In this document: positions 1-64,000 of the stretch, piece by piece
Layout of the letters: the number at the start of each line of letters is the position of its first letter
How positions within the stretch are numbered: the first letter of the stretch is position 1
Source: Clytia hemisphaerica
Taxonomy: Eukaryota > Cnidaria > Hydrozoa > Leptothecata > Clytiidae
Direction of reading: 5' to 3'
DNA length: 64,000 bases
Assembly: GCA_902728285.1 (NCBI GenBank)
Contig: CACVBU010001366.1
Span: 536,971-600,970 of the forward strand
The notes under the pieces: generated by a model
What the model was told of the DNA's origin: nothing
The model's input: only the letters and a program-made list of their open reading frames with translations
Database searches by the model: none
Program-made: the position numbers and the translations under genes

Positions 1-704
1 CACTTTATCCTGCTTTATATCAGAGATTTTTTCAGATTTGGCAGTTACAACTAAAATTCTATATCAAGATTTACAGGATTTTGAGTGCACATTGAATTTA
101 CCATCGCTTTCAGCAGTTTTATTTTCAAGCCAACATCTTGACAATGGGTTGCTTGTTACAGGGATTTGTACAAATAACCAAACATAGAAAATTTTCCAAA
201 TCTTCCAAACAAATAAAAAATGAAACTTTTCCATGTTTCCCTTTTTCGCACATACCACTGAAAACAAAAGTAAAATCAGCCTGCACTCAGAAGTTTTAGT
301 CTAAATTGAGAGAAGGGTATTGAGATTAGATGGGAGATGCTGACATTAGATCTCATTTGAGGATAGTGAGGATAGTGGTTAAAAGTGGTTCCATTGGACA
401 ATTAGTCACATTACTCATTAGCGTACTGCTGCATTGCTTATCAAAGATTAATGCTGCGAAAGTGCTTTATCGTTTACTTGACTGGGCAAGCAAATGAATG
501 CGCCGCAAAACTTCTAAAGGGGTTTATTAAAAAAATAAACTGGCACTTTAAAATGAAATTAACATTAAAAAACTAGCTAAATCTATCTACTTCTTCTCTA
601 AGTCTAAGTCTATTCTTGTGTATCCAGGACACTCTATTCATAATCAATCAATCAACTTTGAACCAGACGGTACTAATCAAAAGGGTGTCTACAGAATTTT
701 TGTT

Positions 705-1115
705 ACCATTTTCAAGGTTTTCAAGGTTTTTTTGGCAATATTCTAGCAATTTTTCAAGGTTTTTTGGGCCATTTATTGGGCCATTTACAGCCATTTATTG
801 GGTATTTTCAAGGTTTTTCAAAACTCAAATTGTTTTAAATAGTACGTATCATCGTTCTTGACGAGGTGCGTGGAAGGCTATTACTACCATTTGGTCTATA
901 AAAATGATTGCGAGCGAAGTGAGCAAGAAAATTTTTGGAGTTTTAGAATCGACCAAAACTTCAGTGAGGACCCAAGCCAAAACAAGACAACTATACTGTG
1001 ACAATCATGCTTTTTCAAGGTTTTCAAGGAATTCTTACAGATTACATTCACTTTCAAGGTTTTCAAGGTTGCTTAGTCCAATTTCAAGGTTTTCAAGGTT
1101 TTCAAGGTCCCGTAG
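705..1115 (+). repeat. TTTCAAGG-type simple repeat, interrupted
   Basis: The octamer-like unit TTTTCAAGG recurs many times in two clusters (about 705-830 and 1013-1115), separated by unrelated sequence. Small open reading frames reading 'FSRFSRF' here are by-products of the repeat. Confidence 0.75.
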
Positions 1116-1424
1116 ACACCCTGAATCAATGTTTCCCTTTGGCATAAACAAGATGCAGAATATTTCAACCTCCACAAAATTTTCAACATCTTTCCAAGAA
1201 TTTCCGAAAGTTTTCTGTGTGTGCATCATCGTTGAGAAAGGTGGAGAAGGTGAAAGTTTTGAGAAGAATGCCTCGTTTGAACTGTTGCAGCTCATCTTGA
1301 TTCACAGATGATGGAATGTATTTACAGGGATGCATAACCTTGCAAATGAGTTCTTTTTATATAATGTAATAAATTTCCTGATGCATAAGCTCGTTTCGTG
1401 TCTCTATGCATTACAATCATTTTA

Positions 1425-1638
1425 ATACCGTAAGTTGGTCTAATCTTAAAATTAAATAGGGATGTCCCTCTTCTAACTTCGACATCCTTCTGTAAAGATA
1501 GAAAAAATAGGAAGGTCAAAATCCTAGATTGAAATTTTCTTTGCTGAGCAATCAGTTGAGGAGTCCATCAGTGATTACGACCTTCCTACCATTCCTATCT
1601 CTAAAGAAGGATGTTGACATTAGACCAACTTACGGTAT
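1425..1638. mobile_element. MITE-like element with 20-bp perfect terminal inverted repeats
   Basis: It begins ATACCGTAAGTTGGTCTAAT and ends with the exact reverse complement. Length is 214 bp with no coding potential; ends inside TA-rich sequence suggest a TA target site. Confidence 0.8.
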
Positions 1639-3551
1639 ATATTTGAATAAACAAACACTTGCACTATTTTTCAACTTTTATTTTTATTTTTAAATGCTTT
1701 TATATGTAGTGATTATAATGAACATTCATGTTTAATGCTACTTAAATATAGAGATGATAGATCTATATAGATAGATATAACTCTCATCTAGTTCTAATAA
1801 TTAATGAGTCACATAATACGCTAACGTACATGATATTAATTCTTCAGTTAGGGAAACCATCCAGGATCCTACCATTTTATCAGCCAGCAAAAATTAAATG
1901 ACACTTGTAAACTCAAGTTTCGTACCATTTTCCAGAGGAAAGACAGAGGCGTCTGCTGCTGAGAGGGTGGTAACCCCAAAACGCCAAAAATGATCATCCA
2001 ACAGAAGGTGAGTTAGTTGCCGCACTAGTTACATCATGCACTCCACCACAGCACGCAATGAACAGTGTTTCAGTGAATATCAATAATTATAAAAATATCT
2101 TATGTGCTTAACTTCAGTAGGCTTTGAGTGCTTCATTGAAGATGAAGGAGGAGAATGATAAAAAATGTGCTGGTTAATTTTGATAAATAGATTTGTTCTA
2201 TCATTGTTGAAAGCAGAAATTTCTTACAGCCAATGTTTGCTATATCTTTTTGGCAAAAAACATTAAGAAAGACACAAACGTAATTTTTTTATGAGTGATA
2301 ATGTTTCCATTTTTTTGATTGCAGCCCCTCGTACAGGAGCCTCGCCAAATGTTCCTAATTGTCCTTGTTGTTCAAATACATCCTGTCAGCTAGTCACACT
2401 AGTGTCCCTCTGAAATGCGTATCAAAGATTAATGTTGCAAAAGCGCTAAATTGTTTATTGACTCGCCAGCAAAAAAAATGCGCCGTAAAACTTCTAAAGG
2501 GATTCATGAAAAATTAGCCTGGCGCTTTTTAATGAAATTAACATTTTCAAAAACTATGAGAAATTGTCTAAAATTTGAGCCATAGATGAAAAAATTTGAG
2601 CCAAGCCAACCTTGAAAACTAATTTGAAGATCAACTTCCCAAGAAAAAGATCTACGGGAGAGACGGAACCCATGAAATTTTGCCGGACCTCAAACACTGA
2701 CCCATTGATATACATGTGCGGAATTATTTTTACTTTTGCGTAGTTGGTGGCGGACACAAACCTTAGTTATTTCTATTTGTGTGTGTATATGATCTAGGCC
2801 TGACAATGGAAACCTAACAATTTTTTATTAACGGCCTTTGTAAAGTGAAAATCTTCTAGAATAGAAGAAAAAATGAAAACACAAAAAGACAATTCCATTT
2901 CATTGTTTGGAATTTAATACACCTTTCCCGTTATTCAAACTTCCTGGAAAAAATGTGTACTCCACTGTTGTGTATAAACTTGTTAGGGAGGTCTAAACGA
3001 ATGCGTTTTGGCCTGCGAGGGGTTAGGGAAAGTGGATTTTCAGCTTTTAACTTTTGATAGCGATCTTTTTTAATAGCAAAAAATTTTCAGGGTGGTCCTA
3101 TTTAGAAAAAGAACATACTAAAATTTGAAGGATTTTGATCGATGGAACTTTAAGAAAAGCTCCAGAGACCAAACGCTGGAGAGCATCAAAATAATGTGTG
3201 TTTATGATTAATGTTTTGTGAATTACGGGAAGGCTTTATTCCAGAATATTATCAACATCAACAATACAATAGCTAAAATCAGTTAGTGGAAGTACCTCAA
3301 CTTTTTACAAGTTATTTTCGCTAATGGAACAAAAAATAAATAAATGAAAAAATATTAATATATTTTTATTATGGAAACCAAATGAGTGAGAGAACAAGAC
3401 AGTCATATAACCTACAAGTTGTAGTTTACCAAATTGTTAAGATAAAATGACATACTTTTTAACAACTTTTTTCCCAGTTTGCAGAATATGGCAAGGCTGC
3501 CAGTCTAAGCTTAAACTCCTATGTCAGGATTAGAAACTAGGCTAGTCTTAC

Positions 3552-3656
3552 CTCTTTTATCTTTTCCTTTACGACAATACAATGCTGACAAGTTGACACA
3601 ACGCATGTGTACATGTACATTGACAAGTAATCCCTGAGAGAAGTTTATATCCAAAT
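3552..3656 (-). CDS. Possible internal exon (weak), minus strand
   Basis: This is a 105-nt open stretch on the minus strand, bounded by a good acceptor (pyrimidine tract then TTGCAG) and a good donor (AGAG|GTAAGA). Its phase fits the exon at 4917-4992. The translation (DLDINFSQGLLVNVHV..., ending CRKGKDKR) is not recognised. It could equally be a chance frame, and no third exon was found. Confidence 0.2.
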
Positions 3657-4916
3657 CTGCAACAAAAACGAAAGTGGTCTCTTCTACTGATTGCTTCCCA
3701 GCGCTCCTTCGCTCCTGTTTATCAACTTTCCACCAATGAGGTTGCTGCATTTCAAACGGCTTTTCTTTTTGGCACCCGTGGCCTCTCAGTGCCTTGCACG
3801 ACGGGCGGCTGTAAAATCCCACCCTTCATGTATTTGTTTCAATCTGTGATCCGTGGCTTAGGTTTTTTCTCATCTTCAATTTACTGAAGAAAGCGGGAAT
3901 TTGATGTGAGAGTTAGATTGCCAACAAAGTACCGTTAAAAATCATTGAATAAAAGAAGAACTTAAAATCTTAAATATTTTCATTTTAAAGAATAGGTGCA
4001 AAAAAGTGAAACATAGAAAAGTTTCATTTTTCATTGAATTACAGTAATCGAAATGAGAGACTTGGAAAATGTTCTATGTTTAGTTTTTTGCACAAACTCC
4101 TGCAACTATGGGCGAGCACCCAGTTGCTAAGATGTTGGCTTGAAATCGAAAATGAAACCACTCAAAACAAAAGTAAAATCGGCCCGTACTCGAAATCCCG
4201 TAATCTTGATATACGAGTTTAAGTCTACACTGGCTGCACTCAAGGAAAAATTTGGAAATACCAAGTTCCGCACTGGAAGAGCGCACCTGAAAAATTTTTG
4301 TCCGGACAAGGTGCATATATATATACCTTGGAAATTGGCCCAAAAAGGCAAAAAAAGGCTAAAATTAGCTGCACTTGAGGAGAAAATAGCGAAACTCTGC
4401 ATTTAGGGTTGAAAAACTGTCTGCACTTGCACCTGAAACCTTAAAATTTGCACCTGCACTCAACTTTTTCCGAGTCGTGCACTCGAGATCTTGACACTTG
4501 AGCAAACGTGCCACACTTCTGCAAACTGCTAATTGGCTTTTTTCTACGTCAATTTTTTGAAGCGTAGGAGAATGTGTCTATCTATAAGGGATTTTATAAC
4601 ACTTCATGGCAGATTAAAAAGACGATCAGAAAACAAAAGCTTCTTCATTTTTCATTTTCGCATATTTATGATGAGGAAGAAAAGAATGAAATTTTCAGAA
4701 GATGCTTTATTCGATATGAGGATTCCCATTTCCTTAAAATCGCAATTCCCCATGGTTGCAAAATGGTGGCAATGGGTAATTCCTTTGTTCTTTTGCTATT
4801 TTCTTTTGTTCTGTGTGTCGTAAAGACGCTTCACAAATCGAAGTACTTCCACTGACTGAAAATATGTATGTGGCACCAAAATTTTATGGAAAATATATAA
4901 AAAAATCACTACAAAC

Positions 4917-4992
4917 CTTCATAAGACAGCTTCTCGATTTCTGCTTGAGATTTTTCAGGTGTCTCATCTTTCATTTCAATATCTTCACCCAT
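4917..4992 (-). CDS. Putative first coding exon of a divergent minus-strand gene
   Basis: On the minus strand an ATG at 4992 opens 25 codons rich in Glu and Lys (MGEDIEMKDETPEK...), followed by a donor-like AAG|GTTTGT. Without splicing it would stop three codons later. It lies 360 bp from the SNX4 start in head-to-head orientation, as expected of a shared promoter. The acidic N-terminus recalls several proteasome lid subunits, but that resemblance is too weak to name it. The only candidate next exon I see in matching phase is 3552-3656. Most of the gene, if real, should lie before or within the first 4.9 kb, which otherwise looks repetitive. Confidence 0.35.
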
Positions 4993-5351
4993 TTTGAAGG
5001 AACAGTTAGATGGACAATTTAAATTTGATTTCGTGGTGAATTCTTCTTTCCAATTTGAGCACTAATAAATTTCCCGCTACTCGGCTACCATTAATGATGC
5101 AGCACTTTTAGAGTTCACCCTCCTTCAAAAATAATAACAAAATAGTACTTTTACTCTGAATTCAGCTCGCTGGAGGAGAGCTTTGGGCTTGTGCCCGGGC
5201 TAGAGGACTTACCGTCGGTGAGGCATATAGGCGGAAGTTCACAACCCAAAGGTCAATCTACTCTACAGCAAAAGGCAAAAGTGCACAGTTTTTTTACTGC
5301 CTTCTTCTTTGACATCTATACAGGAATACATACAGGAAAAACTGAAATTAA
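4993..5351. promoter_or_regulatory. Candidate bidirectional promoter between SNX4 and the divergent exon
   Basis: A 359-bp gap separates two outward-facing ATGs. No clear TATA box or CpG cluster was seen. It is proposed only from the divergent arrangement and depends on the minus-strand exon being real. Confidence 0.25.
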
Positions 5352-8300
5352 ATGGCTTACAGAAAAGGTGAATCGCATATGGAGGGAAATAAGAAACTCT
5401 ACTTTCCAGAAGGGGCACTTTTAAATCAAATGGAAGTTGCTGTTGTCGAATCTGAAAGAAGAAAAAGTGAAATTTTGAAAGAGCCCTTTGTTGTTTATCT
5501 AGTAGAATCAAGGTAATTTATCTATTGTCTTTTAATTTATTTGAAGGGTACTATCATGAGCATGCCTCCTAGATGGAGTTAAAAGGGAATGACAATTGGA
5601 ATAAAAATTTAGGGGAGGGAGGGGCAGAAAATTTAAGATATACTGTGTTTATCAGCTAGCTAGAAAAAAGAATTGTAGCTAGATCATTCAGCAAATTTAT
5701 CTTGGTAAATAGCCTTCTACTCCCCTTCAAACATGTACAAATCTAGAGAAATCTTCAAAAGAATCTTATGTTTTGGGGCAATGTATATAGAGTGTGTGAA
5801 GAAAGGTGTGAGCTGCCAAGATTTGGGTGGTGTGACGTGGTGGTGTGCTATCTGGCTGATAATAAGGTCAAAGTTTGAGGCTCGATGCTATATAATGAAA
5901 AATTTCAGATCAATCAATATCCAATCAATCGATATAAGTTAATATTGATTGTGTTGTGGTGCGGGAGTCTGGTGGATGTTCATCCAAAACTGGCCGCGCT
6001 TTTTGAATGAAATTAAAAATTTTAAAAAAATTTGAGAAATTACCTAAATTTCAGATCATAGATAAAAATATTTGACCCATGCCAACCTCGAAAGAAATAG
6101 ACCTTTCTGCTGTTTGTACTCCATCCTTGGATTATATGCAAAAATACAGAAACTGAAACAGCCGTGGTTGGATTTAGTTGGAAAATATGCAAAAAATATG
6201 CATAAGTTGCAAAACACATGCATAAGTTTACACAAAGATTACCGCCAACTGCTCTAACTTGAGACTATCTGATAAAACATGGGACGGCAATTCGGCCACC
6301 ATTTCACCGAACCTCCAAAGTCATTTGATTTGAGTTACCGTAGAGTCGTTTAATCTCGACATACGTCTTGCAATCTCGACATAGCTGTAGGCTGGTCTTC
6401 GAAATAAAAAATCAAACATAAACAAATACATACCAAAGTTATCAATCAATCACTAAAATGTACTCTCTCTCTATCACGTCACAGATTGTTAATATAATAT
6501 GAGAAATGTGAAGTGTTATTACTTATACTTATATTTGAAAAGAAAACTTTAACGATGTAGTAATCGCTAAAAACTAATTAGCATGCTTTCAACGAAGATG
6601 TCTAAATCACAACAACACAACATTTTGCACGCGAGGAATTTTTTAGTAGACATTTTTACCGTGAACCGAAAATAATAAAAAGAACCCGGTTTCCTTTTGA
6701 ATTTAATGTGACCGCCATACTGGCCATCACGGCGTGCGGCCTGTTAGCGCCTAGAGCGTGTGTTTTTATATAAAAGGAAGGGGAAACCAGGCTAAGCGCG
6801 CGAATTATTTTTATCACGTGACTTGAAGCGTAATAAAGTTGTAAAATTTTAATGATGGACACGAGAAAGTTACGAGGAAGTTTGCATGCGTTTCGTGTGT
6901 TGTGTAAAACTGCTTATAATTTGGCTTTCTTTTTAATTGAAATGATTGCAATGTTTACTGAACTTCTAGTTTGATGGATGAACTTGTTCGATAAGAATGA
7001 TACCAAGAATTTCATTCAAGGTTTGTTTTGATTATTTTACAGATCCGGTGTCGAGATTGCAAGACGTATGTCGAGATTAAACGACTCTACGGTAATGAAC
7101 AGCGTATTAAAAAATACACAATTTCTCTTCACCGGCGAGTAGGCTTTTAAATCGAAATATGAAAAAAATCCGTAGTGGAACACGTACGCGAGTGTCTGGA
7201 ACGTAGAAGAACAACTTAGTGACAAAATTTCTATTTCTATTTTTTAATTAGCATAAACTTATTATAAAGTTATTCTCGCCAATGTAACATAAATAATAAA
7301 ATGAAAACATTAAAAGTGGTCTAGCTTCATAATAAATAATAAATAATAAAAATTGATTTATTTTGTATGTATAAAAGTTGATAAAATAATTTAAAAATCT
7401 AAAAAATCTAAAAATATTTCTTCTGTGGCTTAAAATTTATTAAGAAAAGAAAGGAACTAGCATTTCTATTTTTTCTATTTGGTTGAGTTGCAGGAGGCTT
7501 TCAGGCCTATTTTCGCAACTATAGACGCTTTCAATGAGCGCCCCGTCAGCACCTTGGACTGACTACCCAATTCTCCTCACATGGCATGGGTTGACCCGGG
7601 CGAAGGTTCATTCACTTGCCAAGTGAACCGCTGCGAGTGGGAATCGAACCTCAGTCGCCTGTGCAGTAACCAAGGTCAATGACCACTATACCACAGCGCC
7701 TTTAGCATTGTTGGTTTAGTTAACAGGAAATTATTTCACGGAAATATGAAGAAAAAGGATCAAGTGAATTTGTTTATTAGAGTTTGACATTAGACGGAGG
7801 CTTAACTGATAGGTTTAATAAAATTTAAGAGTATATTGGAATTTTGATTAGAGTATAGGCTACCGGCTTTGTGCTTGCTTGTGAAATAAGGCTTAGCTAG
7901 GTTATGGTTTCTCAAAACTAGTAACTAACAAAAATATATAAAGTACTAGTTTATAATTTTTCAGCTTCTTTCTTGAAGTCTTACAGATCCTTTATGTTGG
8001 TCAATTTGGTTGGTAATTTGTTCCATTTAATGGAACTATGATAGTTTGATGGTTTTAGGTAGAAAAGAGTTTGAATAGATCTGTATCCTCCCCAGAATTT
8101 GGTTAAACTTAAGATTAACATACCTTTGTTTCTCTGGAATCATTTCTTTGTTTAAATATTTTGTTTTGTAGTAGATCTCATACAACATTTTGACTCGAGC
8201 TATGCTTCTTTGTTCATTTAGTGTTTTCAGTTTAGCAGTTTCTTAATGATGTTGGGCTAACTGTTCTTTGCCATGAGTTGAAGATCCATCGTAGGCATTT

Positions 8301-11300
8301 TCGCTGAACCATTTCAATTTTTGATTTCAATGTTTCATTTTGCGTCGGATCCTAAACTGTGGAAGTATACTCTAGAGTGGGTCTAATAAAGTTGTGTTTC
8401 TGAATCACTTTTCATCAAGTTTCTTTGCAAAAAGAATCTTGTGTTATTTGCTTTAGCACATATGTTAGAAATGTGAGTATTCCATTTTAAATCCTTTTGC
8501 ATACTTACACCAAGATATTTCGCCTTTTTTACCATCTCAAGCTGTTGTCCGTGTACCTGGTATTCTGAATCAATTATATTTCGTTTATTTGTTATCCTTA
8601 AAATCTTACACTTCTCTGGGTGAAACTCCATGCTCCACTTTTTCTCCCAATCAGCAAGTTTATCTAGGTCAGACTGTAGTTGCTCGCAATCTTTGATAGA
8701 TTGTATCTTTCGGTAAAGGTAGGAATCATCAGCAAATAAAGCCAGTTTTGAGTCTGTCTCAAGTGGCATGTCATTTATGTAGGCAAGAAAGAGGAGGGGA
8801 CCAAGAACGGTACCTTGGGGGACACCTGACATGACTGCTGTTTGTTTAGACAATTTTCCTCGAACAACAACACGTTGGGTTCGATCTTGAAGAAAGTCTG
8901 TTATCCAATGTAATATGTCACCATTTATACCATAATGGTGGTGGTTATACCAAAACGATGGAGCGTTTGACGTCACACGTGTGACAAGTTACACGCTCAT
9001 TATTTGTTAATCCCATTGGGCGATAGGTGGTTAGGCGTTGGGCGTTCTCTAATTCTCAAATCGGCATCCGGTCATTTTGAATGAAAAAAAGTTATCGTGA
9101 TATGTTATGACAGAAAGTATGATTGATAAATTTGTTGTCAAAAAGATTTAACAGTAAGTGAAAATACAGGCCAGATATCAATCCCATGTTTCGACCAATC
9201 GTCCCAAGCTAGAGCAGTTGACGGTATAAAGCCAACAGCGTATCTTGAGAAGAAACATTATACTCATTAAAACAATAAAAGATCAAACTTCATAATTCAA
9301 AAAGAAACACTTACAAACATTAAAAAGGAAACTGATGTCTTTTCTTTGTATTTTTCAAGGAAACTGAAGTCTTTTCTTCATATCTTCCAAGGAAAATGAT
9401 GTCTTTTCTTTGTATTTCCAAGGAAACTGAAGTCTTTTCTTTTTCTTTGTATTTTCCAAGGAAACTCATGTCCATTCTTTGTATTTTCAAAGGGAACTGA
9501 AATTCTTTCCTTTGTATATTCCAAGGAAACTGAAATCCTTTCCTTTTTATTTTCCAAGGAAACTGATGTCTTTTCTTTGTATTTTCAAAGGAAAATGAAG
9601 TCCATTCTTCGTATTTTCAAAGGAAAATTAAGTCCATTCTTCGTATTTTCAAAGGAAAATGAAGTCCATTCTTCGTATTTTCAAAGGAAAATTAAGTCCA
9701 TTCTTCGCATTTTCAAAGGAAAATAAAGTCAAAATTTTTCTTTGTATTTTCAAAGAAAACTGAAGTCAAAATTTTTCTTTGCATTTTTTAAAAGGGAACT
9801 GAAATTTTTTCCTTTGTATTTTCCAAGGAAACTGAAATCCTTTTCTTACTTTGTAATTTCAAAGGAAAATGAAGTCCATTCTTCGTATTTTCAAAGGAAA
9901 ATGAAGTCCATTCTTTGTATTTTCAAAGGAAAATGAAGTCCATTCTTCATATTTTCAAAGGAAAATGAAGTCCATTCTTCATATTTTCAAAGGAAAATGA
10001 AGTTCATTCTTCATATTTTCAAAGGAAAATGAAGTTCATTCTTGGATTTTCCAAATTAAAAAAGGGTATTTTTGCGCAAAAATATGATAACATGGATCTA
10101 AAAATGCCTTTGACAGATTTTTTTTTGACCTGCTCAGTAAATTTAATCATCATTTTTCAAGTTAAGGCTTAAAGCAAATGCTTTTTAATTTTTCATTCCA
10201 ATTAAAGCTGTTCCAAAAACAGCGTGCTGATATTTTGGCCACATGACTAGGTAAACCCAACTTAAATTTGTTTTCTCAATATTTCAAAACCCCTGTCATG
10301 TGATGTGTAAAAAATGAGGTATTGCTTTTTGTGATATCCTTTAAAAATCCCTTATTACAGCTTACCTTATTACATGAAAATAAATATGCAAGTATTCATC
10401 GGCCTTGAAATTAACACGCAAAAAATTAACACAAATTTTATTTGCTTTTTTAAGGACACCACGGCTGGTTTTAATTCAGGGGGTTTTTATTAACACGAAA
10501 TTTTTCAATTCGTGTTAATAAAATGACTAGTAATATTCGTGTAATAAGGTAACATGCTTTGACACTTTTTGCTTGAATCTACTAAGGTTTTGTTAAAAAT
10601 GTGGCACAAAAGGGTAGTGTTTTATCCTTTTAAAAATGAACAGTTATTGATTTATTTCAAGGTAGCATAGTAATGTTTTCATTTTTCTTCTAAGCTCAAC
10701 TTGGGTGCAATTTTTCAATTATTCACGTTCAAATCAGCTCTTCCTTGAACTTTAAATTCATAACCTTTCTTACCTTTGTTTATTTCATTATGTTTTTGAA
10801 TTTTTAGACCTGTTGAAAACCATCTTGGCTCTGAACCAGAATGTGCACTGTGGAGGCGTTACAGTGAGTTTGAACTACTCAGAAATTTCCTTATGGCAAA
10901 CTACCCTTATGTAAGTCACATTTTTATTACTTTATTGTATAATTTCTAGGAGAAGTGTCAAGACTTAAAACTTTGATTGATTATAACCTTGCAATACAGG
11001 TATACTTAGATATTGTGTTTGATATTATAGTCACAGGCATCTTATATAAAAACACTAGATAGAGCTACTCCGTCACTAGCTGAAGCAAAAAAATCTGCTA
11101 TCTTGAACTAAGTGACGTCACAATTTGGCTTTGTGTGATCCTTGAAATTTTGAAGTCATTGCAGTGTCAAAAAACTTCAATAAAACCAAGAATTCAACTG
11201 TGACCTACTTTGACCTACTAATGGCAAAGATGACAGATTATATTGCTCCACCTGTCGTTGCTTGGGAAATATACAAAGTAGCTACAAAATAGGAGTGTTT

Positions 11301-14300
11301 TATATAAGATATCTGTGTATGAATTATGCCAATAAAACAAATTTCAAATTTTGAAAACAGTTTTAAAAAAATCAAAGAGGCCTCAGCTAGCTTTTGTTTG
11401 GGGTATTGTTCTGATTTCTTAATTTGTAATTGCCTTTCAGATTGTTTTGCCACCATTGCCAGAGAAGCGTGTAAGTTTACATTATCAATTTCCTAATTGA
11501 CAGGCCATATTTCAAGTCCTTTTAGCATCCAGTTATCGGATGCTGCCCTTCCAGAAATCACTATAATTTTGGTAAAAATAGCTTTTTTTAGTGGAAAAAC
11601 ACTAGAAAAGTGCCCTTTTTGGCCACCAACGGAGGCTGCCCTGCTTTTCTAAAATATGGCCTGTTTGATCAAATACTTCAAATACTTATTATTATCAAAT
11701 ACTGTGTTTGTGTTTGTGATTTCTAACTAATCTTTATTTACACACCCAACAATTACATTATCTTGTTAATAAAGTATCCATGGACAATTATAGCAATAAG
11801 TATTTGGTCACTATGCTTTCTTAGTAACTAATCATTTATTACACTTATCTTTAAACATCAGACATCATATACATTAACTTTAACAACTTTTTACATCATT
11901 CATTAAAGTCAACTTTCATCATTATCAGAAACAAATGTCATTTACACGTTTTTTATAAGCATAGGGTAAAGAGACTTGCTTATGTAATGGTGCAATCTGC
12001 ACATTAAGCAAGTTTTTTGTATTATGGAAGATTGCATGCTTTGTTAATGTTATAGACTGAGACTCAGCATTATAGGCAATGCTTAAGTTTTTCCAAGATT
12101 TGATTCTGGATATGCTTATAAGCTTTATGCTTGTAAAAAACGTGTACATTACAAGATAAAGTCATTTACTAATGAGAACGGCAGACCATTATGATAATAC
12201 ACATTTTCATTTTACATGTCATCTAACTAACTTCATACATTACCCATCAAGTTAAGGTCACTTCCATTGGCTTTCAAGCCTATTCCTTTTCAGATCAATG
12301 TTCAGAAGTTTCAAATCGCCCATGATAAGTTTGATCCTGACTTCATTGAGAGGAGGAGACAAGGTCTAGAAGTAAGAATCCGTACTGTTTCACACTATCC
12401 TTTTTTCTGTGAACTTAAAATCAGGAAGGTTGCATGGCAATTCAAATAACTGTAGAGTCAATTTTTTTTTCTCAACATTTCACTTGTATCCCTATGGAAT
12501 TCTGCCACTTACCAAACCTTACCCCCTTTGAACGAAAATGGATCTCCTCAACAGGGGTATAAGGTTTTTTTCTGGCAAAGCCCATAATATCTAATACTCT
12601 TTATTTGTCAATCTTTATCATCCTGAGCAATACAATACAATATCCCTAGATGGTTCCTGTCCCTTAAGGATTCTCGTACCTGCTCTTATTGCATAACACA
12701 CAAGATGAATTTTTTTCTTCACTTCAGTGTTTCTTATTGAGATTGGCTTCTCACCCTGTCATCTCTCAAGATGGAGTTTTCAGGGGCTTTTTGAAACAGG
12801 TATGATTCAATTTCAAACACCCTTGAATTTTTGTTACATTCAGTGTTAAAAGTTCTTCCATCTCAGCAAAGTGAATAAAGACACTTTTCCGTCTCAAAAT
12901 TCTACATAATTTGAGATGAGCTGGAGTTTTTATAAGATACCTCACTAATTGGTCATTTGAAGTGATAGAGATGACGCGTTCTTTAGAAAAAGTAACAAAA
13001 TTGTTTTATTACTGGTTAACTACCAACCAAATCAAATAAGAGCTTGTAAAAACTCCAGCTTGACCCCATAATTTACTTGTTGTAAATTGTGCTAATTTGC
13101 TGTGTAAAATCCATTTTTGTCTCGGGTGAAAAACCCTACTTTGAATACTGCTACATTATTTTGGTACACTTTAGAATGTTCAGTCTCAAAACAATTTTGC
13201 ACTTGTAAGCCATTAAAATCTAGACAAAAAGAGTTTGAATTCGGGCATTGAAGAGTTGATATACCATTTTTAAACAATTCTACTGCTGCTGTATTGTTAA
13301 AAGTACCATTATCCTGTATTCTTAGGAAGAGGGGTGGAAAGAAAGTGTGGCTGCTACAAACTGGCAACAGAAAGTAGATGGTCGGTTCAAAAGTATTTCC
13401 GCTTCATTGAGCATAAAAAAACCAGACCAGTATGTTATAATTTTGAATTGAATCTCATTTTTGACTAAACTAAAACAACAGAATCTGAATCTGAATCTGA
13501 AATCTTATCCAGCTCGAAAACTTCACAATCAGAAATCCTTCTTTTTCCAGGGTCTATATTATATTATTATAATACTAGTATATCCCCAAAAAAGCTAATG
13601 TTCTGACATTTACATTTTACAGTTCAATGACTGCTTTGTTTGCTTACTTTAGACGATTTGAGAACATCAAAAACTATGCAGAAAGCTTAAACACAAATAT
13701 CAATGGTATATTAAAGATTCAACAGGTATAATTTAGTAGGAGTATAAACATCTAATGTTCTTGTTACTTGTATTTTGTATTTTGAGTTTGTTACCAAACA
13801 CAATTGAAACCTGTGTTCCTATAAACAAGAGACCGTCAGGAATCATAGTGTGCAGAGGGGTCTGAACCCCCCCATTAAATTTCATCCCCCCTATTTGATC
13901 CCGCACCATTTAGGGTATAATTTTAGTAGGATGTATATAAACACTAAGTTTCTTGTTACTTGTATTTTGTATTTTGATTTTTGTACCAAAAATTGATACC
14001 ATTTGTTCCCTATAAAACAAGAGAACCGTCCGGAAACATGTGTGCAGAGGGTCTGGATCCCCCCCCCCAATTACTATTTCCTTCCCCTCCTATTAAAGGT
14101 ATCCCCCCCTTATTTTTTTTTTTCTCCCCCCCATCTTACATGCTTCCCCCCCCCCCCCCATCCCCCCCCCCTATTGGGTCCCCCCCCCACCATTCCTTCC
14201 TTTTTATGTGAATCTTCATAGTCCCCCCCTTCCCTAGAAATAAACCCCCCCTTTCTATAAACCCCCCGCAATTTCCTAGTGAAATTTTATGACTTAAATC

Positions 14301-17300
14301 CCCTTTTCCCTATAATTTTTAACTCCCCCCTTACTATCCCCCCCATTTTTTTTTTTCTTTTTTTCTTCTTCCCCTTTTCTATCTCCCCTATAAAGCTTCT
14401 TGCACCTCGGCTCCCCCCCCCCCCTTAAACAAAGGGGGGGGGTTCATACTATGGGAATGTCTCAAGTTAAGGAAATTCTTTTTAACGTTTTGATGAACTT
14501 CTTATGAAATGAGAAATAAGATAATAACATGAAACATTTCAGCGGAGTACTTAGTAAAGCCCATTCAACTTGACTATGTTTTCGAGAGAGTGATGTTGAA
14601 ATGTGAAATTTTATTAATTTCATTCATTTCAGAGACTATCAACCAAACAATATGCTATTTTGAAATCCCATACAGATTATGGCAAACTTTTCAGGTATTT
14701 ATACTTGTACTTTTTATATTATACTTATACTTTTTTCAAAAGCCTGAACCGCTCGATTTGATAAAATAAGCTTTGGATTGTCTGTAGCTTGATCATGATT
14801 TATGTCTTAAACAGATCTACAATGCAACAAAGATTTTAAAGCTTTGAACTTTGACTCTTTATTCAATCAACATGAAGGAGTGTCACAACTAAATAATCCT
14901 TCTTGTATCTATTTTAGTGAATGGAGTGCAATCGAGCCAGAAATTGGAGATACTTTACAACAAGCTGGTCATCAAATGGACAGGTATTCAAAACTAAAAA
15001 AAAAAAGTCTCGTTATAAGGCTAATTGAACTACATGTTTTTTTTTCAAACAAGATATTCAGCAATTGAGTTAGCTTTGATCTGGTAGTAATTCCAGTACA
15101 AACTGGAACTATTCATGATATATACACAATTCAAATGTCTTCCAACATTACATCACGGACCCATAGCTGATTGGTTGGGTAAGTGATGTAAATTCAGTCA
15201 CTACGTCACTTTCAACCAATCGGCTGTTGGGTTCATGGAAGAAATTGCAATGGTGCATACACTCTCAGTTTTAAAGGTCTTTATTAAGACCTTTTGGGTG
15301 TATCAGGTAACGATCCGTTATCGCAGAACGTTTTGGGTCTTGTTCTAAATCAGACCTTAAGGTCTTGATTTTAATAAGACCTTTATCGCGCCCAATAGAG
15401 ACTATTCTAGATCCCGAAAGAGACTTCAAGGGTTCTAATTCTATCAACCTAAAAGGTCTTATTTTAAACGAGACCTTTCGAAAAAAGTCCGTTATCGCAG
15501 AACGTTTGGGGTCTTGTTCTAAATCAGACCTTTATCGCGCCCAATAGAGACTATTCTAGATCCCAAAAGAGACTTCAAGGGTTCTGATTCTATCATACCT
15601 AAAAGGTCTTATTTTAAACGAGACCTTTCGAAAAAAGTCCGTTATCGCAGAACGTTTGGGGTCTTGTTCAAAATTAGACCATATTAGTGCCTAAAAGAAA
15701 CTATGTTTTTGAAGGTCTGTAATTTTCAAAAGGCCTAAATTGCCGAAACAAAACCTAACAATATGCAATAATTAAGAGAAGAAGAGAATAAAAATACATT
15801 CAAGAATTTCAATCTAAAAGATATATTATACCCAATAGGATTTCTAGATATTTTTCTAACAAATATCCATTATATTATGTATATAATAGTTCTTTGATAT
15901 CGAAACGTGTGTCCAGTTTGTTCATGACAATGATGATGATTCACGACAAAGTCTAGCTGTTTATGTAAGTACGACTGTAAACCAGATTGTCAAACAAACG
16001 TCCAAGAGTTGAAAATTGAATAGACGTTTGTTGGTGACGGTGACACGAAACTTTAACGAACTGGATAGTTGCGTGCTAACATGAAAGCTGGATTGTTGTT
16101 TGCTAAAAAATTCAAGAGAAGTGAGATAAAGATCACAAAACTGGTTTTTAGGCCTATTACTTCATCGAAATGTCATTTAGGAAATTTGAAAAATTCTTTA
16201 CTTTTGATCCAGCTCTTCAAAGTTTTCCAGAAAAAAAAAACAAGTTGGGCAAAGATATATTCAATTCTTACCTCAGCAGAGAGTCGATTTTGTTCTGGCC
16301 ATACTTTAAACAAACGTTTAGAAAATGTGGGTGGGATTTACAGCGACAGTGACATGGGCTATCACATGATGTTGGGTTAGCTTCTCGTTAATGTCGAAGT
16401 TAAAAAAAATAATATAATAAAAGATTTAAAACGAATATTGCACAAAAAATAAAATTTCCTAAAAGCCTAGCTAGTAGGATCGATAATACAAGCACAAAAT
16501 TCGATCGAGCCTCGTATATGCAACAATAAAGCTCCATGTTTGAGGAAGAAAAAGGATTCATCCGATCAAAAGATATATAGCTCCAGTTGACAAAAAAAGG
16601 ATTTTAAGAAATTGTATTACTTGAAGATTGTGTTACTTACCTTTTTTTTCTTTTCTTTTCGATCTTCAGACCGTCTTCACCCTTTTGGCTCCAAAATTGT
16701 TTTGATTGTATTTTTGCACTTTGATCTAATTTTGAACTTTTCGAATTTCGAACGACGTTCGAAACATTCGAAAATTCGAAAGAAGTCGTTACACTGCTCT
16801 AGATTTTTTAAAGCGCGCGAAATCGAGACCTTTAGAGGTCTTCGTAAAAGCCCTTTATCGTTGTCTATTGGATGTTCACTATCGTGTCTATGAAAAGGCT
16901 TGTAAATGGCAGACCTAAAAAGGTCTTGTTTCAAACCAGTGAGCCTTTAGAAGTCTTGAAGGAGACCTTTTTGGCGACCTTTTACAGCGCGCAAAATCGA
17001 GACCTTTAGAGGTCTTCGTAAAAGCCCTTTTTATCGTGTCTATTGGATGTTCACTATCGTGTCTATTGAAAAGGCTTGTAAATGTCAGACCTAAGAAGGT
17101 CTTGTTTAAAACTCGTGATTGAGACCTTTAGAAGTGTTGAATAATGACCGTTTCCAAGAACAGACCATGAAGGTCTTATTTCGAAAATACAAAGGAGACC
17201 ATTTTGGTGTATAGAACAAGACCTTGCTTGAATGGAAACCTTGCAAGGTCTCAATCGGCCACAGTTTCAATTCAGACCTTTCATGATATACTAACATCTA

Positions 17301-20300
17301 AGTAAAAATTAGACCGGCTAAGGTCTCAAAACTAAACCTAAAAGGTTTGAATTCTGGGCTTTGGTTTGGACAAAGTCTAGCTGTTTATGTAAGTACGACT
17401 GTAAACCAGATTGTCAAACAAACGTCCAAGAGTTGAAAATTGAATAGACGTTTGTTGGTGACGGTGACACGAAACTTTAACGAACTGGATAGTTGCGTGC
17501 TAACATGAAAGCTGGATTGTTGTTTGCTAAAAAATTCAAGAGAAGTGAGATAAAGATCACAAAACTGGTTTTTAGGCCTATTACTTCATCGAAATGTCAT
17601 TTAGGAAATTTGAAAAATTCTTACTTTTGATCCAGCTCTTCAAAGTTTTTCCAGAAAAAAAAAAACAAGTTGGGCAAGATATATTCAATTCTACCTCAGC
17701 AGAGAGTCGATTTGTTCTGGCCATACTTTAAACAAACGTTTAAAAATGTGGGTGGATTACAGCGACAGTGACATGGGCTATCACATGATGTTGGGTTAGC
17801 TTCTCGTTAATGTCGAAGCTAAAAAAAATAATATAATAAGATTTAAAAGATTTAAAACGAATATTGCACAAAAAATAAAATTTCCTAAAAGCCTAGCTAG
17901 TAGGATCGATAATACAAGCACAAAATTCGATCGAGCCTCGTATATGCAACAATAAAGCTCCATGTTTGAGGAAGAAAAAGGATTCATCCGATCAAAAGAT
18001 ATATAGCTCCAGTTGACAAAAAAAGGATTTTAAGAAATTGTATTACTTGAAGATTGTGTCCTTTTTTTCTTTTCTTTTCGATCTTCAGACCGTCTTCACC
18101 CTTTTGGCTCCAAAATTGTTTTGATTGTATTTTTGCACTTTGATCTAATTTTGAACTTTTCGAATTTCGAACGACGTTCGAAACATTCGAAAATTCGAAA
18201 GAAGTCGTTACACTGCTCTAGATTTTTTAAAGCGCGCGAAATCGAGACCTTTAGAGGTCTTCGTAAAAGCCCTTTTTATCGTGTCTATTGGATGTTCACT
18301 ATCGTGTCTATTGAAAAGGCTTGTAAATGGCAGACCTAAAAAGGTCTTGTTTCAAACCAGTGAGCCTTTAGAAGTCTTGAAGGAGACCTTTTTGGCGACC
18401 TTTTACAGCGCGCAAAATCGAGACCTTTAGAGGTCTTCGTAAAAGCCCTTTTTATCGTGTCTATTGGATGTTCACTATCGTGTCTATTGAAAAGGCTTGT
18501 AAATGTCAGACCTAAGAAGGTCTTGTTTAAAACTCGTGATTGAGACCTTTAGAAGTGTTGAATAAGACCGTTTCCAAGAACAGACCATGAAGGTCTTATT
18601 TCGAAAATACAAAGGAGACCATTTTGGTGTATAGAACAAGACCTTGCTTGAATGGAAACCTTGCAAGGTCTCAATCGGCCACAGTTTCAATTCAGACCTT
18701 TCATGATATACTAACATCTAAGTAAAAATTAGACCGGCTAAGGTCTCAAAACTAAACCTAAAAGGTTTGAATTCAGACTGATAAGGTCTTTCTTCAAATT
18801 AGCATCTAAAAGGTCTCATATAAAACCCTAAAAACTGAGAGTGTATTATTATGAATATGGTCTCTATAAGTGTCCCAGGTCTAGTACAAATAGAAAAGAA
18901 GTTGAAGTACCTCACCGTAGATTCCCATGACAACCACCAGTCAGACGATGAACATACCAAACTTGCCACTTAGTACCTAATAATGTTTTCTTTTAGGCTT
19001 GCAAGCAACACTGAATCCATACTAACCGAAGAAGAAATTTCATATGTTGATCAACTTAAAGAGTATCTTTACTTCACAGAATCTCTGAGGTATTTTGACA
19101 AACTTTTTCCCTAAAAAAAGAATGACTTTAATTATTTGTAGTGATTTCTTCACTAAAAGCGACTAGTATGAAATGAAATTTGAGCTTATTCTGTTTTAAA
19201 ATCTTACTGGATTGATTAAAGAGTTTGTTTCACTTTTAGGTCAGTTGTCAGAAAACAAGCTCTAAGACAACACGATTTGGAAAAGGCTGAAGAACAATTA
19301 TCTTCAAAAAGCAAACAAAGAGATGAAATCCAAAAAGAAGTTACTGCAGCCGAGGTATGAATTAGATAAGTCTGGGACCGCAGTCGGCGGCCACTCGAAG
19401 GCTCCTTTTTCTATAGCTGTCTATCCTAGAGTAGGGGAGGGCCCCACTCTTTTCCCCTGGATTGCTCCGCTTACCCTCTTGATCTTTTCCTTAATTGCTG
19501 AGCATCAAAAGTACAAAGACTTTACTATGGCCCAGCCAGGGATTGAACCCACAACTTGCGCATTGTAGCTGTATACGAAACTGTTTAAAACATACTTTTT
19601 CACTTGTATTCCAGAATGGAGAAGAACTTCCCAATCAAGGCTTCACGTTAAAATCTGTTTCAACCATGCTGTTTGGTCAAGATTCATTGGAAACTAAACA
19701 AGAAAAATTATTAGCTTGTGAACAGCAAGTTAAGGATGCAGAGGAGATGGTTAAAATTGCTGAAAATGATGTCAAGTAAGTTGTTGTCAATTCTTTGTAA
19801 TTTTTCTAATGAATTTTAGACTTTATATTTGTGTATGTTTTTCGTACCATTCTTGTTTTCTAATTAATTCGTATACTCAAACACAAATATCTACTATCAT
19901 CATGTCTTTTCACGCAGTACGGTTAGGCTAGGGAATAAAATGGTGTGGTCTAAACTTTCTGCCTTATTCTTTATTTGTGATCCTACTATAAGTTTGTACT
20001 TTCATTCATGGCTCATAGTTCATAACTGTTGCAAAAATTCTATTCTTTCAGTGTTTTCATGGACAAGTCACTGAAAGACTATGATCGATTCAAGAAACAA
20101 AAAGTCAGAGATATCAATGAAATCATGGAAAACTACGTCAAATCCCAACTGAAAATCAACAAGCAAGTATGTCTTGATGTTTCTCTTGTTGTGCTGGTGA
20201 ACAGTTCTATTTATGATATGCACCATTGAAATGTCTTCCACGAACTCAAAAGATTGGTTGAAAGTGACGTATTGATTGATTTTACGTCACTTACAACCAA

Positions 20301-21475
20301 TCATTTGTTGGGTCTGTGGAAGACATTGTAATGATGCAAATCATGAATGTAGAGGTTTTCCATGTTTTTTGAAGTAGCGTACTTTTCGCCATTATGTAAG
20401 CAAACTTTCGAATCTGTAGAGGCGATCCCTTACGCGAATCGAACGTTTGCTTCCATAATGGCGGAAGTTACGTAACTTAACAAAACAGAACATGAAAAAC
20501 CTCTATTACTCTTGATAATTAGACATTTGATCCAAAGACTTGAATGTACCTTAAGATCGGGCGGGAGTACTTCTTTTTTATCCTCATCTGTATAATGTGC
20601 TGTACATTTTCCAATTTCCTTTAACCCTATTAGCCCCAAGCTTTTTTGACTTTTGTATCCCCAGGGGGGTAGAATCTACCACCCTCGATTATTTTCGATC
20701 TAGAAGAGCTATGGCCATGAAATTTGGTACAGATGTTCTCCATCATGATACAATTTTCCAGGAAGAAAAAAAAATTTGATGACGTCATGCAAAAACTGAT
20801 GACGTCATCACAAAATTTCGACCTTTCGGAAAAAAGCCCCAATATATGGTTTACAAAAATATCTATTACAGTTGAACCAATAAAGATATTTCAATTCTGT
20901 TTGAAGATTCTGAAAGGTAAAAGACTGTTCTTTAACATAATTGCCGGTTTTCCAATTTCCATTAAGAGTTTTCCTTAAAATCTATGCTGAAGATGAGTAA
21001 AATTTTCAAAATTTGATGACGTCATAAATAATGACGTCATCATTTTCAAAAATTTTCTTTAAATTTTTAAAATTTGTATTATCAATGCCTATCACGTGTC
21101 AAAATTTGATAATGATTGGATAAATAGTTTAGAAGTTATCAGCACTTCAAAATTTTGAGTTTTAAGTGATTTTAGCTGGGTTTTATGTCATGTTTCACAA
21201 TAAAGTCATAAAACCTGATCTTGACAACTTATGACCCTAAAAATTTGCACAAGTACTATTAATAAGATTTTATTAAAAGTCAGAAAGTTTCAAGTCGTTT
21301 AAAAAATTTTTCTTTGAGAAATAAACAAAAGAACTCCAGCGTGGTAGATTCTACTACTACTTCTTCAGGCTAAAAGCTTGGTTTAGCTGACTATTCTATG
21401 ATATTATTTTAAATGATTTTTTTTCAGGGTCTTCAACAATGGCAACAAATGAGGGAATACTTTATGAATATGTAA
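5352..21475 (+). CDS. SNX4: Sorting nexin 4 (PX-BAR endosomal sorting protein), complete, 14 exons
   Basis: Exons: 5352-5512, 10808-10910, 11441-11470, 12294-12371, 12728-12799, 13326-13429, 13653-13725, 14633-14694, 14918-14983, 18997-19089, 19240-19354, 19615-19775, 20052-20166, 21428-21475. All junctions are GT-AG, phases agree, and 1281 nt give 426 aa (human SNX4 is about 450). The PX domain spans about residues 30-150: WRRYSEFELL (PI3P-contacting Arg), PPLPEKR and DFIERRRQGLE are visible. The BAR coiled-coil region spans about 175-425 and includes SEWSAIEPEIGDTLQQAG and the SNX4-type LFGQ segment. Known family role: PI3P-dependent early-endosome tubulation, recycling away from lysosomes and autophagy. 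The start ATG at 5352 is the first in frame after a stop at 5349; an in-frame ATG at 5430 sits nearer the conserved block, and an upstream non-coding exon cannot be excluded. The two longest introns (5.3 kb and 4.0 kb) are swollen by repeats. Identity is very secure; exact N-terminus is less so. Confidence 0.95.
6335..7095. mobile_element. Non-autonomous DNA element with 47-bp perfect inverted repeats (SNX4 intron 1)
   Basis: Positions 6335-6381 and 7049-7095 are perfect reverse complements, starting TTACCGTAGAGTCGTTTAAT. Each arm holds a direct repeat of AATCTCGACA. If the outer TTA/TAA contains a TA duplication, this is Tc1/mariner-like. The 760-bp body encodes no transposase. Confidence 0.85.
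7488..7701 (-). mobile_element. tRNA-derived SINE, minus orientation
   Basis: Reading the minus strand from 7701 down, a tRNA-like head carries an A box (TGGTATAGTGG) and a B box (GGTTCGATTCC) at proper spacing, with partial acceptor pairing (CGCTG/CAGCG). About 130 bp of unrelated body follows. The T-stem pairs imperfectly, so a SINE head is more likely than a functional tRNA gene. Confidence 0.7.
7930..8950 (-). pseudogene. 5'-truncated LINE reverse transcriptase fragment
   Basis: The minus strand from about 8950 encodes a reverse-transcriptase palm (SGVPQGTVLGPLLFLAYIND, then FADD in place of YADD) and a thumb/C-terminal region. The open frame stops at 8383; homologous-looking sequence continues to about 7930 with several stops and shifts. 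The N-terminal endonuclease and fingers are absent. It resembles Jockey/CR1-like non-LTR elements and lies antisense in SNX4 intron 1. A dead copy. Confidence 0.85.
9326..10050 (+). repeat. 32-bp minisatellite, about 22 units
   Basis: The unit is about AAAGGAAAATGAAGTCCATT followed by CTTCGTATTTTC. The left third is more diverged (units with CTGATGTCTTTTC); the right third is near-identical. It sits in SNX4 intron 1. Confidence 0.9.
10362..10552. mobile_element. MITE, TIR TTACCTTATTACA
   Basis: The ends are inverted copies (TTACCTTATTACATGAA against TTCGTGTAATAAGGTAA). It is 191 bp, with probable TA target duplication, and lies 250 bp upstream of SNX4 exon 2. Confidence 0.75.
11502..11663. 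mobile_element. MITE, TIR CAGGCCATATTT
   Basis: The 162-bp segment has inverted ends CAGGCCATATTT / AAATATGGCCTG, in SNX4 intron 3. No coding content. Confidence 0.7.
12907..13068. mobile_element. MITE family copy 1 (GCTGGAGTTTTTA ends)
   Basis: The ends GAGCTGGAGTTTTTATAAG and CTTGTAAAAACTCCAGCTTG are inverted. The core GACGCGTTCTTTAGAAAAAG is shared with a second copy at 35236-35395. Confidence 0.75.
13844..14453. mobile_element. C-tract-rich palindromic element, copy 1
   Basis: It starts CATAGTGTGCAGAGGGGTCTG and ends GGGGGTTCATACTATG, with interrupted runs of 5-12 C on the plus strand. A block of about 185 bp (13725-13900 against 13913-14060) is duplicated with many small differences. 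It lies in SNX4 intron 7. The relative at 39189-39587 shares the terminal motif. Confidence 0.65.
15126..15257. mobile_element. MITE family (AATGTCTTCCA ends), copy 1
   Basis: Inverted ends and a core with ACGTCACTTTCAACCAATC are shared with 20220-20338. The 3.6-kb element starting at 15258 abuts its right end. Confidence 0.65.
15258..18845. mobile_element. 3.6-kb inverted-repeat element filled with AGGTCTT/AAGACCT arrays
   Basis: The ends TACACTCTCAGTTTT and AAAACTGAGAGTGTA are inverted, and the outer TA on both sides may be the target duplication. Inside, heptamer-like AGGTCTT or AAGACCT occurs dozens of times (15280-15720 and 16820-18830). A 1424-bp unit is present twice in tandem (15945-17368 and 17369-about 18781). 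No transposase frame is seen. It occupies most of SNX4 intron 9 and separates the exons at 14918 and 18997. Confidence 0.75.
15945..18781 (+). repeat. 1.42-kb tandem duplication (two units)
   Basis: Both units begin GACAAAGTCTAGCTGTTTAT (15945 and 17369) and run to TAAAAGGTTTGAATTC. They are almost identical except for many single-base length differences, mostly in homopolymers (for example around 16190-16350 against 17615-17760). Confidence 0.9.
19361..19570 (-). repeat. SINE-like dispersed repeat, copy 1
   Basis: The minus strand holds a B-box-like GGGTTCAATCCC but no convincing A box. Its middle (CCCCTGGATTGCTCCGCTTA) recurs near 46972-47066. It lies in the SNX4 intron between the exons at 19240 and 19615. 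Confidence 0.5.
20220..20338. mobile_element. MITE family (AATGTCTTCCA ends), copy 2
   Basis: A near-complete hairpin: AATGTCTTCCAC near the left end and GTGGAAGACATT near the right, with outer arms GCACCATT / AATGATGC. It lies in the last SNX4 intron. Confidence 0.75.
20350..20505. mobile_element. MITE, TIR TAGAGGTTTT
   Basis: The ends TAGAGGTTTTCCATGTTTT and AACATGAAAAACCTCTA are inverted. The 156-bp hairpin lies in the last SNX4 intron. Confidence 0.75.
20630..21381. repeat. Repeat element with four perfect CRE palindromes
   Basis: It is bounded by AGCCCCAAGCTTTT and a loosely inverted GGCTAAAAGCTTGG. It contains TGACGTCA at 20780-20787, 20800-20807, 21017-21024 and 21032-21039. The element ends about 45 bp before the last SNX4 exon. 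Confidence 0.5.
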
Positions 21476-21653
21476 AACAAAAATATTTGAATTATAATTG
21501 ACAATTTCTTTTTTTTTTTTGTATTTCAAACTGATTTTTTGGGTTATGACAAAATAATTGACTGGTACATAGAGAATTTTTTGGGGCTTGAATCTAATTT
21601 CGTATCATGTGTTATGGTATTCTTGTCATCACTAAATTTTTTACAAACTTTAG

Positions 21654-21659
21654 AATAAA
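21654..21659 (+). terminator. Probable SNX4 poly(A) signal AATAAA
   Basis: A canonical AATAAA lies 179 bp after the SNX4 stop codon, followed by T-rich sequence. It supports a short 3' UTR ending before the next gene. Confidence 0.55.
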
Positions 21660-22426
21660 GAAAAACAAATTTCCACTAGACTATTATTATATTTCACTGA
21701 TTAGTAGTGATATTTTAACGTTTTGAGTTTTTTAATTATCAATTATTATTATTCACTATCCATTTTTCACTCGTACCTACTTTATTTTAATCCAAATTAC
21801 TCTGTACTTTGAGTCTCTCCTTGCAATCGTAACCTTAAAGTAGTTTTCCATCATAGATGTTCTCAAACTTATAGATTGGCGTGGTTCCTGCAACGCCTTT
21901 TAGTTATTTTTCTCAAAATTCGCATATTTAGATTTATACATTTTCCAGGAATTTAATTTATTTTTTTCTTACATTCTTCTAGGGTTTTTTAGAAGCATGA
22001 TGACTTTTTAGGCGCAATGTTATTTTGATAGAGTTTGCTCTGCCTATCTTATCAAAAATATTTTTTATTTTCTTTAGTCCTTTTTTTGTTTTTGATGCAT
22101 TGTAGTATGAATGTAAAAAGAAAAAAAACTTTTTCACCTTTTTGTCAGATTTATATCCTTTAAATTTGACTTTGAAGGTTGACTTGTGCTTATAATTGTA
22201 TAGGTAGCCTAAACAACCGTGTAGCTATCTGGCCTTAGTTATCTGTTTGCTATCCCCTACTTTATGACTGGAAATTCCTATTTTCTATATACAAAAAATA
22301 TCCTCGTCTTTATTCTTTTTCTGGATTGACAGACATCTTGATTTTGACCTGTTTTTGTTTTTAGTGAAATAATGAAAAAAACATACATGAAATAGAGAAA
22401 AGAGAACATTGAATGAAAATATAAAA

Positions 22427-25400
22427 ATGACTGGAGTAACGAGCGAACAAGACCAAGATGATCCACATCAGCAGATTTATCGTATCGTCAAAGGTACCAT
22501 GATGTTGAAGGCTGGAAGAATGGTAGGTTGTCCGCGGTCGCAGTGTTTTACAGCCTTGAACTTCGTTGAAAAAGTCACACCTGCTTTCAACGTGATACAC
22601 TTTTTATAAGAACATGTTTAGAACATTGTAAGGCTTTGCAGACTTTAGGACACCCGATTTCTTAGAAAAACGGACAAAATACCCACAAAATGGTGATAAT
22701 AAAAACATTATTGGGCTTAAAACTTAAAAAATTAAGAATATCCGAAGGTTTCAAAAATTTTGTTCAAAAAACGTGCATTTTTAAGTCATAAAGTTCTTAT
22801 TACCGTTCTCTTCTTTGTTTAGGGAAGACCTCATTTTCGTCAATTCCGTGTTTCAAAAGGTACGTGTTTTCATCATATTATCAAAGTTATTTGTACTAAC
22901 TTCAATTCTTTTAATTGCTTTAGCTTGAAAAATATCAATATTTGATCGGACATGAAGCTATTTGGGTCGGACAATGTCCGATGTCCGACCGTTATTTCGA
23001 GCCCTGGGGAAATACATTACAAATGCTTTTAAATAGCTTTTGATTTGATAAACCTTCACTTTTCTATAGTGTTAAAAGTAAGCCTGTAAGCATTAAGTCT
23101 TGTTTTTTTTCCTCATGATTTGACTTTCACTTTCAGATTTGAAGTACCTCCAGTGGGATTCACCAAACAAAGAAAAGATTGAAACTCGCAGTATGTTCAC
23201 ATCATAATCTACATCAACTTTCCCAGTGTTAAAAGTTTTTCTGTTTTTTCATTTCCGTGTCAGTGAAGTATATAAAGTGGCTATTGCGACTGAAAATTCT
23301 GCATAATTCACCAAAACTTCAAGAATACTAATGATAATTTGCTGTATAAAATTCCTTTTTTAACTACTGAAATACAACATTCTTTTTGGAGACTTATTTA
23401 TAATAATGAGTGAAAAGAGCGGGCCCGGTTATTTGAAATGTGAAGCAACCTTTTGAAACAATGTGTAATCTTTTTGCATTACTTTTTTTTTACAGTTGAC
23501 ATCTCAGAGATCAAAGAAATCATTAAAGGGCAAAAGACCAAAGTGTTTGAAGGAAACCCCATTCCAGAGTATGAGGTTGGTATGCTTTTCTTCTTTTGAT
23601 TTAAATTAAAGACAATCAAACTCAAGAAAGTTCGCCCGTCTATAGGAGTCTTTTGGGTTTAGTTCACACTAGGAAATATTGAAAATTTGGCTAAAATTTC
23701 GGTTCTACTTGGGAAATTGACTTAGTTTTTATCTTGAAATTAATTGAAAAAAATCCCAGTGGATTTTTTGACCTAGGAGCAATAGAATTTCTACCCTCAT
23801 TAGGATTTCGTTAAAAGATTTTCATTTCTACTGTTGGATGAAGTTCCACCGGAGCTGTGAGAAAGGGTTTTTGTCCGACACCGTACCGACCATAAGCATG
23901 ATTTTCGATGACTTTAATTGAATCTCATTTTTATTTCAGGCAATTTCATTTTCGATCATGTATTCATTTGGCAACCAAGAAAGAAGTCTTGATATTGTTT
24001 GTAAAGATCGTGCAGAATATGACGTTTGGACTGCTGGACTCGAGGTCGGTTCTCTATTGAATTAAGATCCGTAAAGGCCGGTCTCCACTTGTGCGCGCTG
24101 AGATCGCACTTTTTCGAGCAAAGCTACCACGCTATTGGTCAAAAGAAAAATGAAGCAATTCCATTGGCGCGATCTGACGTAACGGTTGTAAACTTTTTTT
24201 TTAAGCAAAAAGGAATGAAGCCAAAAAGTGCGATTGTAGCGCACGCAAGTGGAGACCGGCCTTCACACTGATTGACAGGCATATACAACTCACAAATTGA
24301 TTTTCCACATTTAAATGAAAAGTAAAATCTTTGAATGGATAATTTTAATGAGCTTTTTTACATCCGTCTCATTTTACAGGCTTTACGAAATGGCTTTAAC
24401 GACCTTGATGCTGTTTCTTCCAAGTTGTCAGATATTGAAGATGGTTCAAGCAAACTTTCGGTAAAGACTCTGCTATGCCTTCTCTCAACTAAGTCACAAC
24501 AATACACCTAATAGCAAGGATACAGTCAACTCTATCTAAATCGAACCTCCGTTATTCGAATTTTTCTGCAATTTGAACTAAAATATTGTTTCCCTCTCAG
24601 GCTGGAAAGTGGTTAAAAATCTTCTTCGAATTAGAGAAAGATTTGAATTACAGAGAGAAATTCGAAGATGGTTTTTGGTCTCTTGAAGACTTTTTTAGAG
24701 AGTCAACTATTTTCAAGTGTCTTTCTATCGTTCAAGCTCTATAACAATATTTCATTTTGTATCAGTGGTACCCCACTTATGTATACTGAGTTGTTTCAGG
24801 CGAATGCTTTATTTGACTTAATCTTTTTTTCACATTTTCAGTTGGAATTTGGTATTATCAGTGATCGTGTCTCGGTGAAAGAAGGTAATCTATTTAAAGA
24901 TTAAGCAATTTCAACTATTTTTATTCGACGTTTTGTTCGAATCTTATGGACGTGATCGAAAAATATTCTAGTTAGAGGGCGCATGAGATAAAGACAATCT
25001 AGTTTAACGAAAAATAAATAAATAGGAACCTTGGTAATAGAACTAATTCACAAAATAAGGAAATGAAAAAGTTCGATGTCTCCGTAATCTCTTACTCTTA
25101 GGTTCCAAATAAACGGGGGTTTGGAAAGATTTCGAGATTTTAATAAACGGGGAGGGACCTAACTGACGGGGTGGGGTTGGAAATTGTATTTTTGAAAACC
25201 CAAAAATAAGGTAAATATAGGCTAAAATCAGGCTATTTAGAGCAAACCTTCTCTTTGACAGCTGAAAATATTCTTAAGAATTAATAACACCCCTAATAAT
25301 TTTTGAAAAATCAACAAGCGTGGGGCCCGTTTATTTGGAACCTAAGAGTACTTTGTTCAACCTTTCTTCAATATTCTTCTCTCCAGATGCTTGTGACATT

Positions 25401-28400
25401 TACACGTGGGGCGCCAGCACTAAAGGAACGCTCGGTCACGGTGAAGCGGAAGAAGAACTTGTACCAAGAGTTGTTGAAGCTCTCTTGGGAAGAGATATTC
25501 GAAAAATCGCTTGTGGTTTTGAACATACCCTTGCTGTGTCAGGTTTTAACTTTGATTTCTTTCAATTTCGGGCAAATTACCGGGTTGTTTTATTCCTAAC
25601 ATACCTTATCTGTATAGAATTGTCGGTAAAAACTGGTCAGAAATAAAAAAAAACTTGAAAACTTGAAAAGGCACTCTATAGGGACTTATTGTCGCGCGGG
25701 ATGAGGTTGTGCACGGCCCTCTCCTGGCGCGATAAGCGAATATTTATTTTTATGCCCCAGGCGTTTGTGATCTGACCCGCCGTTAGAAGACGGGGAGGAC
25801 TAGAATGTACAGTGGAATTCAGAGTGACAGTAGAACAAAGTAGACAAGAGTTTTTCGGCTCGTGCATATTTATTTTAATCCATCCAAATGATAGGTAAAA
25901 TTACTCACAATAAACAAACAAATTTAAATGTCAATATTTCACCTGCGTCCAGGCGTCGCCGCTCACTGCAGTTTATTGCGACTTGGGTTTTATTGTTAAC
26001 TCTGCGCGAGAACCCCATAACTCCGCAGTTCTCCCCGTTTGATTCACCACCTGTCTCACCCAGGCACTTCCCAACCTTACGGTCCAGTCTCTAAACGACT
26101 CTGCTTCAGCATTCTTTGTGGATGCGCATGGCAGTCAGACCGGGGTCAACGGGGTCCACTTGAGGAACCAGGCTAACCTAGGTCTGATGGCCACGCAATC
26201 CGTGATTCCTCAATACGTCTTGTCCGGACGAACGCTCGCTGAAGAATGTCTGAATTTCTATATCTGGTTGAGATATTTCTATCTCATGCATAATGCATAT
26301 TTACAAACATTCAACAAACAAAATTCTATTTATAAATCCCTCATGACAACAGCCGCGGGCCCAAAACGTTTGGACCCCAAACGACTACCCCTTACTAGTT
26401 CTAACTTTAAAATAACATCAAATTTTTATTTTGACAAAATCTCACAAAAAGGGTTAATATATTTCAATTCTACACAAATATTTATATATTTATTTCATTC
26501 GACAACACACCCATCTTTACACAGAGTATCCATTTCGTTAAATGATTTTTACTTTTGGTAGAAGACCCAAGCATCTGATCTCATTTGAGTTCAGGTTACA
26601 ATTTTTTTCACGGTGTCCGTCTCTGCCACAGGTCCAACAGGTCAAGCCACGCTCCCTGTTACATGGGATGATTTTACAAAACTTCTTTTTGTGTCCAGAT
26701 TCACCACATCTCCAACAAGTTAATAAAACATTCTTGTTTCTGCCATTTTGATACTTTAAAAGGTTTATTTCAATGTCATCTTCGTCGTCATTTGCTGACT
26801 TCGGCTTTCCATTCATCATCCGTTCTATGGCATTCAGTTTCTCCCATATCTTGGTGAGTTCCAAAGGCTTTTCTCGCTTCAGGGACTCTTTTAGCTTGAG
26901 GGCCTTCACTGCTTCGTTGTAGGTCTTAAATTGTTTAAGACAGACAAAGTCTTGCAAGTCAGGTCTTAATCCAGCCAATAAGAAATCGAGTTGTCGATTC
27001 TCTGGTACTTCCAGTTCAGTAAAGAGGAACTCTAATTCCTCAAGGTAAGTAAGTAAGGACGAATCTCCCTGCTTGATGCTATGAAGCTTGCGTCTTCTAA
27101 TAACTGTTTCCTCTGGGGCATCAAACATACTTTCAATTTCCTTAATTGCTAAGGCAAAAGAGGTCTTGTAGGTTCCATCCATCCGGTGGAAGAACATCTT
27201 TGGTCTTTTTTGTAATATGGATGGAAGAGCAGCCAGTTTTTCCTCTTCAGTCCATTTACCAAGTTTTGTAATCTCTTCAAATTCTTTTAAGAAGGTTTTG
27301 AATGACTTCGATCCGGTCCCATCAAAAGTAGGTAGATCTAAGTGAGTGATCTTCGGTCGGCTGAGTTTATTTAAAGACTCTACAAACGATGTCTCTGTTA
27401 GAAATGTCTGCTGCTGTATTGGCTTTCGGTCTTTTCGTATAAATGGTTCACAGTTACCTCCGATTGCTCCTGCTTGATATGGAGGGGATTCAGATTCTAA
27501 GTGTTCAACTCGAAATCTTAGCTGTTCAATCTCCTCACTGAGCTGTTTCCCATCGGATCGAATTCTGTCTCGTTCACTCTCCAATAGTTCTTGGTATTCG
27601 CATGGCGCACTCTTCCTTCTTTGGATATGTCGCTTGTCCACAAACGGTGGTGTAGTGCATCCATCGTAACAATTGCTACTAAACATGCTGTTCCAAATGT
27701 CCGATTGAACACTACAGTCACTATGGTAGTGTTTGGTGGTGTTAGAAAGGCTCGTTACTACAGGTTCGCAGTACTTGCAGTTGATTGATCCATTTACAAC
27801 CGCAGGCAAGCAAGGCAGAACTGTTAGTAATCACTATAAGGTATGATGGAAAGAAACGTGACCTTTTTCGATGAGCCTTTCAGCTTTCTCTCCTCATTGA
27901 CTTTCTTCTCTTTTTTTTCCGTTAAAATTTCTTGCATTCGGTATTTAGCATCATTACTTGCGTCAATGATAAATTATTCAAGAAGGTATATAAACGATTA
28001 TTGCATCTTCTTCCTTGAATTATTGATTACTTAAGGGTTCATCGCGAGAACCTTTCGGAGTTGGCTTGATATCAATAATTCAGTTCATTAATCCTCAGAG
28101 TGACAAATGTTTTCGATGTTTCATATGTTTGAAATGACTCAGCTGTTTAGTCTAAATTAACGACTCATTCTCAATAATAACCATTGAAGTTCATGGTAAA
28201 TGATAGAACGTAGATTTGAGTTTCTTTGAGTGAGTTTAATTTCAATAATTCATTAATCTTGGTTAGGTATTCTTGATGTTCTTGCGTGTTCGAGCTAAGA
28301 TGACTCAGATTTCGGTACCATTGAATGACTCACTTTTCAATTTAATCATTCAAGCTCTCAGATGAATGATCGAATCAACCACCCGTGTCCATTCAGTGCC

Positions 28401-31400
28401 AATGACTAATAGTTCATTAATAATTTGATACATTGTTTATTACAGTAAACCTTCGACGTCATTAGTTTTGTGAGTCAGCTCTTTCGACTTCAAGAAAGTC
28501 TGTCGGATTGTATTCTGCATGTAATTTAAGTTCCACATTAAAATATTTGATTATAGTCGTACTTTATTGGACTGTCACAATCAGATCTGTGCCTCTGACA
28601 TTGAGCCCCCAGTTGTCGCGCGGGATGAGGTTGTGCACGGCCCTCTCCTGGCGCGATAAGCGAATATTTATTTTTATGCCCCAGGCGTTTGTGATCTGAC
28701 CCGCCGTTAGAAGACGGGGAGGACTAGAATGTACAGTGGAATTCAGAGTGACAGTAGAACAAAGTAGACAAGAGTTTTTCGGCTCGTGCATATTTATTTT
28801 AATCCATCCAAATGATAGGTAAAATTACTCACAATAAACAAACAAATTTAAATGTCAATATTTCACCTGCGTCCAGGCGTCGCCGCTCACTGCAGTTTAT
28901 TGCGACTTGGGTTTTATTGTTAACTCTGCGCGAGAACCCCATAACTCCGCAGTTCTCCCCGTTTGATTCACCACCTGTCTCACCCAGGCACTTCCCAACC
29001 TTACGGTCCAGTCTCTAAACGACTCTGCTTCAGCATTCTTTGTGGATGCGCATGGCAGTCAGAACGGGGTCAACGGGGTCCACTTGAGGAACCAGGCTAA
29101 CCTAGGTCTGATGGCCACGCAATCCGTGATTCCTCAATACGTCTTGTCCGGACGAACGCTCGCTGAAGAATGTCTGAATTTCTATATCTGGTTGAGATAT
29201 TTCTATCTCATGCATAATGCATATTTACAAACATTCAACAAACAAAATTCTATTTATAAATCCCTCATGACATTATTTTCTTTTTTCGTGTATTTGCTAT
29301 CTTACGTGGGGTCGTCGAGAAAAAAGATGCCATGACTGTAGCGGTACATCCTATAGTACATATCTTTTTGCCTCAGTACTCTCCTCTCGTAAAGCTTTAG
29401 TTGAAGATCCTTTTACGATAGGACTTTCCTTCACAGTGATGAAAGTTATACTTTTCCCCTGATTAAGATTGTTTTCAATTTATGTAACTGACATGAAAGT
29501 TATAGCCTTAAAAAGGTCCAGTGTGGTCGAAATATTTAGTACAAAAAGAGATCAGTTTTTTTCTGACTAATTAACTGAAATGTTATTCTGACTTTTCCTA
29601 TTCGTCCAGTCACTGGTGAAGTGTTTTCAATGGGATCGGGACGCGGAGGAAAGCTGGGAGATAATATCCACGATCGTTACATGCCGTTGAAAGTTGGGTC
29701 GCTGTCTGAGAAGAAAGTTGTGGCTTTGTCATGCAGTGAACTCCATTCCGCTGTTGTCACTTGTAAGTTGCTTCTTTAATGAGTTCACTCACTCTGCAAC
29801 TTATGATCATCATAATCCTAAATGATGGTATGTTTCTAGTCTACACAATAGACAGCTCCAGACTTTTAGGCCTTACTCATGGTCTATAGGCACTGCTGTA
29901 GACAGCCATTAGTGCCCCCACCGGGAATTTGCTTATTAACAGGATTAGACATAACAGAAGTTCTTAACAAAATAAGTTTATCAACAGAGATTAAAGATAA
30001 AAGAATGTTTAAAACACAGCTGATTGGTTTAGGTTTCGAAACTCTCTATTGTTTAATAAAAACCTCAGTGCGCATGGGATGTATTTGGAAAAATTCAATA
30101 TTCAAAACAAGAGCAGTGCGCATATCCCGAAGAGTAGGAGTTTTACGCTCGAAACGAAGGAAGATATGACGTAGCCTAGTATGTCTCGTGTTGATTGAAA
30201 CCCCGTTAATTGTGAGTTGACGGTATGAACAGCTAATTTAGTCTATAACGACTTGAATCCATGTAACCTTGTATGATTTAGACAAAAAAGACAACTGTTC
30301 TGAAATTGACCCTTTATTTCTCATCATGTGTTTTCATAATTTAATCATTTAACTATTTTCAAAGCAACGGGCGAACTTTACTCCTTCGGACGTACTGGAC
30401 CAAGATTGGGATACTCCATCGAGGGCCGTAAACAAGAAATACCGAAACAAGTTGATGCATTGAAGAAACATTTTATTGTTAAAGTCTCATGTGGCTTGAA
30501 ATATACTCTCGGTAAGATCAATTTGTTTTACCTGAATCTAGATAATGGTACAACCCATTTTCCCTGGATTTCTTCACATACACACAAGAACATAAGGCTT
30601 CGATGGCCAAAATGTTAAGAACATGTTAAGAACATTTTAAGGCTTTGTTGACTTTAAAACACTGAATTTCTTAGGAAAATGGACAAAAATACTCACAAAA
30701 TGGTGAAATAAGAACATGTTAAGAACATTTTTAGGCTTAAAACTCAAAAAGTTAAGAACACCCGAAGGCTTCAATGGTTTTGGATGTTCTTATAAAAAAA
30801 CGCGGACCCTGTAGTATCCAATGGTGTTGTGAAATAAGCATTGTAGTAGCGAGTACTAACTTTTGGTCCGAGTCAGGTAGGGGAATATACCAACCTCTAC
30901 TCCAACGGGAGATTCTTCCTAACTATTATACTACTTGAACACTAAAAAACACAGTTGTGTATTAATGAAAAGTTTCGGCGTTTGTCTTCGTCAAGTTTGA
31001 AATGAAAGCATGTAAAAGTGGACGTACAATAATTTAGCTGAAAATAAAACTACTTATGCCATATCATTTTTGGTTAGACTGTAGAGATGAAAGAAACAAA
31101 ACCTTTTATCAAAATACGTAAACTAACAGAAAAAGTGGTTCGACTTTCTAGATCCTGGGCTCGAACGAATTTTCTACAAGGTCCTCATCAGCTCTGCCAG
31201 CAAAGACCTTCAACGGTGTGATTTAGGGGTCAACGTTACTCGACCTATCCAAACGTAAAATTTGGGACATCTTTTCTTTATTTCATTGCAAGACAAGATC
31301 ACTCTTTAACAATCAAAACTATTTAACCAGAGTACAATATCGTATAGATTTTTCTTTCTTTAATATCATTATCAAAATTGATTTTTGAAAAAAAGTAGAA

Positions 31401-34400
31401 AATATTCAAATTACTATTTACACATAAATCACATTGCTACTGAATCAGCTAAACGTTTTTTTTATAAAAACATCCAAAAGTTTTTGAAGGATTTGGATGT
31501 TCTTAACTTTTTGAGTTTTAAGCCTAAAATGTACTTATTTGACCATTTTCCTAAGAAATAGGGTGTTTTTGAGTCCACAAAGCCTTAAAATGTTCTTAAC
31601 TTGCTCTTATCATTTTGGTCAGCGAAGCTTTGTGTTCTTATATAGTTTATTCATAAAAAAACATCTATTCGCTTCATTTAATAATATCAAATTGATTTTT
31701 AATCGTTTTGGACAAATTTCTCATTGGTTTCAATGATACACTATTTACACTACATATAAAAACAAAAAACGGAACAAAATTTTTCATCTCCAATCTCATA
31801 AACCGCCTCAAAGAAACTCAGATTATGCAACATAAATTATGGTATCAACAATTGTAAGTCCCTAACCCGACAAAGTCATATCAATATCTCTCTGTAAAGC
31901 TATAATTTTCTTGTCCCCTTCTTCAAATTTATCGCTTTTTAATCACTATGTTGACTATCATGATCTTCTTGAATGTTCAAGCTTTTTAAAAAACGTTCAA
32001 TCTTCTCTGAGGTCGTTATCTCAGGTCCATTCAATTGTTCTAGAGAATCGTGTAAAGTTTGTCCTTCGCAGATACTGTTACATTTTGATGGTAAGTCATA
32101 TTCCACTAGTTGATCATCCTCATCATTAAAAGTCACGTGTTTACCCCGTCTCACACCTGGCATGGGTGTTAGCTGACGTTGTGTTAACATCTTTTTGACG
32201 TTCAGTGAAGGTAGAATCAAATTACTGTCACTGCGCCTGCGCCGACCATGGTATTGTCTGGGTGGTTCATTAATATCACTCTTAGCTCCATCATCGCTGT
32301 CTTCTTTATGCTCATCAACAACGAGAGGTTCGTCCATGTCATCTTTACGTCTTTGCATCAAATTCTTTGCATTCCGTTGTAAAGCCATCTTATGGAGCTC
32401 TTGTAAATGATCAGTAACCTTTCCGCTCAATAACAAATCCGTATCGCTAGCACGTCGGTGTTGTCGGCGTCGTGTCGGCATGCGACACATCCCGTTTGGA
32501 GGTGACGGTAAGAATGTCGTTGAGTCACTATCATTTTGACCCATGATGAGCCCGTCGCTTCCCCTCCGTCTGGTTTTACGGGACAACGTAGCGGGATGAC
32601 TATTCAACGAAGACGGGTGTTCTTCAATAACATCATTATTATTGTCGATCAGCAAATTGTCAGCACTTCCTCTACGTCGTGTTTTACGTTTGGAGTTTGC
32701 CCATTCCAAACCAGAAGTAATAGCTGAGGGAAGCTCTTTTATGGTTTCACTGATCTCGTATAGTCGTCCACTAGGGCTTGATCCTGAACTCCTTCGGACA
32801 TATAAACGCTCGTAAACTATCCCTTCAGCTTTTTCCATAGCTCTTAGTGTCTCTTCCATCAAGCTTGCTTCAAAATGAAATGTTTTCCTTTCATGAAATT
32901 TCACTTTTACATACCTCTTGTGTATACTATATAATTATGGAACGCCGACTCTATGCATGATGTAATGTCAATTTAAATGATAATTATCAACTATTATGGT
33001 CACTGCCTGAAAAATAAATTTGATCACCACTTTTTAATTTGTTGCCAAAAATAGAATACTGTTTTGGAGTTTCATATTGATCAGTTACTCTAATATATCG
33101 ACCCTTTTTCTTTGCCTTTATGAAGTTTGAATTTCTTAATTATGTTACGGTTAAATTTGTTTAAATTTGTTTAATGATTCATACAAGGGAAATTTGACAA
33201 ATTGATTAATTTTCTATCAGGCTTGTCTGTTATTTATGTTGATGTAGCTCGAGACAATCTCGAGAAAATAATTGTGCAGTTGACGCTCTCTGATCCGACA
33301 AAGTTTAATTAATTTCATGACCAAAAATAACTTCCCAATCGATAGGCTTCATTATTCGATACGCTCCATTATTCGATAATATTGAAAGTCACCGTCAACC
33401 AGAAACTTTCATAAACGACGCTCTACCATTTGATACACTCCCTTTTTCGATGAAAATCCAATTCTTCTTGAAAATCGAATTAGAGAACGTCCACTGTAAT
33501 GATCTTTTTTTTTCTGCCTATCTCTAACATTCTCCCCATGGCTTTGCCAGTGCGATGTTGGTTAGCAATTCTCGTATTTTCAGTGTACCAAAAAGGACTT
33601 TATCTATTATCATTTACCAAACGCGCCTAGTAGTTTTTTGATGGACCAAATAGCTGATAATACTGAGTTTATGTATCGGAGGATATCGAGGGCGACGGTA
33701 AGTGAAATCGATAAAAAACAAAGTCGATAGTTGATGTACGGCTCAATATCGCCTTTGCTCACCTAAACAAACGACGGTATTTTGGTGGAGCAAAGTGGAC
33801 GGTGATTTCGGAGACATGTCAACTTTGCTTTATACCGTCACAAACGTATCCCTTCTCGCATAGTCGAGCCAGTGTGCACCCGTGTAACCAACTTTCTTGA
33901 GCTATCTAAATATCAAAACCATTTTTTATTTTTAAGCATTGACAAAAGAAGGTCAAGTTTTTGCCTTCGGTGAGAACGGCTTTGGACAGCTTGGTTTGGG
34001 ACATCGTGATGAGTGTAAAACACCAACAAAGATCAAAGCCTTTGATGGGTTACGGATTACACAGATATCGGCTGGCATGGAACATGCTGGAGCTGTTACA
34101 GGTACTATTTTTTGTGGTTGGCTAGAAACTCGTCTGGAGAACTCTCGTAATATGCACCCCTGCTGTTTCACAGCTCTGGTGGAACTTCCTCTCGCAGTGG
34201 GGATGAAAGTTTCTATCGAAATCCCAATAGGGGTGGAAATTCTATTAAGTTCTCGGTGAAAAAATTAAGTGGGATGGTTTAGCTATTGCTATATTTTTCC
34301 ATTGAATTTTAAATGGGGATGAAAAGAAAGTTAATTTTCCAGTGGGGCTGAAGTGTAAAAGTGTCCCATTGTGTTTGACACAGGGTTGTTAGTTTACTAT

Positions 34401-37400
34401 CTATCATATTTGATAGACCCAAGCCATCTCATTTTAACTGACTCGATATTTAGTTGCATCATTATTTCAGAATGAATCTATCGAGACCTTCCGAAAGTTC
34501 CAAAACATTTTGTAGCCCTAATCTGAGAAGTATATCCATTTCTGTCTCAATCTACCGGGTCCTAGCCCAATTTAATATGATGATAAAACGATGTATATTG
34601 TTTTTCAGAGAATGGAGATGTTTGGTTATGGGGCAACAATGACTTTGGACAGCTTGGTACTGGTGATACCGAGTCACGTGACTCTCCTCATGAAGCACCC
34701 TCCACTTTCTGGTAAGTGTAATCTTTTCTGACTTTTCATAAGAATTTTTCGCCTTCATTAAAAATGAAATAAATATGATTAAAATTTACTGGTTGCTCGT
34801 CATTTTACACATCAAATTTTAAGGCTCGATTTTCTTTTCCCTCTTTCTGTTCAAATACGGGAAACTCTAGAAATGATGTATAGTTGATGAGTTTAACTTA
34901 AAATAATTTTCCAACCGAATCTTGAACCATAGCAACTGATAACTGATAACTCGAGAAACTGGAAATGGCAAAAATAAAGTCTAACTTTATAACCAAAAGT
35001 TCCAACGCAACCGAATCTTGAACCATAGCAACACTTACCATAAACAAAAGAACAATATCTTCAATACTAAGAACAATACTTATAATCTCAATAGAACAAT
35101 ATCACCAACAGCCCCACCTTATATAATGAACTTTAATTACCAAACGTCTGCCATCCTCATTATACCAATATTTAATTTCTTGGGTCGGTGACCAAAATAG
35201 ACCGATTAAATGATACTAAGGCACGCTTTGAAAATTTGGGATGCCTTGGAGTTTTTACAAGATGCTTAACTAATTGGTTATTTTTAAACAATAGGGATGA
35301 CGCGTTCTTTAGAAAAAGTAATAAAATCGTTTGTCTCAACATTTAACGACCAACAGAGTCGTCAAAGAACTTGTAAAAACTCCAGCTTGACCCGAATATT
35401 TGACTCCATATTGTCAATGATTGATTGATGGATGGCGTATTGCCCATCATAATCTGGAAAACCTCTTTCTTCCGTCTGTTTAAAGGAAAGTTTCTCTCTT
35501 TCATTTACAACTTGTATATTAATTAACTTTCACCAGTCACTTTTGTGCCTTAAAATACAAAATAACAAAATACTTTATAAAAGTTTTATATTGTGGTGTG
35601 TGATGTCTGAAAAATTTGAAGATTTGGTATTGATTATTCTTTTTTATCTCCAGGAATGAAGAGATTCAAGACATCAAATGCGGTGGCAAGCATACTGTCG
35701 TCCTTTCATGTAAATCCTTTCTATTATTGGCGTTTCGTCTTACTTCATTCGAAGTTGACTGAGAGTTAAGAAATATGACTCTACCGTATTTCTCTATCTA
35801 GCGCCGCACCTAAAATCAATAAGCTTAAAAAGAGTGACGTTTGATCCTTTCAAATTGTGACTTGAGCCTAATTGTTTTAAAAATAGATATTTCGAATTTT
35901 ATAAAGTGAGCCGTCTTCTTAAAAGCGCTGAGGAATAACGGTAGTTCAAAGTAAGACATAAGACTATCTTCTCAATTCTCAATCCTAAAAATAGCAGCCG
36001 GTAAACCCTAAATTTCACGATATCATAGTCAAAAGTAGTAACTATTTAATCAAACTACATGTTTTTTTATAAGCATAACGCTTATAAGCATATGAAGGCT
36101 CAGATTTGCAGAATTCCTAAGCATAACATGAGCATATATGTCAGCCTAAAATATTTTTCAAGTGGTCATTTTTATCTGCTTAAAAAGGTTTGGTAGAGGT
36201 CAAGTAAAAAATAAGACACTTCACGGCTAGCTAACATTCCACTGCTCCCAAAATCTGAACAAATTTTTACAAAATTTCTGAAATTTCATTAAAAACTTGG
36301 CTCGGGGTGAATCATAAGCATGATTCTTAAGCATATAATAAGCATAAACTATGCCTGGATGCTTTGAGAACTTAAGCATACACGAGCCTGACCAAGGGGC
36401 ATACACTTGCTTATAATAAAAAAAAAACTTGTAATTGATTTATCCTTGCAATCCTACCTAGGTACTGGAAAGATCTATTGTTTCGGTGATGGCCAGTATG
36501 GACAACTAGGTGTTAATTTGAGACCAACACAAACCAATCTTTCAACACCATGTAATGTTCCTATACCATCCAAAGTTGTACAGGTGGATTGTGGGATCGC
36601 TCACACAGCTGCTGTCACAGGTACATAGTACTCAACTTCAGTTGAGCTAGAATCTGAAAGCCTTGGAAAAAAGGCCATCGCTCACTCGAGTACAACTACT
36701 AGTGTCATTGTCACTAATGGCTATGTCCCCTCTTGCCCTACAGAGAGGCTTTACAGTTGGTGGGTGCTTACCACTGGCCTTTTAAGCCCTAGACAAAGAT
36801 CATTGATCGGGGTTTCTTTTTGAAGTGTTACTCGCAAAGAAGCCAATGCAGTGGGACTGAGAAACTGTCTCCAGGGTCTAAGCTCAGTGCTTCTAACATT
36901 TCATCGGAATGTCAACTTGGAGTTGACCAAAATAAAACCCCTTTCTACATTAAAATATCGGAGGTCCAATTAATTTGGTCTATCCTTATTTTAGTAACTA
37001 TTGTAGACATGACCCAATTATCACAATATCTCGATAATGATTTCCATAACTCAAAATTGTTTCGTCGTAGCTGAAGCCTTTAGGATGTGTGTAACTAGCT
37101 GTACTGTAACCTTCAAAGACATTATTCTTTTCTTACCTGTCGGATAAAACTGAATTTCCTCTCTTTATTTTATGTCTCTTTTAGACAATGGTACATTGTA
37201 CACTTGGGGCAAAGGCTCTGGAGCTCGACTTGGTCATTCTGATCACAGAGACAGGTATACCCCTTCATAGCGTCAACCCCCCTGCTGGTTTGGGGGGGGT
37301 TACTCCCTAAATTTTTTCCCAAAAAAGGAGGGGGCAGGAAGTACACCACTTTTTGGGGGAGCCTATGTACTTGGGGGAGCTAAAATCTCATCACTTAAAC

Positions 37401-38507
37401 GTGGGGTTTACCCCTTTCTTTGGAATGCTCTTCACCTAAGTGACTTACTCACACTGTTCGCTGGTGCTTGCGTTTTTCAATCTGATTCAAGTACTCTTTC
37501 TCTTATGAAATATATTTTTTATTAAAAACTTTCAAGCTAGATTTGTTGATTTTTAATAATAGAGGTACAATGAAGGTTAAGAAATATTCCAAATTTATTC
37601 CAGAATGAAATTGAAATGAAAGAATTTTGATTTCAACTTGCTGCATAAAACTTACAGATCCTTAGTTAAAAAGAGAGTAGAACCTATCCATATTTTCTTT
37701 ACTAGGACCACGCCCACACTGGTGGAGTCTTTGGCATACAAGAACGTCCAAAGCATAGCATGCGGTGCACATCACACGGCTGCTTCAGTTATCAGAGCAT
37801 GGGTACACGATCAAGAAGCTAAATCGTGTATGGCATGCAAGTTGAGATTCACAACTGTCCGAAGAAAGGTATGTGTATTTTTTTCTTATATTCGTAATAT
37901 TCTGACGTAATGTTTTATATGGAAGTATACAGAAAAGGCCGGGTGATTGCCAGTAGTTTTGAATTTTCAACAATAAAACTATTGGTAAACGCGCGTGCTA
38001 TTTTGGGTACTTCCGTCTGAAACATTACATCATAAATATCATGGATTATTCATCTGATAAAAATCGGACATCGTTCATGCGTCGTGTGATGGTATCATAG
38101 GTTGTCGAAAAAGCCAAATTATGAACGTATCTATTGTGCCATTTCCACAAAATTCTCCTTTATTGACGATGTTCTTTTCTTCCTTGACCCATTCAATCCA
38201 TTCTTTAAACAGAACGTTTGGATCAAAGTCTCAAACGGGTCCTACAGTCCTATTTTCCCGTTCCGGTTGTCTGAAATATGACCCGCTTTATCTTTCCAAC
38301 GCCGATCTGACTCAAATCTCACACCAAAAACAGTTAAACCATATTATTTTCAAATGAATCTTTCTCTAGCATCACTGTCGTAAATGTGGAGGTGTTTTCT
38401 GTAATGGATGCACGTCTAAGAAATTCCCTATCTTGGAGATTGGATACACTGACCCTGTACGCGTTTGTGATCGATGTTATAACATCTTAAGCGATCAAAA
38501 CAGCTAA
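22427..38507 (+). CDS. PH - seven-blade RCC1 propeller - FYVE protein (PRAF-like), complete, 17 exons
   Basis: Exons: 22427-22522, 22823-22859, 23137-23190, 23496-23575, 23940-24044, 24380-24460, 24842-24884, 25387-25542, 29610-29762, 30365-30511, 33937-34101, 34609-34711, 35654-35709, 36462-36620, 37185-37254, 37706-37868, 38370-38507; 1806 nt, 601 aa. The PH domain spans about residues 18-125 (KGTMMLKAGRMGRPHFRQFR; WTAGLEALRNG at its end). Seven RCC1 blades span about 166-535, each with a [Y/F]xxG core and a C/A-G-x-x-H-[S/T] turn, for example GENGFGQLGLGHRDE and AGMEHAGAVT. A C-terminal FYVE zinc finger spans about 540-598: WVHD, RRKHHCRKCGG and RVCDRC are all intact, so PI3P binding is expected. 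Blades tend to be single exons with phase-1 introns. The donor after residue 89 is a GTTGGT variant. Plant PRAF proteins share the order PH-RCC1-FYVE but carry a further BRX domain, which is absent here. By family, a guanine-nucleotide-exchange or scaffolding role on endosomes is possible; unproven. Confidence 0.93.
22605..22800. repeat. 'AAGAACA...' dispersed element, copy in intron 1 of the PH-RCC1-FYVE gene
   Basis: It shares the segments AAGGCTTTG.AGACTTTA, TTTCTTAG.AAAACGGACAAAA and GGCTTAAAACT.AAAAA.TTAAG with 30590-30806 (direct) and 31455-31641 (inverted). A fourth relic lies near 55905-55985. Confidence 0.65.
22936..23006 (-). mobile_element. Fragment of a hAT-like terminus
   Basis: CGTTATTTCGAGCCCTG on the plus strand reads CAGGGCTCGAAATAACG on the minus, a common hAT-type end. 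It is preceded by repeated GTCCGA words. The other end was not found. Confidence 0.4.
24074..24263. mobile_element. MITE, TIR AAGGCCGGTCTCCACTTG, copy 1
   Basis: It has 18-bp perfect inverted ends; 190 bp; about 30 bp after a splice donor of the PH-RCC1-FYVE gene. A second, more diverged copy is at 63399-63572. Confidence 0.85.
24522..24665. mobile_element. Relic of the CAGTTGAC/TTCGAA MITE family
   Basis: It begins ACAGTCAACTCTATCTAAATC and holds the TTATTCGAATTTTTCTG segment shared with 49209-49357. The right end is poorly preserved. Confidence 0.45.
25093..25350. mobile_element. MITE with 25-bp perfect inverted repeats, abutting an exon
   Basis: The ends TACTCTTAGGTTCCAAATAA and TTATTTGGAACCTAAGAGTA are exact reverse complements within a longer perfect arm. 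It is 258 bp, and its right end lies 36 bp before the exon at 25387, so it has replaced or pushed back the branch-point region. Confidence 0.85.
25690..26348 (-). repeat. 3' LTR of the gag-only retrotransposon
   Basis: It is identical to 28614-29272 apart from one C/A difference in the CAGTCAGAxCGGGGTC segment. Confidence 0.93.
26538..27809 (-). CDS. Retrotransposon Gag polyprotein, Ty3/gypsy-like, intact
   Basis: 423 aa. The N-terminal third is Cys-containing and charged, with a short coiled-coil-like stretch (residues about 75-105). The middle is a capsid-like region with the retrotransposon-gag pattern (THLDLPTFDGTGSKSFKTFL, later LLTYLEELEFLF and LLAGLRPDLQDFV). The C-terminus has two CCHC zinc knuckles, CWRCGESGHKKKFC and CWTCGRDGHREKNC, that bind nucleic acid. 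The frame is open with no break and stops 190 bp before the 3' LTR, with no readthrough into protease. Intactness together with near-identical LTRs implies recent activity or selection on gag alone. Confidence 0.9.
   Translation of the reverse strand: MPAVVNGSINCKYCEPVVTSLSNTTKHYHSDCSVQSDIWNSMFSSNCYDGCTTPPFVDKRHIQRRKSAPCEYQELLESERDRIRSDGKQLSEEIEQLRFRVEHLESESPPYQAGAIGGNCEPFIRKDRKPIQQQTFLTETSFVESLNKLSRPKITHLDLPTFDGTGSKSFKTFLKEFEEITKLGKWTEEEKLAALPSILQKRPKMFFHRMDGTYKTSFALAIKEIESMFDAPEETVIRRRKLHSIKQGDSSLLTYLEELEFLFTELEVPENRQLDFLLAGLRPDLQDFVCLKQFKTYNEAVKALKLKESLKREKPLELTKIWEKLNAIERMMNGKPKSANDDEDDIEINLLKYQNGRNKNVLLTCWRCGESGHKKKFCKIIPCNRERGLTCWTCGRDGHREKNCNLNSNEIRCLGLLPKVKII
27810..28613 (-). other. 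Leader of the gag-only element with PBS-like site and TGACTCA motifs
   Basis: The segment between the 5' LTR and gag has no coding content. It holds a diverged internal duplication of about 170 bp (around 28060-28230 and 28230-28400) in which TGACTCA or GAATGACTCA-like words and TTCATTAAT recur. TGACTCA is the AP-1 consensus. Confidence 0.5.
28614..29272 (-). repeat. 5' LTR of the gag-only retrotransposon
   Basis: Partner of 25690-26348. On the minus strand it begins TGTCATGAGG and ends CGCGCGACA, followed after two bases by the PBS-like sequence. Confidence 0.93.
30590..31641. repeat. Inverted pair of a dispersed element flanking 650 bp in one intron
   Basis: The arm at 30590-30806 and the arm at 31455-31641 are imperfect reverse complements of the same family as 22605-22800 (for example TTAAGAACATTTTAAGGCTT against AAGCCTTAAAATGTTCTTAA). 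The intron transcript could fold into a long hairpin. The loop holds two hammerhead-like half motifs (see findings). Confidence 0.65.
31939..32904 (-). CDS. Nested antisense single-exon gene: RRxS-repeat, PP1-docking-like protein
   Basis: A 321-aa uninterrupted frame on the minus strand lies wholly inside the 3.4-kb intron 30512-33936 of the PH-RCC1-FYVE gene. Not recognised as a named family. It contains four related basic-serine modules, RRRGSADNLLI (residues 76-86), RRRGSDGLIM (112-121), RRASDTDLLL (150-159) and RRRRSDSNLIL (221-231), plus RRSS at 37. Each fits an AGC-kinase (PKA-type) R-R-x-S site. KHVTF at 255-259 fits the PP1-binding [RK]-x-V-x-F motif. The rest is acidic and probably disordered apart from a likely helix at 13-30. 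No signal peptide or TM segment. A TATA-like stretch lies 40-60 bp upstream on the minus strand and AATAAA (minus) is at 31646-31651. The start may instead be Met16. Confidence 0.72.
   Translation of the reverse strand: MKFHERKTFHFEASLMEETLRAMEKAEGIVYERLYVRRSSGSSPSGRLYEISETIKELPSAITSGLEWANSKRKTRRRGSADNLLIDNNNDVIEEHPSSLNSHPATLSRKTRRRGSDGLIMGQNDSDSTTFLPSPPNGMCRMPTRRRQHRRASDTDLLLSGKVTDHLQELHKMALQRNAKNLMQRRKDDMDEPLVVDEHKEDSDDGAKSDINEPPRQYHGRRRRSDSNLILPSLNVKKMLTQRQLTPMPGVRRGKHVTFNDEDDQLVEYDLPSKCNSICEGQTLHDSLEQLNGPEITTSEKIERFLKSLNIQEDHDSQHSD
33277..33496. mobile_element. CAGTTGACGCTCTC MITE family, copy 1
   Basis: The left end CAGTTGACGCTCTC and the right end GAGAACGTCCACTG are diverged inverted repeats, with ATTCGATA repeats inside. 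The same family occurs at 41368-41528 and 49209-49357. The ends resemble pogo/Tigger-type termini. Confidence 0.7.
33658..33846. repeat. Relic of the GAGTTTATGTAT / ACCGTC element family
   Basis: The left end ATACTGAGTTTATGTATCGG matches the inverted ends of 46654-46846, with similar ACGGTAA and TACCGTC words inside. Confidence 0.45.
35236..35395. mobile_element. MITE family copy 2 (GGAGTTTTTACAAG ends)
   Basis: Same family and orientation as 12907-13068, including the shared core GACGCGTTCTTTAGAAAAAG. It lies in an intron of the PH-RCC1-FYVE gene. Confidence 0.75.
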
Positions 38508-38699
38508 GCAAAACAACAAAATTTATATTTAAAATTATTTTCCCTCTTGCTCTATCCATTGCAACAGCTTTCCCATACCTCAAAACCTCACAAGCTGAGA
38601 AACAACCATTTTCACATTTCTTACACGCCTTTTGAGGCAATCTATAATGCACCTCGACCCACCCGCATACTAGAATTCTTACTCACACCCAGTCCGCTG

Positions 38700-38705
38700 A
38701 ATAAA
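38700..38705 (+). terminator. Probable poly(A) signal for the PH-RCC1-FYVE gene
   Basis: AATAAA lies 192 bp after the stop codon. Confidence 0.5.
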
Positions 38706-39188
38706 CAGTTCTTCTAAGAGCTAAACCTGCATTCACTTTTGACGTGTTTTTTCTACTCATTGTACACCCCATGCAAGTCATCAAGCACTATTTCCCCCAA
38801 CAAAGAGCATCAAAATGTTTTGTACATAAGATTTGTAGTTTTTCTAATCTATTTTTTTTTAATTCCAAATTTTATCATTTGTTTCGTGTTTCATTTTTCA
38901 CACGAACAACATCTTTTCTGGATACAGATTTCAACCGACTCATACATCAATCATCAAATTTTTACAACACTTACAAAGTGGTATTCTTTATTAAAATTTA
39001 TTATTTTTTTTGTAAATATCAAATTCATTTTCCAAAACAAAATATTTAAAAAAAATCTTTATTTTACAGTAAAAAAAGTGTTATTTTCTGAATCTTTCCA
39101 CTTCTTCTACAATCATTTTGCCATTGGGCTCTTCCAAAAAATAAATTTGGATATGGAGGTGGAGGATATGACATTTTTTGAAAATTTA

Positions 39189-39587
39189 CCATATAGTGTG
39201 AACCCCCCCCTTTCTTTAAGGGGGATCCAACTTTTCAAGAAAGGCTTCATAGGGGGGGTAAGAGATTTTCCGAGTAAAATGGGGGGTTTGAGTTTTTATG
39301 GGGGGGGGTAATAAATAAAAATAGGGGGGGTAACAACTTTTTGGTAAAAATATGTATTATATCTTAAATTGGTTAAAGAATTGGGTATTGTCCAACAAAA
39401 TAGCAATGTAAATGGCAAATTTTTCGCCTGCGGCACCATTTTATTATTATTCTTACCATATAAATTTATTTTTTTTTGTATTAAACGGTTTGTGAACCAC
39501 CATTGTAGTTAGTGAGGGTTCGAAAAAATTTTTATATAGGGGGGATGAAATATAAATGGGGGGGATCAGACCCCTCTGCACACTATG
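39189..39587. mobile_element. C/G-tract-rich palindromic element, copy 2
   Basis: The left end ATAGTGTGAACCCCC and the right end CAGACCCCTCTGCACACTATG match the termini of copy 1 at 13844. The body has runs of 6-10 G. Further C-runs continue to about 39,730, and a related fragment is at 37,270-37,350. Confidence 0.65.
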
Positions 39588-41038
39588 TTTACTCCCCCTG
39601 ATAATGTGACTTTTGATCCCCCGGACAATCTAACCCCCGGACATTCATAATTGCCCCCCCCGAAACAGAGTAGTTTTGCCCCCCAAACAAGGCAAATCTT
39701 GTAGATTTTTCACTACCCCCGGACAAAATATCCAATATATCTTCCGACCCCCATGTACGAAATTTTTCTGGAAGAGCCCATTTGTATTTTATTTTTGCAA
39801 CATTTTGACTCACTCTCAAATCTCGACTTTCTAACAAACAGGACTAAAAATTCTATTTCAAAAAATCCAAACCAAAAATTACTGCTTTTGTTAAATCATC
39901 TTTCAATTTGTGTATTTCCTTAATTATCATACGTTTTCCAAATACTATTCACAAGTCGTTTACAAAATCATAATTAAATTTTAAATTTAAGAATATAAAT
40001 CAAATCTTGCTTCGTCTCTCTACATGTGCTACTTTACAATTTGTACAAATTTCCTTGCTCTTTTAATTTAGGCAAGTTCTTATTCCCAAATTTCCAATAT
40101 GGGACTTAATGAGTCACATTCATTACGTATTTTCTTTTTAATATTCAAGTACTATTTACAATAAATTCTAACCTAACTATGGTGACCCAAAATAAATTGA
40201 TCTTTTTTAAGCATTTTTTCACTCAGAAAAATTTATATTGCAGACCAGTCTAAATCGCAGACCTCTAGCAGACTGCGGGTAGTGAAAAATTCATATTTAC
40301 GACAGTCTAAATCACAGACCGGAATAATCACAGATTCCTTAGTGGGCCAGCATTTTTAATACCATATCCCTAGGGGGGAGAGTCCAGCCTATACTCCAGG
40401 CCTAAATTTATGATGGAGGAAGGATTCTTTCGTTCAAAACTAGACTACTGAATCGAAATAGGCTAATCCAGTGCCAATATTTATTTGAGAGATATGAGCG
40501 TTGTTATAAAACTACTCGCTTTTTTTATAAGAATACACTTTATAAGAATGGCCAGAACAACTAAGAATAATGCTAAGAATATCACCATTATGGAATTTTG
40601 CTACTCAAGCTAAGAATGCCATTTTTAGAGCATTTTCAATTATAAATTGTTAATTATCCCCAAGTAAGGCTCACTCCTTTCACAAAAATGCCATATTATG
40701 CTTGAGACGTATGTACTAAATGTTAAATCTAGTCTGAATTAGGATCCTAACCTAAGATGGCAGTAAGAATATTTTAGGATGATTTTCCCAAAAAAATAAG
40801 AATATCCATGATGAAATGGATTTACACCATTCTCATTAAAAAAAGCGTGTGATAAATCATCCAATCCAGATGCATTCAGTGCCCCAATTTTATATAAAAA
40901 CCAATTTTATCGTCTATTTTGCTACTGCTGTTGTAAGTCCAAATTCTTGAACCTTGACCAACTCAAATATTTAATAACCTCTCGGCATTTTCACCACCAT
41001 TTATCAAAACAACATCGCATCATAAAAACAAACCATCA

Positions 41039-44000
41039 TCAATCGAATTCAGGTGGTTGATACCTATGGTTAACTTGTGAGTTCTTAGCTGGTATTAAGG
41101 GTAACGCCCTTTTCTTGTGTGGAACATCTTTGATGAAATATTCTGAAGAGTCCACATAACGTGTGGTCCATTTCTCATCATCATATTCTTGTCCATCTGC
41201 GGTACTGGCTCCATCTTTCATGGGTGGCACGAAACGGCCGTGATAACGCCTATAAAGTTAAGAACAGTCCATTTCTTTATTGCTTTCTTAAGGAATTTAT
41301 GTTTTGAATTTTTTTCTCAATAATAAGAACAATACAGGTACACTAACGAACAAACACTACAAACATATACAGTTGACGCTCTCAAATTCGACGTTCTACT
41401 ATTCGATAGGCTCCCTTATTCGATGAAATTTAAAGTCCCCGTCAACAAGAAACTCTCATAAACGACAGTCCCTTATTCGACGAAAATCCAATTCCCCTTG
41501 AAGATCGAATTAGAGAGTGTCAACTGTATATAATCCCCACCGCTAGAAACTAGTGTTAATTCGCCATCAAGGTAGAGGTAGTAAAGAAAGAGCTTCAAGC
41601 TATCAGAAGTTCACATGTTTTCATCATTCTACTCAAGATATACTTTCATGTCATCATGCTTCATTATGTAGTAGCTTTAATGCCAAACCGTATCTTACCG
41701 ATTATATTAAAGGGGAGTCTCTATAACACGCACGAGGGACACAAATTTGTTCGAATTATGGAAATTTCTAGTTATGGAGTTGGGTTTATGAAGCATCGTG
41801 TTAACTAGAGGGACCAGGAAATTTATTCGATTTATAGAGGTTTGAGCTATGATGAATCCACGTAGTAATAAATAACTTTTTCAAATGTAAAACACTTACG
41901 TTCTATAGACTTTCCAGAAGTAGAACATGGTTCCAAAGAGTAGAATCAGCCCACCAATGCAACCAAGCAATGCAAATATCAACGTCTCTTGACTGAAATG
42001 TTTTTGTGGGTTCATTAATGCCAATATTTTAGGTGCTGTGGAAAGAATTATATGGAGTTAGTCTTTTGGTTGCCTGATTAAACCAGATTAAGTTCAATAA
42101 TAGTCAAGCAAATGTAAATAATTTTCCAAAGTATTTTGAGCACTCTGGTGACAAAAGCAGCTACTATGCTCGCTTATCCGCGAGCCGCACTGACGAGTCC
42201 TTGGAAGGACGAAACACGTGTCTGTGGACAGATATGATTTTTCCAAGCGCATGTTTTCAGTATCTCTAATTCGAATTGAAAAGGGTGATCGAAAAGCCTA
42301 TTCCAAGAGATTTTATCAATTATACCCACTTACCTCAGGGCAACCTCGTCCCCGTGTATTCTAGGCTTTATTTACTTTACTCATGGACACCAGAGATTAT
42401 ATATCATCTTGCATTATCGATAACCATCAAAAAGCCCAATAATAAACGGGAAGCGAGATTGATTTTTGCTTAAACCTACGGAATTTAGATAAAGGCAGTA
42501 ATAATCTACAAGTTGAAAGCACTTACTACACTTGGAGCATGTTGCAGCACAATCACTCCTTGCCTCAATATCGAAATTATGACAGAATCCATCCATTGTC
42601 TGTTTCAGTATTTGGCAACGTGGGTTAGTATCATGACAATCTAAAAAGAAGCAGGGACCCAATCACATTTCATTTCTTAAGAGAAGTTTACAGAAAAATA
42701 AGTCTTTACGTACACCCTTACTCAGTACACCAAAATGTTTAATATATTAGTTACAGAATGACTGTAGAGGCAAAGTATGTCACATTAATTAGTGAAATCA
42801 TTTAATACCGACATCAAAGAATGGGGAGATTGGGTTGTAGTGAACACTGAAATACTGTCGCATCTATTTAATTTTTTTCAATCACCGACACTATAGAAAT
42901 TGCTAGAATTTTTATCTTGGTATAGCAAGTTTGACACTAAAATACCGTCCGTTTTTTCTGCCTTAAGCTTAAATAAACACCGAATGAATAAAGGTTGAAT
43001 ACCGCCCCCTACTCCAAGGAAGCTCAGTAGCTGACACACAACGTTATTTCAACGTTTATGCAACCCTATAACATGAACCTGCTGCACCTTCAGCTCTCTA
43101 ACAAAAGAAGCAGTAATTTCACTTACACCAGTTTGATTGTTGTATCAAAGGTTTACATCTTTCTTCGTATTCATTATCGATCTCAGGGCAAATACAACGT
43201 TCATTGTCATCCTCAGGATTGTATCCACATTCTATTAATTGGACAGAACACAAGTATGAGATATCTAAAATCTGTCTTAATCAGCCATGGCATTTTGGCT
43301 ATTGCCGACGTAAAAGTGCTTACTGTACTATAGAACCCAGAATTTTTTGCCGACACAAATAAATCTGAATTAGAAAGGCTGCTTAATATACTCTGCAGCG
43401 GAGACAAAAAGGCTATCACTTTTGATAGAATTCGAATTAGATAACGGTTTTGTGCTAGTTGAAAAGATAATCCTGAGAGGAATATTATCAAAAAAGAAGA
43501 AATTCAAAAAATGAAGGAAAAAAATGAGCTTCTTGAAGAATAGTGCTATGATATTCACTTCTACATAAGAAACTTTTCAATCTCAGAACGTCATAAATTC
43601 GAAAGCTGTAACTAACAGTCAATAAATGACAGAAATACGAAAACTTTCCCAGCTGGCACACAACGTTGTTTCAACGTTTATCTAACATAAAATGGACGTT
43701 GTGAACGTAAGATAATCGTCGAGACAACGTTGTGTGCCAACTGGGTTACTAACCTTCTGCGTTTTTATCATTTGGGTCAGGTCTATGTTTCTTCATACAA
43801 CATCTTTGTTGTTTTTCAGTTTTCAAGATTTCTCCTTTGTATATACTATGAATCTCATCTTCTTTGAGTGTACTATTCCATAGAGCTACATGTGCAAGTT
43901 CAAAAATTCCCATTGAAGATTCACCCCTCATTAAGTTGTTCTCCTTTGCGAAACTTAATTCGTTATATAAATCCTTGTGGAACATTGTAAGTTTCGGTTG

Positions 44001-47000
44001 AATCGATTGTCGTTTTTCGATTGTATTTTGCTCCAAAATGGCATCATCATAATAAGCTTGGCTCCTTTTTTCTTTACCGTTGATAAAGATTTTTACGCCG
44101 TTTTCTTGTTGCCATGTGAACGCAAAGTGGAACCAGTTGCTAGGGAGATTGTATAAAGGTAATGTCCACTGATGTTGATTGTTGAGAAGTCGAAGTTCAA
44201 ACAATTTGGTTTCTTTGTTTCGCTTAAACTGGAAACCTGGTCCATTTCCATTTGTACCTATGTGATAAAGATCATTAAATTAATTCCTATTATACTCCAT
44301 AGATTTATCAGTGTATTATATATGTATGTATCATAAATTCGTTAATTCGATGATATTGGGAATTTGTAGAGAACAAATTTTGAACGATGTGATAGTTTTT
44401 CACTGATGATTGGTGCCTGAGCACCATGAAACTCTGAGTTTGAAACAGATATTGTGTCAACTCTTTATTTTAGAACGATGTGATACATATTCTTTTGTTA
44501 TTTTCTGCTTAGTCAGCAGAAACAAAACACCTTCCTTAACAAACTTACCGTGAAATCCACCTGTAGCGAATATAAGGTCACCCTCAATATATTTCATCCA
44601 AAAGCTGGCAGTGATTCCATTCTTGCAGGTGACATTGGTGATGCAGGGGTTGGCGATTTTATTGACAATCATGTGTTGCTTCCCGCCTATTATAAGGTGA
44701 GGTAGACGATAGATGTTGTCAATTCTATTAACATTTTCTACAGTTAGCTCTCTCCTTAATTCGATCTTGAAAGGTTCGATAGTAGAAATAATTGAATTAT
44801 AGAGATTATTCTATACGAGCTTCCAGCTGTGGAGAACAATGTTTTATTTAGAGTTTCGAATTAGGAAGATTTGAATGTATAGCCTATCAATAATCATTAT
44901 GCTAGGATGAGGATTGGATCTAAAGATTGATAAGGTTGTATTTTTATATGATAACTTCACTATAATAATAGTGTTTTTGAAGTCAAGTCAACTGTTTTCA
45001 TTTGTCCCATAACCTCATAACAGATCATTTATTCTGCTCACACTCTACAAGGAATGCGGCGAATGTGATCTCTTACGGAACTAAGGCCTCTAGAGTGAAT
45101 ACGTGTCACGCACGGAGTATTTGAATCTGTTCGGAAGAAACTCGGAGTTAGTTAAGTTTTTTGACACCATATGGCATTGGATTGCTTTTTATTGGTGACT
45201 TACTGAATTTCAAAACGGTTCCAAGTTGATCGTGTTGTTGTTCTTCTACGCCATTCTGTAATTTTGCTTCTTGTTTGTTGATTTCATCTTCCGATATTTT
45301 TGATTTCTTGTTGCTGGCACCTTTGTCTTCTACTGTTTTGAATGACCAATAATGCAGTGCTTTGTCCAAAGCATTGATTACTGAAAGAAGATCAGAAAAG
45401 GTGTCATTATATATCGCTGAATTTTTCCTTACGTCTGGGGGTACTAGGGTAGGAGAATGTCGGGTATAATGTGGACCGAACCTCCGCACATATCCAGCAT
45501 CTTTTCTCAACCCCTGTTTCCTTCCATGTTTCTTATAACTATAACGGTGCCATTTTCGGTTGGAATGTTGTGATAAAGACAGCTGACACTGGGTCTTAAA
45601 AAGGTCAAAGATGGCCAGAAGAACGTAGCAAAAAAACTGCAGCATTATTTCTATTTTGCCAGTTACAGATTTTTTGTTATAAATGACCCATTAATCTCAA
45701 GATATCCGTCCATATTCACAAAACCTAGTTGCAACACTCGCGGCAACACTAAAAAAACAGATAAAATTTTTTTTCTTGTCAGCCTTGCCGAGCATTAAAT
45801 AAACACAAAAACGCTTTACTTACTACACGCGCCATTATGTAGCATTTTAATAACTTTCTTCTTTTCACATGAGTCTTTCGTCATTACACAATAACTTTCA
45901 TACGTTTGATGATTTGAACCACACACCATTCCACCTAACTTCTTCCCTTTTTGATCACATACTGGACATTCACAATGTTCAATGTATGTTGCCACACATT
46001 TGCCATAATAACACACCTTGTCGTAGCAGGTTGGTGTATCTACAGAGAAAGAACTTAACGTTATTCGTGATATTCATGAAAAAGTACCCCGGTTTTTGCC
46101 ACTAGCGGCAAAATTTAAATTAGAAAAAAGAAGTTTAAAATTTGCCACTTCTGTCAAAAAACAACGGGTGTTTTTGTAGAAAAGATTACGTCATAAATTT
46201 AACGAATAGAGCTTTTTTTCAGGTTTTGTTAGTAATACATAATTTCAGCCATCATGGCCGAACGACAAAACTATATTATATAATCATGATAATGGATACA
46301 TTGAATTCACTGAGAATCCGCTTACTGGTCCGGATTTTTTTGCCTAGCTAAAATATAAAGAAGATGAACTTTCATGTTGATGAATACCTTTTTTCTTGTA
46401 TTCGTTTCTACATCCTTGTAATTTGTAAGCACCTCTGTATTGTGCACATGGTTCAGGTGTGGTGATGAAGGTTGCCGTTGAAGGGTTGCTGGTGAATGCT
46501 AGAAAGAAGATGTAAAATCGTTGCCAGTATATTATGGCACATTTTCACCGGTCAAATTTAGATACAGGGCAATAACCTCCTCCTCCCCTCCGAACAATGT
46601 TGCTGGGAAAGAAATATTGCTTGGCCGGTCTTTAGCCCCCTCCGACAACATTAGCGAGTTTATGTATGTGTGTTTTTTAGCGACGGAGACGGTAAGGCTC
46701 TAATTTGAGTAGATCCTGACCAGCTGAGGACGACGGTAAATCAGCACTTTTACCGTCCTCGATTTTGCGGGGCGGAATTGCGGGTTTTTCCAAATCGCTT
46801 CAGTCACTCTACCGTCCTCAAAAGTGCAAATACATAAACTCGGTATTGTTTGGGGGGGAGGGTTAGGGAACTCATTTTTGGGCTTTGTGCCATAGGTTTT
46901 GTCAATGATTGTAGATGTGTAAGTATTAAGAATTATCATAGTTCGGAGGCTCCTCTTTTGAAAGTTATCTATTCGTAGGGAAGTTGGGAGGATACCACTC

Positions 47001-50000
47001 TTTCTCCCTGGATTGCTCCACTTACCCTTGATCCTTCTCGTTAAGTTTCTTAGCGTCAAATAGACAGGCATCGGACTTCGGATCTCAGGAAATAGTAAAA
47101 AAGGCATTTTCGACTGCAAAATTGGGTGAAATTTGCAAAGCTCTGAATTGCCATGTATAATCTATTTCTGGTCTTTGTTTCGACCACATTTCGCTTACCG
47201 TTTTTGACTGTACATTTCTTAACTTGGACCTTTGGGCAAATACAATCTGTGAATTCTGTCTCAATCTCCAGGCATTTCTTATTACCGCACGGTTTTTCTA
47301 AGCATCCGTTGTACACTATAATGAAAAAGCAAAGGGTGAATACCTTTTCGGCCAAAACTTAGTCGGCCTTAATTTTAGTCGGCCTTGATTATTAGTCGGC
47401 CCTAATTTTTGTCACCTCTTCAAAATTTAGTCACTAAGGGCCGACTAATAATTAAGTTTTGGCCATTTTTAAATTTTTAGTAGGCCCAAATTTTAGTCGG
47501 CCCAAATTTTTAGTCGGCCCTAATTTAGTCACCAAGCCAAAATTTAGGCACTTAGGGCCGACTAAGTTTTGGCCAATAAGGTAAATATCTTCGTTGTTCT
47601 TTCCTAATTGCGTTTCCTTCAGATTCATATAGCTTGAAGATTTTCATTTTCTAACTAGGGGTCTTTTACAACCATCTTTAACTGAATGATCACTAGCGGC
47701 ATTCTGCTTGGTTATACCCTCGGGGAAAAAAATGTCGGAGTTTTATTTAGTCGGGGTTTTTTTTCGTCGGGGAAAGATTTCGTCATCTTGAGGCATTTTC
47801 GTCACTTTTCCCCGACCAAAATTTCAATTTCGTCACTTTTCCCCAACCAAAATTTCAAATTCGTCCCTTTCACCGACTAAATTGTCCAAAAGAAATGGTT
47901 TCCTTCACTAGCTCGAAAATGGATCTTGTAATTCGACGTTTAAAGCACTAATTTCGGTAAATAAAGATGTAAAAAAATTAGATTTGAATTTTGGTTGCGG
48001 TATAAAATTTCGGGTAAATGTTTTGGTTGGGGATAAAAAAATTGGGTACAAGTTTTGGTCAGGTGATGAAATGTCGGGGAAAAATTTCGTCATCCCCTCA
48101 AAATTTTCGTCACTGTCCCCCGACATTTTTTTCCCCGATAAAGGCGATTCGCTTATTCAACCTTATATTTCTATTAGTTGCCAACGATTCTAAGTATATT
48201 GTATGTAGTCCTCCACACGGGTTCTTACCTTTTTTCTTTGAACAGCAATTATTATCATCCACTTTTCTCAACATGTGTGAAGGAAGCTTTCTGATTCGGA
48301 GGGTTGGTGGTTCGTATGTGTACAATTGTAAATGAGCCAAATCTAACTGTCCATATTCTTCAATCTTGGTCATGTTTGCTGGTAAACCAATTGTGAGGAT
48401 ATTTGAGTATTTTCTACAATAAAAAAAAATGGTATGATTTTTAAGTTAGATTTATTTTTAAGTGAGTCCGACCTCCCACGTCCACCTGTAAAATTTTATG
48501 AACCTTATAGATAACGGATATTGTTTTAAGGAATGCTTTTTTTCATAAGAGCGAATTTATAAGATCCCAAAACTGATTCAGTTCACCCAAACCTAAGAAT
48601 GAGTCTCAGATTTCAGAATATTGCTACAAAAGTACTGGTTAACCATTTTTGATATAAGCTTCCGCGTACGTAAAGAAACCAATAAGAATGTTTGCTACTA
48701 ATTTTGAATTCAAACAATAAACTACAGTGGTAAACACCCGGTCTACTTTACTTTTTTCCGTATAAAACATTACGTTTTATGTAGGTAAAAAATCTCTACT
48801 TACGTTGTTTCATTGATTTTATGCGGAGTTCCTTTTTCATCTATTTTATGTAAGTCCCCATCCATAATATGTCCATCTAAAGTCACCCTCAAACCATTCT
48901 GTTTCGACCAAACTGCAAACACATTCGTCCATTTATCTTTTTTAAGAATAATATTAACTTTCCACATATGTTCACCATCAGAAAATTCTACATTCATTAT
49001 TTCTGTTTCCTCGTCCCATTCAAGGCGGATTCCAGGGCCTGCTTCGTTCATGGTGTAACCGCCCGTTCCTAAGATACGCTTTCCATTGCGCATGCGTATC
49101 CAGAATGAGATTGTTACATCTTTTCCGATACATGTTTGGCTATCGAACGCGAAACAATCATCAATAACAGCTGAAGAAATAAATTAATAACCTTTTTCAA
49201 TCCTTTTCAACTCTCACTTATTCAGACTTCCATTATTCGAATCTTTCTGTAAATCGAACTAAGATAATAGTCCCCTCAGCTGAAACCCTCTTAAAATACT
49301 TTCCATAATTCGAACAGATGACTCCCCGTACGGGTTCGAATTAACGAGAGTCAACTGAAGCTCAATGTTGGGAAGCTATTATTTAGAAGAACTTACACAT
49401 TTTTTGCTTATATCAGCATAATATAACAATATGGAAACACTGTCTTGATATGAAACATGTGTCGGATATCAAACGGGAACACTTATGTAAAAATAAAACC
49501 TTTAAGCGAGTTTAAGTGAGTGTAAATAGATATAAATAAAGGCTCGTACCATCGATTGCAATCCATTGGTGTTCTCCATCCAACCGTACGGCTCTTCCTA
49601 ATTTTGAAGGTTCGATATATTTCACATTATGTAAAGAAGCAGGTACTCTATGCATACGATCGAATGCCGTATGTTTGTACTGGGAACTTGTTTCAATAGA
49701 TCTCTCTGAGAATGTCCATAAATGTCCTTGTTGGCTTTCCAATCCAGATGGAATGTCACTTTTGTCGTCTCGAACTAGAGAAAATACAAGATTAGATTGA
49801 TTAGATTTTGTAAGTTATTCTTTAATAACCCCTGTGCCACAGACCCGGTAGGACCACCGCCCCATACTGGGAAGTTTCACCTTAAAATTCTGTCCCCAAT
49901 AAGAAAAATACCCTACGATTTAGCCCTACCGAAAATAGACTGGTTTTTATGCCTTTTCGAAAGTCAATGGAAAATGTCTAATGATAAAACTTGAAGGTGG

Positions 50001-53000
50001 AACAACCTTATTATATATATTAGTGGGGAGGCTGAAGGATCAAGATTGGAATTTGAGAAAAAAATCTCATCTGCTCAAATTTGCTAGGAATTTGAGAAAA
50101 ATATCTCATTTGCTCAAAAGTGGGGAGGTTGAAGTCTCTGAAGGCTCTAAAAGATCCCAGCGCAGCCGCTATCAATGGCTGTTGGAGTTTTTTTGATTGT
50201 GTATTAATTGTTGTTCCAGCCTCAAAATATGTGTTTAATTATTTTGTATGATTTTTGGACCTACCTAAGGTAGTCCTTTAAATTAACCCTTGTCCGTTCG
50301 TTCGTCCGTTCGTTCGTCGTCGTTCGTCTGTTGCCAGCTTTTCTCGAGATCGGCTCATTAGTTTTTTCTAATTTTTTGCACAATGATGCAAAATGGCAAT
50401 GCCCAAAATGTGACGGAGCCCGATTTTCAAAAAAAAAATTTTTCCGGCCGAAAATGGCGGAAATATGCCGGAAAAACGGGTTTTTCGGCATTTTCTCGAG
50501 ATTTCATCATTAGTTTTTTCAGATTTTTTGCTCAAAGATGCGTATTAACAATGCCCAAAACATGGCCTAGTCCGATTTTTGAGAAAAAATTTTTTCCGGC
50601 CGAAAATGCCGAAAATATGCCGGAAATCGCCGTTTTTCTGGATTTTCATTGGACTTTTCCATATAATTGGTTGTTTTTTCATTCAAAAACATTATTAATA
50701 GCAATGCCCACCATCAAGCATGTTCTAATTTTCAATAAAATTGATTTTTGAAGCCGGAACTTTCTAAAAATCGCCGGAACAGCCGATTTTCGCCGGAAAA
50801 AACGGTATTCTTGAATTTCTTGAGCTGTACTTTATGTTTTTGCATGAAATTTTGCACATTGATGCAAAATGTCAATACCTAAATTGTGACGGAGCCCAAT
50901 TTTCGAAAAACATTTTTTTCCGGCCGAAAATGCCGGAAATATGCCGGAAAAACCGGTTTTTTGACTTTTTCTCGAATTTTCATTCTTAGTTTTTTCTGAT
51001 TTTTTGCAGAAAGATGCGTATTCGCAATGCTCCAAAGATGGCCGAGTTGATTTTTGAGAAAAAAATTTTCCGGTTGCCGGAAATCGTCGTTTTTGCAGAT
51101 TTTCATTGGATTTTTTCCTTGTATTTCTATGTTTTTCACACAAAAACATTATTGATAACAATGCTCACCATCAAGCATGATTCAATTGTCAATAAAACTG
51201 ATTTTTGCGACCAGAACTTCCTATTTATTTTTTCCCTGCAACCCTTCTCTCTCCCCCCATCAACAATCAATGATGAATTTATTGTGTTGTGTATTTTCGC
51301 TAAATGCTATATTTTCTGACTGATTTTTTTCATTTTTCTTTTCGCATTGCTAACTAACTTTCATCATCAGGTAGGTCCATTCAGCATGTTGCTTGTTTTC
51401 CAGGAGATAACTCATCGCAAATTTTTAAATATTGATTTTTCTATTTTTACATATATTGTTTGTTGAGTCATGATATATCCACAGGTTGCAAAAATGACTT
51501 ATTTGTTAGTAATATTACTAAAATTTCAATTCGGTTAATAAGTTTTTTGTGGATTTTTTTCAATACCACAACGTTTCGAGACACGTTTTTCGATTGCTTT
51601 TTATTTCTTTGGCTTCTCTATGTTTTTAAAAATCATCTTCATTTTTCTTTTTTTTCATTTCATTTCATTTGCTTTCCTTTTAAAAAACAAAGCTTTTCTT
51701 TGATTGCAGTAAATAGTTTTGCTTTAGCTAGATTTTTAGCTCCAGGGAAAAATTTGTTCCATAAAATTTCAAGAATTATTCCAGAATTTCTGTAACATAT
51801 TTACGTCTTTTGGAAGATTTTTACTTTTACAATAAAACTGACGTCATTATTTTTCTAGCTCCAGGGAAAAATTCATTTCCATAAAATTTTCAAAATTATT
51901 CCAGAATTCCTGTAACTTGTTTACATCTTCTAGAAGCTTTTTTACTTTTACAATAAAGCTGACGTCATTATTTTTCATTTTAAAGCATAAAGCTTTTTCA
52001 AGGGATGAAAGGCTCATGTTGAGATCAGTTTAATTTATTTATCCTGAGTAAATTTTACTTTTCATCTTTCTTTCATCCCTAAAGGATGCTTCTTGTCGGC
52101 TCTTTAAACTCTTTTTACACTTTAGGGTTTTAGGAGGATAAGTGAGTTGTTTTGTTCTAAAAGAAAGTCAATTTTGAGATTCCGTAGGAGTTTCGTCGCT
52201 CTTTGCCTGTTCAATTTACAAGAAAAATACGTTGACAGTTCTCGCTTTATTTCAAAAAATTAAAGCACTCTGGAGTCACACAGAAATAGAGTTAAAAAAG
52301 TAAAAATTCTAAAGAGATTGCTTTATTAATAAAGTCATTAATTGAGCGATCGATAAATAATTAATACCAAATCGCCTTTGGAGAGGAGACAATTTCATTG
52401 CAAACTATTTAACACTCGAAATAAGGAATATATAAATGTTCGAAAAAAGGGGAGAATTTTTTGAACAAGAGGCCGGGCTACCAGTGACGTGTTTTCTTTC
52501 TGCGTGACATTTTCCTTCATACAAAAACTTTCTATTGCGATAGAAAATTCGCCTTTTTTAGTCGCCTTGACAAAAAGAATTTTCATTTTTTTGCTGTTTT
52601 TGCTTCTTTCACAATCAGGAGCTCTTTGAACCATAAATAATCGATTCTCATTGTTTTCGCTTTTGTTTTGGTCTCGATGACCCAATAAAGTCACCATTTT
52701 TAGGCTCAATAGCCTATTAAACACACCATTTGATGACAAAAGGTCGTCCCCGATCACCTGCCTCAAATTAATTTTTTGTCAATAAATTTTTTTTTCTGGA
52801 AAATTGGTCAACCCTGGTCAAAATTTCTGCCAAGATCTTGTAAGATCTGATAAGATCCTGCAAGATCTTGTGATATGTCAGTTCTGGCAAGTTCTTACCA
52901 AGATCTTGTCAAATCTTTCAAGAATCTTCCCAAGATCTTATTAAGATTTTGAAAGTTCTTCCAAGATCTTGTCAAGAATTTTGACCAGGGAAGACTTTAC

Positions 53001-54262
53001 AGTCAAGCCAATCTTTTAAATTTGTCCTTGTAATTTCCTATAAAAAGCAAGAACCTCCCTGCAATGCAATTTCATCAAGAATTGACACAACTCAAAATCA
53101 GTGAATCTGTCTAAGTGTCAAATTATATTTTTGCTCGCTTTTTGCCTGGAATATTAACAGGTTTCGTGTTGAAAATCGATACAGTATGACACTCTCCACC
53201 AAAACCGAACCCGAAAATCTTTGCCTGAAGCCTCTGTCATCTTTTTTTATTCAAGATTTTTTTTATTCGATATTTTTTCGATGATATTCTAAGAAGAAAT
53301 ATCTCAAAAGTGAGCAGTTTCCAAAATTGAGCATTCTTTGGCATAACAACCTCTGTTCTGAAGTTTGTTCATTTCACAACATGCGCTCTGGAATTACCCT
53401 CAATAAAAGCCCTGGAAACATTTTTCAAGAAACGATGCTCCGGTCAAAAAAAGATGCTAAAAGTCTATCCAGATATAATTGGTAGTGGAAACAACAATGC
53501 CTGTAACTTTTGATAATCGGATATAATTTCGAAAATTTTTTTTGCTTGTTTTGGAGAATGAAAAGCGCTATATTTGAATGTATTTTTGGCTGAAAAATAT
53601 GCGATTTTTAGCGGTTAAATTTGCGATTGCAAAAATTGGGCTTTTTTTTCTACTTATGCTACAACGTTCATTTTTACGCTCAGTGGTAGCTCAACCTTAG
53701 CTTAAGAAGGTTGTGAAATTCCAAGGCAAACGGAAAAGTCCTTCGGAAAATATGGGACCCGAAATACCCCTTGCTAGCACTTTTTTGTGAAATATCAAAT
53801 CTTCAAATTTTTACTAAAAACAAATTTCAGTCCAATCGAACGAGTCAATCAGTCAATACATGATTTTGGTCAAATTTACATTCTGGTCTGTAAAATACTA
53901 ACTAGACAGGTGGTAGAGCCAAGATTTTTCAAATCACCTTTAATTATCCATATCTACCACTGGCTCAAAATTTCAGGGCCATAGTACTTGTCAATCTTGA
54001 GATTTTAAGGGGGAGCGCCCCCCCCCCCCAAGATACTTCCCCTAGAAAAAAAATAGGAAGATGCTCGAAGGGTTAAGGGATTTAAAAGTCTATTATTTCG
54101 TTCGAACGAAACATACCACACCGTATGAAACTGTTCTCATAAAACCCAAATCCAAAAAGAAGAGCTTTCCACTTGATATAAAGTAAGAAGAAAATTACCT
54201 GCATTGCAAAGCACCATGGGTATTATCCAACCAATAAGAAGTAGAAAAGCCTTCTGCATCAT
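41039..54262 (-). CDS. Type I membrane protein: 2x LamG-like, follistatin-like, Kazal, ShKT, TM; complete, 14 exons
   Basis: Exons in coding order: 54262-54199, 49774-49550, 49170-48804, 48413-48229, 47315-47199, 46498-46388, 46039-45824, 45380-45204, 44686-44549, 44257-43754, 43264-43127, 42640-42527, 42035-41900, 41249-41039. All phases agree; 2703 nt, 900 aa. Residues 1-20 are a signal peptide (MMQKAFLLLIGWIIPMVLC). LamG/ConA-like domain 1 spans about 45-275 (HLWTFSERS, VRLDGEHQWIAIDG, ISFWIRMRNGKRILGTGGY). A follistatin-like Cys module follows (CGNKKC...CICP), then a Thr/Pro linker, a second follistatin-like module fused to Kazal (CVATYIEHCECPVC, VCGSNHQTYESYC), and LamG-like domain 2 at about 430-690 (KFSGKQHMIVNK, ASFWMKYIEGDLIFATGGF). 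Another Cys module (ERCICPEID), a six-Cys ShKT domain at about 748-785, a TM at about 803-825 (TLIFALLGCIGGLILLFGTM) and a 70-aa tail ending PPEFD complete it. The two LamG units look like an internal duplication. Likely extracellular-matrix or protease-inhibitor-like cell-surface receptor; not recognised as a named protein. Confidence 0.88.
41368..41528. mobile_element. CAGTTGACGCTCTC MITE family, copy 2
   Basis: The inverted ends TACAGTTGACGCTCTC and GAGAGTGTCAACTGTA flank 161 bp rich in TTATTCGA, with TA on both sides. It lies in the last intron of the LamG/ShKT gene. A different TTCGAATTATGG-type relic follows at about 41706-41870. Confidence 0.8.
42174..42236 (+). ncRNA. Hammerhead ribozyme (type I, minimal stem III)
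   Basis: Every invariant core base is present. CUGACGA (42190-42196) is followed by stem II GUCC/GGAC (42197-42200 with 42207-42210, loop UUGGAA), GAAA (42211-42214), a minimal stem III C-ACGU-G (42215-42220) and the cleavage triplet GUC ending at 42222. Stem I pairs CCGCA (42185-42189) with UGUGG (42223-42227). It is continued beyond an asymmetric internal loop by UAUC (42175-42178) with GAUA (42231-42234), the kind of stem I bulge that docks on loop II. Predicted cleavage is after C42222. Short-stem-III type I hammerheads are known from Penelope-like elements and animal retrozymes. It lies in the intron between the ShKT and TM exons of the LamG/ShKT gene but on the opposite strand. No second hammerhead or RT was found nearby. 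Confidence 0.85.
43648..43745. mobile_element. 98-bp hairpin MITE touching a splice donor
   Basis: The ends CCCAGCTGGCACACAACGTT and AACGTTGTGTGCCAACTGGG are inverted. A fragment of the same family (CACACAACGTTATTTCAACG) is at about 43035-43056. The right end is two bases from the donor hexamer (43748-43753) of the exon 43754-44257. Confidence 0.85.
46654..46846. mobile_element. MITE with GAGTTTATGTAT ends
   Basis: The ends CGAGTTTATGTATG and CATAAACTCGGTAT are inverted. ACGGTAA and TACCGTCC words form inner arms. It lies in the intron between the exons at 46388 and 47199 of the LamG/ShKT gene. Confidence 0.7.
46972..47066 (-). repeat. SINE-like dispersed repeat, partial copy 2
   Basis: It shares the CCTGGATTGCTCC.CTTACCC segment and flanks with 19361-19570; it lacks the B-box end. 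Confidence 0.5.
47343..47581. mobile_element. Palindromic element, repeated TTAGTCGGCC
   Basis: The ends CCTTTTCGGCCAAAACTTAG and CTAAGTTTTGGCCAATAAGG are inverted and TA flanks both sides (47341-47342, 47582-47583). TTAGTCGGCC recurs about six times inside. Confidence 0.8.
47720..48138. mobile_element. Palindromic element, TCGGGGAAAAAAATGTCGG ends
   Basis: It has 19-bp perfect inverted ends and internal runs of TTTCGTCA(C/T). It shares the style, though not the sequence, of the neighbour at 47343-47581; both sit in the same intron of the LamG/ShKT gene. Confidence 0.75.
49209..49357. mobile_element. CAGTTGACTCTC MITE family, copy 3
   Basis: It is bounded by TTCAACTCTC and GAGAGTCAACTG and contains CATTATTCGAATCTTTCTG and a further TTCGAATTAA near the right end. 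Confidence 0.6.
50256..51379 (+). mobile_element. Modular repeat element, copy 1 (short form)
   Basis: It starts TGGACCTACC and ends GGTAGGTCCA (10-bp inverted ends), with GTTCGTTCGTCCGTTCG near the left. Two roughly 475-bp modules follow, each with GATGCAAAATG.CAAT.CC, TGTGACGGAGCC and TTTTCCGGCCGAAAATGCCG. Similarity with copy 2 continues about 25 bp past the right end, so the true boundary is uncertain. It lies in intron 1 of the LamG/ShKT gene. Confidence 0.7.
51737..51978 (+). repeat. 119-bp tandem duplication
   Basis: TAGCTCCAGGGAAAAATT begins both units (51737 and 51856). Both end ACTGACGTCATTATTTTTC or a near variant. Confidence 0.8.
52812..52990. mobile_element. MITE filled with CAAGATCTTG palindromes
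   Basis: The ends CCCTGGTCAAAATT and AATTTTGACCAGGG are inverted; CAAGATCTTG or variants recur at least six times in 179 bp. Confidence 0.8.
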
Positions 54263-57200
54263 ATCTTCTCACAGCCAATATCTTGTCACAATTTGGTTCT
54301 CGCTCAACAAAATCCAACAGCTCTTCTAATATATTGGACTCTCCGAATCAAATCCTTCAGATTTCTAAATCTGTTTTCTTTATACGCTTTGATAAAAATT
54401 GAAGAAGAATTAACACTTTGAAACCAGAAATGAATTTGAAATTTCCTTGTCAAGATTTAAGAGGGATAAACAGCCCTTGTAGACATTAAGAAGGATTTGA
54501 AGGTTTAATTTCTCATCTAATGATAACTTAACCACAAACCGATTGGAAATAAACCTAAACCACTAATCCTCAAATTTAAATCCCCTTTATTTTGAAAAGG
54601 AAAAAAAAAAGTTTCAAATTAGAATTTTAAATCAATTCTTTTTTTTGTGTTTGTTTCAATCCTTTTTATCCTGTGACTACTCACGCAAATTAACTCCTCT
54701 TTTGTTTTTCTCTCAAGTGTACCTGTTTGCCTATTTTCACACGTCTCAGGTCAAAATCACCTGATTTATAACTTTATAACACCTCACTTACTTATTCCCT
54801 TCCAGAAGCTCTTCAACAAAGCAAAATCAACCAAATGCTCTTTCCAGACGCTTTATGAGATAAAACGACCGCTAATAAATTACTAACTAACACCAACTAA
54901 CACCTCACACAAAAATAGTAGTATGTTCGAAATCACATAATACAAAAGAAAAAAGCATAAGACAATACAATGCATCTTAAAAGTCATGTTAAAAAACTAT
55001 TTAAACCATTGCATTAAAAAAAGTATAAAAGACTCATTAATTAATTAATGATTAGGATCCCTTTCTTCTTCAATTTTCATCTTCATTTGATCTCTCTCTC
55101 TACCGAGACCAATGAGTTCATTTAACATATAACACCAGGCCTTTCATTGTTCTCCGAAACAATAAAACACCTTCTGATTGGTTAAAACTGCTAACACCTT
55201 TCTCCTGATTGGTTAAAAGCTACCTCTTAATTAAATTTGTATTATGAATCCATGATAAATCGAAAACAATAAAATCAACTACTAGATCTCTCTCAATGAA
55301 AACCACTCATTTGTGATCAGGAAATTCGAAATTTAACGGTCATTCAAGTCCCTTTTGTGAATAGCCATTTGCTTTTTTTTTATAGACTCATCATGTCTGT
55401 GAAATAGAAAAAAACATTCCCCATTGGTAAAAAAAACCCTCTCTTCTCAAGATTCACACATTTTTCCCCAATGGAACATCTTTGAAGATGTATATAAAAT
55501 TCATATTAATAAACAAGAGAAAGGCGATAAGTAAAAAAACTTCTAATAAAAAAATTATTTTCGTTTCTCCCTCTTCATCACTCATCACACATCACTCACA
55601 GGTTTTAAGCACAGTTCTTTCCTTTTCTTTGTGTGTGCTTCAGTCTTCTTCAATTTTTTATGTGTTGAGCCAAAGACCTCAAAATACCATTTTTGCACAT
55701 TCTTTTTTTTTGGTCTTCCTCTCTTCCTATTTTTCCGGTTGCTGGTCTTTCCACACTTCTCGGTTTCCGTTTCAACTGAATATGTCGCGTCATTTTCAAG
55801 CAGGTTTTGAGTGACTCTTATCTTTACGTACGAGAGGCTCTATCTTTTACAATTCCTGCATTTCTAAATATAGACAAAAAGAACGACAAATTTCATATTT
55901 TAGATTGCCAAAATCCTAAGAACAAGTGAAAAATATTTTAAGGCTTTGCAGATTCTAAAAGCGCCTGATCACGCTTCATAAGAAACGTGGTGTAAACCAT
56001 GTCAGTCGGTACCACTACATGAAAAAGGCAACTATTGCCTTAACGGGAAATACTTCCCGAACAGGAAGGTGAAAACAACCCAAAAAGAACTGTTTCCAAA
56101 TTGAAAATTTCATCACTTTTCTGTTTCCCGTTTTGGTCAAGAACTTTTCATCGTTCCCGAACGGGAAATAGAATTTTTGTAAAAAAACAGATTTTTTTTC
56201 CCGATCGAGAAAAAGTTTCCAAATAGGGAAGTTTTTAATTGGGAATGGGGAAAGTAGAATTAAGAAGCGATTACAGGGTGGATTTCTTAACTACCTGGTG
56301 AATATTATTTATTTTCCCTCCTTTACAAGAGGGACAAGTTTTAAACTTTCCACAGGCATTTCCGGAGTGCTCAGAGGCCACTTTCCCGATCGGGAAACTG
56401 TTGAACTTCCCGATTTGGAAAGTCTAGCCATTTCGGGAAGTTTTCCACCTTCCCGTTCGGGAAATATTTCCCGTTAAGGCAATAGTTGCCTTTTCCATAT
56501 AGTGGTCCCGACTGCATGTGTTATTACCGTACTACCGAGAGATAAGCTTAATTTATTTTAAGTGACGGAAGTTAAGCAGTCAGAAATTTCGTGCATACAA
56601 ATCTTCAGTGTTGAAGAAGCCAAATTCCTTACAATTTCAGGAGAAAAAAGGATGAACAGAATTTATTGAAGTAAAAGTCCTCAGTTTAAGAGACTTTTAT
56701 GATGCAATATCTCGATTTTCCGATTGAAATACCGATAAAATTGCTATTCGGATTGAAAATCGTGAAACTATCGCTGAAAATTCAAAGTTCTGAATAATTT
56801 GAGAAAGGAACCAGACTGGCTGTGCAGATGTAATTTAAAATTAATGTTTTATATGGAAACATCCAGGTTTTTGCCACGAGTGGCAATTTAAGCATTTTTG
56901 CTACTACCGGCAAAAACCGGTGTGTTTAAAATCCTTTCCCTACGAATATGGATAAGACCAAAGTCTATCCCCCCACTAAATGAGAATTTTTAGATACTTT
57001 CCAAACGGGAAAATTTAGTTTCGGCAAAGGTAGTTTGTTCAAAATTTTATTTACGTAGAACAGAAGATAACCACAAATTTATCATCTCGAGAGTAGTATC
57101 ACCGTCATAGAATAAACGTGGTGTCTGGAAAGAATGGAACCAAAGAAATGAAACTTAGTTCTTTTGTGTAAAATAGTTCAGCATGTTTTAAAAATATTAT

Positions 57201-57474
57201 TCCTACAAAAATAAAATACAATCGGAAAGATATCACGTTTTACCTCCTAAATATAAAATGATATCATTGTATGTTTTACATACAAGGCAAGGTTTAAACA
57301 AATGTTCAAAGTGATCAAGTACCATTTAGTAAGTGAAAACTATTCGTCATCAAAAAAAAGGTCACCAGAAAAAATATTTGTCACTTTTAACCGAATTTTC
57401 ACCGAAAAGGTATCGAACGATATCATATTTTACTTCTAAAAATAAAATGATAATAAGATATATCATGTTCTCAG
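54263..57474. other. AT-rich region upstream of the LamG/ShKT gene
   Basis: No convincing coding region. The first few hundred bases should contain the promoter of the minus-strand gene. It contains the inverted-repeat element 55998-56518 and a relic of the AAGAACA family near 55905-55985. A 110-aa plus-strand frame at 55482-55814 is Ser/Phe-rich, with no splice or homology support. Confidence 0.4.
55998..56518. mobile_element. MITE with long inverted repeats and TTCCCGNNCGGGAA palindromes
   Basis: The arms run inwards for about 75 bp from CATG (ACCACTACATG.AAAAGGCAA against its complement near 56506). TTCCCG(A/T)(A/T)CGGGAA-type palindromes recur in arms and body, at about 56047, 56155, 56200, 56383 and 56450. 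Confidence 0.8.
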
Positions 57475-57827
57475 GGCTCCCAGCCAGCCTTTTGCGAATG
57501 CGGGATAATATATTTAAAGCAGACGACAGCGGGTCACGTAATTTAAGCTATAGACGATATTCACCTTGGGCTCATTACGTAATGCTTTTGAATTCCGGAT
57601 TGAATTCATTAGCCTTTATATTAAGAACGAGGAAGATTCGAAGGTATTTGACTAATTTATTGAAAAATGGGGTAGTTCAAGATACTTCATATTTCAGACA
57701 CCATCAAAGTTGTAGTGTATCTGTAAGAAGTAACGTTGGCGAGGAGAAATTACCAATGGAAAATATACCTTGTCATTTAGTGAAATTTCTTAACCTTGAT
57801 TCAGAAAATATGAAGATATCTGAATAA
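57475..57827 (+). CDS. Orphan terminal exon resembling TM7 and tail of a class A GPCR
   Basis: After an acceptor-like TTCTCAG at 57474, an open frame of about 117 codons ends at TAA 57827. It contains YSPWAHYVMLLNSGLNSLAF followed by ILRTRKIRRYL. This matches the family pattern LLNSxLNPxxYxxRxxxhRR of TM7 plus helix 8, with Ser in place of the usual Pro and Phe in place of Tyr. A Ser/Cys-containing tail follows. No exon for TM1-6 was found upstream in the window, so it is a fragment, a pseudogene, or the last exon of a gene with a very long intron. Confidence 0.42.
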
Positions 57828-57894
57828 CAAATTTTACTTTTTAAATAAATTAAATAGTACAAAAATCATTTGTTTGTTTTGTACGATACACGAG

Positions 57895-58386
57895 GCCCCC
57901 CAGCGGTAACTCTGATTACAATATCACGCAATTTTTTGTCTTCAATCACGATCACGCAAATCAGCAAAAAAATGGACAATCAAGCATCCCTTTGAAAAAG
58001 TCCAAATCAAAAATCTTTCAAATCACGATCGCGTTTTGGCCTCTCGTCACGTAATCACGAAGAAACTATTTCCAAATCACGTAATCACGCTGCAAAAAAA
58101 GTCCCTATCCATAGACTTATAAAGTCCGGATGGTTAGGATGGCGTACTTTTGCTGAAAAGTGTGCAAAGTTAGGTAGGAAATCCTACCTAAATCACGTAA
58201 CATTACAATAGAATTTCAGCGCTTGACCAATCAGAAGCTTCGCGGGTTTTCGAAAACAATAGCAACAATATTTTTTCCGATATTTGATTGTTTTTGCCTG
58301 CGATGGCTTAAAGCACAGCATCTAGCCCTTTGGGTCTTATAAATTTATGTCCCTATCACGTCAACACGAAAACTGCTTGGGGGGGC
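57895..58386. mobile_element. Repeat element with CCCCCCAGC ends and AATCACG words
   Basis: The left end GGCCCCCCAGCGGT and the right end ACTGCTTGGGGGGGC are roughly inverted. The word AATCACG or ATCACGTAA recurs about ten times between. Confidence 0.6.
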
Positions 58387-58806
58387 ACCACCATCCCATT
58401 AACCGTTAGTAGTATCCCTTTGTTGCGCAGTCACATTCACAAAATCGTTTCCCCTCAGTCCTATGCTAGAGATAAAACTTGAGACATTGATTTCAAAGCC
58501 CTTTATGTGCTAGATACGAAACTCCTGGATGGGAAATGAAGCCACTTATTTCCCAGTCTAAACACGTGGCCCGTATAGTTTTCACACTAAATTTCTATAT
58601 GCGGGGCAAATGGGGCAAATCTTATTGGTTGAGAAAGGTTGAATATTCATTTCTAGCTCCTTGGGGCTCCAAACTCAATGCCTTAAGACGGTCAGACCTT
58701 TTGTTTCGTTTGCAGCACTACCCTACGGAAAATTTAGTATTTCTTAATAGCGTTTTTAAAGTGCTTTTTCTTTGTCTTTTCTGTCTCAAAAAATGTTATC
58801 TTTGAT

Positions 58807-59072
58807 ATGGGAATAAGGGAAAACAATTCAGTGTACGAAAATTGCTCTAAACAAAAAAAAGACTATCAAAAAAATTCCTTTGCAACCAATTATGATATTT
58901 ATCAAAGGCCACAATTCCCAATGGATTATTTAATGCAATGTTATTCAAATGATTTCAAATGCCCCTGGGAAATTAAATTTTTAGATCATCAGTCTATAAA
59001 TACGCCAAAATTTAATCGAAAGTCAGAACACTTACATTTCGCAATATCAGCAGAAGATCGCAAAGACATAAG
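58807..59072 (+). CDS. Putative first coding exon, unknown protein
   Basis: An ATG at 58807 opens about 89 codons (MGIRENNSVYENCSKQKKDY...) and reaches a good donor ATAAG|GTAAAG at 59072. The frame would otherwise stop at once. Composition is polar and protein-like and not part of a recognised repeat. The modular repeat begins 20 bp after the donor, so downstream exons would have to lie beyond it or outside the window. Not recognised. Confidence 0.3.
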
Positions 59073-59091
59073 GTAAAGTTGAATTCCTTAT

Positions 59092-62000
59092 TGGACCTAC
59101 CCCGGTGGGGTAGAGGTCCTATAAATAAACGATGTTCGTTCGTTCGTCCGTTCGTCCGTCTGTTACCAGCTTTTCTCAGGATTGGCTCATTAGTCTTTTC
59201 TGATTTTTGGCATAATGATGCAAAATGGCAATGCCCAAAATGTGACGGAGCCCGATTTTGGAAAAAAAAAATTCCGAAAATACCGGAAATATGCCGGAGA
59301 AACTGGTTTTTTGGCATTTTCTCGAGATTTTATCATTAGTTTTTTCTGATTTTTTGCTCAAAGATGCGTACTAACAATGCCCAAAACATGGCTGAGTCCG
59401 ATTTTTGAGAAAAAAAATTTTCCGGCTTAAAATGCCGGAAATCGCCGTTTTTGCAGATTTTCATTGGACTTTTTCCTTATAATTGGTTGTTTTTTTATTC
59501 AAAAACATTATTAATAGCAATGCCCACCATCAAGCATGTTTTAATTTTCAATAAAATTGATTTTTGAAGCCGGAACTATTTAAAATTCGCCGGAACAACC
59601 TATTTTCACCGGAAAAACGGTATTTCTTGAATTTCTCGAGCTGTACTTAATATTTTTTTATGAAATTTTGCACACTGATGCAAAATGACAATACCTAAAA
59701 TGTGACAGAGCCCGATTTTTGAAAAACATTTTTTCCGGCCGAAAATGCCGGAAATATGCCGGAAAAACCGTTTTTTTGGCGTTTTCTCGAGATTTCATCA
59801 TTAGTTTTTTCTGATTTTTTGCACATAGATGCGTAATAGCAATGCCCAAAACATGGCCGAGTTCGATTTTTGAGAAAAATTCTTTTCTTGCCGAAAATGC
59901 CAGAAACATACTGGAAATCGCCGTTTTTGCAGATTTTCATTGGACTTTTTCCTATTATTTCTTTGTTTTTTCATGCAAAATCATTATTTATAACAATGCC
60001 AACCATCAAGTATGGTTCAATTGTCAATAAAACTGATTTTTGATGCCGGGACTTTCTAAAAATCGCCGGAACAGCCGAATATCGCCGGAAAAACGATTTT
60101 TCTTGAATTTTTCAAGCTGTACTTTATATTTTTTCATGAAATTTTGCAGACTGATGCAAAATGGCAATACCTAAAATGTGACGGAGCCTGATTTTTGAAG
60201 AAAAAAAATTTCGGCCAAAAATGCCGATAATATGCCGTCAAAACCTGTTTGTTGCCATTTTCTCGAGATTTCATTAATCGTTTTTCCCGATTTTTGCATA
60301 AAGATGTGTATCGGCAATGCCCTAAGTGTGGCCGATTCGGATTTTTGAGAATCATGTTTTTCCGGCTGAAAATGCCGGAAGTATGCCGGAAATCGCCGTT
60401 TTTGCAGATTTGAATTGGGCTTTTTCCATATATTTCTTTGTTTTTCCACTTAAAAAAAATTTTTGATAACAATGCCACCATCAAGCATGACTCAATTGTC
60501 AATAAAACTTTTGCAATTTTGCAACCGGAACTTTCTATTTCTTTTTTCCCTAAACCCTTCCCCCCCCCCCCATCAAAAATCAATGATGAAATTTAATGCA
60601 TTTTCGCTAACCGCTATATTTTCTTAATGATTGATATTTTCTTAATGATTGTTGGGTGTTCAAGCTGAGTGAATGGACGTGTGCGAAAGCACATAGAGGT
60701 CCGGCGTCTCTAAAAGCCTCTCAACTCAGAAGTCAACCCTCTCCCTCCCCGACGGTGTGCACTGGATAACGCAAATCGAGGGCCCTGACAACAGGGCGAG
60801 TGTTCAGCACCCTGTATAATATAAACTGTTCACTTGTTGGCTGGCTGGTATCCGGATCCATGGTACCAAACTTGATATCATATCGGTGAGATGGTGTCTC
60901 TGGAAAAACACTCTGATTGAACCTTGAGAAAGTCAATTTGATTCAACTACTCGTAAACCACTTGATGAAATGTATAAAGTTGTTCAAAGAAGGCCCCCAG
61001 TCCCGGTTAACATCAGGGGGTGCGAAAATCTGCCGGATGAAAATAAACTTATAAATTTAGCTACTTGGAACGTAAGGACACTCTACAATAGTGACGACGA
61101 TGATAATTTCAAACTGAAAGCCTTAACTGAAGAAATGAAGCGTCTTAAAATCGACATACTTGGAGTATCTGAAACCCACTGGACTAACAGCATTCGAAAT
61201 GAATGATTACGTTATCGTGCAGTCAGGCAGAAAGGACAATATCCACCGCCAAGGTGTTGCCATATTCATCACCAAAGAGCTCTCACAGCACATGTGTGGA
61301 TACGCCCTTGTCAATGAGCGAATCATGTCCATACAATTGAATACCAAAATAGGACCCCTGTTTCTTTTTCAAGTTTACACTCCCGACTCATCTTACAATG
61401 ATGATACCAAAGAGGATTTTTTCCAACTGTTGCAGCAGCAGATTAACGCATTACCACGTAACTCTAGATTTGTAGTGCTTGGCGATTTTAACGGAAAGGT
61501 TGGTCGACATACAGACGAACTTTGGACAGGAATCTGTGGTGTTTATGGGGTAGGTCAAATGAACGAAGGAGGAGAGAGGCTACTGAACTTCTGTGCAGCC
61601 AACAAATTGTCAATCATGAATACTATGTATGTATAAACAGAAACTTCAAAGATTGATAACGTGGGTCTCACCAGACGGGAAAACCAAAAATCAGATTGAT
61701 TACATCCTTGTACCGGCTGACCAAAAGTCCTGTATCAAAAGTTGTAGAGTATTCAATTCTGCTGATGTGAACTCAGATCATTCGCTATTAATGGCAAAAT
61801 ACAAACTACAGCTACCCCAAAGAAAGAGATTCAAAACTCCCCCAAAGAGATACGACACACCCAGACTAAAAACTGAGGAATACGCTAAAGAGTTCAAGAT
61901 TAAGATCGGTGGCTATTTCGAAACGTTAATAAATGAAATAAACAACAGCTCAGTCGAGGCATCATACAACAAATTTGTTGAAACCGTAAATAAAGCAACC

Positions 62001-63179
62001 AAGGAGGTTGTAGGCTTTCGAAAAAGAAAATCTGTCGATGGCCTATCGAAGGATACCATACAATTATGTGAAAAAAGGAGAAAACTACGGAAAGACATGC
62101 TATCGTCTCCTAACTGTGAAAATCGTCAACGAAACTGTAATTGAGGTGATCAAAAACATGTACGAGAAGACCCAATGTGCCGTCAACGTAGATGGTAAAT
62201 TAACCAGCTGGTTTGAAGTGACAGTAGGTGTTAGACAGGGGTGCTTGCTATCACCAACGCTGTTCAACCTATTCCTGGAGTTTGTGATGGATGAGCTCCA
62301 AGAACTACAAGAGGCAACAATCCTTAACAATGGCTTGTGTATTGATGTTCGCTACGCAGATGATACCACCTTGATAGCAGCTGTCTTTGAGAAACTTCAA
62401 CTCTCCACGAATCAACTACAGGACGCCTGTTTGAAATACGGCATGAAAATCAATACTACAAAATGCAAAGCCATCACAGCCAGCCCTCAGCAAGTTATAA
62501 TTGACAATAAAAATGTTGAGACTGTTCAAGACTTCATTTTCCTTGGATCAAATGTTCCTATACCTCCAAGGACGTCAAAAGACGAATTGCACTTGCAAAT
62601 ATTGCCTTTGGAAAACTAAAGCAGAAGATCTGGTTAAGGAGAGATGTCTCAAATACTCTTAAAATTCGACTGTACAATGCTCTCATTCTCCCAATCGCAA
62701 TATACGGCGCGGAAACCTGGTCTCTAACAAAGCTTGATGAAAACAAGCTCTCAGTATTCGAAAACAATTGTATTCGCTCCATACTGGGGATTAGACTCCA
62801 GGACCGGATATCACTCAAAAGGCTACGTAAGAGAGCAAAGCTCAAAATGCCGATTGTCTATATGATCAAAAAGAGACGCTTGTCTTGGTTTGGGCATGTA
62901 GCAAGACTGCCCGAGGAGAGTCTAGCTAAAATATGTTTGAAAGATGAGTTCCAAGGCACACGAAGGAGAGGTAGACCTGCAAAAAGATGGCAAGATAAAA
63001 TCAGGGAAGACACAGGTCTTCCATTAGCAACGGCCGAACGATACGCACGTGATAGAACCAGATGGCGAGAGAAAGTTCACAAGTGGGCGAAGCCTCAACC
63101 AGAGGTGTGCTGATAAGTCAAGTAAGTCAGATTGTTTTTCTCCTTGTTGCTATCTAAGTTTCATCATCAGGTAGGTCCA
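59092..63179 (+). mobile_element. Modular repeat element, copy 2, interrupted by a LINE
   Basis: Same ends as 50256-51379. It has three modules of about 475 bp (starting near 59210, 59680 and 60155), then a foreign block of about 2.5 kb (60640-63130) that is absent from copy 1, then the common right end. Confidence 0.7.
60661..63117 (+). pseudogene. Degraded APE-type LINE (endonuclease + reverse transcriptase)
   Basis: Plus-strand fragments in three frames. The apurinic-endonuclease part spans about 61040-61790 (ATWNVRTL, GVSETHW, VVLGDFNGKVG, NSDHSLL). Reverse transcriptase follows from about 62130 (VGVRQGCLLSPTLFN, VRYADDTTLIA), then a C-terminal region (YGAETWSLT, FGHVAR, RRGRPAKRWQDKIRED) to the stop near 63113. 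Frameshifts occur near 61195, 61630 and 62600. The fingers part of RT is missing between about 62090 and 62120, implying an internal deletion. The style of the C-terminus is RTE-like. The 3' end has no poly(A) but a short AAGTCAAGTAAGTCAG tail. The copy is inactive. Confidence 0.85.
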
Positions 63180-63398
63180 TTCAGCATATTGATTGTTTTA
63201 ATATGTTTTTATATATGTGACATTTAAATAATTATATCAAAAACTATTTTCTTCAGTAGCAGCAAGCATAAACATTATGCCCGCTGCTACAGAAGAGATA
63301 TTTTACTATCGGATATCTAAAAATATTCGCCAGTGCGTTTTGCTTAGAGGTGGACGATAAACCTTTTTATCGGCGATCTAAAAAATATCAGCAATCTG

Positions 63399-63572
63399 AA
63401 GGCTGGTATCCACTTTCGCGCGAAATGTTTTTTCTCAAAAGAGTTTCGCGTGAACAAAAACCGTTACGTCAACTTTGACCAATTGAATTGCTTCATTCTT
63501 CAACCGAACAATGACCTTACAAAAACGTTAAAAAATTTTCGCTAATTTGGCGTGAAGGTGGAGACCGGCCTT
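63399..63572. mobile_element. MITE, TIR AAGGC.GGT.TCCAC, copy 2
   Basis: The ends AAGGCTGGTATCCACTTTCG and GGTGGAGACCGGCCTT match the family at 24074-24263. It lies just upstream of the zinc-finger reading frame. Confidence 0.75.
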
Positions 63573-63660
63573 GATTGGTTAAAAACAGTACATTATATCT
63601 TGTATTTTACATGAGAGGGTCGGTTGGACTGACAGGCTCGAATATTAAGCCCGAAGAAAA

Positions 63661-64000
63661 ATGAAGAGTCTAGAATACACCACACTTTGCCCTGTTTTGC
63701 TTGCCTTCGAAATGGCGACAGGATGTGAAAAAGATGAGACTTCTGACCAATCAACACCTGATCCAGGCCTGAAGACAACTGAAAATATGAAAAGTCTTGC
63801 TTGTTCCTCGACAGAGGCGATACAACCAGCGAAATCGTTCTTTCAGCTATTCCCCGAAGCGGTAGCGAGACCTCGACAGCAAGAACAAGAAAAATCGCCA
63901 CCAAACAACAAGATCGTCCCCTTATCCCAAGCAACGCAGAGCCAACCGGGATCATATTCATGCGATTTTTGTGGGAAAGAATTTCAAAACAAGGGTGGAC
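63661..64000 (+). CDS. Start of a C2H2 zinc-finger protein, runs off the window
   Basis: The frame is open from ATG 63661 to the last base (113 codons). The first 97 residues are polar and low in structure (Ser, Thr, Gln, Pro, Lys). They are followed by YSCDFCGKEFQNKGG, the first half of a C2H2 finger with the two Cys in correct spacing; the His pair would lie beyond the edge. Because it lies next to a MITE and a LINE it could be a host gene exon or a transposon-borne DNA-binding protein. Codon usage is more GC-rich than the surrounding sequence. Confidence 0.55.
   Translation, partial: MKSLEYTTLCPVLLAFEMATGCEKDETSDQSTPDPGLKTTENMKSLACSSTEAIQPAKSFFQLFPEAVARPRQQEQEKSPPNNKIVPLSQATQSQPGSYSCDFCGKEFQNKGG

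Follow-up and report, generated by a model that had tools for sequence, protein, structure and literature searches.

The closest described systems to the element analysed here are the non-LTR retrozymes of metazoans, known from coral, mussel and axolotl (PMC7229834), and the Penelope-like elements (PLEs) and Terminons, which carry minimal type I hammerhead ribozymes (PMC7761336, PMC11167929). The main text of PMC7229834 proposes circular or tandem RNA templates for animal retrozymes and reports dimeric hammerhead action for the retrozymes of amphibians; the enzyme which copies animal retrozymes is left open there, with Penelope-like elements as a strong candidate. A dimeric mode has also been suggested for the ribozymes of PLEs, and the main text of PMC7761336 names hammerheads located in introns of amniotes. 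We found no description of the family presented below in literature listings and abstracts or in the main text of these three papers, and no literature which combines Penelope-like elements, Naiad and hammerheads.

The locus compared here with these systems lies in a stretch of 64,000 nucleotides from Clytia hemisphaerica, which as a whole is called the window. We regard it as highly probable that the hammerhead motif of this window corresponds to the 3' end of an insertion which is truncated at its 5' side and derives from a non-coding retrozyme of the metazoan type with a unit of about 205 nt and one type I hammerhead. This element is referred to as family A. The positions of all features are collected in Table 1.

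The original prediction had claimed a hammerhead with a complete core, and indeed every conserved nucleotide is found in order between 42185 and 42227 of the plus strand. The topology is that of type I, as stems II and III are closed by loops and the two strands of stem I are terminal and open-ended. The predicted pairing of the stem I strands (5 bp, one of them G.U) and the minimal stem III, with 2 bp around ACGU, were likewise recovered. Because C17 of the cleavage triplet is nucleotide 42222, cleavage is predicted after this position, in agreement with the site proposed before.

A match to a hammerhead covariance model, which had been suggested as a check, was obtained with Rfam Hammerhead_1 (RF00163) at an E-value of 4.4e-5 for a searched stretch of 1 kb. 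The alignment covers model positions 1-45, and the motif has the core positions and the topology of RF00163. However, its 29.7 bits stay under the gathering score of 34 bits, which is a threshold set by curators and not a feature of the ribozyme, and for this reason a search of the whole window at the gathering cut-off listed nothing. A descriptor demanding the core, a stem II of at least 4 bp, a stem III of at least 2 bp, an NUH triplet and a stem I of at least 5 bp matched once in both strands of the window. The same descriptor matched in four of 1000 dinucleotide shuffles, all four matches being longer and looser than the real motif. These shuffle matches and the score under the gathering threshold are what speaks for a chance resemblance to a hammerhead, but the same core is carried by a multicopy family, and we have rejected this explanation as next to impossible. 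At the level of the sequence the motif is thus confirmed as a genuine hammerhead.

Table 1. Positions of the features; numbers without a locus name refer to the window.
Feature	Position	Strand	Basis or remark
5'-truncated family A retrozyme copy, 109 bp of the ~205-nt unit	42130..42238	+	start of homology and direct repeats agree
Left direct repeat TTTTCCAA, probable target-site duplication	42122..42129		repeat score 8
Right direct repeat TTTTCCAA	42239..42246		direct-repeat test
Side hairpin GCUCGC-UUAUCC-GCGAGC on the stem I 5' strand	42168..42185	+	folds; family counterpart CUCG/CGAG
Stem I 5' strand CCGCA	42185..42189	+	pairs with UGUGG, 5 bp including one G.U
Core CUGACGA (DNA CTGACGA)	42190..42196	+	core motif check and Rfam model
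Stem II GUCCU/AGGAC with loop UGGA	42197..42210 (42197-42201/42206-42210)	+	reading of sequence and fold
Core GAAA	42211..42214	+	reading of sequence and fold
Minimal stem III ACACGUGU, palindrome of 8 nt	42214..42221	+	2 bp as monomer, closes ACGU
C17 of the GUC site, predicted cleavage 3' of C17	42222..42222	+	reading of sequence
Stem I 3' strand UGUGG	42223..42227	+	pairs with CCGCA
Host-gene intron with the retrozyme copy in antisense	42036..42526	-	splice signals (GTAAGT..CAG) and frames
Head-to-tail array of near-identical 300-bp units with type I hammerheads	L033 4436-5585 (C226:202435-203584)		genome search
RT element, ORF start matching the second family	L036 4695-3600 (C612)	-	sequence matches

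The internal loop of stem I, which had been considered suitably placed for docking, fared less well. In the window copy the distal stem I helix UAUC/GAUA gives -8.9 kcal/mol, compared with -15.9 kcal/mol if the 5' hairpin 42168-42185 forms instead. This helix is mismatched in the window copy, whereas most other copies have GUCUAU/AUAGAU. When 42164-42240 is folded freely (-24.9), the cleavage site becomes buried in a hairpin on the 3' side. In the family as a whole stem I consists of the 5 proximal base pairs, a side hairpin CUCG-CUUACC-CGAG on the 5' strand, and the distal GUCUAU/AUAGAU helix; the CUCG/CGAG stem of the side hairpin is paired in 90.6% of cells. Among 34 copies two pairs are changed on both sides, compared with 1.5 expected. 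The share of paired cells is 92.9%, and the same 92.9% is reached in shuffled alignments; therefore the pairing of the family stems reflects descent and not covariation.

The search for further copies covered the animal's own genome (417 Mb, 951 contigs). Querying with 42130-42290 gave 41 matches including the window, the best 40 of 209 candidates having been scored: 39 other copies, extending from query positions 1-6 to 98-113 (42130-42135 to 42227-42242 of the window), and one short inverted piece. With the full-length copy L045 as query 42 matches resulted (best 40 of 301 candidates scored), 25 of which span the query from position 16 or before to position 210 or beyond, and 39 stop at query positions 210-221. 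Merging the searches, family A occupies at least 71 distinct places including the window, two of which are known from a 27-nt junction pattern alone; this number is a lower bound from a sample biased towards copies resembling the queries. The 34 copies compared first include four from the Rfam search, and one pair among them (L047/L050) belongs to a longer duplicated stretch. Two copies, L078 and L079, lack much of the 3' half of the ribozyme, with breaks at GGACG-GATAG and CTGATGA-TAGAT.

The copies of family A have a common 3' end, located about 11-14 nt downstream of the cleavage site (GGATAGATGTA or a close variant); GGATAGAT is found there exactly in 35 of 44 copies. Read-through into the TTACGCTCAG of a following unit occurs in none of 43 copies, although one (L046) shares its first letters; a further copy, L008, could not be placed. 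The 5' ends vary, homology stopping between about 50 and 167 nt upstream of the core, apart from the duplicate pair. Direct repeats with a score of 10 or more flank 13 of 32 copies compared with none of 313 controls whose right flank was foreign, the remaining 19 copies scoring below 10. The duplicate L050 and L008 had been dropped for this test, and L067-L079 are outside it. The longest repeat has 17 exact bases (L065), and by eye the repeats are AT-rich. Copies throughout the genome with flanking repeats, a further check named with the original prediction, could thus be found. In L060 (C851) and L063 (C617) inverted second pieces adjoin the family A copy. Inverted neighbouring pieces are an arrangement known from Penelope elements.

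In the window the homology to the other copies starts at 42130, directly abutting the left TTTTCCAA, and the right TTTTCCAA follows from 42239. Taken alone this repeat of 8 bp is not significant, since it has a score of 8 and the controls reach up to 9. The copy is monomeric and has a GC content of 49.5%. The extent first given for the feature, 42174..42236, does contain the ribozyme, but the feature is larger, as the start of the homology indicates. Judged by its sequence, the locus in the window represents an ordinary, truncated copy within a retrozyme family.

This copy is located in an intron of a gene on the minus strand. Reading the splice sites from the sequence, an exon of this gene ends at 42527, followed by the 491-nt intron (42526-42036) and by an exon encoding a transmembrane segment (TM) from 42035; laminin-G-like exons lie upstream of the intron. 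A cysteine-rich exon, presumably ShK-like, was not assigned to any family by Pfam, and a search with the host protein yielded none at E <= 0.001 among 24 candidates. The predicted intronic position in antisense orientation is borne out by these splice sites, and being antisense the ribozyme is missing from the pre-mRNA. Probably, the window copy is inert unless a transcript of the plus strand crosses it.

The intronic position raises the question of a domesticated ribozyme with a regulatory role for the host gene or for a transcript in antisense. The core of the window copy is intact, and its three differences from the family majority are at tolerant places (N7, loop II and the G.U pair of stem I). 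In total it deviates from the majority in 3 of the 43 columns of the ribozyme and in 7 of the 51 columns of the flank, four of the latter seven being inserted letters. However, an equally mild contrast between ribozyme and flank is seen in the other 33 copies (0.048 versus 0.068 per site), and 27 of the 34 copies, including that of the window, have the ribozyme core and the stems intact. Therefore the intactness of the window copy needs no local selection, and with the ribozyme absent from the pre-mRNA we consider domestication very improbable. Out of the suggestions made originally, a solo copy of a small retrozyme is supported by the dispersed element of about 205 nt, its fixed 3' end and variable 5' ends, the direct repeats and the junctions between units; domestication is not supported, as the contrast is common to other copies.

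The window also contains an ORF resembling retrotransposon gag, in which a zinc knuckle was weakly matched (26538-27830, minus strand), and reverse-transcriptase (RT) and endonuclease-like ORFs at 8383-8988 (minus) and 61139-63113 (plus), which we take to be LINE-like. ORFs with RCC1 repeats (25278-25646 and 33936-34259, plus strand) are probably exons of another host gene. A tandem repeat of 476 bp is present in 2.8 copies at 59216-60509. A tRNA scan and a pattern scan of viral contigs gave no hits.

The longest copies of family A (L045, L057 and L063) have units of 200-205 nt with a GC content of 45.4-48.5%. They begin with (G)ATGTATTACGCTCAG, and because many copies finish with GATGTA, this start joins the end of a unit. 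A pattern of this unit junction has five matches in the genome at up to three mismatches, and the reversed pattern used as control has none. One further copy, L077, is a single insertion with two hammerheads 201 nt apart and the direct repeat ATTGGTAG on both sides; a repeat like this arose in 10 of 20000 shuffles. It begins within one ribozyme, crosses the junction and ends past the second ribozyme, and thus represents a 1.25-mer. A cDNA longer than one unit requires a tandem or circular template. Tandem units, represented by this 1.25-mer and by the junction matches in the genome, are rare among the fetched copies. Since for 32 of 34 copies the surroundings, to a distance of about 1.5 kb, contain no second piece (E <= 1e-4), long arrays of the coral type are not seen in family A among the best 40 candidates scored per search. 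Folding three units as circles gave z-scores of -2.05, +0.56 and -0.83, which does not indicate a strongly self-paired circle.

Similarity to Penelope-like elements had been noted at the outset, and a terminal repeat (pLTR and tail) of such an element is one alternative: long coding insertions truncated at the 5' side would leave ends of the kind seen here. In the main text of PMC11167929 a PLE of Anolis is described with a hammerhead at the start of its ORF, an internal start of reverse transcription, and insertions ending at the RT start sites. Family A shares with it the ends just past the ribozyme, the AT-rich targets and, in L060 and L063, inverted neighbours. On the other hand, the unit of about 205 nt is spanned by the 25 of 42 L045 matches (best 40 of 301 candidates scored) and no match lists more than the query permits, no fetched copy has homology past about 167 nt upstream of the core with the exception of one duplicated pair, and the start of the unit is joined to its end in five junctions and in L077. 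A PLE would be expected to carry an ORF with an RT and usually a GIY-YIG endonuclease; 120 homologues of one RT type matched neither the window nor the surroundings of four copies, to a distance of about 5 kb. A Penelope-like origin was a fair lead, but no such RT lies next to the copies checked, and as a whole we judge the terminal-repeat explanation unlikely.

For a non-coding retrozyme, the following course would account for the copies. Tandem units of family A would be transcribed, and the hammerheads would cut the RNA into monomers of about 205 nt. Because stem III has only 2 bp and is palindromic, they might do so as dimers; the palindrome of 8 nt would suit two ribozymes acting together. 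A host ligase could then close the monomers into circles, a step which is inferred. An RT supplied in trans would prime on nicked AT-rich DNA, using an invariant internal site immediately 3' of stem I. From there it would copy through the ribozyme towards the 5' side of the template, mostly stopping early and sometimes exceeding one unit. The traits behind this scheme can be pointed out in the genomic copies, namely the fixed 3' end, the variable 5' ends, the direct repeats, the junction and 1.25-unit copies, and the intact core in the window. Family A copies thereby appear to record a mechanism in which the RT starts at one fixed point, the targets are AT-rich, direct repeats arise and some products exceed one unit. 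The interest of the family lies in this clear record of priming and template, and in a hint at the helper, rather than in the intronic location.

This hint comes from a second hammerhead family with units of 300 bp, which was also matched in the Rfam search of the genome. A unit of L033 used as query has at least 110 matches (best 40 of 695 candidates scored), many of them head to tail. By eye, and among the matches listed, 27 partial ones start at unit position 1 and stop at 106-113, and 12 of 18 loci stop at unit positions 106-108; like those of family A, most copies stop at a constant position beyond the ribozyme. The L033/L014 array has a direct repeat of 13 bp on both sides. By reading, the ribozyme has AUA as cleavage triplet, a palindromic stem III AUGCAU and the stem I GCAGUG/UGCUGC, and the circular fold of the unit has a z-score of -6.0.

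Positions 1-89 of this unit match the start of the RT element in L036 in sense (90% over about 90 nt), and positions 113-277 match the next stretch of its ORF in antisense (94% over 165 nt). In L036 both stretches are consecutive in one frame, which has one stop in the first 122 codons and a subsequent shift, and they continue into RT pieces. At its N-terminus an environmental protein, P0051, is related (21 of 26 residues) to the peptide encoded directly after the ribozyme; an RT of the same family follows. According to these matches the ribozyme of the second family and, inverted, a further piece of it are also present in an RT-coding element, a link carried by one genomic element and one environmental protein. 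Pfam assigned no family to the L033 ORF, but some of its 787 homologues carry PF00078; by its motifs we take the RT of L033 and L036 to be Penelope-like. RT fragments of the same type lie near second-family ribozymes, upstream in L013 and downstream in L028 and L033. Homology between the two families (A and B) upstream of the ribozyme was rejected, as 216 of 300 shuffles matched or beat the global alignment, and a local match of 27 nt (E 0.022) is not believed either.

As the second family is tied by sequence to an RT-coding element, the question of the helper becomes testable. Tentatively, and with somewhat more doubt than trust, the retrozymes of this genome might be offshoots of their RT helpers, the template start of a helper having been captured to form a minimal circle that cuts itself; the element of the window might be another product of this kind.

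Comparing family A with the described systems, the window copy is intronic like the amniote hammerheads named in PMC7761336, but it is antisense, multicopy and has been compared within a single genome only. With the PLEs and Terminons, as far as the main texts of PMC7761336 and PMC11167929 describe them, family A has in common the minimal stem III, the fixed 3' end past the ribozyme, AT-rich targets and some inverted neighbours. It differs from them by a unit of only about 205 nt and by having no RT next to the copies checked; the ribozyme at the start of an ORF, as in the Anolis PLE of PMC11167929, has a counterpart in the RT element of L036. The metazoan retrozymes are the closest match. According to the main text of PMC7229834 they have a type I hammerhead in a unit of about 200 nt, a GC content below 50%, target-site duplications above 4 bp in many copies, and dispersed copies with some tandem units and no noticed coding sequence, and the same is found for family A, whose unit with its type I hammerhead lies within the retrozyme range of 150-450 bp. 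Unlike these retrozymes, family A is mostly monomeric and truncated, has a palindromic stem III of 2 bp and bears a side hairpin in stem I. Its products of more than one unit fit the templates proposed in PMC7229834.
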